Source of the DNA: a virus
Strand: one strand, 5' to 3'
DNA: 64,000 nt
IMG/VR virus record: IMGVR_UViG_3300023440_000001
Span: 1-64,000 of that record
Part shown: positions 1 through 64,000 of the stretch, one piece after another
Layout of the letters: every line of letters begins with the position of its first letter
How positions within the stretch are numbered: the first letter of the stretch is position 1
Made by a program: the position numbers and the translations under genes
The notes under the pieces: generated by a model
Told to the model about the DNA's origin: nothing
Database searches by the model: none
Seen by the model: only the letters and a program-made list of their open reading frames with translations

Positions 1-3000
1 AACAGGTATTTCATCTCCATACTGAAGTCGATTCCATATTGCCCGGCGGGATTCTTCACTCAGGCGACTGATGATATCCTTATATTCTGTTAACCTCAGT
101 ATCCGATACTTTCGAGCATCTCCCAGTGCCCGTCCAATAGGCGTCTGACGAAGTTCGCCTTCACGTATCTCCCGTAACCAGTCTACAGCTTCGAAGAGAT
201 CTTCGATATTATCGATCTGTTCCGGCAGGCTTCCCTTCTTCAGCAGCTTTATGGACTGCTGTATCCAGGCCATGGCTTCCGCAACTGGCATCTTCTGTGT
301 CTTCTGGGACACGTAGGATATACCCAGCCGGCTATCCAGATAGGAGAGCATCTCCAGTGCTTCCGCAGCGGAACCACCGGCCAGCTTCATGGAATTGAGA
401 ATACCTTCTTCAAACAATGTGTAGAAGTACGGCTTAAAACGCGTATGACCCAGCGGTACACCGTAGCGGCTTTCAATCAGTTCATTAATATCTTTATCCA
501 CATAGTCCAGTAGATCCTGCATAACCTGCAGAGAGTCAATGGCTCGAAAACCCATAACCGGCAACAGACGGTCACCAATCTTGTTCAGTTCGATATCAAA
601 CAGTGCCGGCTTGTCCTTCTGGCCCAGGTCCGTGCGAATCTTGCGATAGAACTGCAGCTCTTTCTCCAGGGTGCGCATCTCTTCACCGGAAGTGGTACTG
701 TTAACCCGCTTCTGCAGATCGATAATATGCTGATCCAGCTTCTTGCGATATTCATCAATGGTCTTATTGTAGAGCTCCAGCGCCCGCTGTCGATTCAATC
801 CCATTTGCCGAGCCTGTTTCTGAAAAGACTCCTCCACAAAGCTCCAGGTTATCCCGGTCTTATAAAGTGATTCCAGCAACCGGTCGGGACTGATCATTTC
901 ATATAGCTGCATGGATTGAATGGATGGCAGGCGCACTTCCAGATAGTACTGACCAGGTACTCCGGGCAGCTGACGGGCGACAATGTTCTGAGTACCAGAT
1001 TCGCCCAGAAAGGGACGCAGCGCTTCCCGTGCGGCACGCACCAGGTGGTGTGGATTGCGGTTATAAGTGGGATCATTGTTGAGCTTTAACAGTATACGGC
1101 CAATCTGTACGGAATAGAATGAACCGATTTCGTTTCGACTGCCACCGAACTTGGATCCGACAACCATTGCCACCTGACTGGCAGAAAAGTCCAGTGCCTG
1201 ATTCCGACCACCAAATGTCTGAAAGACCACGGACTTGGCATTCTTGGTAGTTCCGATAGTATACTTCGTGCCCGGTCCGCCTTCCGTAATCGTATCCAGC
1301 ATAATCTGCAGCTTACCGCTCTCCTTATCGATCCGTACATCAACCACTACCGCATCATGACTGCCATCGAACTTCACCGGGCGAGAACTGTGCAGCCGAC
1401 GTGCCAGCCAGATATCGTCTTCCTTATCGGCAAATAACATGTATCGGTGCAATACCGGATCGCTCATTCGCTCTTCCGGCTTCAGCCGATAGTAGCGATC
1501 CATGATTGCTGCCACTTCATGTCTGGAAATCGTGGCGTCGGCATTCACAAAAGCATTCCAGTCCGGTCTGCCGGACAGAAGGTTCAGTCGCCGTTCCAGT
1601 GCCTGGCGGATGGGTTTACCCAGATCACGGCCAATCTCCTGATATATCTGCTGGGGAGATAACATCTCCCATTTCTTGGGTAGGTCGATCTCTATAGTGG
1701 TAATGCTGCCGGCACCACGGAAGTAGCGCGTAATCTTCCGTGCCGCTTCATGCATAACTGCCTGACTCTCCCAGACCAGCTGATGCCCCTCCGGTGCGTA
1801 GAATACCGGCAGCTGCAGGCTAGTATGCAGGCCGCCTCGTTCCAGATCCCGCTGGCCGCGGGCGAAGATATTGCGGAAGGAGTCATAGAGCGCAGCCCCG
1901 TGCGTTGTGGAGAGTACGTTACCAGGCATGTATTGAAATGGGCCTTTGGTGATTTCACTCAGCAGTTCTTTGGTTGGCGGAGCAAACTGCCAGCCCATGA
2001 AGGCCTGATACTTCTGACGCATCAGGTTATTGAGCAGACCAAAGGGAATCAGATGATGCATCTGAAACAGAGAACCGATTAGCTTGGCAGCCTGCTGTTG
2101 GGAGCTGGAGAACAGGGAGATATTGAAGAGACTCTCTTCGTCATCCAGAGCCGTAAAGACGTTGGGCCGGTAGAGATCCATGGCTTCGAATGTTCGGAAC
2201 CAGGCGGTGTTTCCATGCTGCAGAACTTCTCGGGCAACTTCGTGCAGGTGCCAGTACTTGTCAAAGTTATAGGGGAGTTTGCGCAGGTTCTGCTGCTGAT
2301 ACATCAGGACAATTGTATTCAAGGCCACGTCCACACCACCGGCATGGGCGCCTTTCAGAATACTGTCCGTGGCGGTCAATTTCATGCGGCGCACTTTACG
2401 GAACAGTTCCAGAACTCTCTGATAGGGAACGTCATTCTCTTCGGCAATGCGCTTTAGTGCCGCTTCAGGTATCTCTTCGGCTTTGCTGACCTGCGCCTGT
2501 TGCAGAATGGCACCGAATGCCGTATCATCCAGGCCGGTATAAGCCTTGAACTGCGCTTCCAGACTGAGTCCCTGGTTTAACTCACCCAACCCATAGATTC
2601 CGGCAATGGCGAAAGAGTCGATGATACCATCCGTACCGTGCCAGGGATCCATCTTCAGGAAGCGCATCATCTGCGGTTTCAGGGCTTCATAGGTATCCCG
2701 TTCGAACTGATTACCATATTGTAGTTGCTCGAAGAGTGTTTTCAGCAGGACAATATCCGCCCCGGCAATATTATGACCGGCCCGCACCCGTAACGCATTA
2801 TACGGCTCCGCAAAGTCAATCAGATCGCGAATGGCTTCGGCAAAGTTCTTCCGGCGCAGTCGGTTTGGTCCGATCTCGCCGGATGGACCCCGCAGTTCGT
2901 TATTGATAAAGTGTTCGACGTCTTTAGGATCAACACCCTTATTAATATAGAACTGCTTGATATAGTCATACCATTCGGCCTTTCCAGGGTCGATCAGAAT

Positions 3001-4725
3001 ATCAATGCTACCCACTTCTTCCCAGGTAGCCGTGTTGATAATCTTGGCACTGATGTTATAGACTTTGGTGCGCGGATCACGGATGACTTTCTGCGGACCA
3101 ACACCCTTCTGAGCCAGATCAGGGTGCGTAAACTCCAGGTCGAATACCAGCATATGCTCGTTACCAGCACCCAGTTTGGAAAGCTCGTCCAGAGACGGCA
3201 CACCACGGATGAGTCGTCGGTAATCGCGATAACTTCCCTTACCGATGGCCAGATTCAGATCTTCAAAGATGACAGACTGCTGACGGATGATATCCCTGAT
3301 GGTTCCACTGATTGGAGAGGATTGACCGAAGACACGATCCAGTGTTGACTGGACCACGTTTAAAGCTCTTAATGGGACACCTGAATCCGCAATATCATTG
3401 ACGATCTTGTCCGCTACTGCCCGGTACATCTGAGCAACCCGAGAAGTTGGGTCCAGTATGTTATCCGATCCGAAGGGCGCATAACGGGGAGATACGGTGG
3501 GCAACGCATGAGCCCCGCGAGACATGAATGGACCAGTTTCGACCGGGATTCTTAACCGCAGCGGCTGATAATGAGTAGCATTACGGTTGACAACTTCGAT
3601 AATGACGCTTTTATGGGTGAACCCGCCGAAACGTTCATATTGTAGCTTCAGCTGAACATCCAGACCGTCGATGGCATCCATCGCCCGAGAGAACTTCTTA
3701 ACCTGATCCCGCTCTACTGCTTCCCGAAGCAAATCCATGAAGAAGCGGTCCTGACGGTTCTTCAACTCCTGAATCTTGTTGCGCAGTTCATTATAAAGTT
3801 GAGTTATCTCCCGTGCCTGTTGATCAACGTTTGAGCGGGACGTATTGGGTAGGCCCATCAATTTCTGCCAGGCGGACTGGGTGGGTTCCGGTAGATCGGC
3901 ATCCAGAAGAAACTCCCGAACAGTTCTTTCAATGGAGAGATAGCTTTCCTGTCCGGTTGGTGTAAGGTTGCTAATACGAATGGTTCCTGGTTGATGGGTT
4001 GCCAGTTCCGGATAGGGTTTCTGTTCCGGTATTCGACCATATACATCAATGACCAGTTCCCGGTAGAAACGCTGTTCCTGCTCGGCTCGTTTCAGGAGAC
4101 GAATGTAGGACTGACGCAGCTTGGTGTTGCCGGGATCTTTGGATAAGTTATCAAATAGCGTGGCATAGCGATCCAGTAGCTCGAAGGTGATCTGTGACTC
4201 GAAGGCATCTTCCAGACGGAGACCGTATTGCTCTTTATAGGCAAGAAACTTCAGGTATTTGATGATTCGTTCCCGGGCTGGCTGTTGACGCGCCACATCC
4301 ATGAGCGAATGAAACTGTCGCCGGCGGAACTTCTCTTCCAGCAGCAGGATGTTCTCGGCCGAAGTCTTCTCCATCTGCTCCTGAGCCAGTCTGGCAGCCA
4401 CGGCCTGCTCCCGACGGATAAACTCCAGTGTCTGATTGGTACGCTGCTGCCGGGCATTAGTAATGATATCACTACCCTTTCGGGTGAATGCACGCCGGGT
4501 ACTCTCACCGCTACCTTCTATGGTGATTGACTGGCTGGTGCGGATAATGTCTTCAACAATGGGCGTCTGCCCGAAGACCTTTTCGATGACACTGCCCAGT
4601 TTATCAACTCCCCTACCCGCCCACTTCAGAACTTCCGGGTGGAACTTTACTACACCCAGGGCAGTGGGAGTTAAAAGAAGAACGGATTGCAGCTGATCAC
4701 GGTGGGTCTTCTCTTTGGTAGCCAT
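1..4725 (-). CDS. Giant virion-associated protein with embedded DEDDy 3'-5' exonuclease domain (C-terminus beyond window)
   Basis: The frame is open from the ATG at 4725 to the window edge (1575 codons), so the C-terminus is missing. It starts 4 nt after the stop of the 2707-aa tail protein, so it belongs to the same tail operon. Residues ~526-735 read as an RNase-H-fold proofreading exonuclease: ExoI is D529-x-E531 in a hydrophobic strand (LVFDLEF), ExoII is H651-N652-x4-D657 (GHNIAGAD), and ExoIII is Y729-x3-D733 (YTGLD), the DEDDy form typical of family-B polymerase proofreading domains. The flanks are charged and helical and carry no recognisable polymerase motifs. The long-protein context suggests a tail or ejected protein. 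Exonuclease identity is well supported by three ordered motifs; the virion role is inferred from position. Confidence 0.72.
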   Translation of the reverse strand, partial: MATKEKTHRDQLQSVLLLTPTALGVVKFHPEVLKWAGRGVDKLGSVIEKVFGQTPIVEDIIRTSQSITIEGSGESTRRAFTRKGSDIITNARQQRTNQTLEFIRREQAVAARLAQEQMEKTSAENILLLEEKFRRRQFHSLMDVARQQPARERIIKYLKFLAYKEQYGLRLEDAFESQITFELLDRYATLFDNLSKDPGNTKLRQSYIRLLKRAEQEQRFYRELVIDVYGRIPEQKPYPELATHQPGTIRISNLTPTGQESYLSIERTVREFLLDADLPEPTQSAWQKLMGLPNTSRSNVDQQAREITQLYNELRNKIQELKNRQDRFFMDLLREAVERDQVKKFSRAMDAIDGLDVQLKLQYERFGGFTHKSVIIEVVNRNATHYQPLRLRIPVETGPFMSRGAHALPTVSPRYAPFGSDNILDPTSRVAQMYRAVADKIVNDIADSGVPLRALNVVQSTLDRVFGQSSPISGTIRDIIRQQSVIFEDLNLAIGKGSYRDYRRLIRGVPSLDELSKLGAGNEHMLVFDLEFTHPDLAQKGVGPQKVIRDPRTKVYNISAKIINTATWEEVGSIDILIDPGKAEWYDYIKQFYINKGVDPKDVEHFINNELRGPSGEIGPNRLRRKNFAEAIRDLIDFAEPYNALRVRAGHNIAGADIVLLKTLFEQLQYGNQFERDTYEALKPQMMRFLKMDPWHGTDGIIDSFAIAGIYGLGELNQGLSLEAQFKAYTGLDDTAFGAILQQAQVSKAEEIPEAALKRIAEENDVPYQRVLELFRKVRRMKLTATDSILKGAHAGGVDVALNTIVLMYQQQNLRKLPYNFDKYWHLHEVAREVLQHGNTAWFRTFEAMDLYRPNVFTALDDEESLFNISLFSSSQQQAAKLIGSLFQMHHLIPFGLLNNLMRQKYQAFMGWQFAPPTKELLSEITKGPFQYMPGNVLSTTHGAALYDSFRNIFARGQRDLERGGLHTSLQLPVFYAPEGHQLVWESQAVMHEAARKITRYFRGAGSITTIEIDLPKKWEMLSPQQIYQEIGRDLGKPIRQALERRLNLLSGRPDWNAFVNADATISRHEVAAIMDRYYRLKPEERMSDPVLHRYMLFADKEDDIWLARRLHSSRPVKFDGSHDAVVVDVRIDKESGKLQIMLDTITEGGPGTKYTIGTTKNAKSVVFQTFGGRNQALDFSASQVAMVVGSKFGGSRNEIGSFYSVQIGRILLKLNNDPTYNRNPHHLVRAAREALRPFLGESGTQNIVARQLPGVPGQYYLEVRLPSIQSMQLYEMISPDRLLESLYKTGITWSFVEESFQKQARQMGLNRQRALELYNKTIDEYRKKLDQHIIDLQKRVNSTTSGEEMRTLEKELQFYRKIRTDLGQKDKPALFDIELNKIGDRLLPVMGFRAIDSLQVMQDLLDYVDKDINELIESRYGVPLGHTRFKPYFYTLFEEGILNSMKLAGGSAAEALEMLSYLDSRLGISYVSQKTQKMPVAEAMAWIQQSIKLLKKGSLPEQIDNIEDLFEAVDWLREIREGELRQTPIGRALGDARKYRILRLTEYKDIISRLSEESRRAIWNRLQYGDEIPV

Positions 4726-4729
4726 CTAC

Positions 4730-7700
4730 CTATTCTCCAAACAATCGAATGGTGTTGGCTCTTGTCACATTGGTTCGCTCACGCTGAATATCGATATTCA
4801 GATGAATGCTATTAGACGAAGTGCTCGGTATACTTCGTATCTGTATGATTGCATTCTGAACACCAAAGGATGCCAGAGCCCCTTCTATTATTGCTTTAAT
4901 GGTCGCCGAATCCATGTCGGTCGCAACTGGTTCCGGAGAAGGTCCATTGATATCAATCGCCTGCAGATTGAAAGGTGAATTCCGTATCCGTTGCTCCTGA
5001 CTCATCCAGCCCAGACCGAAGTCGTGGGCATCAAATCCGGCCTGTTCGGCGGTTAACATCTGCACATCATCCACGTTGACAGCCGGATTCATCACCGGCT
5101 CCATCATGGATGGCAGGTAGTGGTCCTGGAAGTAGCGAGTCAAATCCAGTTCCTTTTTAGATATGTCACGACGCCGATTCCAGGCCATGTTTAATACCAT
5201 GCGCATCTGGGCATCGACCATCTGAAGAATGTTGTCCTGTTCATCGGGTGGAGTGGATAGAAATGGGAACAGGAACGGCCGATCCCAGTACGGCAGCGCA
5301 CGAATGGCCTGACCCATTCGCTGACCATAGGTATCCTGTGGATCCTGATTCTCATTCGATTGTCCACCAACCAGGGCCAGGTTATGATTTACTCCCTGCC
5401 AGGGAGAACCAAAACCGCGGTCCACCCCGAGCCCCTGGGCTTCAGCAGTATGCAACCGGCGCATCAGAGGTTGCATTGTATCCTCCGAACGATTCAACTT
5501 GATACGATTAAACTGAATTGCCATATCACCCCAGCGTACCGAATCGGTGAAACTACCGGCCAGTTTATCCAGTTCTTCATCCGGTAGCTTAGGAAAGAGT
5601 CGCTTGAAAGATGCACGTATATCTTCATAACTGCTGCGCAGAAGTCGAGCCCGATTATACTCGAACTCGTGAGCAATCATCTCTGATACAAACTCGTAAT
5701 CATTCTTCGTATTATATCCACGCTGTTTCAGGAAACCGGCAACCCGCTTTTCCAGTGCGGGAGTCATTCCGGTTTTGCGATAGAATCCGGGTGGATCTAA
5801 TTCCATCAAGGCAGTATGGAAGTACTGGTGGGAACGTTCATGACGAATCAACTGCTTTATACGAGAGAGTTTGGCATTTATATTGTTAGCGATCAGAATC
5901 ATTGGAGAGTCATCGAACTCTTCTATCCATTGACGCAGGGCCTGGCGCTCTTTGTCCAGCAGACGAATCTGACCCACTTCACCATTCAGTAGTTTAACGA
6001 TCCGGTCACGATAGGTGGCATTCAGGATCGGAATAAAAGTACCTATCGCTTCCGCATTGATTTCCCCCTTTGCAATGAAGTTCAGTGCTTTCCTGGATAC
6101 TCCAATAATACCGCGCCATGGCGATCCGAATCCCTGGTCCTTACCGATACCCTGTGCTGCCGGGTTATGCTGTTTGCGGGAACGCGATGCCATCCCGCGT
6201 TCCGACATTGCCGAGATCGTCCAACCAACGGTAGTGCGCTGCATCTCTTTCAGAAACTCCGGGTTCCTGGTAGCCAGATACATCATCTGAGCCTTGTAGA
6301 ATCGCACCCGGTCAAAATACTGGGACATCTCACTCATCTCTTCAAAGCGATCCGGAATGTACCGGGTTCCGGTTATGCCACGATAGATACCATGCATAAT
6401 TCCATAGGCAACACCCAGTGGCGCAGTTATGGAAGCCAGTACCGGACCGCCGAATAACCAGCCACCGATTCCATAAGAGATAGCCCCCTGGATGGGATCG
6501 TCTACCGATCGCAGCCCGCGGCTATAGGGTTCGATCCAGTGCTGATAGGGCTTTGCCCAGTTCTTAAACTCCCGACCATACAGAACAAATCGCTCGTATT
6601 GTTCTTCCGGCGAGTAGAGACCGAATAGCTTGGAATGCAGCGGACTGCGCAGGTGGGTAAACTTCTCCCAGATACTACCCATAATTCGCTCGGGCAGGGT
6701 GTACTCAGCGGCAGCTTTAATGTTCTCATTCAGAGAGAAGTTCTGATATTCCGTATCGGGCGATAGGATCTGAGAGAACTTAAACCGATACGGATACATT
6801 TCCCATTTCCACATCATGGCCCGACGTTGGCGCTGTAGCTTGTTCAGTTCTCTGATCTCGGCTTCCCCCAGTACACCGGCTTCTTTCTGCTGTTGCAGGA
6901 TCTGCCAGGTATCTCGAAACTCCTGACTGAAAGGAGCCGCATTGATGAGTACCTTTGCCCGATCCAGAAAGCTATAAGCCTGTGCCGGATTCCCATACCC
7001 CTGAGCCAGATATTGAGCCGCCAGCTGTCGAGCCGTTTCCAGACGGTTCATCGTCTCTTCGTAAAGACGGGGATCGTAACGTACCTGGAAAGTACGTATC
7101 TGAGTGGGGTCATCACGGTTTACGTATAGCAGGATACCCTTACTCTCGTTGAGAATGTTCAGGTAGACATTGAGCTGGGTAATATGTTTGGATTTGGGCC
7201 AGTGGAGTCTCTTAAATCCCTGTGCTCCGATAGTCTTGATTTCTATCGGCATGTACCCATGACGGGTGTTCTTACTCTGGATCAATATGTCCACATAGCC
7301 CTTAATATTATGATAGGGATCGTATATCAGTGTTTCCGCCTTGGTATTCTTGTTCAGCCGGGTTAGCATCTCCTGTATGATACGGTGAGTTCGGGTCCCG
7401 GCATCCAGGATATCTTCTTCCATCTCTGTCAGCTCATCCCGGATACCAATCATTCGCAGTGCCTGCTCATAGGCGGAGTAACCCAGCTGAGAGGGACCAG
7501 CGGGAAAGGTCAGGCGGACATTTCTGGCAGTTTCATACCCTTCTCCAGGCAGCAGCAGTTCACCGAAGGGAACCTTTGTATTATGAGTACAGGCACCCGG
7601 CACACAGAATGAATCATCTGTATCCACTTCATATCCGTACACTGGACCCCGATAGTGCGCTCTGCGTATGTATTCGATCTCCAGTCGCAACCATTCGTAC

Positions 7701-10700
7701 TCGGTAAACCTGGTGTTCCATTCATATTCATACCAGCTGGTCGGGTCTCCGGGCAGGCCATTTATGTCCATACCACAGAGCATTGCCAGTTCACGAGCTG
7801 CTCGACGGCTGTAGTAAATGCGTCTGTCTTCAATCCATCCCACATAACCATGTTGCACCAGAATGTTCCAGGCCTGATAGGTGATGGCTTCCGTGGGCAG
7901 CTCAAAGTACAAATACTCGTCTGTTTCATCCCGATGGGCAAAAACTGCCATGAATTGGATAAAGACTGTCAGATCCAATCCATAGAAGTTCAGTGGCAAT
8001 CCTTCTTCAATGATACGTACCAGCAGCTTCCGCAGTGGCTCCACCTTATAAATGCCGGAGCTGGGCTGGACATCAAATAGATCCGCCAGTAGTCGGCGCG
8101 CTTCTGGCGCGCATGGCCCGGATAAGGTGAAATGCTGACTGTTCAAACGATCTATGGAAGACAGTAGTAGAGCGATCAACCGCACTATCCTACCGGTAAG
8201 CGGTACGTCGTCATTGACCGTTCCCCGCACCTTTTTCAGATGTAGTACATCGGGCATACTGATCTTTAACAGTGGATAAGTAACCCGCATATCTTCTGTC
8301 AGATCCCGGGCCTTTACCCACTGTTTATCAATCCAGAAGGGATGTTCTTCGGTAACCTTAATCTCCCAGGGCAGACCCCTAATCTTGATGACGTATATCT
8401 CTTCATCTACTTCCCGGATGGCTACTGCCTTTACCGGATAGAAGCGTCCCTTGACGGTACGGATCAGGTCACCTGGCTTAACGGCATCGGCTCGTACCAG
8501 ACTACCGTTTACTTCTACCATTGAGTCAGGTGTCAGACAGTACGGATCGGAGTGTTTAAACTCATCTGGCATCCAGGAAGGCATTTCGTTCCGTATCAGA
8601 CCCACCTTTTCGTAATCCGTTCGGGGACGCGGAAAGAGTCGGCGGAAGCCCTCGTTGATTAGCAACATATCCCCCAGGTTCTCATCCCAGTAGAAGCGAC
8701 GGAAGCTATCCATTTCATCGGCTGAAGCAAACACCGGCTGCTCGCCGGCATAAGGCTCGTTACCGCCCCACATAGCAGCGGAGGTGATGAATCCCATTAA
8801 ACCAGCAGGTTCAATGAATCCCCGATAAACCTGTTCGGCTATCAGCTGACGTGTATCCCATGGAGTGGTAATTTCACCGTGATAGGGAGACATGGTGCCG
8901 GATACGAATTGACCAAACTGCTGACTACCTTCCAGGCCCAATGCCGGAGCCCCGGCATAGATCGGACCATAACCCCACAGCTTTCTCTGATTTTCACTCA
9001 CACCGTCAGCAGTCAATACAGCACGTGCCTCTTCCACATGCATGGGTTTGTTTGAAGCAAACGGATGCAGCAGGTTATACAGCCGACCCACTGTTACACC
9101 CAGCAATGGCCCGACAATGGGCACTTCTGAAAACGGCGTGCTGGGTATAACATAGGGTCGGTCCCGATAGTGTTTCTTTTCCAGATACTGTGGCGCAATA
9201 ATATCACCCAGGCTGAAGTCCAGGAAAGGCAGGTCTTTAAAGATGAACTCTTCTATCTTGGATCCATATAGTGATGGCGACGCTTTGTACTGGGACTTAA
9301 GCCGTACATACCAGTTCGGCACCCAGGCACGGATACGACCACCTTCTATGGGAGTTGTTCCGGTTGTCCAGCCGGCGCCCCTACGATAGGGTACCTCTTC
9401 TTCACCCGAGTATATCTTACGGAGCTCATCATAGGATTTGGTCAGATCAGCAACGAATGGAGCCACCGGCGGTAGTATAGCCAGTGCCGATAATGGACCA
9501 CCTGAGAGCTGAGCCTGGGTATATCGGTTAATGGCCGCCCCTGCCAGCATACCTGGCAGACCACCCATCATAAAGCCCACTGCTGCACCGGGTATAATAC
9601 TGGTGGATTTGGGCATCAGCCCTTCCATGTACTTGGCAAAGTTGGTAATGCCGGCAATATCATAAATGCGGGCTGCCAGTAGTCGTGCGTTAACCGCCTG
9701 ATCGGCAATGGCTACCGTAAGACCTTCATCCAGCGCCGTACCATCGAACATGGGATTGACATCAAAGAAAGTATCCAGGGCATTATAGGCAGTCATCACC
9801 CCACTGAAGAAGAGCGCCCGCTTGGCCATCAGACCGGCAACACCACCCCGCCATTTACCATCTACCTTTTTAGGCAGGAAATGGGAATAACGCGCCCGGT
9901 TGAAGCCCAACCCCATGAAGTCCAGCGCCTGACCAAAGGTATCGTAAACATAGTCCATGGCCAGACTGAACAGCTCACCTTTATCCTTATGCAGTAGCAG
10001 GTATGGATCCGTATCGTATGTCTTTTGAACAATACCATAGATCTGTTCCCGATAGTTATCCGGTGGGCTATATTTAGCCGTCCAGCTTACCTCTTTGGAG
10101 AACGCTTCTAATACTCCGGCGTCGTCAGCCTGCTTCAGTACACCCAGTAACTGGGAAAGCTTCTCATAGTTTTGTTCTACCTCAGCGATCTGACGAATGG
10201 TATCCTGGCTGGTAATATTACGAAAGCGTGCCTGAGTAAAAAGCATCTGAACGAAAGCCTTATCCCGTCTGGTAGCTGTAGAGCCAACCAGATTACCAAC
10301 GGCGTTGATCAGACGGGTTGCCAGTGCACGATCATTTGCCACATCATAGGTGAGTTCCTGAGGAACATTGCTGGCGATGGACGTCAGTCGATAGTTAACC
10401 AGGAAACGCCGGAAACGGTCAGCCAGTGGTTCACCGATCGGATTGTAGAGCTCGTTCCGCAGACCACCCAGTTCCTTGGACTGCAATTCATTAATAGCTC
10501 GGGCAATAGAGCGGAACTCGGGCGTGGCTTCGGCAATCTTAAGACTACCTTTATCGAGTGTTTTGAAGAGCAGTTTTACGGCCTCATAGGCATCTTCGGC
10601 ATTGGCGAGTATGTCAGCATGCTTGCCCTGGATGGCTTCAATGAATTTGATATCCGGATCGCTTTTGGTCAGCTGAAGCGGTTTGAATAACTCCTTGAAC

Positions 10701-12853
10701 ACTTCCGGACGCAAAATAACCTTGGCTTCTTTGTTGATGGTATACAGTGCTGCATCTACATGCTCGAGGTAGGTACTCAGATCGTTAATTAGACCATTGC
10801 GCTGATAGAAATCGAAGTCGTAGCCATACTTGCGAGCAAAACTGCGTTGCCCGAACAGTCGTCGCATATTGTACGGGCCAATTCGTGTCTTCAGATGTTC
10901 CCAGGCACTGGGAGACGCCGTGTCAGCACCAAACAGATCAAGCTGCTCATAAAGATAACGACGTATCTTCCCAATGATACCCTTTGATCTTTTGATCTCC
11001 GGAGGCGTACCAATATCAAGTAACTGGTCGTATTTCTTGGCAAGGATGGAGTAGAGCTTGCTCTGTCCTTCCAGTGGTATGGCTGTTAGACGATGATCGG
11101 TAATGGGAATATAACGGCCAGCATTGCGATCGAGAACAAACAACTGATGGCCTTTGTGTTTGGGACTGTAGACCAGAACACCCACACCCGGCACATCAGC
11201 CCCCTTATACTCAGATCCCATTCCCTTACTGCCACGGAATCGAAAGAGCGGTCCTTTAAAACGGTATTCTTCATTGGTGATTGCAGAGGTGGGAATGATC
11301 TTATGTCCACTCAGAATGGTTACTTTGGGCTGCTGGTGTTCTAGTAGCTGGAATTGAAACAGGCCAAGTGTATCAAAACGTCTGCCAAAGGAAAGCATTC
11401 GCCGCGTCCAGTAAATAGCCCGTCCCAGAACTTCTCGTGGAGATATACCACTCAGATTGACCAGTTTCTTACGGATTGGATCATAGTATATATTCTCACC
11501 ATACAGAAAGTTCAGATGATCCGTCTTGTTACGACCCAGTATTAGCTGAGTCGCTGATCGGCGTATGTGACGTGCTTCCCTCCCGGCAAACCGACGGTTG
11601 TACTCCCTGGCGGTAGCAAGTAGCTGGTCATATATCTGATCGTATAAGTCTTTATTGACTTCCTTAACGTGTCGTAATCGTGCCGGAACCAGCCCTAACA
11701 ATCTGGGCAGAAAGCCCTGCTGCTTTGGTTTTACGGCAACCCGATAGAGATTCTCTGTCAGTTCACTGCCCAGTTTCTGATGTTGTTGGTCTATACTGCT
11801 CAGTACTTGAAATAAAGGAGCTGACTCGTAACCTTCGGTACCCTGGATGAACTGGCGATGAACGGTACTAATGGGCAGGTTACGGCGAATATCCCTGCGT
11901 GCTGCCCGATAACGATCCCGGAAGAGACGGTAGCGAGCAACCAGGGTTTCAACCGGATTCTTGTTCAGTCGGTATTTGGACAGACGTTGATTATCACGGA
12001 TCAGAAACACACCGTACCCGGACTCCCCGCCGGTCTGACGCCAGGCGTATTTATAGGCACTGCCGACACGATGGAGAAATGCTTCCCCACGATCCATGTA
12101 CATAGCAGCCCTTTGCAGTGCCGTCTGGATGAATTCGCCGGTGGGTGAAGCCTTCAGAGCACCTCTGGTTTTCAACTGAAACAGTTCCCGGGCAGCTGGT
12201 GCAAAGTGTATGGCCAGTCGGCCGGGAATATCAAAGGCCATATAAGAAGGCAGCCACTTGGCAAAACGGATGGCGTGTCCGGGCAGGTTCCACCAGGCCG
12301 GTCGTTCATCTTTCTGCCGTTCGCGTGGATCACGATTGAAGATACCAATTGCCTGTTCACCGATATAGAATAGAGGTGCTTCATAGGCCAAAGACTTACC
12401 ATATTCGGCAAAAGCACTCTTCAACAGGTTAACTCTGTCGGGTTGATCCATGCGCCGGAAATCACGGATCATTGCCAGAGTACGGAACCGGCGATCTTTA
12501 TAGTGGGACATGAACTCCTGCGCCGGTCGGGATGCTTCCTCCCAGCGACGGGCAAGCCGGCTGATGGATCCAACATTGGTTTCCTGAAGTAACTGCCAGA
12601 GACCTTTTTCCGGTGCTTTAACAGATGCCTTGCGTAACGTTTGCAGGGCAACGGACTTGATTTCAGAAGACTCGCGCAGTGTCTTCAGGGCAAAAGACTC
12701 CAACCGGCGTAGACCGGCAGTGGCCAGACCATGATAAGCACCCCAGGCAATAAACGATAGCGCTACGCTACCGACTAGCTTCTTCAGTGTATCATGACCC
12801 TGTCCTTCAACACCACCGTGATACTGCTGGATCAGTTCGTCCCTATCTGCCAT
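4730..12853 (-). CDS. 2707-aa tape-measure-position protein with intein, PD-(D/E)XK nuclease and HExxH segments
   Basis: This gene directly follows the two tail-assembly chaperone candidates, where tape measure genes normally sit, and its start overlaps the previous stop (TAATG). An intein occupies residues 1439-1758. Once it is spliced out, a RecB/Cas4-like nuclease core can be read: H1823, D1855 (GYVDIL), E1871-x-K1873 (EIKT) and Q1893-x3-Y1897. Further on, H2338-E-x-x-H2342 with a possible third ligand E2391 (SEMIAHE) looks like a gluzincin metallopeptidase. Two near-identical motifs of about 17 residues containing GFGSPW (near 2232-2249 and 2470-2487) bracket the peptidase. Gly/Ala-rich hydrophobic stretches near residues 1090-1150 and 2050-2100 may cross membranes during genome ejection. 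Tape-measure role is inferred from position; the nuclease is a good call, the peptidase moderate. Confidence 0.75.
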   Translation of the reverse strand: MADRDELIQQYHGGVEGQGHDTLKKLVGSVALSFIAWGAYHGLATAGLRRLESFALKTLRESSEIKSVALQTLRKASVKAPEKGLWQLLQETNVGSISRLARRWEEASRPAQEFMSHYKDRRFRTLAMIRDFRRMDQPDRVNLLKSAFAEYGKSLAYEAPLFYIGEQAIGIFNRDPRERQKDERPAWWNLPGHAIRFAKWLPSYMAFDIPGRLAIHFAPAARELFQLKTRGALKASPTGEFIQTALQRAAMYMDRGEAFLHRVGSAYKYAWRQTGGESGYGVFLIRDNQRLSKYRLNKNPVETLVARYRLFRDRYRAARRDIRRNLPISTVHRQFIQGTEGYESAPLFQVLSSIDQQHQKLGSELTENLYRVAVKPKQQGFLPRLLGLVPARLRHVKEVNKDLYDQIYDQLLATAREYNRRFAGREARHIRRSATQLILGRNKTDHLNFLYGENIYYDPIRKKLVNLSGISPREVLGRAIYWTRRMLSFGRRFDTLGLFQFQLLEHQQPKVTILSGHKIIPTSAITNEEYRFKGPLFRFRGSKGMGSEYKGADVPGVGVLVYSPKHKGHQLFVLDRNAGRYIPITDHRLTAIPLEGQSKLYSILAKKYDQLLDIGTPPEIKRSKGIIGKIRRYLYEQLDLFGADTASPSAWEHLKTRIGPYNMRRLFGQRSFARKYGYDFDFYQRNGLINDLSTYLEHVDAALYTINKEAKVILRPEVFKELFKPLQLTKSDPDIKFIEAIQGKHADILANAEDAYEAVKLLFKTLDKGSLKIAEATPEFRSIARAINELQSKELGGLRNELYNPIGEPLADRFRRFLVNYRLTSIASNVPQELTYDVANDRALATRLINAVGNLVGSTATRRDKAFVQMLFTQARFRNITSQDTIRQIAEVEQNYEKLSQLLGVLKQADDAGVLEAFSKEVSWTAKYSPPDNYREQIYGIVQKTYDTDPYLLLHKDKGELFSLAMDYVYDTFGQALDFMGLGFNRARYSHFLPKKVDGKWRGGVAGLMAKRALFFSGVMTAYNALDTFFDVNPMFDGTALDEGLTVAIADQAVNARLLAARIYDIAGITNFAKYMEGLMPKSTSIIPGAAVGFMMGGLPGMLAGAAINRYTQAQLSGGPLSALAILPPVAPFVADLTKSYDELRKIYSGEEEVPYRRGAGWTTGTTPIEGGRIRAWVPNWYVRLKSQYKASPSLYGSKIEEFIFKDLPFLDFSLGDIIAPQYLEKKHYRDRPYVIPSTPFSEVPIVGPLLGVTVGRLYNLLHPFASNKPMHVEEARAVLTADGVSENQRKLWGYGPIYAGAPALGLEGSQQFGQFVSGTMSPYHGEITTPWDTRQLIAEQVYRGFIEPAGLMGFITSAAMWGGNEPYAGEQPVFASADEMDSFRRFYWDENLGDMLLINEGFRRLFPRPRTDYEKVGLIRNEMPSWMPDEFKHSDPYCLTPDSMVEVNGSLVRADAVKPGDLIRTVKGRFYPVKAVAIREVDEEIYVIKIRGLPWEIKVTEEHPFWIDKQWVKARDLTEDMRVTYPLLKISMPDVLHLKKVRGTVNDDVPLTGRIVRLIALLLSSIDRLNSQHFTLSGPCAPEARRLLADLFDVQPSSGIYKVEPLRKLLVRIIEEGLPLNFYGLDLTVFIQFMAVFAHRDETDEYLYFELPTEAITYQAWNILVQHGYVGWIEDRRIYYSRRAARELAMLCGMDINGLPGDPTSWYEYEWNTRFTEYEWLRLEIEYIRRAHYRGPVYGYEVDTDDSFCVPGACTHNTKVPFGELLLPGEGYETARNVRLTFPAGPSQLGYSAYEQALRMIGIRDELTEMEEDILDAGTRTHRIIQEMLTRLNKNTKAETLIYDPYHNIKGYVDILIQSKNTRHGYMPIEIKTIGAQGFKRLHWPKSKHITQLNVYLNILNESKGILLYVNRDDPTQIRTFQVRYDPRLYEETMNRLETARQLAAQYLAQGYGNPAQAYSFLDRAKVLINAAPFSQEFRDTWQILQQQKEAGVLGEAEIRELNKLQRQRRAMMWKWEMYPYRFKFSQILSPDTEYQNFSLNENIKAAAEYTLPERIMGSIWEKFTHLRSPLHSKLFGLYSPEEQYERFVLYGREFKNWAKPYQHWIEPYSRGLRSVDDPIQGAISYGIGGWLFGGPVLASITAPLGVAYGIMHGIYRGITGTRYIPDRFEEMSEMSQYFDRVRFYKAQMMYLATRNPEFLKEMQRTTVGWTISAMSERGMASRSRKQHNPAAQGIGKDQGFGSPWRGIIGVSRKALNFIAKGEINAEAIGTFIPILNATYRDRIVKLLNGEVGQIRLLDKERQALRQWIEEFDDSPMILIANNINAKLSRIKQLIRHERSHQYFHTALMELDPPGFYRKTGMTPALEKRVAGFLKQRGYNTKNDYEFVSEMIAHEFEYNRARLLRSSYEDIRASFKRLFPKLPDEELDKLAGSFTDSVRWGDMAIQFNRIKLNRSEDTMQPLMRRLHTAEAQGLGVDRGFGSPWQGVNHNLALVGGQSNENQDPQDTYGQRMGQAIRALPYWDRPFLFPFLSTPPDEQDNILQMVDAQMRMVLNMAWNRRRDISKKELDLTRYFQDHYLPSMMEPVMNPAVNVDDVQMLTAEQAGFDAHDFGLGWMSQEQRIRNSPFNLQAIDINGPSPEPVATDMDSATIKAIIEGALASFGVQNAIIQIRSIPSTSSNSIHLNIDIQRERTNVTRANTIRLFGE
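7580..8539 (-). other. Intein (320 aa) inside the giant tail protein, with decayed homing-endonuclease region
   Basis: Residues C1439 to N1758 of the 2707-aa protein form an intein. Block A begins CLTPDSMVEV, block B has T-x-x-H in VTEEHPFWI, and the C-terminal blocks are VYGYEVDTDDSF and CTHN, followed by Thr as the +1 extein residue. The join would be DPY/TKVPFGE. The central ~180 residues contain a LAGLIDADG-like helix (RLIALLLSSIDRL) in which the catalytic Asp position is not acidic, so the endonuclease is probably inactive. All splicing residues look intact, so splicing is expected. The insertion lies just before the PD-(D/E)XK nuclease motifs. Confidence 0.9.
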
Positions 12854-13416
12854 TATTGTTTCATCCTCAGACGTCGCTTTTCAGCTTCGATTGCAGCTCT
12901 CAGTTGCTCACCATGCGGATCGGCGGCTGCCGTACCGGGAGTAAAGACGTTCTGGCCAATGATGATTTCAATCAACGCCGCCAGTCGCATCAGTTTCTCC
13001 ATGGGTGTGTGAAGTAGCTGCATCAAATCAATAGACTGATAGTGATTGGCAATTGCTACAGCCAGTGCAAAAGCAGCATTCTCCCTGGATACTTTCTGCG
13101 CCCACTGACGGTATTCATCCATCTGAAAGTTACCCTGTGCATCTATGGGCAGACTGGCTTCCATAATAGCATTTCCCAGGGCAAATTCAGTACCGGCCAG
13201 CTCAAACCGGGGATTCTCCGGATGGAGTACGGCCTTCCGACAGATTGCATGATACCAGTCCTTCTCCGGTAGAGCTTTCTCCAGTTCCTGAAAGGCCTGA
13301 ATCTCCCATGGCGTAAGACTGCGAAAGTACACCATCTGTCCTTCCAGTTCCAGGGAGTGTATGGTCCCGTAAACCTCTTTCCAGTCTAACAGTTGTTTCT
13401 CGCTTGGTTGTGTCAT
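12853..13416 (-). CDS. Putative tail-assembly chaperone (second of pair)
   Basis: A 187-aa acidic, helical protein directly upstream of the tape-measure-position gene and overlapping its start. Small genes at this place in myophages are usually the tail-assembly chaperones. It has a β-rich N-terminus (residues ~15-35, SLELEGQMVYFRSL) and a helical, lysine/arginine-rich end. The preceding gene stops 102 nt upstream, and an in-frame TAG lies three codons before this ATG, so the two proteins cannot be joined by a simple frameshift as in lambda G/GT. Assignment rests on position, size and partner. Confidence 0.5.
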   Translation of the reverse strand: MTQPSEKQLLDWKEVYGTIHSLELEGQMVYFRSLTPWEIQAFQELEKALPEKDWYHAICRKAVLHPENPRFELAGTEFALGNAIMEASLPIDAQGNFQMDEYRQWAQKVSRENAAFALAVAIANHYQSIDLMQLLHTPMEKLMRLAALIEIIIGQNVFTPGTAAADPHGEQLRAAIEAEKRRLRMKQ

Positions 13417-13440
13417 GGTTATCTACTCGTTCTTAATACA

Positions 13441-13474
13441 GAAAAGGCGGAGCCCCTCAAACGGATTCCGCCTT
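13441..13474 (-). terminator. Hairpin between the two chaperone genes
   Basis: An 8-bp perfect stem (AAGGCGGA / TCCGCCTT, 13444-13451 with 13467-13474) and a 15-nt loop, followed on the minus strand by a short T run. It may be an attenuating terminator setting the ratio of the first to the second chaperone, which lambda-type phages do by frameshifting. Confidence 0.5.
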
Positions 13475-13517
13475 CGATGATACTGAAAGTTATGACCCAC
13501 AGGTGAGGGTCTCCGGA

Positions 13518-13907
13518 TTACAATTTGACCGGATTGCTGGATGCAATAAATCCAGAAAAGCGCATAATGAACTGTGACAGTGTGGGAATTACACCGGCAC
13601 CTTTGCCATCCCAATCCACACTGTCAAACTCAGGCCATACCAGAAAACGCTTCACAATCTCCTCATCCGCATCCTCTGCCTTTTCCAGAATCTGGTCCTG
13701 AATCATTAGCCGATGCTCTGGACGGGTAATGCGTCGGTAGATGTAGATATCACCGCCAACCTCTACCATCTCCAGATCACCGAACTTATCCTTCAGGGCT
13801 GTGATCTCCTGGTCACTGGGTAATCCTGCCAGTGCGGGAGATACTTCTTCTTCCTGGGTTTGTGGCTGCTCAACAACCTCTTCGGGTTTCATGACTTCTT
13901 CGTTCAT
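13518..13907 (-). CDS. Putative tail-assembly chaperone (first of pair)
   Basis: A 129-aa protein with a very acidic N-terminus (Glu/Pro/Gln-rich, residues 1-25) and a compact folded remainder (residues 35-129). The ATG at 13907 has a strong ribosome binding site (AAAGGAG) and lies 28 nt downstream of a copy of the TTGACATAnCTA motif, so it probably starts its own transcript. It lies between the tail tube genes and the tape-measure-position gene, as tail-assembly chaperones do. No motif identifies it independently. Confidence 0.5.
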   Translation of the reverse strand: MNEEVMKPEEVVEQPQTQEEEVSPALAGLPSDQEITALKDKFGDLEMVEVGGDIYIYRRITRPEHRLMIQDQILEKAEDADEEIVKRFLVWPEFDSVDWDGKGAGVIPTLSQFIMRFSGFIASSNPVKL

Positions 13908-13935
13908 AGAAACACTCCTTTCATTTGGTTCATTA

Positions 13936-13947
13936 TAGTTATGTCAA
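13936..13947 (-). promoter_or_regulatory. Phage promoter motif, copy 1 (TTGACATAACTA)
   Basis: Minus-strand TTGACATAACTA followed by TAAT, 28 nt upstream of the ATG at 13907. It is one of ten copies of a motif found only in this orientation; see the finding on the motif. Confidence 0.7.
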
Positions 13948-13950
13948 TGT

Positions 13951-14748
13951 CTAGGATGGACGTTGCTGGTAGTTTACTTCACCCTGCAGAAGTACATTGT
14001 CTTTTACCTGTCGAGCAATGAATTCATATACTTCACTGACCGGTTCACCGGATGGTGTTACTGCGTGGCTACTACCGGTAAAGTAAACGTCTTCAAGCAG
14101 ATAGGTGGCTGTATACTTCTCCCTGTCACTAAAGTCCAATATGAACTGAACCTGTAAGTCGACCGGAATCGGCATTCCTGACCCGTCATGAGTCAGTTGA
14201 TACAGGTAGAGTGCCTGCTGCAGATCCATACTGATACCTCCCTGGACCAGGTAGTTTCCGGTCATGAGCGTATCCCATTGCTTATTGTTGAAGCTATAGA
14301 CCGGATTATGAGCATGAGATGCCTGCCATTGTATAGTGTTAACATCCAGCGGCAACGGCTCAAACCAGTCATCGCGAAGCAGGTAGACTTCGGCATTGCT
14401 ACCGCAGAAATAGGTATCTCGCAGTACCGGTCGGACCTTCTCTTCCGTATCTGATTCAGCTGAGCCAGTACCCGTATTCTTATTAGTGCTCGATAGAGAC
14501 GGATCCGGCAGGATTACCGTAATGGCATAGGGACCGTTATCTATATTGAATCCGGAGCCATATCCGGGTATGTTGATGATATAGTCGGTCCAGGTATCGG
14601 GAATAATGAAATAGCCGTCTTTATCGACGTTGATGTAACGGCGTTCGGTGGTGGACTGACGGGAAACATCCAGTACCATATTACCCAGACCAATCGGATT
14701 AGACCGGGTAGCATCATCACTGCTGTAGTATATAACGCGTCCCTGCAT
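13951..14748 (-). CDS. Tail/baseplate protein, paralogue of the gene at 15287-16177
   Basis: 265 aa. The C-terminal two thirds matches, motif by motif, the protein at 15287-16177: a R-D-x-x-F-x-G-x-N-A-x-V-Y start near residue 110, a V-Q-G-x-x-x-x-(N/D) segment near 165, a DFSDR/DFSDP motif, and a final SGEPV...Y-x-F-(I/L)-A-R-Q module. The N-terminal ~90 residues form a separate β-rich domain, and a Ser/Thr/Glu linker joins the halves. It lies in the tail tube cluster between sheath and chaperones. A tube-initiator, tail-tip or baseplate role is inferred; no catalytic residues are seen. Confidence 0.5.
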   Translation of the reverse strand: MQGRVIYYSSDDATRSNPIGLGNMVLDVSRQSTTERRYINVDKDGYFIIPDTWTDYIINIPGYGSGFNIDNGPYAITVILPDPSLSSTNKNTGTGSAESDTEEKVRPVLRDTYFCGSNAEVYLLRDDWFEPLPLDVNTIQWQASHAHNPVYSFNNKQWDTLMTGNYLVQGGISMDLQQALYLYQLTHDGSGMPIPVDLQVQFILDFSDREKYTATYLLEDVYFTGSSHAVTPSGEPVSEVYEFIARQVKDNVLLQGEVNYQQRPS

Positions 14749-15290
14749 TAGCCGGTGAACAGATACTTTAGGATTACACTGGATACCTGGAACACGGTCG
14801 ATCGGAAACTCCGGGAGACCATGTTGCGAATAATCAACGGATCGGTACTAATGCCATTATTGACAGCCATGAAAGGTTCCAGATCCAGCACGTCCGTATC
14901 GGGAATTACCACATGAATGCCGATGTTCTGAAAGATACGCCGATAACGGGATGGATCGGTGGGACTTTTTAACACCTGCTCCTCAAAGTTACGCTGCCGT
15001 ACGGCATGCGTCTTCTGAGTGTTATCACTGTTTATGGCGCTGGCAATGACCGGTATGGCAAATCGCTCTTTATAGATTCCTGATACCCGATACTCTTCCA
15101 TGGCTGGATTCAACTTTACTTCCCCCAGATCGGTCAGATTAAGCGATTTATAGCTGGGAGTATACTGAATCTCACTCTGTACCAATCGCGGATACTGCTG
15201 CTTTATGGTAGAAGAAACAGCATTCGGATCGATAGTAAAGATTATCGGATAGGAGTGGATATAATAGATGATGTCATAGTATTCTTTCAT
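14748..15290 (-). CDS. Hypothetical tail-region protein
   Basis: 180 aa, overlapping its upstream neighbour by 4 nt and its downstream neighbour by 1 nt, so translation is probably coupled. The sequence is rich in Ile, Tyr and Ser with predicted β content and no recognised motif. Its place between two paralogous tube/baseplate proteins suggests a tail completion or baseplate component. Confidence 0.45.
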   Translation of the reverse strand: MKEYYDIIYYIHSYPIIFTIDPNAVSSTIKQQYPRLVQSEIQYTPSYKSLNLTDLGEVKLNPAMEEYRVSGIYKERFAIPVIASAINSDNTQKTHAVRQRNFEEQVLKSPTDPSRYRRIFQNIGIHVVIPDTDVLDLEPFMAVNNGISTDPLIIRNMVSRSFRSTVFQVSSVILKYLFTG

Positions 15291-16177
15291 TGTTCCTCAC
15301 GAAGTGTTGATATGGGCTCCAGCTGACGGGCCAGGAATGTATAGCTCTCCCCTACCGGCTCTCCGGTTGATGTTACAACCTGACCCATTTCGATAATCTG
15401 CGCAGAGCGAATCCGATAGCCGGTATTCACACTGTAGGGATCACTGAAGTCTATGCTATAGAGCAATTCGATATCTATGCGAATTGGTGGAATTGCCTTC
15501 TGATACATGAGATTCATATTATCCGGCGCATAGCTGATGAACTGCCCGTTCCTGTACTGCATGTTATGATGGTCAAACATATAGCTGAAACCGGACTGTA
15601 GACCTTTCTCTATGAACTTCTTCAGAACGAATGAATCCTGCATATTCAGGGTAAAGCTACCCTGAACCAGTACCGAACCGATAGCAATGCCGTCCATATA
15701 TACCGATTTGTAGCCGTATAGTGGCAGTTTGGGATACTGGTAGGTGAAGTTAATGGTAATGATGTCCAGCTCGACCAGTTGCTGACCACCTGGTTTTCCG
15801 ATCACATATACACGCGCATTAGCACCGCTAAAGAGTGGATCCCGGGTAACCGGCGATGTCTGCTCATCAGGTGATTCATCGTTATCGGAACTTGTACCCG
15901 GTGTGGTATCTTTCTCGGCAACAGGTAAGGTTATATCATATGTATAGGTGGTGAGTGACGGATCCGGGCTTAAATAGACTGTCATGTCCTGATAACTTGG
16001 ATGTCTGAATGACATCAGGATCGATGCAGACAGATCCACATTGTAGAGATTATACCTGCCGGAGCTATTGGTTACGGAAGAGACACTCTGGCTACCGTTC
16101 AGAAATTGACAGGTTACCAGTACATTAGCAATCCCATTTCCATCGGTATTCAATACCTGTCCGGATACAGTTGCCAT
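15287..16177 (-). CDS. Tail/baseplate protein with N-terminal carboxypeptidase-regulatory-like β-domain
   Basis: 296 aa. Residues 1-80 resemble a CarboxypepD-regulatory-like or SpaA-type β-sandwich (SGQVLNTDGNGIANVLV, then SSGRYNLYNVD), common in virion-surface adhesins. After an acidic Ser/Thr linker (residues ~90-108), the C-terminal domain matches the paralogue at 13951-14748: R-D-P-L-F-S-G-A-N-A-R-V-Y, VQGSFTLN, DFSDP, and TGEPV...FLARQ. The two proteins carry different N-terminal decorations on one shared tail module. It sits directly downstream of two tube paralogues. Confidence 0.55.
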   Translation of the reverse strand: MATVSGQVLNTDGNGIANVLVTCQFLNGSQSVSSVTNSSGRYNLYNVDLSASILMSFRHPSYQDMTVYLSPDPSLTTYTYDITLPVAEKDTTPGTSSDNDESPDEQTSPVTRDPLFSGANARVYVIGKPGGQQLVELDIITINFTYQYPKLPLYGYKSVYMDGIAIGSVLVQGSFTLNMQDSFVLKKFIEKGLQSGFSYMFDHHNMQYRNGQFISYAPDNMNLMYQKAIPPIRIDIELLYSIDFSDPYSVNTGYRIRSAQIIEMGQVVTSTGEPVGESYTFLARQLEPISTLREEQ

Positions 16178-16178
16178 A

Positions 16179-16871
16179 TTACTTGGTGGTTAGTTTATCA
16201 CTCGGGTTTTCATGATAGGGCCAGTACCGCTCTGTCTCCCGACCTTTCGAGATAAAGTCTCGTATGAGCTTACTGCCCAGTGTAAGTACCATCTTATCAT
16301 TGGGTACTTCCATATAGAAGTCTCCCGTCTCGGGATCCGGTCGCAACTCCACGGGCTGCATCAGCGATATATCCCGTGCCAGGTACTGCATGGTGGTTTC
16401 CGGATAGGCTTCATTAACACCCAGTACACCGCCTTCGTCAACAATCTCCACACCGATCAGTTTCATGACTGACATCCGACCGGCTTCATTCATGAACAGT
16501 AGTATCAAGTCGAACGGAGGTAACTGGTCGGTTAAAATAGAGTATGCCGGCAATGCTGCATCCTGGCTGTCATACTGGAAATGCTTGAACAACTCAGCCA
16601 GTGCTGCCGCCTGGAAGTTCACGAATACCAGACTACCAGCAATAGTTCGTGACCCGCGTGTATACCCGGCCGCATAGGTTCTTCCCAGCCGTCGCACGGG
16701 AAACTTCTCCCGGTGAATGGAATAACTTAAGGTATGTGCATTTCCAATATGAATATACTCCGGACCATAGATGGCAATAACCATGATATCCGATCCGGAA
16801 TAAACACTCTGTTCGGCAAATGTCTGACCTTTTTGGAACTGCCGTGAACCGACATTCAGTGCATTGATCAT
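16179..16871 (-). CDS. Tail tube-like protein (paralogue A)
   Basis: 230 aa. It shares an extended pattern with the next upstream gene (16933-17568): (Y/F)SG-x-D-I near residue 25, a P-V-R/P-V-F segment followed by a glycine, then S-R-G-x-x-x-x-A-G-S-L near 75, and DQLPPF near 115. This arrangement is typical of tail tube proteins of contractile tails, which form stacked β-barrel hexamers. Two tube-like genes suggest one main tube and one initiator or terminator. The charged C-terminal 35 residues are unique to this copy. Confidence 0.6.
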   Translation of the reverse strand: MINALNVGSRQFQKGQTFAEQSVYSGSDIMVIAIYGPEYIHIGNAHTLSYSIHREKFPVRRLGRTYAAGYTRGSRTIAGSLVFVNFQAAALAELFKHFQYDSQDAALPAYSILTDQLPPFDLILLFMNEAGRMSVMKLIGVEIVDEGGVLGVNEAYPETTMQYLARDISLMQPVELRPDPETGDFYMEVPNDKMVLTLGSKLIRDFISKGRETERYWPYHENPSDKLTTK

Positions 16872-16932
16872 ACCGGTGCCTCCGTTAGAAACCGGGCAGG
16901 GGTATTACTGTACCCCTACCCTGCTGTATGGC

Positions 16933-17568
16933 TTAAGTAGTAATGTTGCCGAGACCCTGAAACAGACCATTGTCTTCCAGGTTGATTCCGCGACCTCCCA
17001 GCAGATCAGACCGTCCTTCTTCAGTGTCAGTGAGAGGTTTCCACCATTCGACACCCTGGGCGACAAAGGTGAATTGCGCTTCGGCCACGTTGTCGTCAAC
17101 GGACATACCGGTACCTTCACTGACCAGGTGTACGCCGTAAATACGCATGACCATGGCATTGCCGAATTCGTTCTTGGCTACCAGAGTAATGGTGAAGGGC
17201 GGCAGCTGATCGCTGTAGTTGGGATGGCGTAGCTCGGCATTGATCTCTTCGATCAGGTTGCTATCCTGGGTTACGTCTTCTTTCTTGGCCGCAAAGAGTG
17301 CCTGACGTTTGATATCAAAGAGCGCATCCCGATCCAGGATGGTCATGATTAAACTACCGGCGACACCTCGTTTACCACGGGAGTAGGATAGTACATCCAC
17401 CCGGCCCATGACGAAAACGGGTCGCACTTCACGGTTTACGGATAAGGAAATACCCTGCAGGTTTCCTATCTCAACGTTCTCAAAGTAGGCCTTGATGTCG
17501 CACCCGGAGAACGTGGTCATGGTGCGGGCCAATTCGTTAGACTGAACATTAAATGCTTGTTGAGGCAT
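16933..17568 (-). CDS. Tail tube protein (paralogue B, likely the main tube)
   Basis: 211 aa from the ATG at 17568, chosen over an upstream GTG because AGGAG lies 8 nt before it. It is the first tail gene after the sheath, the usual place of the major tail tube gene. Shared features with the gene at 16179-16871 are FSGCDI, SRGKRGVAGSL and SDQLPPF. A strong terminator precedes the gene, and it has its own copy of the TTGACATAnCTA motif 51 nt upstream of the start, consistent with independent high expression. Confidence 0.65.
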   Translation of the reverse strand: MPQQAFNVQSNELARTMTTFSGCDIKAYFENVEIGNLQGISLSVNREVRPVFVMGRVDVLSYSRGKRGVAGSLIMTILDRDALFDIKRQALFAAKKEDVTQDSNLIEEINAELRHPNYSDQLPPFTITLVAKNEFGNAMVMRIYGVHLVSEGTGMSVDDNVAEAQFTFVAQGVEWWKPLTDTEEGRSDLLGGRGINLEDNGLFQGLGNITT

Positions 17569-17619
17569 AACGAACACTCCTATAAAAGTGTATTACCAGA
17601 CCCTCATGGGATTCCAGTA

Positions 17620-17632
17620 TAGATATGTCAAA
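17620..17632 (-). promoter_or_regulatory. Phage promoter motif, copy 2
   Basis: Minus-strand TTTGACATATCTA followed by TACTGG, 51 nt upstream of the tail tube ATG and just downstream of the terminator that ends the sheath transcript. Confidence 0.7.
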
Positions 17633-17661
17633 GTAGTCCGTGCGTGTCGTCTCGATATTAT

Positions 17662-17689
17662 AAAAAGGCCCCCGGGAGGTGCGGGGGCC
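17662..17689 (-). terminator. Rho-independent terminator after the sheath gene
   Basis: Perfect 8-bp GC stem (GGCCCCCG / CGGGGGCC on the minus strand, 17682-17689 with 17667-17674), 7-nt loop and an immediate TTTTT tract. It separates sheath and tube transcripts. Confidence 0.85.
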
Positions 17690-17730
17690 ATTGAGGTTAT
17701 GTGGCAGGGCATTGATGAGGAAGGATACTG

Positions 17731-20439
17731 TTAGAACTGTGCCAGGGCACTTTCATCCGCCTTGAGGATCACCGGTACCTTGATGTCGCGGATCTCGAAT
17801 ACCGGTACCAACACCAGCAGGATCTCCAGCTGACCCAACACACGCTGTTTGGGACTGGATTTGATCTTGAAGGTGAAGGCCTGCAGTCGATTCGGCACCA
17901 TATTGTTCAGCTCGTGTTTCAGGCGGGTCTCCAGTGCCTGCAGGATTTCCAGACTGGCGGGTCGTCCCAGATAATCACCAGCCACTTTCCGGGTGATGCC
18001 CATCGCTTCTTTGACAATCCATAAGGTTGTCAGGCGTTCATAATCGGATCCGGGCTTGGCCAGTGTCGGTCCATCAGTCAGGCGCACGCCGGATGCAGTT
18101 TGAATGGCTGCAATGATGCGCATATCGCCCAGGGCATCCAGCTGACTGCGGCCATCCTTGACTTTATCCGAATAGGCGTAGCGCAGTCCAATGGCACCGG
18201 GAATCTCGTTCAGGTAGATAGATTCATTCGATTGCAACGTTGCCAAATGTCCGGCCACCCAGGCTTCACCGGTCGTGGTGTAGGGCGAACCGCTGGCGAT
18301 GAAGATGGGTTCCACATCCACTGCAATCATGAACTTATTGTCAAAGGGATTCAGGAAGTTGGCTGCTCGCAGCGGATCGCTCAAATCCACTTCAGTCAAC
18401 TTCTCAACCCGACTGGCAACATCCAGGCGAGTAATCGAACCATTGATTCCCGTTCCTTTGAGCGGTTTGAAGCCGATGATACCGACCGCCTCACCGTTGT
18501 AGCTGTTCAGGAAGTTGCTCATCAACAGATGAAACTCGGCGTTGACTTCCTGCGGCAGACCGGTGATTTCGTTGTAGCCGGTCTTGGTGCTATCCAGGTA
18601 GGCACCGGGAACCACAACGATGTCGAATTTGTAGGCATCGAGTCGGTTGTAGGCTTCTACCAGCTCGTCGTAGAGCTGATTGTTGCTCAGGCTAATGCCG
18701 TTAGTACCGCCGGAGAGAGATTTCGCAATGGTTAGCGTAAACATATCCGGTGTTATGGTATACTTAAGGCCGATGATGACGTCATTGATGTTGTCAACTT
18801 TACCACCGGCTGCTCCGGGCTGAATACCAGAACCGATCAGCTTGAGTTTCGGTGCAGTTGCATCCACAATCTCCAGAGTGCTACCTAACTCGTAGTAGCG
18901 TACGGTTGCATGTCGGAACACCAGGTTAGCAGGAGCCGGCGCACCCAACAGGATTTCATTGCCCCGTACGAAGTAATCGGAGAACTGAGCACTGGTATTC
19001 TGCAGTGACGTTAGAGTGGACTTTTCATTCATTACTCCCACGACCGAGTCGAAGGAAATCCGCAGGTCACCGCCGTTGGCAAAGTTGAACAGGTCAGTCA
19101 CCGGCGTGTTGGTTGTTCCGTCCGTTAAGGTAATGGTAAGCGTACCGTTGGACCAGGCTAGACTGAAGTTGCCATCGGATTTACTGATGGGCACTTCCTG
19201 CCAATCATTGGCTGCTGCACCTGCCCGACGATATTCCAGCTTGAAGGGCTTTTCAGTGTCGAAGACCCATCCTTCCGCAGCGTCTTTTGCGGTTGCTACT
19301 GGAGCAACTGCTTTCAAGAGCGCCGGCCCGTCTCCAGCCAGATCGGCTCGAATCGCCTCAACAATCGGTAAGTCATTCGCTGCCGCCCAGCTTGTACCCT
19401 CATGAGCAATACCCCAGGGGGCGTCAACGTTAATCACGTAACTGGCAGGTGGAGTGGAGCCTTGAATATCCACCTTACCCAGATCGACGTTGCGGTGACG
19501 CAGATAGGCCTCACTACCGACCGTACCGGCTGCGGTGTTGGCCAGCTGAGACAGAGTCCCGGATGCATCAGTTGCGTTCAGTATGGTACTGAAACGGGAA
19601 TCCTGCTTCCCATCCAGGGGTAGTTCATCGGTGACAATCTTGGTCAAGCCAGCAACTTCATACTCCTTGACTCCGGATTCACTGATAGCATAGACTTTAT
19701 CGATTGCCACAACTGTTTTGCTCAGGTCCGTGGTATCCGAAAGGTTTGCTGCTCCATCCAGGTAGCGGTTTCCGGTAACCAGATCTGCTGCCAGAGCGGC
19801 ACTGAGATCAATGGTGGTCTGGTTATCATCGGCACTTTCAATAACGGCATCCACCGCGTTGGCTTCGATTTCAAAGTGCAGCTCTTTCTCAATGGCATCG
19901 GCGACCAGGATTTCATTGAGATTGGGATCGGCGTTAATAGCGTCTGCCAGCTCCACCACATTGTGTACATCGACCAGCGAGTTGCTGGCATTGGAATCAT
20001 AAGTGAAGATGGAAAAGGCTTCGGTTTTGGGATTATAGATCTTGATTTCGCTGCCGTCCATGGCGATGGAGATATCGTTGTATATATCACCAGGGTATAA
20101 AGCCTGCAGGGTTAACACCTTATTGGAATTGGTGTCAAACAGATCCAGATAGGCTTTTTGAGCGAACTTCTCGCCAATACGGACAGCAGAGATCTGGGGC
20201 GCACCGCCAGAACCGGCCTGGGCGTCGATGGCTTCTTTAATGGCGCGTACCAGCGATCCCTGACCAAAACGACCGAATACTTCCTGAGCATGAGTCAGGT
20301 CACGGATCTTCACCGGCTCATACACGGGCCCATCTTCAGCCGTTCCAATGATCAGGATGTGGCGATTGAGGGACTGATTGCCAGTCGGACGCTCCAAGTT
20401 CCCATCAAGGAATTGTCTTGTAATTCGTGGTAATGCCAT
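17731..20439 (-). CDS. Tail sheath protein
   Basis: 902 aa. The N-terminus has the sheath pattern of a short leader followed by ILIIGTAEDGPVYEPV and a region on tail-position matching (FGRFGQGSL). The C-terminal ~250 residues are the conserved sheath domain: a planar-β region, then LTTLWIVKEAMGITRKVA near residue 805 and a β-strand end (LVLVPVFEIRDIKVPV). The middle (residues ~130-560) is a long variable insertion, making the protein larger than the usual 450-700 aa. Sheath identity shows that the virion is a myovirus. The gene is preceded by connector genes and followed by a strong terminator. Confidence 0.88.
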   Translation of the reverse strand: MALPRITRQFLDGNLERPTGNQSLNRHILIIGTAEDGPVYEPVKIRDLTHAQEVFGRFGQGSLVRAIKEAIDAQAGSGGAPQISAVRIGEKFAQKAYLDLFDTNSNKVLTLQALYPGDIYNDISIAMDGSEIKIYNPKTEAFSIFTYDSNASNSLVDVHNVVELADAINADPNLNEILVADAIEKELHFEIEANAVDAVIESADDNQTTIDLSAALAADLVTGNRYLDGAANLSDTTDLSKTVVAIDKVYAISESGVKEYEVAGLTKIVTDELPLDGKQDSRFSTILNATDASGTLSQLANTAAGTVGSEAYLRHRNVDLGKVDIQGSTPPASYVINVDAPWGIAHEGTSWAAANDLPIVEAIRADLAGDGPALLKAVAPVATAKDAAEGWVFDTEKPFKLEYRRAGAAANDWQEVPISKSDGNFSLAWSNGTLTITLTDGTTNTPVTDLFNFANGGDLRISFDSVVGVMNEKSTLTSLQNTSAQFSDYFVRGNEILLGAPAPANLVFRHATVRYYELGSTLEIVDATAPKLKLIGSGIQPGAAGGKVDNINDVIIGLKYTITPDMFTLTIAKSLSGGTNGISLSNNQLYDELVEAYNRLDAYKFDIVVVPGAYLDSTKTGYNEITGLPQEVNAEFHLLMSNFLNSYNGEAVGIIGFKPLKGTGINGSITRLDVASRVEKLTEVDLSDPLRAANFLNPFDNKFMIAVDVEPIFIASGSPYTTTGEAWVAGHLATLQSNESIYLNEIPGAIGLRYAYSDKVKDGRSQLDALGDMRIIAAIQTASGVRLTDGPTLAKPGSDYERLTTLWIVKEAMGITRKVAGDYLGRPASLEILQALETRLKHELNNMVPNRLQAFTFKIKSSPKQRVLGQLEILLVLVPVFEIRDIKVPVILKADESALAQF

Positions 20440-20460
20440 ACCGGTATTCTCCTATTAAGT

Positions 20461-21111
20461 TTAAGATGTCGTACTATCCACTTTCTGAATACGCGTCGCT
20501 ATCCGTTGGATCAGATCAACGGGCTTGACGGTATTCTCCTGTAACTGTACGTAGTACACCAGACTACGAGTCTGGAGTCGGTTGTTAATCTTCAGAAGCT
20601 CGAGATCACGAACTCGTTCATAGAAACGAACGTGTGGGCTTCCCAGTACATGTCCATAGTGAGCCATGAAATCCAGCTGAAACCAGTAGGCAATCCGCTC
20701 GGCTTCCTCGCCGGTCAGTGCCCAGATATCGAATTTGATGAAAGCCTGGAACAGCTGACTCAATAGCTCATACTGTGTGCCATCATTGTAGATAACTTCT
20801 CTGCGCAAACGGGGCTTTACTTCTCGGGTTCCGGTATCCGGATTAGGCCGTGCTTTACCACCCAGCTGATGGGGTGACATGTGTTGAACATCCCAGGTAA
20901 TGGTTGTTCGAAAACGGTCCGCTTTATCCTCATAAAAGAGAACGGTCTCCGGATACGCCGGATAGAAGTCTATATCAGGAGCGAGAATCTCCAGCGCCTG
21001 GCTCAGGTTTCCGATAAAGTCCAGTAAAGACACACTCGGATAGTTCTCCGGAATGTTGGCTACCGGATGCCGGACAATCTCACTCGGTGATTTAAACTGA
21101 AACAGTTCCAT
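20461..21111 (-). CDS. Putative tail terminator/neck protein
   Basis: 216 aa, lying between a head-completion candidate and the tail sheath. The 1-nt overlap with the upstream stop implies translational coupling. The sequence is mixed α/β with WQ/YWFQLDF aromatic patches and a C-terminal helix-rich part. Tail terminator and neck proteins occupy this slot in myophages; no motif proves it. Confidence 0.45.
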   Translation of the reverse strand: MELFQFKSPSEIVRHPVANIPENYPSVSLLDFIGNLSQALEILAPDIDFYPAYPETVLFYEDKADRFRTTITWDVQHMSPHQLGGKARPNPDTGTREVKPRLRREVIYNDGTQYELLSQLFQAFIKFDIWALTGEEAERIAYWFQLDFMAHYGHVLGSPHVRFYERVRDLELLKINNRLQTRSLVYYVQLQENTVKPVDLIQRIATRIQKVDSTTS

Positions 21112-21542
21112 TAGTAATAACCGTAATCAGGTCTTACATATAAAGTATAGAAGATGACCTTACCATCTTCCCCGCGTTTGGTGTCAATATCCCGTATGCG
21201 AAATACCTGCCGGTGCGGGCTTGATTTGATAACATCATCGCTCACCGCAGGACCATTGTTGCCATTTACTTCAATGATTATATCATGAACCTTGGGATTT
21301 GCATCCGCAGGTAGATAGTAAATCATCCGTCCTTCGTATGCACCTTTTGATCCTCTTACCGATGTAGCACTGTATCGGCACAATATCACCTCATCGGTAT
21401 AGGTCCAACGTTCCCCACCCACACCCTCACGGGTTATCGGACTGTAGTATTCGCTCTTCTGTCCTGTATGATAGCGTCGATAGATGGCCTTGTGGCCATA
21501 TGTCTTCAATATGTCCTCAAATTGTGCCTTCAGATCAATCAT
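21111..21542 (-). CDS. Putative head-completion/stopper protein
   Basis: 143 aa, short and β-rich (GRMIYYLPADANPKVHDIIIEV, then HRQVFRIRDID), which fits head-closure proteins of the gp16/FII type that sit between adaptor and tail. It starts exactly at the end of the adaptor candidate (1-nt overlap). The function is inferred mainly from order. Confidence 0.5.
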   Translation of the reverse strand: MIDLKAQFEDILKTYGHKAIYRRYHTGQKSEYYSPITREGVGGERWTYTDEVILCRYSATSVRGSKGAYEGRMIYYLPADANPKVHDIIIEVNGNNGPAVSDDVIKSSPHRQVFRIRDIDTKRGEDGKVIFYTLYVRPDYGYY

Positions 21543-22906
21543 TAATCTATCTCGGGTCCGGGTGTGCGACGTTTAGGTGCCACGTAATCCAGATCTCGCT
21601 TGAAATCCGGATTATATGTCGGATCGGGACGTCCGATAGAAGGAACCAATCCGATGACTCCATAATTGTGCTCACTGGCCATCAAGCTGTAAGCGGGTTG
21701 ATGAATGGGTACATCCCGGGTATCCCCCTTTCGGAGCAGTTCACCGTAGATGTATTCCAGCTGATTAAGCTCTTCTAGATCCGCCTGTAAATCCTGCTGT
21801 TGCTGGACTTTTGCCGGATCGGACAGGGCAACTTTTAAGTCTCCCAGCATGATGCTCTGCGGGGCACCAATAGTCAGATCTCTTCGCTGACGCATATCGA
21901 ATGCGTCTTTAACCAACCGTACCATAACAAACTGCTGAGCATAATAAGGGACTTTGTCAGTGGGAAACTGATTCCCATTACCTGTCCACAGCTGATAGGC
22001 CCGCTTACTTTCTAAATAGATCATTACCGCCAGCTCATCATCTGATGTGAAGACGGCTGATAGACCTTTCAACGTGTACTTGGCTTCTTCTACGGTTATG
22101 AACGATGGTGCCATGTAAGGCAGAAAGGTTAAAGACAGTGTCCCTTCACCGGGAATATTCACCTGAATGGTGTATTCCATGTTTACCGCAAAGTCAAGTG
22201 TGGCAGTTATATCGCTTGCATTTACCATATAGCTCAGAACCGGAATGCTGTCTTCCATCAGCAGCTGCTCGCTTTTCTTTAACAGTCGATCCTGTATGGT
22301 CAGTGGTAGAGTAACGGACGTCGCATCAATAGTAATCTGGGACCCATTGATGACAGGCTGTGCATTGCTGCCCCAGTAATCATCAACTCCCAGATAACCC
22401 AATGGATGTCGACTGGTGATGGTTACCGTGGGAGTAGAAGATGGCGTATCGGATAGATTAATAGTTACCACTCCGTCTTCTGCCGTCCAGGACGCAATGG
22501 ATATCTGCGATGTCAGTGTAGACAGAGAAATACCACTGATCGGTTGTTCGGCTGGCTGCTGGCCTGAAGGATCAGCCAGAGTTGTAAAGTAATACAGATA
22601 ATCCGTACCCAGCGTGCGTCCACTGCTGGATCGGACACCAAAACTGCCACCAGTGACCACCACAATGTATCGAGTCTGGTAGTCCAGCGGATTATCGGGC
22701 ACAAAGCGTATGGTAGTGGAGTCTTTCAGATCCACAGAACCCGTCAGAGCATCAAATGGAGACGAGTCTGCCACCCCCACACTGAGAACAAGATCCGTTA
22801 CAGTAGACGGATCCAGGTCCTCATTGAACCCGATCAGTATTTCAGTAATATTGATATCGACATCGACGGCGTTGGTCGATGGCGTTGTCGAGATTACCTG
22901 AAACAT
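21542..22906 (-). CDS. Head-tail adaptor with N-terminal bacterial Ig-like domain
   Basis: 454 aa. Residues 1-115 are a Big_5/SbsA-type Ig-like fold: STTPSTNAVDVDINITEI, NEDLDPSTVTD, and F-x-P-D-N-P-L-x-x-x-x-x-Y. A β-rich middle follows. Residues ~285-370 (FITVEEAKYTLKG, then ELAVMIYLESKRAYQLW) look like the helical gp6/gp15-type connector adaptor that packs under the portal. The tail is charged and Pro-rich. The fusion of a surface-type Ig domain to an adaptor is unusual. It lies two genes downstream of the major capsid gene. Confidence 0.55.
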   Translation of the reverse strand: MFQVISTTPSTNAVDVDINITEILIGFNEDLDPSTVTDLVLSVGVADSSPFDALTGSVDLKDSTTIRFVPDNPLDYQTRYIVVVTGGSFGVRSSSGRTLGTDYLYYFTTLADPSGQQPAEQPISGISLSTLTSQISIASWTAEDGVVTINLSDTPSSTPTVTITSRHPLGYLGVDDYWGSNAQPVINGSQITIDATSVTLPLTIQDRLLKKSEQLLMEDSIPVLSYMVNASDITATLDFAVNMEYTIQVNIPGEGTLSLTFLPYMAPSFITVEEAKYTLKGLSAVFTSDDELAVMIYLESKRAYQLWTGNGNQFPTDKVPYYAQQFVMVRLVKDAFDMRQRRDLTIGAPQSIMLGDLKVALSDPAKVQQQQDLQADLEELNQLEYIYGELLRKGDTRDVPIHQPAYSLMASEHNYGVIGLVPSIGRPDPTYNPDFKRDLDYVAPKRRTPGPEID

Positions 22907-22918
22907 CTATCATGCACC

Positions 22919-23620
22919 TTAAATAGCAAATCGTGCTTTCACATTGGGATCGGAGTCTTCATCCTCCATGCTGATGACTCCGGTTAACATGGCGCGTTTT
23001 ACGCCCAACTTCACCAGTTCCTCATTCAGCGCATCAACCACCTGTCGGCGGGGTCCCATCGCCGGATTCAATCCCCGGGTCTCAATAGCCAGCGCTTCCC
23101 GGAGAAACTCGATGGCCCGTTGCTCATCCAATCCGGATAAATACCCGGGCAGACGTTCCAGGACCTGGTGGGCTTGCAGCTTCAGTAATTTGAATGCCTT
23201 GGAGTTCTTATCCACATACTCCATTGTACCAGAAGAGAACTGCGGAGCTTTGGGAATCTGGCGGTTGTTCTTCACGTCTTCCCGGTTTAACTCTCTCCAC
23301 ACATAGCGTGGCGTCTTGCGCCCACCTTCAGGAGCGTTGACTGGCGGCTGATAGTTCTCCGGATCATCAGTGAAGTCCAGTACGCCCAACTCCACAGCTT
23401 TCATCACACGATCTTTCACAGCCTTTTTAAGATTGTTGAAGGCAGCGTAGGGTTTTGCGCCTTTGCGGGTGTGACTTAAAACGAAACTGATATCTTCCTC
23501 ATCGATTTCCCAGTGATTGATGTTTTTCAGTATAACATACTTTCCGGGTTTGACCTTCTGAGAATCGCTTTTGCTGTTTTGATCTTTGGCATTGGTTTTG
23601 GTTGTTTGTTTATTGCTCAT
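22919..23620 (-). CDS. Hypothetical capsid-region protein
   Basis: 233 aa with a Lys/Gln/Ser-rich disordered N-terminus (residues 1-24), then a folded region (YVILKNINHWEIDEEDISFVLSH) and a mainly helical C-terminal half. The start at 23620 has GGAGG upstream. It lies between major capsid protein and adaptor, where minor head or head-decoration genes are common. No family is recognised. Confidence 0.45.
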   Translation of the reverse strand: MSNKQTTKTNAKDQNSKSDSQKVKPGKYVILKNINHWEIDEEDISFVLSHTRKGAKPYAAFNNLKKAVKDRVMKAVELGVLDFTDDPENYQPPVNAPEGGRKTPRYVWRELNREDVKNNRQIPKAPQFSSGTMEYVDKNSKAFKLLKLQAHQVLERLPGYLSGLDEQRAIEFLREALAIETRGLNPAMGPRRQVVDALNEELVKLGVKRAMLTGVISMEDEDSDPNVKARFAI

Positions 23621-23643
23621 GGCTTTCCTCCGTTTTTAAACCA

Positions 23644-23667
23644 GGGGCGCCCCTTTGAAGGCGCCCC
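23644..23667 (-). terminator. GC hairpin after the major capsid gene
   Basis: Perfect 8-bp stem (GGGGCGCC / GGCGCCCC) with an 8-nt loop, 28 nt beyond the capsid stop. On the minus strand it is followed by TGGTTTAAAAA, a weak T tract, so it may be partial termination or an mRNA 3'-end stabiliser. Confidence 0.5.
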
Positions 23668-23694
23668 GGTATATAAGCCTCAGGTCAGTTCAGG

Positions 23695-24981
23695 TTAGGA
23701 TAAGGTAACCTGATTGACGTTTTCGAATACGTAGTTGCGATCGATGGTGATGTTGCGAGCCACAGCCACGCCTTTTCCTTGCTCGAATAACGCCATACCC
23801 CAGCGTTCCTTGATCTTCATGGCGCGGATGTCGCGTTCCGGATCGTTCCACTGGTCGAGACTGACGCCTTCCTTGGTAATCAGGATACCGCAGCGATCGG
23901 AGTCGGCCATGATGATGTCGGATTTGGGTTTGGGCCCGTCAGCATTGAAAGGAACGTGCGGGCTGACGATGACTTTCATCGGCGTTGGTAAGTAGCGCGG
24001 TTCGATGTAGAAGGTGGCTCCCAACGGATTCAGAGTGGTCACAAACGGGTTGTTACCGGCAACCTTGTTGGGATCGTCGAAAGCGATACCGGTAGCCGTG
24101 GTTCGCAGACCCATTCCCTGATGTCCGGTACCGAAACCAGGAGAGTAAGAGCCATTCGGTAAGCGATTGGTAGCCAGGGTCGCGCCCTTCAACACGATTT
24201 CCCGGGTCTCCGGATCAGTCATGAACATCTTCCAGGCCAAGGGGTTCATGAGCAACGTATCAGGAGTGAACCCACGCAGGAATAACCAGGCATACATCTC
24301 GAAGATGTCATCCACGGTCATGGTGTTGTTCTTGGCACCGTCAATGCCGCGTCCGTTGGTAGCACCCAGCTGGGAGCTGGCAGGATCATCATTGTTGAAG
24401 ATGTCATAACCGAAGTCGTTGATCAACTTGATACCGTACTGCTCTTTGTGTCGGGCCAATGCGCGGCCGGCCATCCGTAACCACAAACCGAACACGTCGA
24501 ACAGGTTGTCGGTGATGACTTCTTCAGTAACCCGCATTTTCAAACCGTGTTTCTCGATCCCGACCTGGATCATATCGCCTTCACCGAAGTTGAATTCGGT
24601 TTCCGGATATTCGGCGCCTTCCGGTACGGTGGCTGCATGGAATGCTCCAATAGAGCCGATTTCCACCGAACGACCCGGACCTTCGTAGCGCACTTCCTGG
24701 AACAGGTTGGGCACTACCACCAGGTTGGGCTCTAACGCTTCTCGAATCACCCGGGATACGGAAGTTTCGATGAAGCGGGTTAAGTCTTTGGTCGTAACAG
24801 TGTCTTTTAACTCATCGACTTCTTTGAACGCCTTGGGCAGATCAAAGATGTCGTTAAACTCCAACTTCACGATGTGTTTGTCTTCAGTGGGAAGACCGAC
24901 CACACCGTTGTTGGTGAACGCATCATAGAGGATCTGTTCCAGATGATTGAGCGTCGAGTTGTTTTGACCGATTACCTTCAT
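23695..24981 (-). CDS. Major capsid protein (HK97 fold)
   Basis: 428 aa. The central part has the HK97-type signature: a β-hinge segment GSIGAFHAATVPEGAEYPE near residue 130, KMRVTEEVITDNLFDVF near 175, a spine-helix region of about residues 190-215, and a C-terminal segment on symmetric contacts. The N-terminal ~100 residues (many acidic, helical) may be a delta domain removed by the maturation protease encoded upstream. The gene lies in the order protease, scaffold, decoration, capsid, has a strong SD, and ends in a hairpin. The family assignment rests on pattern and context. Confidence 0.82.
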   Translation of the reverse strand: MKVIGQNNSTLNHLEQILYDAFTNNGVVGLPTEDKHIVKLEFNDIFDLPKAFKEVDELKDTVTTKDLTRFIETSVSRVIREALEPNLVVVPNLFQEVRYEGPGRSVEIGSIGAFHAATVPEGAEYPETEFNFGEGDMIQVGIEKHGLKMRVTEEVITDNLFDVFGLWLRMAGRALARHKEQYGIKLINDFGYDIFNNDDPASSQLGATNGRGIDGAKNNTMTVDDIFEMYAWLFLRGFTPDTLLMNPLAWKMFMTDPETREIVLKGATLATNRLPNGSYSPGFGTGHQGMGLRTTATGIAFDDPNKVAGNNPFVTTLNPLGATFYIEPRYLPTPMKVIVSPHVPFNADGPKPKSDIIMADSDRCGILITKEGVSLDQWNDPERDIRAMKIKERWGMALFEQGKGVAVARNITIDRNYVFENVNQVTLS

Positions 24982-25038
24982 TAGTAATGTCTCCTATAAG
25001 TCAGGTTTCCCTTTCAGGGTTTACAATGCGTATGTAAA

Positions 25039-25063
25039 GTGGGGACGCAAAAAGCGACCCCAC
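25039..25063 (-). terminator. Terminator after the decoration protein gene
   Basis: A 10-bp stem (GTGGGG-T-CGC with GCG-T-CCCCAC, one T/T mismatch) and a five-T loop, followed by TTTA, just beyond the stop at 25070 on the minus strand. Confidence 0.7.
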
Positions 25064-25069
25064 ATTCTG

Positions 25070-26509
25070 TTATCGTGCTGTTAACTGGATGTAGGCGAAA
25101 CCAAACGCACCTTCCTGTACCAGTTCTTTAGCAGCTTTAGCGGCATCCACTCCGTTGAAGCTGTATCCGCCAGCTGTTAACACATCGTTGATGAAGTTGA
25201 ACAGGCTTTCCGGCAATCCTTCGGTTCCGGTTCCGGCAACCCGATGTCCGTAAGGCACTTCCACGGTTTCCAATAAGTCTTTGGGGAACCGGGTGTCAAC
25301 ACCGAGCAAGCGGCCAACAGTCTGGGCAGTACGATTGGCATTCAGGCTGATGTTGTTGGAGTTGGCTACATCGGCTCCGGCAGGTACCCAGTTACCGAAC
25401 AGGTCGGATTGTAACAGCTGACCGGATAATCCGGCGACGGCATTCTGCTCGGAATCGAAATACAGGAAGCTGTACTTCTTCTCAACAGCAATGTATCCGG
25501 CATCATTGGTGGCGTCCATGGTAGCCGCACCGACTTTGTATCCGGATTTGGTGGAACCGGCGTCTTCATCTACGAACTTCACATTGGTTCCCAATGCCCG
25601 CAGTAAACCGAAGTCCACAAACGGAATGCGGATGAACTGCTCGGCCAGAATACCATAGGATTTGTAGAGTTCGTAATTCAAGAAGGCACCACGGATATCC
25701 TGATAGATGTCGTACATGGCTACACCGATAGGAGCGTTGGCGGGAATGGTGTAGGTTTCCCCGACAGCCACCACTGCTTTGGCTCCGGAAGCATCCGGCA
25801 CTAAAGCCGCCACGTCATCGGCATCGTAGGTGATCACCCGGGCAGTTCCGCCATTGGCGGGGACCAGCAATCCCATGATGTCACGGGTATATCCGTAGTA
25901 GCTTCCATCCGCACCGATATACAGAGCGGTGGTGTTATCGATCTGATCCACAACACCAACATAGATGTTGGACTGCGGTTTGTACTGATAGTCTACCGTG
26001 ATACCAGCGCCGTTGGCAGGAGCAGCGTTAAAGGTCACGGAGATTGCTCCGGTGCTGTAGTTGATGGTACCAGAACCACCGGCACTACCGGTTAAGTTAC
26101 CAGCGCCATCGTCACTGAAGGTTTCTGTTCCATCGGTGACTTTCACGGAACCTGCGATCACAGGAGTGTTGGCTAAGGTTCCGGAGAAGTTGACAGCAAC
26201 ACCATCACCGGTTCCCAGGCTTTCGCCGACAACGGCGACTTTGGAACCCAGCATCAGGGGTTCACCGATCACGTCATTCTGAACGGTTACGGCAGAAACG
26301 ATTCGCCCTTTGGGGATAACGACCCACTGTTCGGTAGCAATGTCTTTGAACTTGACATCCAAATACCGAAGCGGAATCAGAGGGAAAGCCGGCCGGATAC
26401 CGTCGGATACTTCGATGTTGGGACGGATGGGGCTTTCTTTATACTTATCAGGCATCGGCTTGATGGGTCGTCTCCGGGCAGTCTGGGCAGTGAAATTCAA
26501 TTTGGCCAT
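25070..26509 (-). CDS. Putative head decoration/fibre protein
   Basis: 479 aa. Residues ~95-180 form a Gly/Thr-rich β-module (GTGDGVAVNFSGTLANTPV, then GTINYSTGAISVTFNAAP) that recurs in phage virion proteins as an appended surface domain. The rest is mixed α/β with an Asn-Ile-Ser-Leu-Asn repeat-like area near 385. It is encoded directly before the capsid protein and behind the scaffold, the common slot for a head decoration protein, and has strong SD and terminator. Fibre and vertex protein are alternatives. Confidence 0.55.
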   Translation of the reverse strand: MAKLNFTAQTARRRPIKPMPDKYKESPIRPNIEVSDGIRPAFPLIPLRYLDVKFKDIATEQWVVIPKGRIVSAVTVQNDVIGEPLMLGSKVAVVGESLGTGDGVAVNFSGTLANTPVIAGSVKVTDGTETFSDDGAGNLTGSAGGSGTINYSTGAISVTFNAAPANGAGITVDYQYKPQSNIYVGVVDQIDNTTALYIGADGSYYGYTRDIMGLLVPANGGTARVITYDADDVAALVPDASGAKAVVAVGETYTIPANAPIGVAMYDIYQDIRGAFLNYELYKSYGILAEQFIRIPFVDFGLLRALGTNVKFVDEDAGSTKSGYKVGAATMDATNDAGYIAVEKKYSFLYFDSEQNAVAGLSGQLLQSDLFGNWVPAGADVANSNNISLNANRTAQTVGRLLGVDTRFPKDLLETVEVPYGHRVAGTGTEGLPESLFNFINDVLTAGGYSFNGVDAAKAAKELVQEGAFGFAYIQLTAR

Positions 26510-26531
26510 AACTTATTACTCCTCTCAAGTT

Positions 26532-27251
26532 TTAGTTATGTTTGCGGCTGATGACTTTCAAGAAGGAGGCCATATCCTTCAATTCGATTTCATCGCCATC
26601 AGACTCCTCTTCAGAAGAGTCCTGTGGGTCTTCAGTTGTTTGTTTGGCACCATCCTTCGTCTGGACGTCTTTGTCTACCGTCTCGGATGGTTCATTTTGA
26701 AAAGCAGCGTGCAGCTCGGCTCTTAATTCGTCGTGGAGTTTCCGGAGTTCGTCGGTTTCCTTCTCACTAAGAGACTCTTTGTAAGCTTTTAAAGAGTCTT
26801 CGACCGCCTCCAGGTTGATCTCCGACTTTCGTAACGCCAGGGCCAGATCGGCAATCTGATCTACCAACATGGTTTTCACCTCGGCTTCCAGATCGGATTT
26901 GGTACCCTGTGCTTTCTTGAGCTCTTCGTTGTCAGCTTTCAGCTGCTGAACATTCTGGTTGGCATCGTCGAGAGAAGTCTGGAGTTCATCGACCTTTCTC
27001 TGCAGTTCAGCCGTTTTCTCAGCTACCACAGAATCGATATACTCCTTCATCCCTTCGACCTGGAGCGCATCCTTTAAGTTGTCTGGCATTTTCGGCTCTC
27101 CTATTGATTTAATGGCTTCGCGGAATGCGTCCTTGACTTCGTCAGACACATCCGATTTCTCGATAATGAGTAAAGCCCGTTTACGCGCATGAGGATTGTC
27201 TAGCAACCCGTCAAGTATGATTTGTGCGTCTTTGGGTAGTTTGAACTTCAT
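26532..27251 (-). CDS. Capsid scaffolding protein
   Basis: 239 aa from the ATG at 27251, chosen because AGGGGAG precedes it. The middle (residues ~75-170) is a predicted coiled coil rich in Glu, Lys, Leu and Gln, and the C-terminal 60 residues are very acidic with a basic end (KVISRKHN), as in phage scaffolds where the basic tip binds the capsid shell. It lies between maturation protease and decoration/capsid genes. A copy of the TTGACATAnCTA motif lies 24 nt upstream. Confidence 0.7.
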   Translation of the reverse strand: MKFKLPKDAQIILDGLLDNPHARKRALLIIEKSDVSDEVKDAFREAIKSIGEPKMPDNLKDALQVEGMKEYIDSVVAEKTAELQRKVDELQTSLDDANQNVQQLKADNEELKKAQGTKSDLEAEVKTMLVDQIADLALALRKSEINLEAVEDSLKAYKESLSEKETDELRKLHDELRAELHAAFQNEPSETVDKDVQTKDGAKQTTEDPQDSSEEESDGDEIELKDMASFLKVISRKHN

Positions 27252-27275
27252 AGCACACATCTCCCCTTGCATAGG

Positions 27276-27287
27276 TAGTTATGTCAA
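27276..27287 (-). promoter_or_regulatory. Phage promoter motif, copy 3
   Basis: Minus-strand TTTGACATAACTA in the 39-nt gap between protease and scaffold genes, 24 nt before the scaffold ATG at 27251. Confidence 0.7.
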
Positions 27288-27311
27288 AGTTGCCCCACGA
27301 ATCAGACGGGT

Positions 27312-28772
27312 TTATGCAAATTCCTCGATCACAGCCAGGAGTTGATAGAGTTGTTCAAGTTCGTCTTTAAAGGGGCAGCCCATTTCCTTGGCTCGACGGC
27401 GAATACAGGAAGCAATACGCTTCTTATCACCCGGGCCTTTATACTTGGGTAACAGGCGCATCGCAAAGCGTGCCTGTTTGCAACTGGTTACTGGAAAGGA
27501 ACGACGTCCTTTGCGTTTGTCCATGGGACCGCAGAACTTGTCGGGGTGTTTCTTTGACAGCTCTTTCTTGGTCTTTTCCTTCATGGGCTTATCGAAAAGC
27601 TCCATATCCTCGCTGTCATCGAAGACCTCTTCGGTCATTTTGTGGGTGTGTCCCTTGACCTTCTTGCCATCTTCACTGTACATTCGTGCCGGTTGAATCT
27701 TACCATCCACAATATCATGCCAGTGATCCAGTACATAATCAGTCGACCCATTGCCAGCTTCATTCATGCGACAGACATGACGATGACGCTTCACGTTCTC
27801 ATCCTTGGCATAGTCTGTTATCATCTTCTTTTCCTTGTCCGTCATGGCTTCAATTTGGTCCGTCAACCAGTCCAGAAGCTGTAAATCGTCCTCGGTGGGT
27901 ACCCACACGTCGGCAGCGTCGATATCACCCGTAAAGCCACCACCGTCATTCACATAGGCTTTAATATGATCCAATGGATCTTCCGCCTGAATGGCATCCC
28001 ACAGACTCGGATTGGCAATGATTTCGGCACCCTCGGCGAGCAAGAAGGCGACCTTCTGATAATCCTCGTTACTCTGAGGCATCCACAGTTTGTTGTCCAT
28101 GAGTATGATTCCTCTGTGCTCTTTGGTATCTTTGACATTGATAGGAACCTCGCCCTCTGCGTCGGCAAACTTCCAGCCGGTTACCACAGCGGCGTGTTCT
28201 TTGGAGGCATCAGCAGGTACGTTGACGAAGGAGACTTCTTTGTAGTCCAGCATCCCTACTTCCCAGTAGCAGACCTTCTTGATGCCATCTTCGGTCTCAT
28301 AAACACTTCCACGCCGGTGACCGCAAAACTCATCGGCTTCCAGAAGGTTTGTTTTACATATACTGCAACGTACGAACTCGACCGGTGTGCCAGAGGTTGA
28401 AACCGTCAGATAACGACCATCCATGATCTTTTCGACGGCACTCTGGTCTGTAATCAGTACGTCCAGCTGAATGAAACCGAACTGATCGTCACCCACATAA
28501 CGGGCGGCTTTAACCCGACCCAGTGGGTCAGTCTCTTTGTTATGATTCCGCAGTACGGGTTTGGGGAAAGGCTCCAGCCAGCTCTTCGTGGCTTTGGCCA
28601 TGGAAGTGGGAACATAATAGTAATAGTTTCGATTGATAAAGCCACCATGGGTGGCATCTATGGTGACCAACAGGCCCTTCTCAGTAGACTCTACGTGGCC
28701 ATCCCGTAGATCCCACTTTACCTGAAAGTCGTCATAGAGAGGTTTTGTATCCGAAGACGTCTTAATCGCCAT
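27312..28772 (-). CDS. Capsid maturation protease with zinc-binding insert
   Basis: 486 aa. The N-terminal ~210 residues fit the herpes/HK97 S78-like prohead protease pattern: a His in LRNHNKETDPLGRV near residue 75, a Ser motif MDGRYLTVSTSG near 120, and the closing LDYKEVSFVNVPA near 180. Between them CSICK...CGH looks like a zinc-ribbon insertion. The long C-terminal half contains H-x-H pairs (RHRHVC, HWHD, GHTHK) and two late Cys residues, so further metal binding is likely. The gene lies between portal and scaffold, as expected. Confidence 0.75.
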   Translation of the reverse strand: MAIKTSSDTKPLYDDFQVKWDLRDGHVESTEKGLLVTIDATHGGFINRNYYYYVPTSMAKATKSWLEPFPKPVLRNHNKETDPLGRVKAARYVGDDQFGFIQLDVLITDQSAVEKIMDGRYLTVSTSGTPVEFVRCSICKTNLLEADEFCGHRRGSVYETEDGIKKVCYWEVGMLDYKEVSFVNVPADASKEHAAVVTGWKFADAEGEVPINVKDTKEHRGIILMDNKLWMPQSNEDYQKVAFLLAEGAEIIANPSLWDAIQAEDPLDHIKAYVNDGGGFTGDIDAADVWVPTEDDLQLLDWLTDQIEAMTDKEKKMITDYAKDENVKRHRHVCRMNEAGNGSTDYVLDHWHDIVDGKIQPARMYSEDGKKVKGHTHKMTEEVFDDSEDMELFDKPMKEKTKKELSKKHPDKFCGPMDKRKGRRSFPVTSCKQARFAMRLLPKYKGPGDKKRIASCIRRRAKEMGCPFKDELEQLYQLLAVIEEFA

Positions 28773-28774
28773 CG

Positions 28775-29125
28775 CTATTTCTCCTTTGATTGGATAACCA
28801 GTGCTTTACCGGTTTGCGGATCGGTTTCGATCAGTGCTTTGCATCGTGAACACTTCACCTGAATGTGGGTCCCGGGTAGTATCCTGGCCAGTAACTTATT
28901 GCATTTTACCGGCTTGCCCGCTTTCTCACTCTTACGTGGATCAACGTTAGGGCAGCGTAGCTCTTCCAGATTGAGACTGATTACGCTACCACGATAGTTG
29001 ATGTTGTGACAGGTCCGTCGGGTACATTTGATTTCGAAAGCGTAGTTCTCAGACGGCTTATACTTACAGAGCAGCTTGTTACACGGTGGCGTACAGCGAT
29101 ACTCAATCCACTTCTCATTCGTCAT
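28775..29125 (-). CDS. Double Com-like zinc-ribbon protein
   Basis: 116 aa with two related zinc ribbons: YRC-x3-C-NKLL...IKC-x4-C and K-C-NKLL...VKC-x2-C. This spacing and the C-x-KLL element recall phage Mu Com, a small RNA-binding translational activator. Two copies in one chain are unusual. It lies between portal and protease and has its own promoter motif 30 nt upstream. RNA binding is inferred from the Com resemblance only; an unrelated zinc-ribbon role is possible. Confidence 0.5.
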   Translation of the reverse strand: MTNEKWIEYRCTPPCNKLLCKYKPSENYAFEIKCTRRTCHNINYRGSVISLNLEELRCPNVDPRKSEKAGKPVKCNKLLARILPGTHIQVKCSRCKALIETDPQTGKALVIQSKEK

Positions 29126-29141
29126 CTCACATAAAGCCCTA

Positions 29142-30758
29142 TCACGATTCAGTAGTAGTTATGTCAAAGTTGCTCTCTGCATTCTGTGTATCATACCAGA
29201 ATATCTGCTGACGCAGTTCTTCATAGAAGCGATCAAACTCTTCATCCTTGGCAATCTTGGGTTTTGCCTCCTGTTTGCCATGCTGGTTGACCGGCTGATC
29301 TTTATTGGCAGCCAGTTTCTGCTGAGCGATGAATTGCGATTGTGCTTTATTCTGCATCTTGGACAGTTTTGCCTGTATCATAAAGGCAAAGAGCCGCTTC
29401 TCTTCTTTCGGACTCAGTGTATCCCGGCCGATTTCATTGCGGGCTTCGTCAAAGGTCAGCAGGTTGGACAGGAAGAGATTAAGTACATGGTTTTCCTTCT
29501 TGATCTTATTCTCCAGATCGATTTCCGGTATATGCAGATAAACCATGTTTTCATCGGTGAGTGTCTCTTCAGTATAGCCCAGCTCCAGCAGCAGCTCCCG
29601 GATCATATGGTTTTCAATGGCATCCTTGATGATCTGCTGGAACTTGATAGTTGTATTCTGCATTTCAGCCGCCATAACCTGGGCTGTGTTTCGATTGGCA
29701 GTATTACCCTGTCCAAATCCAACCCGGCTCATACCCAGACCGGCTAGAATGCGGTTCCACCAGTATTCCAGATACTTATCCAGATCCATGACCTGATCGC
29801 CGGAGGCAATGTTTTCGATATTAACCCGACTGGATGTTACGATGACTGCATCAGATGGTAGACTGTCCAGATAAGATGCAGTACCGTCGATCTCCGGCTG
29901 CACTGCCGGACGGTCTCGTTCCCCTACCCTGGCGTGATAGCGGGGAATGGCAAACTTAATAGCCTGCAGAATGGCCAGCTCTTCAGTTTCCCGCAGAGCC
30001 TTGATATCCGGTATGACCGGGATGGCCATGGGCATGGCAAAGAAGTACTGGCTATCGGTAGCGGTGTTATCTTTAAAGAAGATGACATTATCCGGATTCC
30101 ATTCCGGTGTGTCGTAGGAGAACAGAGTGCTGGGTTTCTGCTTCCAGCGGCGAACGTTACCAAACTCGTCCTTGTCCACAATAACACTGGTCGGAGAGAC
30201 CACAAAGTAGGCAGCCACTGGTAACAATTCCTTTCCGTCAAAGGTCTGACGGAGACGACCTCCAGAAGCTTTCAGGCTGCGGCGTTTTACTACAACCACG
30301 TTAGCATAGGCCACCAGCGAGAAGGCGATCTGTTGAAACAGCTGAAGGGTGGTAATACCCGATACCTGGGCAATCTGACGAAACCGTTTGCGGATATACT
30401 TGACGGTATTGGGGTTTCGTCCCACAAACTCAAAACCATTCTTCCATATCTGCTCTACATACTTCTCAATAGCTCTGCGCAGCAGGGACTCCTTTTGAAT
30501 GGCTCGATCCACCTCATTGAAGTCCCATTCCGGATCTTCGTAGTTGTTGCGATATATCTGTGAAACGAACTTGGCAACAGTCTTGCGAATACGCTTGACA
30601 ACACGAGAAGAGCTAATTCGCAGGGGCCGGACATTGGTAGCCGGCGCGTCCTGAAGACCCAGTTCGCTTCGATAGACCTCCCAGCGCAATCGAATGTTCT
30701 GTAGCTCTTCTTGGATGTTTAAGGGTTTGGGTTTTCGGCGCCAAAAACGTAAGTCCAT
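29142..30758 (-). CDS. Portal protein
   Basis: 538 aa. It follows the terminase with one gene between and precedes the maturation protease. Portal-like features are an N-terminal basic segment, a wing region with a Q-x-x-F-S-L-V-A-Y-x-N-V motif near residue 165, a stem region around WNPDNVIFFKDNTATDS near 225, a crown-type helix with N-T-A-x-V-M-A-A-E near 375, and a Lys/Gln-rich C-terminus. The last codons (NFDITTTES) contain a copy of the phage promoter motif serving the next gene. Confidence 0.8.
   Translation of the reverse strand: MDLRFWRRKPKPLNIQEELQNIRLRWEVYRSELGLQDAPATNVRPLRISSSRVVKRIRKTVAKFVSQIYRNNYEDPEWDFNEVDRAIQKESLLRRAIEKYVEQIWKNGFEFVGRNPNTVKYIRKRFRQIAQVSGITTLQLFQQIAFSLVAYANVVVVKRRSLKASGGRLRQTFDGKELLPVAAYFVVSPTSVIVDKDEFGNVRRWKQKPSTLFSYDTPEWNPDNVIFFKDNTATDSQYFFAMPMAIPVIPDIKALRETEELAILQAIKFAIPRYHARVGERDRPAVQPEIDGTASYLDSLPSDAVIVTSSRVNIENIASGDQVMDLDKYLEYWWNRILAGLGMSRVGFGQGNTANRNTAQVMAAEMQNTTIKFQQIIKDAIENHMIRELLLELGYTEETLTDENMVYLHIPEIDLENKIKKENHVLNLFLSNLLTFDEARNEIGRDTLSPKEEKRLFAFMIQAKLSKMQNKAQSQFIAQQKLAANKDQPVNQHGKQEAKPKIAKDEEFDRFYEELRQQIFWYDTQNAESNFDITTTES
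29156..29167 (-). promoter_or_regulatory. Phage promoter motif, copy 4 (inside portal C-terminus)
   Basis: Minus-strand TTTGACATAACTA, read as Phe-Asp-Ile-Thr in the portal frame, 30 nt upstream of the Com-like gene's ATG at 29125. Confidence 0.65.
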
Positions 30759-30761
30759 ATT

Positions 30762-32015
30762 CTATATCCCCAGATTGTTTAGGATTTCCCGCACTCGTTG
30801 ACTTTCTTCGGCGGACAGACGATCCATGCAGTTGCCGGAGTGACTTGCCTGAACAGCAGCCCGTGCCTCACTCTGCGGTACATTCAGATAGACCGTCAGG
30901 AATCGCTCTAGCTCTGTCGGGCTCGGTCCGTTAAATAACTGTGTTGCATCCACGATCGGCACCCCATATGAAACTCGATCTGCGGAAACAGAGATGGTTT
31001 CGAATCCAGGAAGTGTGACGCTTTCGTCATGCCGGGTACGCTTCCGGCGATCTTCATCATCATCCGTTTCCCGCTCATTAGTTATGTCAAAGTTGTTATG
31101 TTTGGCAGACTGATTGGACGTTTTCCTGGGTGCACAGAATTCATAGGTATCTATAGCCACGATAAGACTATTGACAACTGTAATCATTATGTCCAGCCAT
31201 TTGAGCCAGGACAAATAGGTTGTCTGTTGAATCGTATCGGCCAGCTCTTTGCGCTGACGCAAAAGTAGTGAATATATGACAGAGCGTAGTTTCCAGAAGA
31301 AGCCACTCTGTCCAAACAGGTTACGAATGAACACATCCAGCAGGTTCAGCAGTCCGAAACAGTTTAACCAGCTGCCACCATATCGTCTCAATTCACTGGT
31401 GATCTTGCTTATCAGGTTGAAGCGTAGGTTGGATACGACCACAAAGAACAGACCGGCAAACATGGTGAATATGCCGTCCAGGGCAGACTTTATGAAGTTA
31501 AAGCTGATCTCCAGCGTATAGGATTTCAACCCCTGTCGGGCTATATTGCGCATGGTTTCCAGCATCACTTTCATGACCACCAGTATCCGCCGGTTTGCCA
31601 GCAGTCCTTCCCGTGCCTGTCGGGATAGTTTTAACTGATCCACCTGATCGATCTGTGCCAGGGAGTTGATCAGACAGCAGGCCAGACTCTGCACATCCAT
31701 GCGCGAACGCAGAATAGATAATGCTTCCCGGGTGAAGCTACGAGTTGATTGCAGAGCGAATTGTGTCGTTTTGATCATCAACGACTGCGGATCACGGTTA
31801 TCTTCCTCAGCCGTCTCCTGCAGGTTGGTTTTACGAAAAGACGCTTCCAGCACATCCAGCTTCTTCAACGCTTCACCAGTCATCCAAGTAAACAGGTTTG
31901 GTGTCGTCTGAACCGGTTGACGGGCAATGCTTTCAAGGAGCGCTTCGATGCTGTCGTTTAGGTACTGTGCTCCGGGTACGGCACTTTTAAGACGTTGTTT
32001 AATATTGTCTGGCAT
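30762..32015 (-). CDS. Hypothetical protein between terminase and portal
   Basis: 417 aa, starting inside the terminase stop codon (TAATG). The N-terminal 280 residues are helical and contain long hydrophobic stretches (residues ~175-200, 235-260 and 285-305) that could be membrane or coiled-coil elements. A charged linker rich in Asp, Glu and Arg (residues ~310-345) is followed by a small helical domain (ERFLTVYLNVPQSEARAAV) resembling a UBA/CUE-like three-helix bundle. No family is recognised. An internal promoter motif lies at 31079. Confidence 0.5.
   Translation of the reverse strand: MPDNIKQRLKSAVPGAQYLNDSIEALLESIARQPVQTTPNLFTWMTGEALKKLDVLEASFRKTNLQETAEEDNRDPQSLMIKTTQFALQSTRSFTREALSILRSRMDVQSLACCLINSLAQIDQVDQLKLSRQAREGLLANRRILVVMKVMLETMRNIARQGLKSYTLEISFNFIKSALDGIFTMFAGLFFVVVSNLRFNLISKITSELRRYGGSWLNCFGLLNLLDVFIRNLFGQSGFFWKLRSVIYSLLLRQRKELADTIQQTTYLSWLKWLDIMITVVNSLIVAIDTYEFCAPRKTSNQSAKHNNFDITNERETDDDEDRRKRTRHDESVTLPGFETISVSADRVSYGVPIVDATQLFNGPSPTELERFLTVYLNVPQSEARAAVQASHSGNCMDRLSAEESQRVREILNNLGI
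31079..31090 (-). promoter_or_regulatory. Phage promoter motif, copy 5 (internal to a gene)
   Basis: Minus-strand TTTGACATAACTA within the 30762-32015 gene, reading Phe-Asp-Ile-Thr. It is ~320 nt before the portal start, the longest distance of any copy, so it could be a portal promoter or a chance repeat of the peptide. Confidence 0.5.
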
Positions 32016-34288
32016 TAGAGTCCTCTACTCCCTCTCTTGCTGAAGCGTGAGCTGCGCGGTTGATGACCGAAACTTGGCAGCAGTCCGACGCCTGAGTCTT
32101 CATCGAAGTTATCCGGTGGCTCACCACGGCCAGGCCAGTTTCCATAATCCCGCACCAGTATTCCGTTTTTGGTATAACGGAATCCCATTGGGGCATTATG
32201 TTCACGTGTTATTAGACGGTTGTGAGCAATGGCGGGCGTTATGTGATCTCCAGCCAGCTGAGGCTGCAGATTAAAGTTATAGCGCAGGAACTGGTCATGC
32301 TCTTTCCCGTAGGCGTACAGAGCCAGCATGAAAGCATCCAGCCGGTGATCTCCGGAAGGACCAGGTTCATATATCTCTCCCTGCTGACCATAGCGAGCAA
32401 TATTGTAGTCTCGCATCTGTGGTACCAGGGCACGCTCGTTGTCTTCAACAGGAGTACCCTTTTCATCGATGGCCGGAATCATGATCATTCCGTTTTCCAG
32501 AACGGCAGAAGTCAACTTGACAATGAAGTTCTTGGCCTTATGTTTCTGTTTGGTCTGTGTGTAAGGATCGATGGTCTCTATGCGACTGCCAAAGTCCAAC
32601 ACATCCATGCGTTCCAGCAGGTGCTTCATGCCGGGGCACTTCTTCCCGGTAGACGTTTCGCCTCGCATCAGTGCCAGACGCAACAGCTCCCAGTTTGTAT
32701 GACCATGTCCGTGATCGAATATTGCATAGTTGGGTGGAAAGTGTTTCATCACTTCAATGACTTCATCCACGGCCCGGGTATTGGTGTATTCCACAGCATC
32801 AATCTCCCAGACCCCGAATATGCGGAACTTCTTCTTAACCACGATTCGGTTCTTAAGGCTCCAATCTCCCTGGTTGTAGGGTATGGCCTCAGCGGGTTCA
32901 TTCAGAAACTCCACCAGAACAATCTGCACACCATTCTTGGCTTCATTCCAGTCCACGCCCAGTGTATAGTAGTTGTTGGGATTGTATTTCAGGTCCCGAT
33001 AGTCGTAGACATACAGGCTCCTGTCGATATCAGCGTGACGGAATACACCTTCGGCCATCTCTCCGAACTCGGCCAGGTACTCGTGTTCATACTGAGTACG
33101 GCTGGTGATGGCTTTTACCAGTGCTTCTTGCTCCGATGTCCATTCGGGAGACATGGTAGAAGGAATGTGATACTCATGAAAGTTGAATTCCGGTTTATGC
33201 TTATTGACGCTTATCTTCCAGAAGAACTCGCGACGCCCGGACGGTGTGGAAGAGAAGATCACCGTGGTATGCTTATATGTAGTGGCGATAGGCCAGATGT
33301 CAGCCAGCAGTACATCCTGGGGTATATAATCCCCTTCGTCGATGATCAGATCATCGGCTGAGTTGTGCACCAGGATACCCCCATTTGATAAACCCGATAT
33401 GGTAAACCCCGATTCTTCCACGTTGGTGGGATAGAAGGCAATGAAATGATGATAATCTGCTACTTCAATATCATAAGTGGGCATCTTGCCAACTGGGTGG
33501 ATGCTGGCTACCCGGGCCCAATTCAGCTGACCAATGGCATCCACTATGGCTATAAAGTGAGCATCGCGCCCATACTCTTCTTTAGTCTTAATCTCTGATA
33601 CTGGCGTCCAGCCATTTGCAAATACAAATAGCGGATGGTTGGCGGTAGCAATCAGTCGTCTGGCGGTTGTGGTACGCAGTTCGTAAACCGGCTTTACACC
33701 GTTTTCATAGAACTGAACCACTTTTCCCTTCTCCGGGATAGTGGTCCGGGGATTAAGCGTAATGACTTCCTCACCCGGTCGGACTTTCTCAATTGGTTTC
33801 CAGCTACCATCGGCCATCCATACCATGGTGCCGGCAATCAGGCACTTACCACGAATGGATGCATTGGCAACCAGACCCCGTATAACCGAGCCATTATTAA
33901 ACCATAGTTCATAGGGTTTCTTGCGGAAACCGGAAATGGAGTCCTTTATGGCTGGTGAGTCAAATGCCATTCGGCGAATTATATCAAACAGACCATCGAT
34001 CTGTGTCTCGTATGCAGCTGTCAGAAGTACCTGTCGGTGGGCATAAGTAAAGGCTTTCCAGAGCGCTTCGATGGCCAGATAGACCGATTTCCCGGTACGT
34101 CTTCCCCACCTGAGCAGTTTGCGATAATGACGATCCCGCAGACACTTTCGCTGGTAGCGACGCAGTTCCAGGGGTGCATCCGGGTTCATGGGATTGCGTA
34201 GGTGCGTCTCCGCCCACAGATCAGGATTGGCAATAATGTGTGCTTCGATGAGTTCTTCTTTGGTCAATCCAGTCGGCTTTGTCGCCAT
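32015..34288 (-). CDS. terL: Terminase large subunit with mini-intein
   Basis: 757 aa before splicing. The ATPase domain has a Walker A (GRRTGKS, residues 62-68) and a Walker B (LIIDEGD, 314-320); an intein at 149-309 sits immediately before the Walker B strand, in the most conserved part. After splicing the sequence reads RGK/SADDLIIDEGD. The C-terminal nuclease domain shows the three acidic motifs of the RNase-H fold: GVDWNE, FDHGHGHTNW and HRLDAFMLAL. The protein packages DNA into the prohead using ATP. The portal lies one gene downstream. Function depends on protein splicing. Confidence 0.93.
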   Translation of the reverse strand: MATKPTGLTKEELIEAHIIANPDLWAETHLRNPMNPDAPLELRRYQRKCLRDRHYRKLLRWGRRTGKSVYLAIEALWKAFTYAHRQVLLTAAYETQIDGLFDIIRRMAFDSPAIKDSISGFRKKPYELWFNNGSVIRGLVANASIRGKCLIAGTMVWMADGSWKPIEKVRPGEEVITLNPRTTIPEKGKVVQFYENGVKPVYELRTTTARRLIATANHPLFVFANGWTPVSEIKTKEEYGRDAHFIAIVDAIGQLNWARVASIHPVGKMPTYDIEVADYHHFIAFYPTNVEESGFTISGLSNGGILVHNSADDLIIDEGDYIPQDVLLADIWPIATTYKHTTVIFSSTPSGRREFFWKISVNKHKPEFNFHEYHIPSTMSPEWTSEQEALVKAITSRTQYEHEYLAEFGEMAEGVFRHADIDRSLYVYDYRDLKYNPNNYYTLGVDWNEAKNGVQIVLVEFLNEPAEAIPYNQGDWSLKNRIVVKKKFRIFGVWEIDAVEYTNTRAVDEVIEVMKHFPPNYAIFDHGHGHTNWELLRLALMRGETSTGKKCPGMKHLLERMDVLDFGSRIETIDPYTQTKQKHKAKNFIVKLTSAVLENGMIMIPAIDEKGTPVEDNERALVPQMRDYNIARYGQQGEIYEPGPSGDHRLDAFMLALYAYGKEHDQFLRYNFNLQPQLAGDHITPAIAHNRLITREHNAPMGFRYTKNGILVRDYGNWPGRGEPPDNFDEDSGVGLLPSFGHQPRSSRFSKRGSRGL
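33362..33844 (-). other. Mini-intein in the terminase (161 aa)
   Basis: Starts with C149 (CLIAGTMVWMADGSW, block A), block B T-x-x-H in TANHPLFVFANGW, blocks F/G YDIEVADYHHF and GGILVHN, ending N309 with Ser as +1 residue. No endonuclease domain remains. All catalytic residues are present, so splicing is expected. Confidence 0.92.
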
Positions 34289-35091
34289 ATGAATAATCCA
34301 TCACAGATGTTGTCCGCTTCTGTCTCAACCACGACCGTCTCCATCAGACCGCGTGGATAGTGGACCCATATCCAGTCCTTCATAGTTGTGTCAATCTTCA
34401 ATGCCCGCGACCTGTAGAATCCCAGTATATTGGCCATTATCTCCTTGGACAGATTGTCGCGTATCTGCAAAGACTGATACTCATTGCGACGCACCCGGAC
34501 ACCGAATCTGGCCAGCAAGTGGGTTAGCAGCCGCCGACTGCGTTCTTCTATACGAGTCAGTCGTATGGTTTTGGTCTTCTTGATAAACCCGCCCTTATGG
34601 ATCCGGATATTCGGATATGCTGATACGAGTATCTGGCGCAACGTCTCCTGTAACGCATCCTGATTCAGGTGTACCAGGAAATCCGGTATGACCAGTTGTT
34701 GCTCGATTATTGCACTCCGGGCGATAGCCTCAATCCAGTCCGCTTCCGGTGCGGTTTCTCCGAAGATAGGTATATGACGGGGAACAATGATCTGGTTATG
34801 TTTTAGTACATGGTGAGTGGACAGTTTCTTATCCGTATAGAAGGTACGAATGTCACGCCATCGGTTTTGATCCAGTAGTTCAATGGGAGAAGCCGGCGAT
34901 ATATAGCGGTAGGAGCCGCTGCGATAGGTGGATATATGTTTCGGCTGACCGAATGTGATGAGAGCCTTCACGGGAACAAACTGCCCCGAATTGAAAGCAA
35001 TCAGCTCCCGCTCACCTATCAGTTTCTCCGCTGGAGCCCAGTTCCCATTGGACTCCAGCAGAAAGTTATCTCTGGCCAGCTCGACACGCAT
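34264..35091 (-). CDS. Free-standing, catalytically inactive Hint/intein-like protein
   Basis: 275 aa overlapping the terminase start by 25 nt. The first ~85 residues follow the Hint pattern (ARDNFLLESNGNWAPAEKL, then GSYRYISPASPIELLDQNRW), and the end (VVVETEADNICDGLFIW) matches intein blocks F/G. Residues ~185-215 (RSRRLLTHLLARFGVRV) resemble the helix of a DOD-type homing endonuclease. All splicing residues are replaced: the first Cys position is Glu, the block B His is Ser, and the terminal His-Asn is Trp-Arg. It has its own start and stop and looks selected to stay intact. It may be a domesticated intein. The Hint reading is a pattern match. Confidence 0.6.
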   Translation of the reverse strand: MRVELARDNFLLESNGNWAPAEKLIGERELIAFNSGQFVPVKALITFGQPKHISTYRSGSYRYISPASPIELLDQNRWRDIRTFYTDKKLSTHHVLKHNQIIVPRHIPIFGETAPEADWIEAIARSAIIEQQLVIPDFLVHLNQDALQETLRQILVSAYPNIRIHKGGFIKKTKTIRLTRIEERSRRLLTHLLARFGVRVRRNEYQSLQIRDNLSKEIMANILGFYRSRALKIDTTMKDWIWVHYPRGLMETVVVETEADNICDGLFIWRQSRLD

Positions 35092-35112
35092 AGCTCATCA
35101 ATCTCTTCCAGA

Positions 35113-35286
35113 CTATCGTTTTCGGCGGAGCCTTTTCCGCCGTCTTCTGGCACTTGGTTTCTCATACTCCAGCGTTTCTTTATACCGTTCAATGATCCTC
35201 TTCCTGTTTATCTGACGGGAGAAACGCTTGATAAGCTTTTCAGCAGGTTCACCGTCACGCAGTTTTAAGAACAGGTTGGTTGCCAT
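35113..35286 (-). CDS. rpsU: Ribosomal protein bS21 homologue
   Basis: 57 aa from the ATG at 35286, chosen because GGAGG sits 6 nt upstream and the previous gene ends just before it; a longer upstream frame has no ribosome binding site. The sequence follows the bS21 pattern: an N-terminal β-hairpin (LFLKLRDGEPAEKLIKRF), a mid-helix with Arg/Lys, YEKPSARRRRK, and a basic tail. bS21 sits on the 30S head/platform near the anti-Shine-Dalgarno. Phage copies are known in some lineages and may replace the host protein in ribosomes. It sits between structural and terminase genes. Confidence 0.85.
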   Translation of the reverse strand: MATNLFLKLRDGEPAEKLIKRFSRQINRKRIIERYKETLEYEKPSARRRRKRLRRKR

Positions 35287-35303
35287 GTAGTCCTCCAGTT
35301 GTT

Positions 35304-35597
35304 TTATTGCACCATTTTGCCACTGCTGCCGCAGGTCGTCGACCATGTCGTATAGGGTCGATAGGGACAAATGATAGTACCATCCCACGGGTAGGGTTGC
35401 CATGGAACGTAGGGATATGGATAGTGATCACCTGCCGGTTCTGTCTCGACACTATCACTATCGTCTTCCGAGTCTTCATTAACAATCTTCACCTTAATCC
35501 CATCATCCAGGATCTCAATCTGGATAGCGTCACCCAGCTCTCTGAGCTTTTGTAATAGCTGGGACAGTGTGTCGATCTGTTTGTCGTTCAACTTCAT
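35304..35597 (-). CDS. Hypothetical acidic, Tyr/Pro-rich small protein
   Basis: 97 aa with a good SD (GGAGG) before the ATG at 35597. The N-terminal half is helical (DTLSQLLQKLRELGD), then a strongly acidic stretch (EDSEDDSDSVE) and a Tyr/Pro/Trp-rich end. It precedes the bS21 gene by 17 nt, so the two are cotranscribed. No family is recognised. Confidence 0.5.
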   Translation of the reverse strand: MKLNDKQIDTLSQLLQKLRELGDAIQIEILDDGIKVKIVNEDSEDDSDSVETEPAGDHYPYPYVPWQPYPWDGTIICPYRPYTTWSTTCGSSGKMVQ

Positions 35598-35609
35598 ACT
35601 GTTACCTCC

Positions 35610-36548
35610 TTATCTGTGATAATATGCTGCTTCATTACCGTACAGACGGCTGGAAGGATTCACCCGGGCTGCATAGATAGCCTGAACAGCACGCTGCCGC
35701 TCGGTTGCAGCATAGTAGTTTTGAAAACTGGGACCCAGATATCCACGTCCCATTTGAAATTGCCTTTGTTCAGCCAGAAACTGCTTGATCAATCCAGCCG
35801 CATTTGTTGCTCTTTGTAGGGCGTAATTGATTAGTGGAGTGGCGGCCATGTTAGCCAGCTCGAACCATGAATAAGCTGTCAGCAGTGTTCCGGTGAACGC
35901 CCATTTAGTTCCCTTCAGGAGAAAGCCACCTTCGGCACTGAACTTGGGAAAGATATGCTCTACCACTTCATCACCCTTCTTGTAGGGAACCCGAATCCAT
36001 TTTGATACGTCTTCGCCCAACCCACCTACAAACCGAAAGAACTTGGGATCTTTCTCCAGCTTGATAATGTCCTCTGTTACTTCCCAAAAGTTGGGCCTCA
36101 GGGAGTTCAAGATTGCACCTTTGTTGCCTGCCAGCGGGGTTATTTCTGCCCCCTGAAGTATAGACTTGCCGCGACCAAAGTATCCTGCCAGACCCAGCTC
36201 CCGGGCATTCTTCGCCCAGGCGGTGAATACATTCCGGTAACCTTTCTCCCAGGCACGTTGTCCAATCGATTCGATGGCGCTCAGTGTAGCATGCCCCAGC
36301 GTAAAACGGGACCAGCCGGTTACCCGTCCGGAGAATAGAGTTCTGTATCCCCAGGCCCCGGAGAAATGAAGTCCTCCTCGATGTATGAGTCCTGCACTGG
36401 TAATAATACCTGTATACAATGAATGATACACCGGCGGTGTCAGGGTACTGATAACCGGAATACCTGCCATCTGTGCACCAACGGCCACACCAAGTGGCAG
36501 GGCGGAAGGTCTGTTGAGACGTTCTCTTATGTCACCTAAAGTCGCCAT
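35610..36548 (-). CDS. Probable virion/ejection protein, Gly/Ala-rich
   Basis: 312 aa. Hydrophobic Gly/Ala-rich segments lie near residues 15-55 and 225-250, separated by a charged middle. The C-terminus is Tyr/Gln/Arg-rich (QMGRGYLGPSFQNYY). With the next two genes it forms a trio of similar size and composition, in tandem with 10-15 nt gaps. Such membrane-active small virion proteins are often inner-capsid or ejection proteins; that role is inferred. Confidence 0.45.
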   Translation of the reverse strand: MATLGDIRERLNRPSALPLGVAVGAQMAGIPVISTLTPPVYHSLYTGIITSAGLIHRGGLHFSGAWGYRTLFSGRVTGWSRFTLGHATLSAIESIGQRAWEKGYRNVFTAWAKNARELGLAGYFGRGKSILQGAEITPLAGNKGAILNSLRPNFWEVTEDIIKLEKDPKFFRFVGGLGEDVSKWIRVPYKKGDEVVEHIFPKFSAEGGFLLKGTKWAFTGTLLTAYSWFELANMAATPLINYALQRATNAAGLIKQFLAEQRQFQMGRGYLGPSFQNYYAATERQRAVQAIYAARVNPSSRLYGNEAAYYHR

Positions 36549-36561
36549 TTAGCTAACATCC

Positions 36562-37236
36562 TTAAAACATAGATCGATGTCTGGTTCTGTGCATGGCTAA
36601 CACCAGGTCACCGGAAGCACCCAGGTGTCCGACAGGCATGGGTCTGCCGGGCAACTTGGCCCAGGTACGAAATCCGGGACCGCCACTGAAAGCTCGTTTG
36701 TCCACGACAGCAGGTTGCATGCCACGCATTTCCTTATGGATCTGGCTGGCGATCCTACCAATGCCCAGTCCGAATTGTGCTCCTTTATAGGCACCAAAAA
36801 GACCCCCAAACGTACCGGCAATAGCAGCTGCCGATAGTTTACGCATCGCACCTCCACGAATAACCAGACCGGCAATAACGGCAGAGATACTACCCATGCC
36901 GACCGCACCGGCCGTACTGAACGGTGCGATAACACTGGCAGCGGACATCTTCTGGTTGGCAGTTAATGTCTGATAGGTATTCACCAGACTATCCCACATG
37001 GATGGTGTATTGATGTGTGGCAGTCCACCGGTTGCCCAGAAGTACAGGTCCGTGGCCATATTCAGACCTGCACTACCGGTATCCAGTTTACCCTTCTCGA
37101 ACAAATCCACCGGCATGAACAATCGGGCCGCACCAGCACCTAGTGCCAGTGCCACGGTACTACCGCTAATAGCCCATTTGGCAGCTCGCAATCTGGTGGG
37201 ATTCAGTCTCTGCAGTAGTTCTTTCGCACTTGGCAT
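36562..37236 (-). CDS. Probable virion/ejection protein with glycine-zipper segments
   Basis: 224 aa. Glycine-zipper-like helices occur at about residues 22-45 and 100-165 (GSTVALALGAGAA, AAAIAGTFGGLFGAYKGAQF), suggesting membrane insertion. The last 45 residues carry a distinct conserved-looking motif (GPGFRTWAKLPGRP, then GASGDLVLAMHRTRH) that resembles processing or targeting tails in large phages. Second of the virion trio. Confidence 0.45.
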   Translation of the reverse strand: MPSAKELLQRLNPTRLRAAKWAISGSTVALALGAGAARLFMPVDLFEKGKLDTGSAGLNMATDLYFWATGGLPHINTPSMWDSLVNTYQTLTANQKMSAASVIAPFSTAGAVGMGSISAVIAGLVIRGGAMRKLSAAAIAGTFGGLFGAYKGAQFGLGIGRIASQIHKEMRGMQPAVVDKRAFSGGPGFRTWAKLPGRPMPVGHLGASGDLVLAMHRTRHRSMF

Positions 37237-37248
37237 GGCAATCGACTC

Positions 37249-37833
37249 CTACATGTTTAGTATATTGCGCAGTGTTGGATTGGACTGAATGCGACTCAAA
37301 CGGCGGGTTAGTTCGCCGTATCGGGCCTGGAATTGCTTGATACGGGCAGCATCCGGGAAGGCACTGCGAATACGTGCTTCACCCCAGTAAGCACCAAGCC
37401 GTCGACCGACAGCACCGCCGGCAACCGTATAACTAATAATGCGTGTCAGAGAAGGGTGCTCTTCACTGTGGTAGGCGGCCATAAATCCGGTTGCCGCACC
37501 CAACCACATTCCTCTCTGGTTATAAAAGCTGCGTATGGATGCTTCATATTGGGGCAATTTCATGGCCCTGTCGAGCACATGCAGGCGGGCAGCCTTCCTC
37601 CATGCTGCCTGACCCAGTTGCAAATCAACCAGTCCTCTGCCACCACGCTTAATACTGCTGGCTCGACTGACCGCTTCCCTGATGCCCCTATTGGCATTCT
37701 CCAGAATGGCAGGAGCTTCTTCCACCAGCCGACCCCAGATGGATTTCAGATGACTGGCTTCTGAAAACATACGTTCCATGGATTTATACTGTCGGCCGGA
37801 GAAGAGATTCTTAACCCAGTTATACGTCGGCAT
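37249..37833 (-). CDS. Probable virion protein with glycine-zipper segment
   Basis: 194 aa. A central hydrophobic region (residues ~105-150: GMWLGAATGFMAAYHS, YTVAGGAVGRRLGAYWG) is flanked by basic helices. The N-terminus overlaps the upstream Cys-cluster gene by 14 nt. Its grouping with the two downstream genes suggests a shared role in the virion; no specific family is recognised. Confidence 0.45.
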   Translation of the reverse strand: MPTYNWVKNLFSGRQYKSMERMFSEASHLKSIWGRLVEEAPAILENANRGIREAVSRASSIKRGGRGLVDLQLGQAAWRKAARLHVLDRAMKLPQYEASIRSFYNQRGMWLGAATGFMAAYHSEEHPSLTRIISYTVAGGAVGRRLGAYWGEARIRSAFPDAARIKQFQARYGELTRRLSRIQSNPTLRNILNM

Positions 37834-38536
37834 CGTCTTTCTCCTCCACGATCAAAGCATCGGAAACTACATCCGGATTTCTGCGAAGCAGCTCTTCATA
37901 GCGTTTGCGTAACTCGGCCTCATGTCTGGACTTATCCCTTTCTTCATCCACTCTATATTTACGGCGCATCTCACGGGTGGCCAGGAACGCCTTGCGAAGC
38001 TGCTCCTTTCGACGCTGGGCGCGTTCTTTGACTGAAAGAGATGGGCTTTTCTTGCGTTCATAGTAAGCAGTACCTGTTGCCGGGTCAACGGTGGTTACCG
38101 ATTCTTCTATCTGACCACGAATGGCCAGCTCCTTCTGAGCGCGCAACTCCTGCAGTTCGGCATCGATATATTCGGCAATCATATCCAGTTCTACGACGTC
38201 TTCCGGATCCACCTGAAGGTCGCGAACCAGGGCGGGTACCAGCTGATCGATGACGATCATCTCTTCCGGACAGCCGTAACCCTCCGGTGCGATACCGGCT
38301 TTCTCATATATGCATATTGTCGCAAACGGGCAATCTGAGCTCTTGCATACCATTGGCAGACGATGCTTGAGTCCATAGGTACGGTTATCTTCCAGGTGCC
38401 GCTCGATCAGGCGCAGCTTATCCGGCTCAATCATAATCTTGTCCCGCAACTCTTCCGGGTAGTTATCCAGAAGTACCTTCAAGCTACTGCTCTTTACCTT
38501 GCTCAGAGAAACCGGTTTGTCAGCTTTCTTACTCAT
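37820..38536 (-). CDS. Four-Cys protein, candidate terminase small subunit/packaging factor
   Basis: 238 aa. Residues ~58-92 have a Cys cluster (MVCKSSDCPF, TICIYEKAG, GYGCPEE) that could bind zinc or an Fe-S cluster. The C-terminal half is a long charged helix (EELRAQKEL, QRRKEQLRKAF, ERDKSRHEAELRKRYEELL). This architecture (Cys box followed by a helical region) occurs in large-phage proteins linked to packaging, but no terminase small-subunit HTH is obvious. It overlaps the phosphoesterase gene by 1 nt. Confidence 0.4.
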   Translation of the reverse strand: MSKKADKPVSLSKVKSSSLKVLLDNYPEELRDKIMIEPDKLRLIERHLEDNRTYGLKHRLPMVCKSSDCPFATICIYEKAGIAPEGYGCPEEMIVIDQLVPALVRDLQVDPEDVVELDMIAEYIDAELQELRAQKELAIRGQIEESVTTVDPATGTAYYERKKSPSLSVKERAQRRKEQLRKAFLATREMRRKYRVDEERDKSRHEAELRKRYEELLRRNPDVVSDALIVEEKDDADV

Positions 38537-39873
38537 TATATTACAATGCGCAGAATGGTCTGTCCTTCGCCTTTCGTCACAGCCGTCCGGAGACTGTAAG
38601 ACTCCGCATTATCCGGCACCGGATATCCGGAAAACCCATGAGTTTCCTGGAGATCAACCGGTATGGGTGTTATACAGGGATGCTCACTGGCGTTTTCTAC
38701 GATATACATTATCTGGGAGGCACGGGATACGGTACCGATCCGGTGGAAGTTGTAGGCATTGTCTCCCACCAGAGAACCGCTCTGTGCCTGGTCATCGTTC
38801 AGGTACAGGTGATGTTTATGTCCGGTGATCACATAATGGACAATCTTGCCCATCTTATTGTATTTGAGTATTTGCTTGTCAATAGAAATGCGGTTATGAC
38901 CGTGCCAGAAGAGAATGTTAGCACCGTTGATATTGGTTAGCAGTTCATGATCGGTTACGACTTCATGAAAGGCCACATTCTCCTGATTGATCAGTAGCTT
39001 CTGTAGATAGAAATGTAACAGATAGTCCAGGTTGTTGTGGAAGTCCACAGATTGGATCTCCTCATCCAGGCGAGACTCGTTTCCGAATACGGAAATGACT
39101 TCCACATTGAAGCTCTGAGCCAGATCCTGAACGAAACTGCCCACGATATCTGCACCGATCAGAAAGCCTTCTGAGATGGCATACAGGTTCCGAAGTATCT
39201 CATCTTTGCGGCGATTGGAGTTGAACATGTCGCCGGTCATGGCCAGTACAATAGAATCTATCCCCAGCGGCATGAAGAGCAGTCGAATGCGGTCAGCAAA
39301 CTTCTGTAATCGCTTGCTGGCCACATGGAAGTTGAATTCATTCTTGCCCTTGGTATCCCTTAGCAGCACAGCTTCATTCAGATGCAGATCCGTCAGCTGA
39401 ACAATACCAACACGCTTAACATTGTCCGGAGAGGATTGAACCGGCTGAAAGGAAACCGGCTCACGGCTTTTCACGGAGACCAGAATCTGCTTCAACAGGT
39501 CTTCGGTAGCATTGATGACCCGGTCCTGTTCCCGGAACATCTTGCGTAGAATACGGTTCTGGTCCATCAGCCGCTGTCGAGAACGACGCAGTTTGATCAG
39601 GGCCAGCTTCAACTCTTCCTTGGTCATATCGTCCACATCCGAATCAAAGAGAGTCGGCTCGTCCTGATCATCAAAGTCATCCTCTCCCCTACTGCCTTCA
39701 TCAAACTGTATCTTCTTCAGTATTGCTTCACGGTTACGAATCCAGTTATATACGATGGTTTTCGTACCGGCAAAGTCATCCTCTTCACACAGGATATCAT
39801 AGATATCACTGACATTCAAACCTCCCTGCTCATAGAGGTTAATCGCTTTCAGTTTAATGCTTGCATCATACAT
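38536..39873 (-). CDS. Calcineurin-like metallophosphoesterase with N-terminal HTH
   Basis: 445 aa. Residues 1-50 resemble a transposase-type helix-turn-helix (LKAINLYEQGGLNVSDIYD). A coiled linker follows. The catalytic part has the ordered metallophosphoesterase motifs: D162-x-H164 (TDLHL), GD (MTGDMF), GN-E (VFGNES), H (WHGHN) and G-H-x-H (TGHKHH). Such enzymes cut phosphodiesters in nucleic acids or nucleotides. The HTH suggests DNA targeting. Gene order places it with the virion/packaging group; a promoter motif lies 25 nt before the ATG. Confidence 0.8.
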   Translation of the reverse strand: MYDASIKLKAINLYEQGGLNVSDIYDILCEEDDFAGTKTIVYNWIRNREAILKKIQFDEGSRGEDDFDDQDEPTLFDSDVDDMTKEELKLALIKLRRSRQRLMDQNRILRKMFREQDRVINATEDLLKQILVSVKSREPVSFQPVQSSPDNVKRVGIVQLTDLHLNEAVLLRDTKGKNEFNFHVASKRLQKFADRIRLLFMPLGIDSIVLAMTGDMFNSNRRKDEILRNLYAISEGFLIGADIVGSFVQDLAQSFNVEVISVFGNESRLDEEIQSVDFHNNLDYLLHFYLQKLLINQENVAFHEVVTDHELLTNINGANILFWHGHNRISIDKQILKYNKMGKIVHYVITGHKHHLYLNDDQAQSGSLVGDNAYNFHRIGTVSRASQIMYIVENASEHPCITPIPVDLQETHGFSGYPVPDNAESYSLRTAVTKGEGQTILRIVI

Positions 39874-39881
39874 GACTTCTA

Positions 39882-40136
39882 TTACCCATTGTTTTTGATA
39901 GGTATGTCAATCTGGAGTACCTGCTGAGCGCTCGGGAAGTCTTCGATATACATAAGCGTTGCAATCTTGGTCAGGTACACACATTCCCGGCCCATAATAT
40001 GGTACATCTTGTTGAAGGAATCCCAGTAGCGGTTTCCTTTCAGTGCTTCGGGTAAGTATTCTGGAGCATCACAAAGATCAGCTAGCTTGTTACGGAGCAG
40101 GAGAATATCCTGTCGTACATTGAAGTCTAGATCCAT
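39882..40136 (-). CDS. Hypothetical small protein
   Basis: 84 aa, overlapping the upstream gene by 10 nt. Helical with a central MYHIMGRECVYLTKI region. Its C-terminal codons (DIPI) include a copy of the promoter motif that serves the phosphoesterase gene. No family is recognised. Confidence 0.5.
   Translation of the reverse strand: MDLDFNVRQDILLLRNKLADLCDAPEYLPEALKGNRYWDSFNKMYHIMGRECVYLTKIATLMYIEDFPSAQQVLQIDIPIKNNG
39899..39910 (-). promoter_or_regulatory. Phage promoter motif, copy 6
   Basis: Minus-strand TTGACATACCTA, inside the 3' end of a small gene and 25 nt before the phosphoesterase ATG at 39873. Confidence 0.65.
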
Positions 40137-40510
40137 CTTGATCCCTCTTCATCCCATTCATACGGTTTCTGACGAATCATCTTGCTTTCGTATTCATGGC
40201 GCTTGGCACGAATCCAGGCTTCATTTACAGGTGTGAAAGCAAGTATGGAACGCCTGATACGGAACGGATCGTGATCGATTAGCTCACTGGCGATCATCCG
40301 TTCATAGTCACCCACTGCCACCAGGTACCACTTCTCGTATTTGCGATCGAATACCAGCTGAAATACCACTTCTTCCTCGGAGCGCAGATCAGCGATTTCA
40401 TCTTCTGTCATTTCCACAATAACCGGTGCATATGGATCCGAGTCCAGAAAGGCAAGCGCCAGTACACGTAGTGGTTTGGGCAATACATCGATTCCCTGAA
40501 TAACCTTCAT
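40127..40510 (-). CDS. Hypothetical protein
   Basis: 127 aa in translational coupling with the ClpP-like gene (ATGA overlap at 40507-40510). α/β composition with an Arg/Lys-rich C-terminus (RAKRHEYESKMIRQ). No family is recognised; position suggests a partner of the ClpP-like protease or its substrate handling. Confidence 0.45.
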   Translation of the reverse strand: MKVIQGIDVLPKPLRVLALAFLDSDPYAPVIVEMTEDEIADLRSEEEVVFQLVFDRKYEKWYLVAVGDYERMIASELIDHDPFRIRRSILAFTPVNEAWIRAKRHEYESKMIRQKPYEWDEEGSRWI

Positions 40511-41052
40511 ATAACCTCCTCGCTTATTTCATGAACCAATCCGATTTGCTTCGCATCTTGTGCAAACAGGTAGGTTTCCTGCTGCATATACTTCTCAATT
40601 AGCTCTTTGTCTGATACCAGATACGTCAGCATTTCCTGCCAGGCATTAGAGAGTTGAATAACAAAGTCGCTGTAACCCTTGAAGTCGGATACCGGTGCGT
40701 AATCCGGAAAGGAACTCTTCATGTTATGAATTAGAAATGAACCATGTGGCAGAGTTATGCGTCGATCGCAAGCCAGGTAAGGCAACATGGCACCGGAATA
40801 TACCTTGCCCATATTGATGCCAACCGTCTCAGTAGGAATGCTCTTGACCAGATGATACAGGGTAAGTGAGGTAATGGTATCTCCGCCAATGGAATTAAAG
40901 TAGATATACACCGGAACTTCCATCTGCCGGGCAGCAACCAATATATCTATGAAAGATGTAATGATCTCTTCTTCAATCTCTTCTACAAGGTAGATACGCA
41001 GCGGATCGGTACTACTCCGGTTGGTCGAATTGATACTTGATGATTCCGACAT
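40507..41052 (-). CDS. ClpP-like serine protease
   Basis: 181 aa, close to ClpP length. Signatures are an N-terminal IYLVEEI, the handle/oxyanion region (YIYFNSIGGD), the nucleophile S86 in GKVYSGAM, and H109 in FLIHN. The position of the third triad residue (Asp in E. coli ClpP) aligns to E159, so catalysis may be altered or use Glu. Phage ClpP-like enzymes often serve as prohead proteases, but here a separate S78-type protease exists, so a role with host Clp ATPases or proteolysis during takeover is possible. Confidence 0.75.
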   Translation of the reverse strand: MSESSSINSTNRSSTDPLRIYLVEEIEEEIITSFIDILVAARQMEVPVYIYFNSIGGDTITSLTLYHLVKSIPTETVGINMGKVYSGAMLPYLACDRRITLPHGSFLIHNMKSSFPDYAPVSDFKGYSDFVIQLSNAWQEMLTYLVSDKELIEKYMQQETYLFAQDAKQIGLVHEISEEVI

Positions 41053-41284
41053 AGCGTACTTTCTCCAGTTGTCGTCTCACAGCATACATTTGCGAATCCA
41101 GATCTATCCATTCGGAGGGAATCACCTGAACCTCCACATCCAGGATTCCGAATTCCTGATCTCGATATTGTTGTGCCAGCTCACCCAAACGGTTATTCAG
41201 CTGACTCTGAAAGCTCTGATTGTCATCGTCTACCTCTATAATCTCAACACGAGTAATCGTTTTGATAGTACTTGCCATTGCCAT
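41012..41284 (-). CDS. Hypothetical small protein
   Basis: 90 aa, with TAGGAGG before the start and a 41-nt overlap with the ClpP-like gene. The sequence is mixed α/β with a Gln/Asp-rich mid-region (QSFQSQLNNRLGELAQQYRDQE). No family is recognised. Confidence 0.45.
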   Translation of the reverse strand: MAMASTIKTITRVEIIEVDDDNQSFQSQLNNRLGELAQQYRDQEFGILDVEVQVIPSEWIDLDSQMYAVRRQLEKVRYVGIIKYQFDQPE

Positions 41285-41290
41285 TTCCTC

Positions 41291-41506
41291 CTAAAAGTCT
41301 CTCAGTAGAAGATCTTCCGGATCGGCACTGGTTGCCCAGTCCACTCTCACCTGCGTCTCCAGCCAGTAGATACGGCCGCAACGATGGCAGGTCTCGGCTC
41401 CGTCCGACAGCACTTCCAGCAGTTCTCCACAGAGACAGCGGACGTTGACCTTCTGATTGTTCCATTCGAATTCCCACATATCGGAATAATACTCTTCACC
41501 CATCAT
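41291..41506 (-). CDS. Small zinc-ribbon protein
   Basis: 71 aa with C-x-C (RCLCGE) and C-x2-C (CHRCGR) knuckles that form a likely zinc ribbon, plus aromatic ends. It overlaps the upstream gene's stop (ATGA). The function is unknown; small zinc ribbons in phages often bind nucleic acid or RNA polymerase. Confidence 0.55.
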   Translation of the reverse strand: MMGEEYYSDMWEFEWNNQKVNVRCLCGELLEVLSDGAETCHRCGRIYWLETQVRVDWATSADPEDLLLRDF

Positions 41507-42627
41507 TTACCCTTTCTAATGTTGATAATACTTCGATTGAAATACCGGTTGGCCATGGATGGCTCACGCATGGTATTTTCATGAAGCTGATTACGCTTCT
41601 CCTGAAACTCTTCCGTTTGTGGTATAATGATATCCAGATTAAACTTGGTGGCTTCATGTAGGCTCTGTTGACGCTCTAACATCAATCTTAACGGAATGGC
41701 ATGTGGATTGACGCTATTGTTTTCAGCTGATTCGGTTGATGGAGTATGCAATGCCCAGTGAGTGGCATAGTTGATTACTTCCGTGGCCGCCTGAATACAA
41801 TCGATTGCCTGGTTACCGGACTGGGTAACCTCACCTTCCATTAGACCGCTCAGATCCGGATCGTCAAACTCCTCTCCGCCATCCCATTTGAATACGTTGC
41901 CCTTCTGTACCCATTCAAACATGCGTCTGGCTTTCTTCTCCAGTTTGCGGCGTATCCGCTTTACCACCCGACCGGCAATGGGAACCTTTTCCAGCTTGGT
42001 CTTCTTAATCAGGCCGGCCATAAACTGATAGACAAACCCCAGCAACATTCGCCACAGTATCTTCAGCAGACTGAAACGGGTTACTCGCTGTCGATCCTCT
42101 ATTATGGATTCCAGTGTTCGGGTTTCAGCCGGTAACTGCATGTCCATCAGGTTCAGTTCGGCTACGTCACGGCAGCTCATATCATCCGGAAATCGCACGT
42201 CTGGCACACGGTAACCATCCGGACCGGGCTCGGTAAAGAGCAATTGTGATGGCTCAAACCCATACTGAGCCAGAAAGGCATTGTTCATGATGCGCACCGC
42301 CCGATCGAATACTTCATATGTAATACTGTTTGTATCATCATTTCCCAAACGTCGTACGGCTTCAGCCAGTCGGGGACGTTCTGCAGCGTCTACCGGTATG
42401 GAAAGTGCTTCGAGTTGCCGGTCAATCTCTTCCCGCAATTCCCGGAGTTCCTGATCCGCCTGAAGCGCATCGTCGAGCAGCTGCTGATAGGTCTGCTTTT
42501 GTTGCCGCTCTTCTTCGGTGGGTTCATCCTCCAGGCGTACTTCAATCTTCGGGTCGCCCATTACCCTTGGTCGTTCATACTCAATTTCGGGTCGATAGTC
42601 CAGTATTCCAGTCTTCTTGCGTGCCAT
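41503..42627 (-). CDS. Hypothetical protein, probable virion/packaging component
   Basis: 374 aa. An acidic, Gln-rich N-terminal coiled region (residues 40-75) is followed by a helical hydrophobic part (ILWRMLLGFVYQFMAGLI near 195) and a basic Arg/Lys stretch (VKRIRRKLEKKARRMF). It begins the rightmost minus-strand operon of the structural arm, with a promoter motif and a 5' hairpin upstream. No family recognised; a membrane-associated or internal virion role is possible. Confidence 0.45.
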   Translation of the reverse strand: MARKKTGILDYRPEIEYERPRVMGDPKIEVRLEDEPTEEERQQKQTYQQLLDDALQADQELRELREEIDRQLEALSIPVDAAERPRLAEAVRRLGNDDTNSITYEVFDRAVRIMNNAFLAQYGFEPSQLLFTEPGPDGYRVPDVRFPDDMSCRDVAELNLMDMQLPAETRTLESIIEDRQRVTRFSLLKILWRMLLGFVYQFMAGLIKKTKLEKVPIAGRVVKRIRRKLEKKARRMFEWVQKGNVFKWDGGEEFDDPDLSGLMEGEVTQSGNQAIDCIQAATEVINYATHWALHTPSTESAENNSVNPHAIPLRLMLERQQSLHEATKFNLDIIIPQTEEFQEKRNQLHENTMREPSMANRYFNRSIINIRKGK

Positions 42628-42646
42628 TCGTCACCTCATTTTATCA

Positions 42647-42684
42647 GTGAGCCGGCTCTTAGTAAATGACTCAGAGCGGCTCAC
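42647..42684 (-). other. Hairpin in the 5' leader of the 41503-42627 gene
   Basis: GTGAGCC(G)GCTCT pairs with AGAGCGGCTCAC (12 bp, one bulged G), starting 2 nt downstream of the promoter motif at 42687-42698 and ending ~20 nt before the ATG. Probably an mRNA-stabilising 5' structure. Confidence 0.6.
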
Positions 42685-42686
42685 TA

Positions 42687-42698
42687 TAGATATGTCAC
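42687..42698 (-). promoter_or_regulatory. Phage promoter motif, copy 7 (GTGACATATCTA)
   Basis: Minus-strand GTGACATATCTATAGTGAG, 59 nt upstream of the ATG at 42627, located in the gap after the XRE-PAS regulator gene. Confidence 0.65.
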
Positions 42699-42700
42699 AC

Positions 42701-43285
42701 TTAGTTCGGCAGTGTGTCCTGCTGAGGGACGATTTTGCAGATGATCAGCTCCTGGACAGTACTGGTTTTCAGGACTCTAAAAGATACCAGTGCATCGAAC
42801 TGGCGACCGTTGCGCCCCATGATACGGGCACGGATCTCGCCTTTTCGTGGTACATCGACGGTGGGCAGCCAGTAGAGGATATTCAGGAAGGGAATCTCAT
42901 CCTTGCGGTATCCGGTATATGTGAGAAACCGGCGGTTGGTCTCCATGATATAACCGGATCGGTTTACAAGAATGACCGGGCAATCGAACTCTTCAGCCAT
43001 GGTATGCCAGAGTTCTCTCAGGGTCTCTAATTGTTTGGTGGGAGAAACATCTTCGACGTATTCAGGATTAACCAGCTGGGCCACATCACAGTCCAGTTCC
43101 TTGGCCAGTCGCATGAGCGTATCCAGCGACACATTGGTACGTGTACCGTTTTCGATCTTGGATACATATGTGCGGTGTAATCCGGCACGAATGCTGAGCT
43201 GCGCCTGGCTGATATTCTTCAGGATTCGCAGGTCGCGAATGCGTTGAGCGATATGCTCGGCGGGTACCTTCTTAACAAACGACAT
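42701..43285 (-). CDS. XRE-family repressor fused to a PAS domain
   Basis: 194 aa. Residues 10-65 are a clear XRE helix-turn-helix (RIRDLRILKNISQAQLSIRA, then HRTYVSKIENGTR), the fold of phage CI/Cro repressors. Residues ~85-188 are a PAS sensor (VILVNRSGYIMETNRRFLTYTGYRKDEI). It is divergent from the HTH/PAS operon across a 205-bp region with a perfect palindrome, the classic lysogeny-switch layout. The PAS part would make repressor activity respond to a ligand, redox state or light instead of RecA cleavage; no LexA-type peptidase is present. Confidence 0.85.
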   Translation of the reverse strand: MSFVKKVPAEHIAQRIRDLRILKNISQAQLSIRAGLHRTYVSKIENGTRTNVSLDTLMRLAKELDCDVAQLVNPEYVEDVSPTKQLETLRELWHTMAEEFDCPVILVNRSGYIMETNRRFLTYTGYRKDEIPFLNILYWLPTVDVPRKGEIRARIMGRNGRQFDALVSFRVLKTSTVQELIICKIVPQQDTLPN

Positions 43286-43305
43286 GTGAATTCCTCCAGT
43301 GAATA

Positions 43306-43333
43306 GTGTAATACCATTGTGAGATCGTGTAAC
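43306..43333. promoter_or_regulatory. Switch-region element related to two others (ATACCAT/ATCGTGTA)
   Basis: Contains GTGTAATACCAT and ATCGTGTAAC about 25 nt upstream of the XRE-PAS start. Related strings are found at 50797-50827 and 52411-52432. Confidence 0.4.
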
Positions 43334-43440
43334 AAGGGATTGATGCCTTGTTTATTGTAAAGGTGGAGCCAAAAAGTGCTTGCATGTTTCGCCAATATGT
43401 TGTATATTTCAGCCATCATAATAAACAAAATGAACAATAC

Positions 43441-43459
43441 ATTATCCATATTGGATAAT
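43441..43459. promoter_or_regulatory. Perfect palindrome operator in the switch region
   Basis: ATTATCCA-TAT-TGGATAAT, 8-bp arms with 3-nt centre, 31 bp upstream of the first rightward regulator gene. Near-identical copies lie in the origin core at 47557-47571 and 47616-47633. Likely binding site of the XRE proteins or of a replication protein. Confidence 0.65.
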
Positions 43460-43490
43460 CAAATATACATAACAGAGGAGGAGATTGCAA

Positions 43491-44060
43491 ATGGTTTTTC
43501 AAATCGATGAGACCAGACAGGCCGTCCTTGACATAGAACAGGAGCTTCAACCCCTTTACGAGAAGTTTGCCCAGAACGAAGAGGAAGAGTCCGACATCCA
43601 GGAGTACGAACAGCAGATCCGGGAGTTCTTCAGCCGCAATGTAGCATTTCTGCGGCAATATCTGGGGTTTGTCACTCGCATGGAAGCGTTCAGCCGAGAT
43701 GAGTTTGCTGAATTACTGGGTGTTTCACCGGCTACGGTTAAATGGTGGGAACTGGCCAAAGGACTTCCCAACTATTCTTCTGTGCGAGCTCTGCTGCGAT
43801 TGACGAATAAGGTATTACAACTGGAACAACCTTTCCATTACGGCGATATCTACTGCCGTAACATTGCTCGTTCGATCATTCAAAAAGTACCCGCTCGCCT
43901 GAATGGCATCAATGCACTCGTTCAAGCGCTGTCGGGTATGCCACAAGAGGAGCGCCGACGGTTTATCACTTCGGCCCTGAATAACATCAGCGAACTAAAA
44001 CGTTTCGTGGAGGAAGAACATGCCAACAGCAACAGAGAAGCACCCAACACTGGTCCTTGA
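43491..44060 (+). CDS. HTH transcriptional regulator (no PAS)
   Basis: 189 aa from the ATG at 43491, chosen because GGAGGAG precedes it. The N-terminal ~45 residues are a charged coiled region (Glu/Gln-rich). Residues ~60-90 are an XRE/MerR-like HTH (FSRDEFAELLGVSPATVKWW). The downstream part is helical. The next PAS gene starts 41 nt before its stop. The N-terminal arrangement matches the first ~110 residues of the protein at 44446-45666, so both probably derive from one ancestor. Confidence 0.7.
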   Translation: MVFQIDETRQAVLDIEQELQPLYEKFAQNEEEESDIQEYEQQIREFFSRNVAFLRQYLGFVTRMEAFSRDEFAELLGVSPATVKWWELAKGLPNYSSVRALLRLTNKVLQLEQPFHYGDIYCRNIARSIIQKVPARLNGINALVQALSGMPQEERRRFITSALNNISELKRFVEEEHANSNREAPNTGP

Positions 44061-44439
44061 TGTTAAAGGCAAAGTTATTGATTGTGATCCGCAATTTGAA
44101 CACTTCCTGGGCTTTCCCTATATGCGTCTTATAGGGGAGCCGCTGACTGCTATTACACGCTCTATTGAGAACCTATCCGACTTCCTCAGGCAGGTGATAC
44201 AGAGCGGTCCCATCCGTGGCTGGTGGGACATAAAACTGAGTGGAGATCGCCGGATATATGGATTCTATAAGATGGTCTTTGATGCGCAGAAGTACAGATA
44301 TTATGTGTATATCCACGACTTCAAACTTCATATGGATATCAACACCGCTCTATCATCTCTGATTGCCGAGTTTGAAAATGAAGACATCCTGCAACTTCTG
44401 GCACTGGCTGGTCAGCTTATAACCCACAAACAACAATGA
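44020..44439 (+). CDS. Single-domain PAS protein
   Basis: 139 aa. Residues 8-110 follow the PAS pattern (LVLDVKGKVIDCDPQFEHFLGF, then IRGWWDIKLSGDRRIYGFYK). It has no DNA-binding domain, so it may sense a signal and bind the neighbouring HTH protein, whose gene it overlaps by 41 nt, recreating in two chains the HTH-PAS layout of the neighbouring genes. Confidence 0.65.
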   Translation: MPTATEKHPTLVLDVKGKVIDCDPQFEHFLGFPYMRLIGEPLTAITRSIENLSDFLRQVIQSGPIRGWWDIKLSGDRRIYGFYKMVFDAQKYRYYVYIHDFKLHMDINTALSSLIAEFENEDILQLLALAGQLITHKQQ

Positions 44440-44445
44440 TGTAAT

Positions 44446-45666
44446 ATGACTGATGAGATATTCATACCGGTAAAGGTAGAAGAAAGACTCGCCGAACTGT
44501 ACAACAAAATGGTCAGCGAAGAGGAAACCAGTAGCGACATTGATAAACATGAAGATGACATTAAGATTCTATTCAGCAAGAACCTGCAATTCCTGAGAAT
44601 GTATCTGGGATTCTGGGCGGTCGGGGAACCGTATACCCGGACTGAGTTTGCCAGCATGCTGAACGTATCAGTACCGACACTTAAGAACTGGGAGCTGGGA
44701 TACTCCCTACCGAATCACTACTCCCTGAAGCGTATCATATCGGTCGTCAAGAAGGTTCTAAATGTTGAACTGCGTCCAGAACAGCTCTACTGCAAATCCA
44801 TCTCCCACATCATATCTGCCCTTCAGCTGGGTATGGATGAAGTTTCCTACAAGACCATATCCGAGGGTGTGGAAAAGGTCGGTGCGAATGAAATGTTGAA
44901 CATCATTCTTAACCGTTCCGTCGAGTACCATGACATCTTTCATATCCTGGTAGAACACGCGCCCATCGGCGTCTATATGTTTCAGGATTACCGGCTTATG
45001 TTCGTTAACCCGGCCATGGCAAATGGGCTCGGTTACCAGCCTGAAGAACTTATAGGAAAGTCCATAATGGAGCTTATTCATCCAGATGACACTGCCCTGG
45101 TGAACAGGATGATACAGGAACGGCTCGTCGGGAGAATGGAGTTTGTGGAGTATACCCTGAGATTGCTTTCCAAGGACGGACATATACGTTACTGGCGGGT
45201 AAAGGGATCGGTCACTCTATATAAAGATAAGCCGGCCATCATCGGTACGGCTGTGGACTTTGGACACTTTATAACGTCATCTTCTCTGTTTGAAGGGTGT
45301 ATGAATCGCAATCCACTGAGTTTGCGACCGTTCATTAATGAAGCATCCCAGGCGACGGTTGTCATGCGTTGCGTCGGTACCCGTGCTAACAAATGTGAAG
45401 ACTTTGTGATATCGGTTTTCAATGATAAGGCTGACGCCTTTCTCCGGCAATTCGGAATTGTTCTTCAGCCCGGTATTCGCGTTAGTCAGCTGCTAATCAA
45501 TCATCCGGATGTGGTTCGGGAGTTATGCAATATATACTGTAATGACAAATACCGGGTATACCGTCGATTAAAGCTTAAGGCACCAAATGAGACGATCGTA
45601 AACACACGGTTTCGGGTGATTCGTTTCCCACTAACCGAATATATTGTTGTGCAGTTTGAAATATAG
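44446..45666 (+). CDS. HTH-PAS regulator with C-terminal PAS-like region
   Basis: 406 aa. Residues 1-110 are homologous to the first regulator of this operon (HTH in TRTEFASMLNVSVPTLKNWE). Residues ~165-275 are a classical PAS domain (IFHILVEHAPIGVYMFQDYRL, then NGLGYQPEELIGKSIMEL and HPDD). The last ~110 residues form another α/β region with no clear identity. It closes the rightward regulator operon, 58 nt upstream of parA. Confidence 0.75.
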   Translation: MTDEIFIPVKVEERLAELYNKMVSEEETSSDIDKHEDDIKILFSKNLQFLRMYLGFWAVGEPYTRTEFASMLNVSVPTLKNWELGYSLPNHYSLKRIISVVKKVLNVELRPEQLYCKSISHIISALQLGMDEVSYKTISEGVEKVGANEMLNIILNRSVEYHDIFHILVEHAPIGVYMFQDYRLMFVNPAMANGLGYQPEELIGKSIMELIHPDDTALVNRMIQERLVGRMEFVEYTLRLLSKDGHIRYWRVKGSVTLYKDKPAIIGTAVDFGHFITSSSLFEGCMNRNPLSLRPFINEASQATVVMRCVGTRANKCEDFVISVFNDKADAFLRQFGIVLQPGIRVSQLLINHPDVVRELCNIYCNDKYRVYRRLKLKAPNETIVNTRFRVIRFPLTEYIVVQFEI

Positions 45667-45723
45667 TATTGCGTAATTAGGGGCACTTTAGTATATTCTC
45701 CTAAAACCAGGAGGATATACATT

Positions 45724-46590
45724 ATGAAAAAGCGCCCTATAGTTCTGAGTATAAGCAACCAAAAGGGTGGAGTTGGGAAGACCACAACCGTATGCGCACT
45801 GGCGGAGACCTTTGCCCATAAGGGTTTTCGTGTTGGAGTGATCGATACGGATCCCCAATCTAATACTACCAGCATACTGGGTAAACCCCCTTATTCACAG
45901 GCCGAAAACATCATTGCCGTCCTGGATCCGGAGTTTGATCGACCTATCTCTGCCCTGTTTGTAGAGTCTCCGAAGATTAAGAACCTCTATCTCCTACCCT
46001 CTTCCATAAAGGCGGCTGGAATGTGGCCCGGTCTGTATGGACGTCTGAACGAATATATGATTAATATATACAGTTTATTGGCCAGGTACCTTTCGCAAGA
46101 TGCAACAATCAATGAGGACTTTGATGTCATAATAATAGATACACCACCCTCACTGGATCTGCCCATGATTAACGCACTGTCTTCCTCTGACTACGTAATA
46201 ATCCCCGTGCAGTCCGGAGACCCCTTCTCCCTAGACGGGTGGTCCGAGCTTTATCTCACCATTCAGAAGGTAAAGAAGAACACCAACGAGCGACTGGAGA
46301 TCCTGGGTATCCTGATTACCTATCACGATCCCAGATTTAACGTATGCAAATCCAACTACAGCTATATCCATGATCGTTTTCGTAGAGAAGGTATTCGGGT
46401 CTTTAATACCTACATCAGTGCTTCAGTGGAAGTCAAACTGTCTCACGTGACGAGAAAACCCATCACCATCTTTAATAAGAGTCATAAAGTCAGCGAACAG
46501 TACCGCGAGCTGACAGATGAAATCATTCAAATCCTAGGAGGTCAAATTGGCAAGGAAGAAACCAAAGAAGTCGAAGAGGCCAACAGTTGA
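45724..46590 (+). CDS. parA: ParA-family partition ATPase
   Basis: 288 aa. A deviant Walker A (KGGVGKTTT, residues 14-22), a switch I (DTDPQSNTT) and a Walker B (VIIIDTPPSLDLP) are clear. It lacks an N-terminal HTH, as in type Ib ParAs. It segregates plasmid copies by dynamic binding to nucleoid DNA with a ParB-type partner. Downstream overlap (44 nt) with the next gene and the nearby iteron origin support a plasmid maintenance module. SD is AGGAGG. Confidence 0.92.
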   Translation: MKKRPIVLSISNQKGGVGKTTTVCALAETFAHKGFRVGVIDTDPQSNTTSILGKPPYSQAENIIAVLDPEFDRPISALFVESPKIKNLYLLPSSIKAAGMWPGLYGRLNEYMINIYSLLARYLSQDATINEDFDVIIIDTPPSLDLPMINALSSSDYVIIPVQSGDPFSLDGWSELYLTIQKVKKNTNERLEILGILITYHDPRFNVCKSNYSYIHDRFRREGIRVFNTYISASVEVKLSHVTRKPITIFNKSHKVSEQYRELTDEIIQILGGQIGKEETKEVEEANS

Positions 46591-47443
46591 CGACATCAAT
46601 CAAATGTGGGGTGTTAGTGATGAGATACGCTCCGATGGTGATGTACTGGATGAATTCCCTGGCTTCGTAAAGAATAGTGTACAAAAAGACACGTACCCAC
46701 AGGATACAGGAGACGTACCTGGTACATACGACATACCACGTACGCCAGACGTACCCGATACTACCGACGTATTGCATACAGGAGACGTACCCGATACAAA
46801 AGACGTACTACATACTCCTGATGTATCCAATACACCTGACGTGCCAGGTACATCAGATGTGCCACATACGACTGGTGTGCCGGATACAGATAGTGTACGC
46901 CGACCGTCAGACGTACCCAGAAAGTACGTCAGACGTACCTCCTCACTGGACAAATATCAATGGAGCATCGATGTATATCGTCGCTGCATTCCAGATCAGA
47001 AGTCCAGAATCAAGCGCCTCTTGTTAAGGGGTATAGGTAAGTTCGTACCAAACAAACGATCTATGTTAACCCGTCGGCTATTCTCGACCATGGTTTTCGA
47101 TGAACTGTCTGATTTATTAAAAGGCAACTGGAAGATGAAGCGGGATATACCTTACTACAGGAAGGTGTGGAAAAGCCTACAGCGCGAAGGATATCTATCC
47201 TTAATCGATATGAGATTAGATGGACCACTCCATGAGCGTGGTTCGATATTTAAGGTCAAGTTTCCTTTATGGGTCGATACAAACAAAGACGTGAAGAAAG
47301 TCAGCACCAGACGCCTGATACTGGATTGTATATTGTGTACAGAATACCTAAAAGACGGCGATCTATCGGTCTTGCCTTACTTTGATATGGTTCAAAAAGA
47401 GTTGAAGAAGCGAAAGATAGATACAGAACCATTATGTTCCTAA
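46547..47443 (+). CDS. ParA partner with hexapeptide repeats (candidate centromere-binding protein)
   Basis: 298 aa from TTG at 46547 (AGGAGG 5 nt upstream), overlapping parA. Residues ~48-125 are a tandem array of about 13 hexapeptides of the form x-D-V-P-x-T, coded by near-identical 18-bp DNA units. The C-terminal ~170 residues look like a winged-helix DNA-binding domain (KRLLLRGIGKFVPNKRSML, then WKSLQREGYLSLIDM). It takes the place of parB; the repeats may extend the protein or the repeat DNA may itself be the parS site. No CTPase motifs of canonical ParB are seen. Confidence 0.5.
   Translation: MARKKPKKSKRPTVDDINQMWGVSDEIRSDGDVLDEFPGFVKNSVQKDTYPQDTGDVPGTYDIPRTPDVPDTTDVLHTGDVPDTKDVLHTPDVSNTPDVPGTSDVPHTTGVPDTDSVRRPSDVPRKYVRRTSSLDKYQWSIDVYRRCIPDQKSRIKRLLLRGIGKFVPNKRSMLTRRLFSTMVFDELSDLLKGNWKMKRDIPYYRKVWKSLQREGYLSLIDMRLDGPLHERGSIFKVKFPLWVDTNKDVKKVSTRRLILDCILCTEYLKDGDLSVLPYFDMVQKELKKRKIDTEPLCS
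46694..46935 (+). repeat. 18-bp coding tandem repeat array
   Basis: About 13 units of an 18-bp sequence related to GACGTACCNGATACNNNN within the preceding gene, giving the x-D-V-P-x-T peptide repeat. Units differ mostly at third and linker positions. Candidate centromere site. Confidence 0.7.
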
Positions 47444-47556
47444 AGGGTCGCTTACTGGTTCTCAAGGGGTCGTTAAGATGTTCCTAAAGGGTCGCTTAAT
47501 TGTACCCAACTGGTCGTCAGCTGACCAACTATTTGCTATTTTGCTTGACTAATTGG

Positions 47557-47571
47557 TATCCATATTAGATA
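47557..47571. promoter_or_regulatory. Switch-type palindrome copy in origin core (1)
   Basis: TATCCATATTAGATA, one mismatch from the central 15 bp of the palindrome at 43441-43459. Confidence 0.5.
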
Positions 47572-47615
47572 TTAATCGCTCTTTTGTATATAGGCTTATT
47601 GATTATGGCTAAATC

Positions 47616-47633
47616 ATTATCCATATTGGACAA
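47616..47633. promoter_or_regulatory. Switch-type palindrome copy in origin core (2)
   Basis: ATTATCCATATTGGACAA, identical to the palindrome at 43441-43459 over the first 15 bases, placed 3 bp before the inverted iteron array. Confidence 0.55.
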
Positions 47634-47876
47634 AGTTAAGCGACCCTTTAGGTACGTTCAAACGACCCTTTAGGTACCTGCATGCGATACCCTGGGTACC
47701 ACTAAGCGACCCTTTAGGTACGTAGTCAATTGGAAGTATAAGAATCGTAAGTATTATAATAGCATTGGTTATATATATGGACGTTTCTTTTGCACATAGA
47801 ATCGTTATGCTCTAATCAATAAATGAATATATACTACTTAGTTATACTTGATTAATTAGTTAATTGGAATTTCAAT

Positions 47877-49358
47877 ATGAAAGACAACAAACAACTGATC
47901 GCACCGGATATCGTATCCTTTACCCACTATCCATTTGGGTTCTTGAAGACACCCGAGAATCGTCCCCATCATATTATTGATATTCGTGGGCGTATTACCT
48001 ATGATGGAAAGGTAAACGAATATCGCTGGGTTGTTAAGGGAGATAAAGTTGCCGGACTCCCGGTTGGTTCTGAAAATGACCTGGAAGCATTCGTCCATAT
48101 TGAGCAAGCCCGCAGTGCCAGCACCGATAGTTTCGAAGTCAGCAAACAGCACATACTCCACCAACTTGGCTATCCAAATAACGGAAAGTACCATCTCATC
48201 ATTAACAATGCTATTACCAAGTTTCGAAAACTGAACATAACCGCATTCAACTGTCTGATGGATCCTAAACGGGGTAAGTTCTATAAGGCACTGACTTTCC
48301 CATTCTTTGATTCAGTTGGCATTCTGGGCCGTGGAGATGCTGTCAACGAGATCGATATGAGCATTGATGCCGAGCAGGTACTGGAGCAACTGTCTTCCAT
48401 GCGGCACGTTGCCTTTGTCTTTACCCTATCAAAGCCACTTCGAAGGCTGTTGGATTCTTCAAACGCCATCCCGCTGGATTGGGATATCTATGTAAGTCTG
48501 CCCGAGATTAAAAGCCGCATGTTATACCGTACTGTGAATAAGTTGAGTCATTTTAACATTGACTATATTGAACTTCGGGAAATGGGGAAGCTGCTTTCTT
48601 TGGCCTTTTATCGTAACTCTCGTATTCGAGCATCGCTGGAGAAACCCCTGGACGTACTGAAACAGGCTGGTGTCATTCATGACTATCGATTTACCGAAGA
48701 CAATGGTATCCATTTTAAGTTTAACCCCATTCGGACACAGGTTAAATCCAGCGACAGTACCCGTAAGCACCCACTTTATGAATATCTTGTCAACAAAACC
48801 AATGTGAATCCGCGCTCGGCTCGAGACTGCGTGGAGAGCTTATATTGGCGTGAGGAAGACAAAAGATGGGTCATTCGTTTCTATGAATCTCATAAGAAAC
48901 AACGTGGCTGGAATGACGGGATGCTGGTATTACTACTGAAGGGAGACCAGGAAAAGGTAAAGGATGAACTTCTGGAAGCTCGTCAATGGATCGATCAGAT
49001 GAAAGCGCAGACCAAATCAAAGGAAAGTGAACAGGAAGCCCGGGAGTATTCGAACAAACTTGATGAAATGCTGGTCAAAGCAGTTACTGAGCTTACAGAA
49101 GATGAGCTGAAAGCCCTCTACGAGTGGTCTGTTGAGAATCTTGATAACTTCAGTGTCGAACACCTGAGAAAGAATATGGCTGCAGTAAACAGTGTTCGAG
49201 AGTTGCTCGCATCACCCATCTGCAAAGGATACTTCATAAAGGCATTTCAGGAAGTATATCCGGAAAGGTTCAGAGAGATGCAAAACGCAGCCAGGAATGG
49301 CAAACGAAAGGGTAGGGAAGTGGTCAGAAATGCTATACAGCGTTCCTTATTCGAATAA
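47877..49358 (+). CDS. Plasmid-type replication initiator protein
   Basis: 493 aa. Located directly after the iteron array. Motifs near residue 145 (GKFYKALTFPFFDSVGI) and repeated winged-helix-like segments (residues ~150-300, with SLPEIKSRMLYRTVNKLSHF) resemble plasmid initiators of the RepA/RPA and Rep_3 type, which bind iterons and open the AT-rich core. The C-terminus is a charged coiled region. The ATG has no SD, suggesting low or autoregulated expression. Family identity is probable. Confidence 0.7.
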   Translation: MKDNKQLIAPDIVSFTHYPFGFLKTPENRPHHIIDIRGRITYDGKVNEYRWVVKGDKVAGLPVGSENDLEAFVHIEQARSASTDSFEVSKQHILHQLGYPNNGKYHLIINNAITKFRKLNITAFNCLMDPKRGKFYKALTFPFFDSVGILGRGDAVNEIDMSIDAEQVLEQLSSMRHVAFVFTLSKPLRRLLDSSNAIPLDWDIYVSLPEIKSRMLYRTVNKLSHFNIDYIELREMGKLLSLAFYRNSRIRASLEKPLDVLKQAGVIHDYRFTEDNGIHFKFNPIRTQVKSSDSTRKHPLYEYLVNKTNVNPRSARDCVESLYWREEDKRWVIRFYESHKKQRGWNDGMLVLLLKGDQEKVKDELLEARQWIDQMKAQTKSKESEQEAREYSNKLDEMLVKAVTELTEDELKALYEWSVENLDNFSVEHLRKNMAAVNSVRELLASPICKGYFIKAFQEVYPERFREMQNAARNGKRKGREVVRNAIQRSLFE

Positions 49359-49529
49359 GTCTATGTACCGGTCTGCTTGATAGTAACGATCCGCATTGTC
49401 TTCGTTCTTCTCCAGAGCTGTGATCAGTCGAAAGGCAATGTGCCTTTCTTCTTTTCGGAGTATTCCCACCATTTTGTTCTTTACCGATAGCAAGTATGAT
49501 AACTCCTTTATAATATCAGTGTTATTCAT
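49347..49529 (-). CDS. Hypothetical small helical protein
   Basis: 60 aa from an ATG with GGAGG upstream. Convergent with rep: the 3' ends overlap by 12 nt. Amphipathic and charged (RKEERHIAFRLITALEKNED). It is the last gene of the operon headed by the nuclease at 49539. Confidence 0.5.
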   Translation of the reverse strand: MNNTDIIKELSYLLSVKNKMVGILRKEERHIAFRLITALEKNEDNADRYYQADRYIDLFE

Positions 49530-49538
49530 AACACCTCC

Positions 49539-50504
49539 TTAAAATGGCAACTCTACATCTTTATCATCTATTATTACTTCATCCAGTTTATCCAGCACCT
49601 CATCGGTGGAAGGCTCCTTCTTCTGGCGCTTTCCCAGAACCAGTGTTTCCCAGACCCGCCGATCTGTCTCTTCCCGCTTTCCCCAGCACAGATTCTTAAA
49701 CTCACACCAGTAACATTCCTGACTATTCTGTTCGACCTTCGGAAAGTCACCATTAACCGTATATTTGGTTATGGCTTCAGCTGCTTCAACAACCGTATCG
49801 TTTAGTCTGTCGAAGTGCTCTTTCTTCCGGGTAGCGGTAAAGGTTCTGGCAACAGGCCAGAGTTTCTCCACGACAACAGGTCGTCCGTTCCGATCCCGCT
49901 TGATTCGACCATGCTTATCCTTCACTTCTTTGCGTCGCAACTCAAACCAGTGCAGGTTAAAACCCACCTTCTTCTTCCCCGTGGCAAAAGCATACAAGGT
50001 CAGCTGCATATCTTCATCCGGATCATAGTTCTTTAATGGGTTCTTTGCCGAGAACTTGAACTTGTGATCCAGAATGTACTCGGATGTCTCCAGGTCCACG
50101 TATCCCAGTATGGGCACACCATCAAACTCCAGGCGAATCTCCATTTCAGTGCTGATGGGATCTACAGAGCCTGCCAGATGTTTCATATGAGCCGCCAGCA
50201 TGGCACGTCCCATAGCAACAAACTCTTCTTCGCTCTTGTTTACCCAGTTATCAATCCGGTGTTTGTTTCTGGCAAACTCTTCCTGGAATACCCGTAACAC
50301 TTCATTCAGCGGCAGGTCTTCACCCGTCTCTATCTTGTGGATATAGTTCTTCTCCAGCGCCGTATGTGTTGCCCCGCCAGCAACCAGATAGGGGGTGATA
50401 GAGCCCAGTCCTTCAACATAGTTGAAGTAATACTTCCGTGGACAGGCCTTCAGCAGCTTAATCTGCGATATCGATAAATGTGGCTTTGGTAATATATAAT
50501 CCAT
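49539..50504 (-). CDS. Cas4/RecB-like PD-(D/E)XK nuclease with Fe-S cysteines
   Basis: 321 aa. Core motifs are C21 (LLKACPRKYYF), a helix H (GATHTALEKNY), D (GYVDLE), D-x-K (ILDHKFK) and Q-L-T-L-Y. The C-terminal cluster C-x2-C-x5-C (ECYWCEFKNLCW) with C21 makes the four-Cys Fe-S site of the AddB/Cas4 group. Exonuclease function in phage replication or recombination is likely, or Cas4-like trimming. Not next to any CRISPR array. Fourth residue of the motif is D-x-K instead of E-x-K, which is tolerated in the family. Confidence 0.82.
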   Translation of the reverse strand: MDYILPKPHLSISQIKLLKACPRKYYFNYVEGLGSITPYLVAGGATHTALEKNYIHKIETGEDLPLNEVLRVFQEEFARNKHRIDNWVNKSEEEFVAMGRAMLAAHMKHLAGSVDPISTEMEIRLEFDGVPILGYVDLETSEYILDHKFKFSAKNPLKNYDPDEDMQLTLYAFATGKKKVGFNLHWFELRRKEVKDKHGRIKRDRNGRPVVVEKLWPVARTFTATRKKEHFDRLNDTVVEAAEAITKYTVNGDFPKVEQNSQECYWCEFKNLCWGKREETDRRVWETLVLGKRQKKEPSTDEVLDKLDEVIIDDKDVELPF

Positions 50505-50506
50505 CC

Positions 50507-50773
50507 CTAGTTCTTCCTATCCGAACGTGTCATGAAAGACAGCGTCTTCTGCATGACCAGAATATCGAAGCGATCATCCTGGCCGCTTACCCATTTCAGG
50601 CAGGAGATATACCCCTGCAGAAGAAACATGTTCATGGTCATCTCGTATGACGGCCGTGACATGCGCATCTTGCTGTTCAACTCACCCAGCAGTTTCTCCA
50701 GTACTGCCAGTTTCTGCTCAATCTCTTGAGGGCTTCGAGTCACTTTTGTCCCCTTCGCTCTTTTTACTAACAT
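50507..50773 (-). CDS. Hypothetical small protein
   Basis: 88 aa from the ATG at 50773; a TTG two codons earlier is the alternative. The sequence is helical with conserved-looking RSPQEIEQKLAVLEKLLGELN and a LQGYISCLKWV segment. The gap of 2 nt to the nuclease start suggests co-transcription. A palindrome at 50797-50827 lies in its promoter region. Confidence 0.5.
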   Translation of the reverse strand: MLVKRAKGTKVTRSPQEIEQKLAVLEKLLGELNSKMRMSRPSYEMTMNMFLLQGYISCLKWVSGQDDRFDILVMQKTLSFMTRSDRKN

Positions 50774-50796
50774 AAAGTGCAAATTCTGTACCTATC

Positions 50797-50827
50797 GTGT
50801 AAGTGTATGGTATTACTACACTTACAC
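50797..50827. promoter_or_regulatory. Perfect 11-bp inverted repeat upstream of the nuclease operon
   Basis: GTGTAAGTGTA (9-nt spacer) TACACTTACAC, 24 bp before the ATG at 50773. It shares ATCGTGTAA and ATGGTAT strings with 43306-43333 and 52411-52432. Operator or transcript hairpin. Confidence 0.55.
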
Positions 50828-50861
50828 CCGACAAGTGGCAAAGCCCTCATTTCAGGCCCTT

Positions 50862-50879
50862 TTGGACGTATTGTCCAAA
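50862..50879. promoter_or_regulatory. Short palindrome TTTGGAC-N5-GTCCAAA
   Basis: 7-bp arms and a 5-bp centre (GTATT), abutting the end of the 50880-51059 gene. It could be a second operator of the nuclease operon or a weak terminator. Confidence 0.4.
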
Positions 50880-51059
50880 TTAGCGAATGTCTCTACCAAG
50901 ATACTCGATCTGCTTGACTTTCCATCTCGAATCCGAAGCTCGATATGCTCGGTAAGCATTAGCGATAGCACTGTTTTCGTCTTCTCCGAGTACCACAACA
51001 GAGACTTCATCGCCCTTATCAGTTAAAAAGGTCACCTTGTAGTGGCTCAATTCCGACAT
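50880..51059 (-). CDS. Hypothetical small protein
   Basis: 59 aa from the ATG at 51059, beginning MSELSHYKVTFL. β-rich first half (VTFLTDKGDEVSVVVLGED) and helical second half (AIANAYRAYRASD). The hairpin at 51091-51109 and a promoter motif at 51116 precede it. No family recognised. Confidence 0.45.
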   Translation of the reverse strand: MSELSHYKVTFLTDKGDEVSVVVLGEDENSAIANAYRAYRASDSRWKVKQIEYLGRDIR

Positions 51060-51090
51060 TGATCCAGAGCCCCTCACAAATGATTAAACG

Positions 51091-51109
51091 GACCCCTCCA
51101 GAGGGGGTC
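51091..51109 (-). other. Hairpin in the leader of the 50880-51059 gene (possible attenuator)
   Basis: GACCCC-CTCTGGA-GGGGTC on the minus strand, 7 nt after a promoter motif, followed by CGTTTAAT. Could be a leader hairpin or a terminator for readthrough from the gene ending at 51164. Confidence 0.5.
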
Positions 51110-51115
51110 TCATAG

Positions 51116-51127
51116 TAGGTATGTCAA
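51116..51127 (-). promoter_or_regulatory. Phage promoter motif, copy 8
   Basis: Minus-strand TTGACATACCTA followed by CTATGAG, 56 nt upstream of the ATG at 51059. Confidence 0.65.
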
Positions 51128-51163
51128 TCGAAGGGTGCCTGGAAGGCCTGTGTGGAAAGGTTT

Positions 51164-51766
51164 TTACACTCCGTGTCTGCGGCGTATCCGTCCCACGGTG
51201 GTGTGGCTACATTTCAGCTTGCGGGCAATCTTGCGGTTGGACCAATCCGGATGGGCTTTGGCCAGTTCAATGATCTTCTGTTCCAGTTGTTCACGTGGTG
51301 GAACGACAGTTTCCACTTCCATGTCCACTTCGTTGGACTCGATGGAACGTACCGTTCCGGTTAGCCACCCAAACAGCACCAGCATGGACGGAATCAGCAC
51401 GCCGACCACCGTACCGATAACCCGGGGGAACAAGCCATCAGGTGCATATATGATCATGTAATAGACATTCAGCGCCACACTGACGATACTGGAGAGTATC
51501 AAGATAAGCTTGGCAGAAGTCGAACGAACTCCCAGACGCTGGGCATATACGGTATACTGCACCGAATAATAGATACTCAGATCCAGTGCCAGAACGAGCA
51601 TCACATTGCTCAGTGTGGAGAGATTTACCCCGAACAGTATCAGTCGGGCATCGAAGTGGCGAAGGGTGGCAAAGTTGTGTTCGAAGGTGGCCATGATATA
51701 GAACAGTGGCAATAGTTTCAGCCAAAAGCTATTAAAGCGTTCGAAGCGTTCAGCAATAGATTTCAT
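51164..51766 (-). CDS. Membrane protein with C-terminal helix-turn-helix
   Basis: 200 aa from the ATG at 51766 in an ATGA overlap with the upstream gene. Four predicted membrane helices (about residues 15-30, 40-65, 80-105 and 110-135) are followed by an acidic linker and, at ~150-200, a resolvase/MarR-type HTH (ELAKAHPDWSNRKIARKLK, then HTTVGRIRRRHG). It is probably a membrane-anchored DNA-binding protein, which would tether phage DNA or sense a membrane signal. Four-TM plus HTH is an unusual combination. Confidence 0.65.
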   Translation of the reverse strand: MKSIAERFERFNSFWLKLLPLFYIMATFEHNFATLRHFDARLILFGVNLSTLSNVMLVLALDLSIYYSVQYTVYAQRLGVRSTSAKLILILSSIVSVALNVYYMIIYAPDGLFPRVIGTVVGVLIPSMLVLFGWLTGTVRSIESNEVDMEVETVVPPREQLEQKIIELAKAHPDWSNRKIARKLKCSHTTVGRIRRRHGV

Positions 51767-52152
51767 CACCACTTCCTTCCATCAATCATCACCTTCAGGT
51801 TTTCCAGATACCAGATACCCTCTTCCATGGATTCAAAGACCACATCAGCAGCGGCCACCGGCATGCGAAAGTACTTCCTGGGTTCCGGCAATACCAGCAC
51901 GACCGGCTTCCCCAGGGCGCGGGCGTAACCGATTTCAAATGCCAGGTCATAGCCGCCGGGGTTGTCTTTCTCCAGATAAGCAAACAGCACATCAGTTGCT
52001 TCAATTCCGGCAATGTCGACGGGAGTGAACTGGTCTTGATCGGTGAGATTGTGATTGCGGGGATCAATCCAGACAACGCCTTCCAGAGACAGGCGCTTCT
52101 TAATGCGATCCTGCCAGCCACTCTTTAGACCGCCGGCTAGATAGACTTTCAT
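51766..52152 (-). CDS. Nucleoside 2-deoxyribosyltransferase-like protein
   Basis: 128 aa. N-terminal VYLAGG, a phosphate-site region WIDPRNH, an acidic catalytic-type pair near ATDVLFAYLE, and GYDLAFEIGYARALGKPVVLV follow the nucleoside 2-deoxyribosyltransferase fold, which also includes Thoeris- and nucleotide-related effectors. It may salvage nucleosides or hydrolyse nucleotide signals. The E-to-G-Y-A-x-x-x-G-K-P-V motif is well kept. Promoter motif 43 nt upstream. Confidence 0.6.
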   Translation of the reverse strand: MKVYLAGGLKSGWQDRIKKRLSLEGVVWIDPRNHNLTDQDQFTPVDIAGIEATDVLFAYLEKDNPGGYDLAFEIGYARALGKPVVLVLPEPRKYFRMPVAAADVVFESMEEGIWYLENLKVMIDGRKW

Positions 52153-52195
52153 CTACGCACCTCCATCTGTTTGTTTAATGCTCGTCTTCACGAAT

Positions 52196-52207
52196 TAGGT
52201 ATGTCAA
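52196..52207 (-). promoter_or_regulatory. Phage promoter motif, copy 9
   Basis: Minus-strand TTGACATACCTA, 43 nt upstream of the ATG at 52152. Confidence 0.65.
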
Positions 52208-52280
52208 TGATGAGCAGCTGAGATAGGGAGTGGGGGAGGATTTTGAACCAACCAGGTTGCCACAGCGATACGAAAACGTT

Positions 52281-52300
52281 ATAGAATTAATACCCGGGGA
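52281..52300 (-). repeat. 20-bp repeat TCCCCGGGTATTAATTCTAT
   Basis: Inverted copy of the two repeats at 53941-53960 and 53993-54012; 15-16 of 20 bases agree. Function unknown. Confidence 0.55.
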
Positions 52301-52410
52301 TACCACTGCCAAAGTCAGGTGTGTAGAATGGGCACAAAATGCGTAGACTGACAGTCAACAGATAAGTAGTTGTATTTGATGGATATATGTAATTTCAGTA
52401 CCTGTGTTCG

Positions 52411-52432
52411 ATACCATTCACTATTACACGAT
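52411..52432. promoter_or_regulatory. ATACCAT/TACACGAT element upstream of the structured RNA
   Basis: ATACCAT, CACT and TACACGAT are spaced as in the 50797-50827 element read on its minus strand. It lies ~50 bp before the σ70-like promoter. Confidence 0.4.
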
Positions 52433-52460
52433 TCTTCGACATACCAGCAGTTGAGTGTCT

Positions 52461-52489
52461 TTGACATGGTAATAAGTGGGTCCTAATGC
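52461..52489 (+). promoter_or_regulatory. σ70-like promoter upstream of the structured RNA
   Basis: TTGACA (52461-52466), 17-bp spacer, TAATGC (52484-52489). The start site would be near 52496, which fits a plus-strand structured RNA. Host sigma preference is unknown, so this is suggestive. Confidence 0.5.
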
Positions 52490-52495
52490 GTTCCA

Positions 52496-52790
52496 TCCCG
52501 TCCCCGAATCAATGGGACAAATGGAAAAACGCAGATACCGAATCAGAGCCAGACATCCTGATCGGTGAGAGTACTCACAACGGGCGAGGGGGCAACGGTA
52601 CGCGGGACGACCCCCGAAAAGCCGACAGAGCGATGAGGAACCGCTCGAACAGTCCGGGAGAAGCCGGGCCCCGTTCGCGGGGTGGTGCTGGCATCATTCC
52701 TCTATTGACCAGCACGCGGGTACGGAGTCTCCGGTGAGTGCTCGCCTCCCTTACGGGAGCGCCAGGGCCGGCTCTACAGAGAGTCGGTTT
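52496..52790 (+). ncRNA. Candidate large structured RNA
   Basis: A GC-rich segment between AT-richer flanks with consecutive stems: GTGAG-AGTA-CTCAC (52565-52578), GGGGG with CCCCC (52588/52611), GAGCG with CGCTC (52628/52642), CCCCG-TTCG-CGGGG (52669-52682), CTCCC-TTAC-GGGAG (52746-52759) and a CCGGCTCT stem (52768-52787). The C(UUCG)G tetraloop favours the plus strand, as does the upstream promoter. Translations in all frames look non-coding. Size resembles phage-borne RNAs such as GOLLD or ROOL, but no identity is claimed. Confidence 0.6.
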
Positions 52791-52810
52791 ATATACCCGT
52801 GGTACACCCT

Positions 52811-52854
52811 GTTCAAAACGTCTGCACTTATTGATAAGTGTGTGCACTTTGAAC
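52811..52854. other. Long interrupted hairpin between the structured RNA and the T9SS gene
   Basis: GTTCAAA (52811) pairs with TTTGAAC (52848) and CACTTAT (52825) with ATAAGTG. It may end both transcripts or be a protein-binding site. Confidence 0.45.
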
Positions 52855-52861
52855 GGATGGA

Positions 52862-53719
52862 TTATGGTTTAAGTATGACAAATCGCCCACGATGCTGTTG
52901 ATTGTCTGCTCTTACCTGATAGAAGTAAGTCCCCGCCGGTAGACTACGCATATCCAGTTGCCGAATATGTCGCCCGGGGCCCAGCCTGCCGTATTCCCGG
53001 TGAAGAACTTCCCGACCCAACACATCATAAACTGATAATGCCACGTTGACTGCTTCCGGTATGGATAGCAGCACTGTGCCAATGGAAGTTACCGGATTGG
53101 GGTAGATAGCAATCATAAATCCCTTCGGTGGCGCCGGTGGTGTATTATCAACGACTGTCGGCGCTTCGATATTAAAGCGAACATGAGTGCTGTCCCACAA
53201 ACCCATCGTATCTGTTACAATCATCACAAACCCAGCCGGACCATAGTAATCCCCCGGATCCGGCTCCACATATAACACTCCCACCGAATCATATACCCGC
53301 ACATGATCCAAATCCTTATATAATAACACCAGCTGACCAATCGTATTATCCGGATCATACAGTATTGAATCCAGGACGGCTGAATACACCTGACCAAAGG
53401 GCAGGGTGGTTATGCTCAGCTGAACATCCGGAACACCAGCTGACACCGTATCAGAGGGGTCCGACTCATTGCCGGCACTATCCACAGCCGTCAGATAATA
53501 CACATAGAGATTCCCCGGCTGCACATCTTTATCCACCGCATGTGTATCCGGATGGGCAATCGTCTGATAGTGTGAAAACACCATCTCATTAACCGCCCGA
53601 TACAATCGATAGGAGTGCATATCCGGCTCCTTATTAGGACTCCAGTAGATGTTCAGTGAATCGGTCTGCGCATAGCCCAGAGACAGTCCGATCAGCAGCA
53701 TCATAATCCAGCGCATCAT
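52862..53719 (-). CDS. Secreted protein with fibronectin-like domain and T9SS sorting domain
   Basis: 285 aa from the ATG at 53719 (AGGAGG 5 nt upstream; the frame extends further but has no signal). Residues 1-18 are a signal peptide (MMRWIMMLLIGLSLGYAQ). Residues ~20-105 resemble a fibronectin-III/PKD-like domain (IYWSPNKEPDMHSYRLYR). The last ~85 residues are a type-A T9SS sorting domain (IYPNPV...YDVLGREV...LPAGTYFY), so the protein is exported through the host type IX system. Phage-encoded secreted host-surface factor, perhaps for superinfection exclusion or lysogenic conversion. Confidence 0.8.
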   Translation of the reverse strand: MMRWIMMLLIGLSLGYAQTDSLNIYWSPNKEPDMHSYRLYRAVNEMVFSHYQTIAHPDTHAVDKDVQPGNLYVYYLTAVDSAGNESDPSDTVSAGVPDVQLSITTLPFGQVYSAVLDSILYDPDNTIGQLVLLYKDLDHVRVYDSVGVLYVEPDPGDYYGPAGFVMIVTDTMGLWDSTHVRFNIEAPTVVDNTPPAPPKGFMIAIYPNPVTSIGTVLLSIPEAVNVALSVYDVLGREVLHREYGRLGPGRHIRQLDMRSLPAGTYFYQVRADNQQHRGRFVILKP

Positions 53720-53737
53720 GTAACCTCCTGTTTTCTC

Positions 53738-53749
53738 TAGATATGTCAC
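53738..53749 (-). promoter_or_regulatory. Phage promoter motif, copy 10 (GTGACATATCTA)
   Basis: Minus-strand GTGACATATCTA, 19 nt upstream of the T9SS protein ATG. Confidence 0.6.
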
Positions 53750-53845
53750 AGATGCGCCTATATAGGGACCCAAATTCACTTCTCTCATATTTCAGACAAC
53801 GCAATGGCAAACGAATCCCGGCTCCCGAAAACGTGCCCCCCGGGT

Positions 53846-54171
53846 CTTACCATCGAACTTTGCGAACTACTGAATACAGCTGAAGTAGAGGAGTGGTAAG
53901 GACTTACGCCATCGAACTTGTGGAGCAGGTTCGGTAATACTCCCCTGGTATTAACTCTGTAAGGTATTCACACCAACCCACTGGTACTGATATCCCCGGG
54001 TATTGACTCTGTATCCTATTCGCGATCCACTAACGCCACTTTTCGTCGAAAGGTGCCATTAGTGGATCGCTGATAGATGAGTGCGGCCTTAATAGGGGTG
54101 TGAAAAGCGGTGCGGTGAGGGAAGAGGTGCGCTTAATAGGGCCTTCAAAAGTTGTGCGGCGAGGGGAGTAG
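53846..54171 (+). repeat. Non-coding region built from three doubled repeats
   Basis: Three successive pairs of imperfect direct repeats: CTTAC...CATCGAACTT at 53846 and 53903; TCCCC-GGTATT-ACTCTGT at 53941 and 53993; and a ~46-bp pair GTGCG...TTAATAGGG...GTGCGG at 54081 and 54127. A 49-bp inverted repeat sits between the second and third pair. No coding frame of note. Possible partition, replication or regulatory RNA region. Confidence 0.6.
54022..54070. repeat. 49-bp near-perfect inverted repeat
   Basis: Arms of 24 nt around a central T, 21 of 24 pairs matching (plus one wobble), starting GCGATCCACTAA and ending TTAGTGGATCGC. No T tract on either side, so not a simple terminator. Candidate recombination, telomere-resolution or protein-binding site. 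Confidence 0.7.
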
Positions 54172-54190
54172 TAGGTAGTGAAATGATATA

Positions 54191-54236
54191 GGACCCGTGG
54201 AGCTCGGCGTTTCGAGCCCCCCGGGTTCTTTTGTTT
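54191..54236 (+). terminator. Rho-independent terminator upstream of the right-arm genes
   Basis: GGACCC...CTCG pairs with CGAG...GGGTTC around a GCGTTT loop, followed by TTCTTTTGTTT. A second hairpin follows at 54237-54275 (ACCCTACC with GGTAGGGGT). It would end a plus-strand RNA from the repeat region. Confidence 0.75.
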
Positions 54237-54324
54237 GTACCCTACCTGAGAATACGAGTCCGCTCCGGTAGGGGTGTAGGTAAAAGGGACTCATCAACGT
54301 GCCAAAACAAAAGGAGGAACAGTT

Positions 54325-55278
54325 ATGGCACGATTAAGTGAGTTAGTTAGTAGCAGATCATTAAAAGCCCTGCAAAAGATGCAGGGTAAAATCCAAGAGG
54401 GGCGTCATCTCTCCGAGCTGGAGAGACATGGCTCCTACTGGAGAACAACAAAGGGCCGCAAAGAGGCAGAAGACGCGGCCTGGAAGTACTGGAGCCAGGA
54501 CCCGCTCCTAACAACGGATTGGGTCATGCGCAAGCATGACAAGCTGCAAGAACGCCGTGGTAGAAAGCGGTCTGAATGGGTCCAGCTTGCTCAGGCTGAA
54601 CCGCAGCTGAGGCAGGCTGAATCTCAGCTGGATCAGGCCGCTGAGCGCCTGGAGGAGTCCAAATCGGATCCAGTCTATCGCCATCGCCGGCCTCGTCATC
54701 GACGCTGGAAACAGCTCTACGCAGAGCTGTTGAAAGCCCAGGCCAAGTATAACGAGACCTGGCAGCGATACATGGATGCTCTAGAGAGAATGGAACGTCT
54801 GGAGCAATCCATAAGAGACATAGACCGCAACGCTGACAAGTTGCAGCGTAGGGTTAGTAAGCTGCAGCATAAGCTTGCGGTAATATTCGCCTGGGCCAGC
54901 TCTGAAGCGGTTGCCCAACGCAATAGGGCCACTTCTAAAGCAGCCGTTAAGACTGCTAGGGCTGCCACCAAGGCTGCAAAAGCTTCCACTAAGCCTACTC
55001 CTACTACTACTACTACTACTACTACTGCCCCTGCTGTTACTCAGGAAGCTGTGGCAGTGAAGAAACAGTCTTTTAAGTTACCGAAGTTTGAGACTGCTGG
55101 GATTGTTTCCAGGAAAGTCTCTTCGGTAATCAAGAAACGCATTATTTGGGTACTCGACGGTTTAAGAGTGCTCAAATATCGCAATAAAGACAACAAGAAA
55201 GTCATGGAACTGCTCGCAACATATACTTACAGCTCCATGGCTGAGGCTCGCCGAGCACTCAGTGTAGCTATGGCCTAG
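54325..55278 (+). CDS. Basic coiled-coil protein with Lys/Ala and poly-Thr segments
   Basis: 317 aa. The first 180 residues are charged helices (QLRQAESQLDQAAERLEESK). Residues ~205-225 are Ala/Lys/Thr-rich (SKAAVKTARAATKAAKAST), as in histone-H1-like tails, then eight Thr coded by an ACT microsatellite (near 55003-55026), then a folded basic end. It has AGGAGG before its ATG. DNA compaction or scaffolding is a guess; no family recognised. First gene of the plus-strand right arm. Confidence 0.45.
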   Translation: MARLSELVSSRSLKALQKMQGKIQEGRHLSELERHGSYWRTTKGRKEAEDAAWKYWSQDPLLTTDWVMRKHDKLQERRGRKRSEWVQLAQAEPQLRQAESQLDQAAERLEESKSDPVYRHRRPRHRRWKQLYAELLKAQAKYNETWQRYMDALERMERLEQSIRDIDRNADKLQRRVSKLQHKLAVIFAWASSEAVAQRNRATSKAAVKTARAATKAAKASTKPTPTTTTTTTTAPAVTQEAVAVKKQSFKLPKFETAGIVSRKVSSVIKKRIIWVLDGLRVLKYRNKDNKKVMELLATYTYSSMAEARRALSVAMA

Positions 55279-55304
55279 CAGAGATGAGCAAACAACTAAA
55301 CAAC

Positions 55305-55339
55305 GCCTTGCCCATGGGACGTGACCCCATGAACAAGGC
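55305..55339 (+). other. 5' leader hairpin before the RNA-polymerase-like gene
   Basis: GCCTTG with CAAGGC and CCATGGG with CCCATG; no T tract follows. It ends 38 nt before the ATG, so may block or control translation. Confidence 0.5.
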
Positions 55340-55376
55340 AAAACCACAAACACAAACATCCAGAAAGGAGGATATC

Positions 55377-58067
55377 ATGGCTAATTTAAGTCATGCAATC
55401 CGCGTAGGCAACAAGGAATATACGTTGCCTCGCGCTGGTCTCCGTCTTCAGCTGACCATCCGTGAACTGGAAGACGGTCAGTTGGAGATTACGGAGCAAC
55501 ACGTCCCGACGCGGCCCTATCTGGACCACGTTCTGGGAGAGGACTACATTGTAGTTACCTCGAACAGTAAGGTCTGGTTCCAGCGAGCCGTTGTTGGGAT
55601 GGAACCCACCATTGCCGGGTGGAGTGTGGCCGCCGGTTATTTCAAGACCGGCTGGGTTACGCTCTTCCTGACGCCTGGTAGGAAAGAGTTTCTCTGGGCT
55701 CGGGATAAACTCGGCTTACTGGTCGAGGGTAACCTGGATAAGGCGTTCAAGTACGTCAAACGGTTATATGCGCCTTATCAGGCTCACACCTTCGTACCAG
55801 TGAGCGATGTCAAGTATCGTATCATTGAGTACGATGGTGACCTCGGCCGTGTACTGGAGGGTGCTGTTCTTATTCGCCATTCTGCTGCCAACAAATGGTT
55901 TGGCGGCAACATCAAGGTAGGTGAAATCCTGAAGTTCACCGCCTTGACAGTTGAAGGGATGGTGAAGGGTCACGCCCTCGTCTTACCAGATTCCCGTTTG
56001 AGCTACGACTTCGTGTCGTATGAAATCAAACGGGAAGTACGATCAACATCCGGTGAGATGTTTGTCGGTATGATTGGTCGTGCTATTGGCCACGATTGGG
56101 CTAGGACTGATATTCAGTCCTTGACCAATTTCGAGTTGGCCAGTTTCTTCCATGAAGAAACCAGGGCCTTCTTGGATGAGGTCGAGACCCACATCATGGA
56201 TCCAGAGTGGCTGCGTGAAAAGCTGGCGGTTTATGCCACTCTGGATGACGATCCTGATGCTGGTCAGACTGCAATGAAGCTTGTACAGGCTTTAAAGCAG
56301 TTTGACAATCCTCTAGAGTTTCCGTTCATGAAACGGTCCATCATCAATACATTCCTGAAGATGATGACTGATCCTGGACGGGGACGAGTCATCACCCATA
56401 AAGCCATAAAACGCTATCTCTTCCCGGATATGACCGCCTTTAATCATAAAGGCGAGTTCATGGGAGAAGGTAGCGGCGTGCTTGGCCATGCCAGCGTATT
56501 CGCCGGAAGCAATGTGGAAGGCGATGTGGTATTTCATCGCCAACCCAATGCGGAAGGCGAGTACTATCCGGCTGTGGCCATAGTCAGCGAAAAGCTGGCT
56601 GAACTTGAGGGTCACGCACTGTTTTACAGTGTGGCTGACCTGAAAGAGGCGGCCTATATGCTGGAAGTGCTGGGTGGTGGTGATAATGATGATGGTGTCA
56701 TCGTCTGGTATGACCCGGATGTTGTGGAGCACTTTCTGGATCTGCCCATGGTGGATCCGGATAAGCGCTTTGGTAATCCGGAGAAGAAGGATGTGGTTGA
56801 GATCCCAATAGGTCTTACACCGCAGAACTTCTTCCGCCTTGTCAACGAGAAGATTGGTATGCGCGACTTCATTGGTAAAGTCGTGAATGCCATGTTTATC
56901 GGCAAGGCCCCTGTGTCTGGACCAAGCATTTGGTTTGGTGCCAACCAGGAAAGTCTCATTGATACCAACGTAAAGATGGGACAGCTGGATGGTACCGAAC
57001 ATCCGCTAGTGGCTCTGGCAAATGAGCAGGATGAGACGATCAAGGTCGTTGCTGCTCATACTAGAGGTCGTTGGTCCAAACGGCTCCGGGAGCGTGTTGA
57101 GGCCGGTGAGGTTCAAGTGATCGAAACTGAACTCACCAAAGCTCTCAACTATGCCTGGGAACGGGTGAGTGCGATTGAAAAAGAGATCAATCGCAGCACT
57201 CTATATCCTCAGGTGCCAATGGATGTCTTGCGTGTGCCTGAAGATAAAGTAGCAGCTGGTGCTGCAAAGGATATCCGGGTGCTCTGGGGTAAGTTCTGGG
57301 CTGAACATCGTCCAGAAGACGATGAACAGTTCCGAGAACTGTATCGCCAGGCGAGCGAGCTCGTGGTACTAGAACTTGCTCAGTACAGCTACAGCACACA
57401 GATCTATATTGTGGCTGAGTTGTACAAATGGGTGTATTTCACCCGCGAGCTCAATACCGAAGTTCTAACAAAGATCGCCGCCGGTGAGGCTAGTTACCCG
57501 GACGGCGTCTTGTGGACCTCAGATGTGGAAGAGATGCGTGGAACAGCCACCTTGCTGTTCGACCTCTTCCGCATGTTAGGCACGGGCTTCATCTGGCGGA
57601 AGGTCTCTAACCTGAAGCCGGATTATCGGAAAGGTGAGTTTGAAGTCATCGTTGCCCGCAATGAGGTCAAACTGGCATCCGGCCGTGTCATCGGATTTGT
57701 GAAAGCACCGAATGGTCGCTTTACGATGAAACACGGCTGGATTGCCGTGCCACAGACATTCTACACTGTGCCTGAGTCTACAAAGGCTGTGACCATCGTC
57801 AACGGGTGGTCGTCGGCTATTAAAGCAGGCCAGGCATCTGAAGATGATGTCGAGGCATGGAAGGCAGCCAACGCAGACAAAGTCGCTGAGCTGGTCTACA
57901 CAACTTACAACAATAAGCCTGCCGTCGAAGTTCGAGTTGATGGCGAGCTTATCGGGTATGTGGCCATCAGCGGCGTTAATACTCTGCGCATGGCAGGCAA
58001 TCCAACCCAGGTTAAAATCACCCGGCAGGGATCTTCTCAGATGACCCTGCTGGGTCTGATTCAGTAA
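55377..58067 (+). CDS. Candidate two-barrel (QDE-1/YonO-type) RNA polymerase
   Basis: 896 aa from the ATG at 55377 (AAAGGAGG upstream; the open frame to 55284 has no site). Residues ~370-460 show the ordered signals of double-psi β-barrel polymerases: a G-x-(V/L) segment (HKGEFMGEGSGVLG), G-D-V-V-F-H-R-x-P near 395, and GGGDNDDGVIVWYDP near 440, compared with the family's D-x-D-G-D metal loop. The last Asp sits one position early (DNDDG). Later IWFGAN...HPLVALANEQDET recalls the region after the second barrel. If right, it may transcribe phage genes from the TTGACATAnCTA motif. Strong alternative: an unrelated large virion protein. Confidence 0.5.
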   Translation: MANLSHAIRVGNKEYTLPRAGLRLQLTIRELEDGQLEITEQHVPTRPYLDHVLGEDYIVVTSNSKVWFQRAVVGMEPTIAGWSVAAGYFKTGWVTLFLTPGRKEFLWARDKLGLLVEGNLDKAFKYVKRLYAPYQAHTFVPVSDVKYRIIEYDGDLGRVLEGAVLIRHSAANKWFGGNIKVGEILKFTALTVEGMVKGHALVLPDSRLSYDFVSYEIKREVRSTSGEMFVGMIGRAIGHDWARTDIQSLTNFELASFFHEETRAFLDEVETHIMDPEWLREKLAVYATLDDDPDAGQTAMKLVQALKQFDNPLEFPFMKRSIINTFLKMMTDPGRGRVITHKAIKRYLFPDMTAFNHKGEFMGEGSGVLGHASVFAGSNVEGDVVFHRQPNAEGEYYPAVAIVSEKLAELEGHALFYSVADLKEAAYMLEVLGGGDNDDGVIVWYDPDVVEHFLDLPMVDPDKRFGNPEKKDVVEIPIGLTPQNFFRLVNEKIGMRDFIGKVVNAMFIGKAPVSGPSIWFGANQESLIDTNVKMGQLDGTEHPLVALANEQDETIKVVAAHTRGRWSKRLRERVEAGEVQVIETELTKALNYAWERVSAIEKEINRSTLYPQVPMDVLRVPEDKVAAGAAKDIRVLWGKFWAEHRPEDDEQFRELYRQASELVVLELAQYSYSTQIYIVAELYKWVYFTRELNTEVLTKIAAGEASYPDGVLWTSDVEEMRGTATLLFDLFRMLGTGFIWRKVSNLKPDYRKGEFEVIVARNEVKLASGRVIGFVKAPNGRFTMKHGWIAVPQTFYTVPESTKAVTIVNGWSSAIKAGQASEDDVEAWKAANADKVAELVYTTYNNKPAVEVRVDGELIGYVAISGVNTLRMAGNPTQVKITRQGSSQMTLLGLIQ

Positions 58068-58095
58068 TAAACTAACCAAGAACATTGAGAAGACC

Positions 58096-58124
58096 CCGAT
58101 AGCCATTCAGGTTGTCGGAGTTTT
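58096..58124 (+). terminator. Terminator after the RNA-polymerase-like gene
   Basis: CCGATAGCC-ATTCA-GGTTGTCGG, 9 bp with two G·U pairs, followed by AGTTTT. It lies before the next gene's start at 58148, which supports that start over an upstream in-frame ATG. Confidence 0.7.
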
Positions 58125-58147
58125 CTGTTAGAAAAGAGGTAAAGACA

Positions 58148-59203
58148 ATGTTAGAAGCCCTCAAATCCTGGTGGGTCATCGTCCAGAACACAGGAAAGTG
58201 CTTTGGATGTGCCTACTGTATCATTTCACAACGAAAGGATTTAGGTGGGATGTATGCAGAGGTGGCTATCGGTGACTTGCCATCGAAGTATCTGGGTGAT
58301 CGTGGACGTGACATCCCCGTGGTTATTGATAACTACTTCGGGGATCCGTCCACACAACAGGATCACCTGAGACAGGCCCTGATGGCCTTAAAAGAAGACG
58401 GCCATCGTGGACCTATTGGCATCATCACAAAAGGGAAGTTCGGCCGACAGACGATTGATCTGTTGGCCAGCATTCCCAATGTGGTGGTGCTGCAGTCCAT
58501 ATCGGGACTGCCTAGAAGCATAGAACCCGCAAAACTGGAGACGCGTGTCGAGAATATGCGTCGTCTGGTGGAGGCAGGGATTAAGACTATCGCTTACCTG
58601 CGACCAATTATCGCAGGGTATAATGATAGCCCAGAATCCCTGCAACGGGTTCTGAATCTAATTAAGCTCACCGGAGTCGATACCGTTGTGTACTCCGGCT
58701 TCCGGATAACAGAAGAGACCCGGAAACTGATGGAAGCCAACGGTATTGACATGTCTGGTTTCAAGGAAGATCCGGAACACAAACAGATGCCGGAAGAGGC
58801 TCGTGAATTCATCGAGACTTACGGACACTCAATCGGATTGAAGGTGTTCCGGAAGACTTCCTGCGGGGTTAGCTATCTGTTGGGCACGTCAGACTATAAT
58901 GCCCACTGGAGTAATCCCACAAAGTACGAGTGCCAGAACTGCCCAAATCTCGGCAAATGTTTGCCGAAGTTAAAGTCAGTGGCAGTCCGGGAATCCGTAT
59001 GCAAACCCAAATGTCCACACCAATGTTCCAGTTGCCCATTCTTGAAGGACAACCAGGTACATCTGACTGGTAAATGGACCCTGGGTGAGTTATCAGTAGC
59101 CCGGTGGATACTTGGTCAGCAGGTAACGGCTGGGGAGATTATTAACACGCCGGGTATACTGAATGTTGAAAAGCTCCGCAACTTAAAGAAGGAGGTGAAA
59201 TAA
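58148..59203 (+). CDS. Radical-SAM-like protein with atypical Cys motif
   Basis: 351 aa from the ATG at 58148. The N-terminal C-x2-C-x2-C (KCFGCAYC) is one residue short of the usual C-x3-C-x2-C. The middle reads as a TIM-barrel (IGIITKGKFG, VVVLQSISGL, IAYLRPIIAGYND). The C-terminal part has a second cluster with eight or more Cys (CQNCPNLGKC, CKPKCPHQCSSC), likely extra Fe-S centres. It is followed directly by a second radical-SAM gene. Function is unknown: DNA repair of the SPL type, base modification or peptide modification are all possible. Confidence 0.6.
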   Translation: MLEALKSWWVIVQNTGKCFGCAYCIISQRKDLGGMYAEVAIGDLPSKYLGDRGRDIPVVIDNYFGDPSTQQDHLRQALMALKEDGHRGPIGIITKGKFGRQTIDLLASIPNVVVLQSISGLPRSIEPAKLETRVENMRRLVEAGIKTIAYLRPIIAGYNDSPESLQRVLNLIKLTGVDTVVYSGFRITEETRKLMEANGIDMSGFKEDPEHKQMPEEAREFIETYGHSIGLKVFRKTSCGVSYLLGTSDYNAHWSNPTKYECQNCPNLGKCLPKLKSVAVRESVCKPKCPHQCSSCPFLKDNQVHLTGKWTLGELSVARWILGQQVTAGEIINTPGILNVEKLRNLKKEVK

Positions 59204-60141
59204 TGAAGACCTTCTTTAAGCCCAGTGGAGCTGCATGTCCACAAGGCTGTGCGTATTGCATTGTGGACATGAATCCCAACCGCCGGAAGGAGTATCTGGA
59301 GTCAGTTCTGTACTTCATGAACTCCTTCGTGGCGATAAACATCATGCCTGAACGGAGGGACCAACATCTTGAAGAGATTCGAAACCTCGATTGGTCCCTC
59401 TTTTCGGGTGACTATCTGGGATTCCAGGGTGCATCAGAACCATTAATGTACAAACGTACCCTGTTTGATATCCTGGGCAAGGCCAGGCAATTCGGCTTCA
59501 AGGTAGCGATTTGTTCCAAGCTATCCATCGGCCGAAGATTGGCAAAAGAGCTGGCCGAGTTTCGGGATGTCTTGGACATTGAGATTTCATATGCCAAGCT
59601 CTCGGAACTGGAAAGGTCGGACGCCAAACGCCTGGCATCGATAGGAAATGCCCTGGAAGCTGGTTTCGACGTGCTGACAGTCATTCAGCCGTTTATATAC
59701 GGTTTGACGGATGTCAGACTCGAAGAGCTGATCCGGGAGCTGAAGAGCGTGGGAGCCACCTACGTCTCTGTGAATGGCTTCCGATATTCCAAGGCAATGG
59801 AATGGTGGGCCAGGCAGGTACTTCCACATCACATACTCCAGATGTATAGGGAGAATGAGGGTGTGGAATACCTGCCTGATCGGGGTCAGATAGAAGCCCG
59901 ACTAACAGCGGCCGGGTTCAAGGTAACCAAGATCTCTAAATGGTTACGAAGGAATGAATCCGGACGCTACAAGGACCCTGCCGAGGTGATTTCGAATATG
60001 AAACGTCTGGTTGGATTTAAAAGTCAAATAGACCCTTCTAATCCTGATTGGAGGGTCTGCGATAACGAACATCTTCGCGTAGCAAGCGATAGCAATAGTG
60101 AGATGCTTGCAAAGATGTTCGAAAGGAGAATGAACTTCTAA
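59203..60141 (+). CDS. Radical SAM enzyme
   Basis: 312 aa. Canonical C-x3-C-x2-C at the N-terminus (CPQGCAYC) followed by a barrel (SGDYLGFQGASEPLMYK, VAICSKLSIGRR, VLTVIQPFIYG). It has no second Cys cluster, so it may form a heteromer or a substrate-relay pair with the preceding protein, whose stop it overlaps. Both together in a phage arm with no obvious cofactor pathway is unusual. Confidence 0.7.
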   Translation: MKTFFKPSGAACPQGCAYCIVDMNPNRRKEYLESVLYFMNSFVAINIMPERRDQHLEEIRNLDWSLFSGDYLGFQGASEPLMYKRTLFDILGKARQFGFKVAICSKLSIGRRLAKELAEFRDVLDIEISYAKLSELERSDAKRLASIGNALEAGFDVLTVIQPFIYGLTDVRLEELIRELKSVGATYVSVNGFRYSKAMEWWARQVLPHHILQMYRENEGVEYLPDRGQIEARLTAAGFKVTKISKWLRRNESGRYKDPAEVISNMKRLVGFKSQIDPSNPDWRVCDNEHLRVASDSNSEMLAKMFERRMNF

Positions 60142-60163
60142 ACAAAGAAAGGAGGTGATAACT

Positions 60164-60340
60164 ATGCGATACTACTGGCGCTGTCCGAGCTGTGCGCCGG
60201 ATGAGCAACACCCATGTGCTTCTCTCGAAGAAGCTCGTAAAGAACTTGAGAAGCACGAACGGGAAGTCCATAAAGGACGACCTGTGGGTGTGTTTGGTAA
60301 ATACTTTGCTCCTCCCTCCGCTTCGCTCCGCTCAAAGTAA
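60164..60340 (+). CDS. Small Cys/His protein
   Basis: 58 aa from the ATG at 60164 (AAGGAGG upstream). Has C-x2-C (WRCPSCAPDEQHPC) and a H-x4-H (KHEREVH) that may form a zinc finger. Follows the radical-SAM pair by 22 nt and may be a small accessory protein. Confidence 0.5.
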   Translation: MRYYWRCPSCAPDEQHPCASLEEARKELEKHEREVHKGRPVGVFGKYFAPPSASLRSK

Positions 60341-60659
60341 GTGCACACACGTAGTCTTTTAAGTTAACGCAACTACCATTACGCACGCGGCGGCGCTGTC
60401 GCGCCTAAATCCTGTGGTAGGTTTCGGCCTACCATTCGTGGTTACCCGCACCACGGAGTAGCGTCCGAAGCGGGTAGGGACACTCCAGCCTGGCTGGAAT
60501 CCCTAGGGCTGCGCCGCACAGCCCGACGTGCCTTCTGGGTTAACGGAGGCACCTGGATCAAGCTCTGCTTGGCGGCAAAACCGGAGAAACGGCTGAGACT
60601 CCGGGCCTGGCAGAGCACGCGGTAGTCCTCCCTAACTAACAAAGTTAAGGAGGTATGCT
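60341..60659 (+). other. 320-bp non-coding stretch with several hairpins
   Basis: No credible gene. Contains GGTAGG-TTTCGG-CCTACC (near 60420), GGGCTG with CAGCCC (near 60510), CCAGCC-TGGCTGG and other short stems, and a Shine-Dalgarno (AAGGAGG) immediately before the next gene. Composition is more GC-rich than neighbouring genes. Probably a long structured leader or another structured RNA. Confidence 0.5.
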
Positions 60660-60932
60660 ATGAATAGCCGTGAAATCAAGTTCTTCTGGGGCGATAAGCT
60701 CATCGCCCGTATCTATCCGCTCAAAAAGGGCGGAGTTACGGTTGACTTATCGCCCTACGTCAACCGGTGCGGTATGCCGGGCCACCGGGTTGACGGAATG
60801 CACAAACCGGCACACGTCTTGGCCGGGATCGACCGGCTGTTGTCAAAATACAACGGCCATAAGATCCGGGCCAATTGCTCCGTTGCGGTCGCGGAGCAGA
60901 CCCTTCGGAAGTATATCGAAGGAAAGATATAA
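60660..60932 (+). CDS. Hypothetical small protein
   Basis: 90 aa from the ATG at 60660 with a good SD. Mixed α/β with GDKLIARIYPLKKGGVTVDL and HVLAGIDRLLSK. No family is recognised. First of a run of small plus-strand genes separated by hairpin-rich gaps. Confidence 0.5.
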   Translation: MNSREIKFFWGDKLIARIYPLKKGGVTVDLSPYVNRCGMPGHRVDGMHKPAHVLAGIDRLLSKYNGHKIRANCSVAVAEQTLRKYIEGKI

Positions 60933-60941
60933 GACCGCACA

Positions 60942-60990
60942 TGCCCCGCCTCGCTATCAGGCGACACCGGCTCGCGACCGAGCGGGGCGC
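60942..60990 (+). ncRNA. Compact three-stem RNA element, copy A
   Basis: Outer stem GCCCCGC/GCGGGGC (60943-60949 with 60982-60988), inner TCGC-TATCAG-GCGA and a CGG/CCG stem round TCGCG. Shares sequence and fold with 63693-63741, with compensatory changes in two stems. Confidence 0.65.
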
Positions 60991-61100
60991 TAATGAGGCC
61001 TCCTCTCTGGGGGTCCGGGCAGAGTTTCCTCCTCCTTTTGCTCACCCGGGCTCCCAGTGAGTAGGTTCGCCCATCCGACTTACACCGCTATTCATAGGTG

Positions 61101-61190
61101 ACTGCCCCTAGGTTGGGGTCAGTCGGCAATGGGCACTGTGGCACCACGCCGGGCATGTCGCCGAAGTGGTGTCCAGCCATGGAGGAGTAT
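61101..61190 (+). other. Hairpins upstream of the Csx3-like gene
   Basis: GACTG-CCCC-TAGGTT-GGGG-T-CAGTC (61101-61125) and CACCAC...GTGGTG (near 61143-61170) with an inner GGC/GCC stem. They lie just before the ribosome binding site of the gene at 61194. Confidence 0.5.
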
Positions 61191-61193
61191 ACC

Positions 61194-61520
61194 ATGGCTA
61201 TCTATAATATGGAATTGAGTCAAACTTCAATGTCCGCCCCGAACGGTGGACCTGTATTCTTATTAAAGGTCGGGTTCGGCGACCCGGCAACCAACGCCGA
61301 GATCGTTCCGTTCGTCGCCGAAAACGCTCCCGACGCAAACGGCGCAGTACTGTTAATTAACGGGCCCGCCAGCCTTCCGGTGGCAATGGCGCTGGCTCAC
61401 AAATACGCTCATGTATTCGGGGCCGTGGCGGCCTTCGACCCGAAGTTATCCGGGTACGTAGTCGCCATTAGCCACGATCCCGAGTTACCGGTCGGCAAAG
61501 TGCTGAAGTTCGATATGTAA
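61194..61520 (+). CDS. Csx3/Crn3-like protein (probable cyclic-oligoadenylate ring nuclease)
   Basis: 108 aa from the ATG at 61194, chosen since GGAGG lies 8 nt upstream; an upstream start adds a non-conserved extension. The C-terminal half follows the Csx3 signature of type III CRISPR accessories: (G)AVLLINGPASLPVAMALAHKY, then AVAAFDPKL and VVAISH. H69, H73, D82 and H94 are candidate active residues. Csx3 family proteins degrade the cA4 second messenger made by type III CRISPR complexes. No CRISPR-cas genes are nearby, so in a phage this would act as an anti-CRISPR. Typical length is about 100 aa. Confidence 0.8.
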   Translation: MAIYNMELSQTSMSAPNGGPVFLLKVGFGDPATNAEIVPFVAENAPDANGAVLLINGPASLPVAMALAHKYAHVFGAVAAFDPKLSGYVVAISHDPELPVGKVLKFDM

Positions 61521-61600
61521 TATGCCGACCGGCGACCTGGGCATGTCGTTAAACTGCCCCGTCGACCGGGCGACGTAAAATAGGCCTTAGGCCCGGTGCG

Positions 61601-61618
61601 GCTCCGCTTCGGCGGAGC
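61601..61618 (+). other. UUCG-capped hairpin before the next small gene
   Basis: GCTCCGC-TTCG-GCGGAGC, 7 bp perfect, 27 nt upstream of the ATG at 61645. Likely leader or processing hairpin. Confidence 0.6.
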
Positions 61619-61644
61619 GTGGTAACCAAACAACAGAGGTGACC

Positions 61645-62004
61645 ATGATCGATATTAAACGTGCCACATCGGGCGTCTATGCCGCTGGGCGCCTGATGAA
61701 TGACATAACTGCGGCGGCAATTCGCCTTGCGGATGAGCCGGCTGTCCGCGAGGCTATCAAAGCCGGGAAGGAAGTCATCGTTGATGTAGACTTCCGGACC
61801 GGTGAAGTCCGGCTGATAACCAACCCCAGCCGGGTCGGTGAATACCTGGCAAAGGCCGAACGTGTCTTCGAGCCCAGCCAGGTCACCGAAATGCCCTGGC
61901 CGCATTGGTGCCATGCCATGTGCGAAGCCGGGGCACAATGGACGGACTTCATCTACAAAGATGACATTGTAAATGAAGTCCGTGCCTGGCTGGATCAGCT
62001 GTAA
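61645..62004 (+). CDS. Hypothetical small protein
   Basis: 119 aa from the ATG at 61645; a GTG two codons earlier is the alternative. α/β with GVYAAGRLMNDITAAAIRLAD and VIVDVDFRTGEVRLIT, and a Trp/Cys/His segment (MPWPHWCHAMC). Directly downstream of the Csx3-like gene and upstream of the tRNA-like element. Function unknown; could assist the Csx3-like protein. Confidence 0.5.
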   Translation: MIDIKRATSGVYAAGRLMNDITAAAIRLADEPAVREAIKAGKEVIVDVDFRTGEVRLITNPSRVGEYLAKAERVFEPSQVTEMPWPHWCHAMCEAGAQWTDFIYKDDIVNEVRAWLDQL

Positions 62005-62014
62005 GCTCGTCACT

Positions 62015-62061
62015 GCCACCGGTCTGGTGACCCGGAACGGGTTCGATTCCCGTTCGGTGGC
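62015..62061 (+). tRNA. Compact 47-nt tRNA-like element lacking D arm
   Basis: All 47 nt fit a three-stem fold: an 8-bp acceptor-like stem (GCCACCGG with TCGGTGGC, one G·U), a 5-bp arm with a 4-nt loop (TCTGG-TGAC-CCGGA), and a canonical T-arm (ACGGG-TTCGATT-CCCGT with the TTCGATT loop). The D arm and a normal anticodon arm are absent, and no CCA follows. It sits in the 82-nt gap before the sigma-like gene. It could be a tRNA-like regulatory or RNA-processing signal, or an attachment site copying the 3' part of a host tRNA. Confidence 0.6.
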
Positions 62062-62085
62062 CTAAGTGATTAAAGGAGGGACGTG

Positions 62086-62514
62086 ATGAAACGCATTGAA
62101 ATCAATGGAATGTCTCCGACACAGATAATGGAACGCTATGGCGTTCACCGCGGAACGGCTTATCGTGCCGTAAAGCGCGGGTATCTGTGCCTGGATTATC
62201 ATAAACGGCAGATTGTGATCGATCCGGCACGCGCCGAGGAGAACCTCGACCTGATTCAGATGGTCGTGGAGCAAACCCTCTGGCGTAAGTTCGGGTGGAT
62301 CCGCAATAAAGCCGACGCCCGCAGCGAAGCCATTCTCGGCCTGCTGGAGCTGACGGGTCATCCAGACTTTGGCAATAAGAACTGGATGATCACGGTTGTC
62401 CAGAATCGGCTGCGGGATTTCGCCAAGAAAGAACGTAATTACCTGCGCCGAGCCAGCAGCCTCGACGCAATGCCCAATTATGAGGCACTGCTGGTAGTGG
62501 CGCCTGAACTATAA
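62086..62514 (+). CDS. Sigma-factor-like protein with N-terminal HTH
   Basis: 142 aa from the ATG at 62086 (AAAGGAGGG upstream). Residues 10-31 look like a HTH (SPTQIMERYGVHRGTAYRAV). Residues ~75-128 resemble sigma-70 region 2 (ADARSEAILGLLELTG, then NKNWMITVVQNRLRDFAKK and RRASSLD). It is too short for a complete sigma with regions 2 and 4, so it may be an alternative specificity factor for the phage or host RNA polymerase. Placed between two hairpin-rich gaps. Confidence 0.5.
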   Translation: MKRIEINGMSPTQIMERYGVHRGTAYRAVKRGYLCLDYHKRQIVIDPARAEENLDLIQMVVEQTLWRKFGWIRNKADARSEAILGLLELTGHPDFGNKNWMITVVQNRLRDFAKKERNYLRRASSLDAMPNYEALLVVAPEL

Positions 62515-62536
62515 ACCCAAAACACAGGAGGTACTT

Positions 62537-63124
62537 ATGAGACCCGTAAAGATCCTCACTCGGTTTACCGAAGACTTTGCGCGCATCTGGGAACCCATGT
62601 GGTTCGAAAACCCAGATGAAACGCGCCAGACAAACAGCTTCCGCGTGGCCAGAGAGTATTGCAAACGCCCACACCACCCGCCGGCAGTTTATCTGCGCCT
62701 TCCAGATGGTATGACACCTGACGATATGATTGGGAAGCTAGTAAACATCGTGATTACTGACGGGCCTAATGCCCGCGGTACAGAACGGATTCTCAAACTT
62801 CGTGTGTTCGAGGCCACCATCGCCACAACACCGAAGTATGAAACCGTTGTAGTAGGTTGGGGTGCTTACGGAAAGTGCGAGCCGGGTTATAAGGAACATA
62901 CTCCAGTAATCGGTAACATAGCTCAGACGATCGATTCCGCTGGTCGAGTTGAGGTAGCTGGTAACTTCGCCATTGTCCATCTGAGTCTGAGAACCTATTC
63001 CAGTACCGGTCGTGCCTGGTCTGATCTACACGTCCTGTTCAAGAAACCGGATATCGATATACCTGTATGGGACTACTGGCGCGGTATGAACCAAATTGTG
63101 CGCGACGAGATCTACCATGTCTGA
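62537..63124 (+). CDS. Hypothetical protein
   Basis: 195 aa with AGGAGG 7 nt before the ATG. Predominantly β (VNIVITDGPNARGTERILKLRVFEATI) with an N-terminal helical part. No motif recognised. In the small-gene run of the plus-strand right arm. Confidence 0.5.
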   Translation: MRPVKILTRFTEDFARIWEPMWFENPDETRQTNSFRVAREYCKRPHHPPAVYLRLPDGMTPDDMIGKLVNIVITDGPNARGTERILKLRVFEATIATTPKYETVVVGWGAYGKCEPGYKEHTPVIGNIAQTIDSAGRVEVAGNFAIVHLSLRTYSSTGRAWSDLHVLFKKPDIDIPVWDYWRGMNQIVRDEIYHV

Positions 63125-63132
63125 TATACAGA

Positions 63133-63157
63133 TTGTGGGAGCTGCGGCTCCCCACAA
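63133..63157 (+). other. Hairpin downstream of the 62537-63124 gene
   Basis: TTGTGGGAGC-TGCG-GCTCCCCACAA, 10 bp with one bulged C, no T tract. Leader or processing hairpin for the next gene. Confidence 0.55.
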
Positions 63158-63216
63158 CCGGGTGCATCTGAGATAAGGTGTACCCAGTTGTGACTATTAA
63201 ACTGAGGAGGTGTGTC

Positions 63217-63474
63217 ATGCCGCCTCAATTCCGGAGGCTTATGTTGAGCCAATTCAATTGGAGGAAACAGCCGATGAAGCCAACTTATAATCTTAAGACC
63301 GCTCGACGGATCAACGACATCAAGTACGCCCGTAAGTATGCAAAACGGGCCGACCGTCGCAGCTACCGTCGTGGAATTGCCCGTGAATCACGGGCTATCA
63401 ATAAGGCCATCCGCCAGGAAGGCAAGATGCTTATTCGCCAGGCTCTGGAAGAGCTAGAACTGTACTACTATTAA
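63217..63474 (+). CDS. Small basic protein
   Basis: 85 aa from the ATG at 63217 (GAGGAGG upstream); a second in-frame ATG at 63274 also has GGAGG. Very Arg/Lys/Ala-rich (RKYAKRADRRSYRRGIARESR), so nucleic-acid binding is likely. No family recognised. Confidence 0.5.
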   Translation: MPPQFRRLMLSQFNWRKQPMKPTYNLKTARRINDIKYARKYAKRADRRSYRRGIARESRAINKAIRQEGKMLIRQALEELELYYY

Positions 63475-63488
63475 ACCATGGAGGTACT

Positions 63489-63683
63489 ATGGAACACCTG
63501 TATCTGATTTCCAAGCACAACTACCAGTCCCTCGCGGACATGAAAGCAGCTGTTGATTTAATCCGTGAGATGGGTGCCAAGAACCGTGGTGTTTTCTACC
63601 CACTGTCTGGTTTTGTGTTTGCGCTTCCACGGCAGCTCAAGCCGTCTGAGAAGGAAGCGCTGCAGGTAGTTGATTTCAAGTAA
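63489..63683 (+). CDS. Hypothetical small protein
   Basis: 64 aa with GGAGG before the ATG. α/β: a helix (SLADMKAAVDLIREMG) and a β-hairpin (RGVFYPLSGFVFALPR). No motif recognised. Confidence 0.5.
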   Translation: MEHLYLISKHNYQSLADMKAAVDLIREMGAKNRGVFYPLSGFVFALPRQLKPSEKEALQVVDFK

Positions 63684-63692
63684 GCCGATTAA

Positions 63693-63741
63693 TGCCCCAC
63701 TTCGTTATCAGGCGACGCTGGTTCGCGACCAGGTGGGGCAC
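63693..63741 (+). ncRNA. Compact three-stem RNA element, copy B
   Basis: Outer stem GCCCCAC/GTGGGGC (63694-63700 with 63733-63739), inner TCGT-TATCAG-GCGA, and CTGGT-TCGCG-ACCAG. Matches copy A with paired substitutions. It lies 32 nt before the start of the last gene of the window. Confidence 0.65.
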
Positions 63742-63772
63742 TATCCACTAAAACAATGGAGGTGCAACTAGA

Positions 63773-64000
63773 GTGACCTACTACCACATCTCGCATATTC
63801 CTGGCCTGCGGGAACTGCGCCCGTTTCAAGGCCGGGTTTACGTTACCACCAGAGGCTGGATCGCCTACTGGGCTGCCTGGGTCTCCGGTAAGCACGATCG
63901 CCCGCATGACGAGCTGTATGTCTATCGGGTCGACGTACCGGATGACGCTGTTATCGGTTGCGGTATCGAAAGCGCTGTGGTGGGTGACTTCTACGTCGAA
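63773..64000 (+). CDS. Hypothetical protein (truncated by window edge)
   Basis: 76 codons from the GTG at 63773 (GGAGGTGCAACTAGA upstream), open to the right edge. Tyr/Trp/Arg/Val-rich β-type sequence (YYHISHIPGLRELRPFQG). Too short to identify. Confidence 0.4.
   Translation, partial: MTYYHISHIPGLRELRPFQGRVYVTTRGWIAYWAAWVSGKHDRPHDELYVYRVDVPDDAVIGCGIESAVVGDFYVE

What the first reader, a model, noticed from the sequence alone, without database searches (positions are those of the whole stretch)
61194..61520. Phage-encoded Csx3-like ring nuclease: a candidate type III anti-CRISPR
The residues LAHKY, then DPKL at the expected distance and VVAISH are the signature of Csx3, previously known mostly from type III CRISPR loci. 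Here it stands among small phage genes with no cas gene or CRISPR array in the window. It would break down cA4 and so disarm type III effectors, analogous to AcrIII-1 but of another family.
Basis: partly seen in the sequence, partly recalled or inferred. Interest (0 to 1): 0.88.

Follow-up and report, generated by a model that had tools for sequence, protein, structure and literature searches.

The report
Phage-encoded Csx3/Crn3 ring nuclease homologue
A large bacterial virus carries its own copy of an enzyme that bacteria normally use to switch off a CRISPR alarm signal, and at least eight other environmental viruses carry one too, so viruses probably use it to silence that alarm.

Summary
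Window 61194-61520 (+) encodes a 108-aa Csx3 protein: Pfam Cas_csx3 30.7 bits (cut-off 21), PADLOC Csx3 E 5e-13. An AlphaFold2 model (pLDDT 94.9) has A. fulgidus Csx3/Crn3 as its top PDB hits (TM up to 0.82). The gene sits in a 136-kb tailed phage with terminase, portal, capsid and sheath genes. No RAMP cas gene or CRISPR array was found in the record.

Eight more viral contigs encode intact Csx3: three of this subfamily and five of the A. fulgidus type, three of which were scored and all exceed NCBI's Crn3 equivalog cut-off. None tested has RAMP genes. In three related myoviruses csx3 sits in the same slot. In an unrelated phage it lies 119 bp from an AcrIII-1-type gene. Phage copies keep the conserved His/Asp residues. 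No Csx3 matched in 50,697 phage records, and a 2025 survey listed none in 28,114 phages.

Best reading: a viral ring nuclease that degrades cA4 and blunts type III CRISPR. Activity is inferred. This subfamily has K for the catalytic R71, has not been assayed as far as I found, and also occurs in Patescibacteria without RAMP genes. The host is unknown.

Novelty: new variant of a known kind (viral ring nucleases).

The parts
61194..61520 (+). csx3 gene, 108 aa, stand-alone Csx3/Crn3-like protein
   Evidence: PF09620 above gathering score; PADLOC Csx3 5e-13; AF2 model pLDDT 94.9; Foldseek top 10 = AfCsx3, best TM 0.75/0.82 with 3wzh_A
61181..61187 (+). GGAGGAG ribosome-binding site, 6 nt before the ATG
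   Evidence: sequence
61398..61412 (+). codons H69 to H73 (HKYAH): H69 equals AF1864 H57; H73 equals H60 or H61
   Evidence: alignments
61437..61445 (+). codons D82-P83-K84: D82 equals AF1864 catalytic D69; K84 at the place of R71
   Evidence: alignments
61473..61475 (+). codon H94, equals AF1864 H80
   Evidence: alignments
61560..61624 (+). Pistol self-cleaving ribozyme (RF02679) 39 nt after the csx3 stop; would cut the csx3 transcript downstream of the coding region
   Evidence: Rfam 62.5 bits, gathering 34.5, full length

Best explanation
The gene is a phage-owned Csx3/Crn3-type ring nuclease. Made during infection, its dimers would sandwich cyclic tetra-adenylate (cA4) between head-to-tail faces and hydrolyse it, draining the signal that type III CRISPR (Cas10) makes on sensing phage RNA, so that cA4-dependent effectors stay off. 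Shown here: family, fold, phage genome, absence of RAMP cas genes and arrays, conserved active-site residues, recurrence in unrelated phages. Inferred: that it cuts cA4, that the host has a type III system, and that the phage gains from it.
For: Family and fold. Phage context: terminase, portal, major head and tail sheath genes; about 70 ORFs shared with a second phage contig, G007, with conserved genes on both sides of the csx3 island. No RAMP genes in the record, no arrays. Recurrence: intact csx3 in viral contigs G001 and G004 in the same slot between a ~900-aa protein and SSB, a supported phage clade 98/94; in G002, otherwise unrelated; beside an integrase in a Nostoc chromosome (L012); and AF1864-type copies in five more viral contigs without RAMPs, three scored and above the Crn3 equivalog cut-off, two with terminase beside csx3 or in the same locus. 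G002 csx3 is followed after 119 bp by an AcrIII-1-family gene with the conserved GHxxTA motif; AcrIII-1 is in only 36 of 28,114 phages (PMC12409355). H69, H73, D82, K84 and H94 are kept in all four phage copies of this subfamily, while the AAA-fused paralogues often lose the histidines. Csx3 from M. mazei partly relieves type III immunity when expressed in E. coli (PMC7371418).
Against: No enzyme assay. R71 (reported absolutely conserved; R71A strongly impaired) is K84, R46 is P58, and the second His is 4 rather than 3 residues from the first (PMC7371418); these traits are shared by Nostoc type III-linked Csx3, and I found no report of cA4 cleavage by that subfamily. Deleting the Synechocystis csx3-AAA gene slr7080 did not affect interference against a plasmid (PMC9676260). 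Csx3 is in 10 of 380 sampled Patescibacteria genomes; the six checked have no RAMP genes. The host is unknown, so a type III system in it is not shown.
Confidence: 0.68

Rival explanations
1. cA4 sponge: the protein binds cA4 tightly but hydrolyses it slowly or not at all, and still blocks type III signalling by sequestration.
For: K in place of R71 and P in place of R46, both cA4 contacts in AfCsx3; a catalytically dead AfCsx3 (H60A) still binds cA4 into fibres (PMC7371418). A slow ring nuclease that is a good cA4 sponge exists: Csx15 (PMC13148439).
Against: The conserved His and Asp residues are kept in every phage copy of the subfamily, which a pure sponge would not need. PMC13148439 argues that sponging may be fruitless against the large amounts of signal that type III systems make.
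Confidence: 0.15
2. CRISPR-independent role: the phage and Patescibacteria branch of Csx3 acts on another nucleotide signal or on RNA 3' ends (the old deadenylase activity), unrelated to type III CRISPR.
For: Patescibacteria Csx3 in genomes without RAMP genes, some next to a Csx3-type kinase. AfCsx3 was first described as an RNA deadenylase (PMC7371418).
Against: AfCsx3 binds poly-A RNA about 100-fold more weakly than cA4 (PMC7371418). Most cellular relatives found lie with type III genes. An AcrIII-1-family gene sits beside csx3 in G002. No kinase partner gene was found in the own phage.
Confidence: 0.14
3. CRISPR accessory: the gene belongs to a type III locus just outside the window or carried by the phage.
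For: In Nostoc the same kind of gene lies inside type III loci.
Against: The rest of the record was read: no RAMP genes, no similarity to type III cas proteins, no CRISPR array. The record is not shown to be complete, so a locus beyond its ends is not strictly excluded.
Confidence: 0.02
4. Assembly chimera or host fragment: csx3 is not part of the phage genome.
For: csx3 has no counterpart in the nearest relative G007.
Against: Genes on both flanks (about 51.7 and 66.5 kb) match G007 in the same order, and the more distant relatives G001 and G004 have csx3 in the equivalent slot.
Confidence: 0.01

Closest known systems
Csx3/Crn3 ring nuclease (AF1864, M. mazei Csx3; PF09620, TIGR02579)
   Same: Fold (TM up to 0.82), conserved positions H57, D69, H80 and a second His, small stand-alone protein.
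   Different: R46 to P, R71 to K, one extra residue between the two His, an insertion near the N-terminus; encoded by a phage without RAMP cas genes; below the NCBI equivalog cut-off.
Stand-alone Csx3 of Nostocales type III loci
   Same: About 42-50% identity over the aligned part, same HxxxH, DPKL and (S/T)H residues.
   Different: Those lie beside cas10/RAMP and Csx3-AAA genes; the phage has neither.
AcrIII-1 (DUF1874, PF08960) viral ring nuclease
   Same: Expected role: viral destruction of cA4; the two families are neighbours in phage G002.
   Different: Unrelated fold; AcrIII-1 is metal-independent, Crn3 needs Mn2+ (PMC7371418).
Other phage-borne ring nucleases: Crn4b, Csx16, Csx20, viral SAVED protein
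   Same: Ring nuclease families or activities found in phages (PMC12409355, PMC12830947, PMC12751052).
   Different: Different families; Crn3 was not among those listed in the phage survey.

Membership tests
Csx3 (PF09620) | Score above Pfam gathering threshold | tested here: met
   30.7 against 21 bits
Csx3 (PF09620) | AfCsx3 fold | tested here: met
   AF2 pLDDT 94.9; top 10 Foldseek hits AfCsx3
Crn3 ring nuclease (TIGR02579 equivalog) | Score above NCBI equivalog cut-off 55.4 | tested here: not met
   28.9 bits. Nostoc type III-linked Csx3 score 25.8 and 25.4. Therefore filed as a Csx3-family protein of a divergent subfamily, not as a Crn3 equivalog
Crn3 ring nuclease | H57, D69, H80 | tested here: met
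   H69, D82, H94
Crn3 ring nuclease | H60 | tested here: inconclusive
   Gapless from H57 the place is A72; counted back from D69 it is H73. H73 is conserved in all phage copies of the subfamily
Crn3 ring nuclease | R71 (bidentate to phosphate) | tested here: not met
   K84; K also in nearly all cyanobacterial relatives aligned
Crn3 ring nuclease | Mn2+-dependent cA4 cleavage in a head-to-tail tetramer | not testable with these tools
   no assay; only a monomer could be modelled
Type III CRISPR accessory | Neighbouring type III cas genes | tested here: not met
   no RAMPs in the record; no similarity to type III cas proteins
Anti-CRISPR (type III) | Encoded by a mobile element without its own CRISPR | tested here: met
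Anti-CRISPR (type III) | Inhibits immunity of a host | not testable with these tools
   host unknown; no assay
AcrIII-1 (PF08960) | DUF1874 domain in this phage | tested here: not met
   no PF08960 match in G000

The most novel reading that the evidence does not exclude
Csx3 proteins of phages and Patescibacteria form a branch working outside type III CRISPR, degrading or sensing a different cyclic oligonucleotide; the phage copy would then reveal a signalling defence not yet described.
Probability: 0.12. Interest if true: 0.85.

Novelty: new variant of a known kind. Interest (0 to 1): 0.6.

Why it matters
Some ring nuclease families have been found in viruses (AcrIII-1, some Crn4, Csx16, Csx20, a SAVED protein); Crn3 was not among those listed in a survey of 28,114 phages. 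Nine environmental viral contigs with intact csx3, from several unrelated phages and two subfamilies, would move Crn3 into the viral set. Three of the A. fulgidus-type copies pass the Crn3 equivalog cut-off, so cA4 cleavage and anti-type III activity can be tested at once. The phage lineage also gives a test of whether ring nucleases pass between host and virus in both directions.

Tried and rejected
Searching with the window protein alone found no viral relative; alignments were needed. tblastn of five Csx3 variants against 50,697 phage records found nothing credible. The G004 DUF1874 protein was first taken as a second AcrIII-1 but has GY where AcrIII-1 has the conserved GH, so it is not counted. 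The csx3 in G005 is a ~30-residue remnant, not counted as intact. A link between the ~900-aa proteins upstream of csx3 in G000 and G004 is not established (only G001 and G007 are clearly homologous). No sigma-70 promoter was found near csx3. The host could not be found: closest annotated phage is Moorella phage MTATph1 at only 31-34% in terminase and portal.

Full report
What is there. ORF 61194-61520 (+) encodes 108 aa with a good ribosome-binding site. Pfam Cas_csx3 scores 30.7 bits against a cut-off of 21; PADLOC Csx3 models give 5e-13. NCBI's stricter TIGR02579 gives 28.9 bits, below its cut-off of 55.4, but Csx3 proteins sitting inside Nostoc type III loci score 25.8 and 25.4 with the same model, so this is a divergent subfamily rather than a poor match. 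AlphaFold2 with 36 aligned relatives gives pLDDT 94.9; the ten best PDB matches are all A. fulgidus Csx3, including cA4-bound chains, best TM 0.75/0.82. No viral predicted structure in BFVD matches at E 0.001.

Active site. By alignment, AF1864 H57, D69 and H80 are H69, D82 and H94 here. The second His is ambiguous: gapless from H57 it falls on A72, counted back from D69 it is H73. R71 is K84 and R46 is P58. H69, H73, D82, K84 and H94 are identical in all four phage copies of this subfamily and in the stand-alone Nostocales ones aligned, while Csx3 domains fused to a kinase often lose the histidines.

Genome. The window is 1-64000 of a 136,294-base viral record. Terminase, portal, major head and tail sheath genes mark a contractile-tailed phage. 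The record has no RAMP genes, no tblastn similarity to Nostoc type III cas proteins beyond chance and no CRISPR array. The closest annotated phage is Moorella phage MTATph1, 31-34% in terminase and portal. A viral contig of 188.7 kb (G007) shares about 70 ORFs; it has genes matching both flanks of the csx3 island but no csx3.

Recurrence. Alignment-based scans of IMG/VR found csx3 in G001 (154 kb), G004 (155.5 kb) and G002 (154 kb), plus a remnant in G005. G001 and G004 share about 20 genes with the own phage and have csx3 between a ~900-aa protein and SSB, as here. Csx3 of these three forms a clade with 98/94 support, apart from G002; it is more similar among them (54-56% to the own copy) than are the portal or terminase (27-33%), which suggests strong constraint or transfer. 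G002 shares only csx3 with the own phage. Its csx3 is followed after 119 bp by an AcrIII-1-family gene with the GHESTA motif (PDB AFV3-109, 1.9e-9). AcrIII-1 is present in 36 of 28,114 phages (PMC12409355), so this pairing is unlikely by chance, with the caution that the collections differ and one case is one case. In Nostoc sp. FACHB-110 csx3 lies next to an integrase without cas genes within 10 kb, and genes around it match G002 and G005; a Nostoc plasmid with a terminase gene carries another. A further scan with A. fulgidus-type sequences found csx3 in five more viral contigs, none with RAMPs, with terminase beside csx3 in L129 and in the same locus in L132. All five keep H57, H60, D69, R71 and H80 (read from the sequences); L128, L129 and L132 score 112, 115 and 76 bits with TIGR02579, above the cut-off. 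G004 was not tested for RAMP genes over its whole record, only within 10 kb of csx3 by tblastn.

Mechanism. Csx3 dimers sandwich cA4 and cut it with Mn2+; M. mazei Csx3 partly relieves type III immunity in E. coli (PMC7371418). A phage expressing it would lower cA4. This is inference: no assay exists for this subfamily that I found, the host is unknown, and R71 is replaced.

The main complication. Csx3 is in 10 of 380 sampled Patescibacteria genomes; six were checked and have no RAMP genes, and some have the Csx3-type kinase as a neighbour. G002's Csx3 groups near them. Csx3 can therefore exist without type III CRISPR, and a different role in that branch is possible. These genomes are small and their completeness was not given.

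Novelty. No Csx3 matched in 50,697 phage records with five query variants. The 2025 ring nuclease survey lists AcrIII-1, Csx20 and Csx16 in phages, not Crn3, although it searched with Crn3 models; later papers read do not add it. Only open-licence papers could be searched, so an unseen report is possible. Viral ring nucleases as such are known, hence a new variant of a known kind.

Noticed in passing
window 61560-61624: Pistol self-cleaving ribozyme 39 nt after the csx3 stop (Rfam RF02679, 62.5 bits).
   Followed up: partly
window 60955-60979 and 63706-63730: Two copies of TATCAGGCGACNNNGGNTCGCGACC inside GC-rich hairpins, none expected by chance; no Rfam family; the second copy folds well (z -3.5).
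   Followed up: partly
window 45724-47877: ParA gene and two sets of direct repeats at 22-base spacing before a 493-aa ORF of unknown family: possible plasmid-like replication or partition region.
   Followed up: no
window 58112-60141: Two adjacent radical SAM-like genes upstream of csx3; G004 has one radical SAM gene in the like position.
   Followed up: partly
L003 4025-4148: Rfam tRNA match spanning 124 nt, longer than a normal tRNA; ARAGORN did not call it.
   Followed up: no
L056 11369-12085: HD_4 gene downstream of csx3 and the AcrIII-1-type gene in G002, 49% identical to an HD gene next to Nostoc type III loci; possibly another counter-defence gene.
   Followed up: partly
L119 (G004 82916-83194): PF08960 protein lacking the conserved GH of AcrIII-1, in a phage that also has csx3.
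   Followed up: partly
L010, L121-L124: Patescibacteria genomes with Csx3, some beside a Csx3-type kinase, and no RAMP genes.
   Followed up: partly
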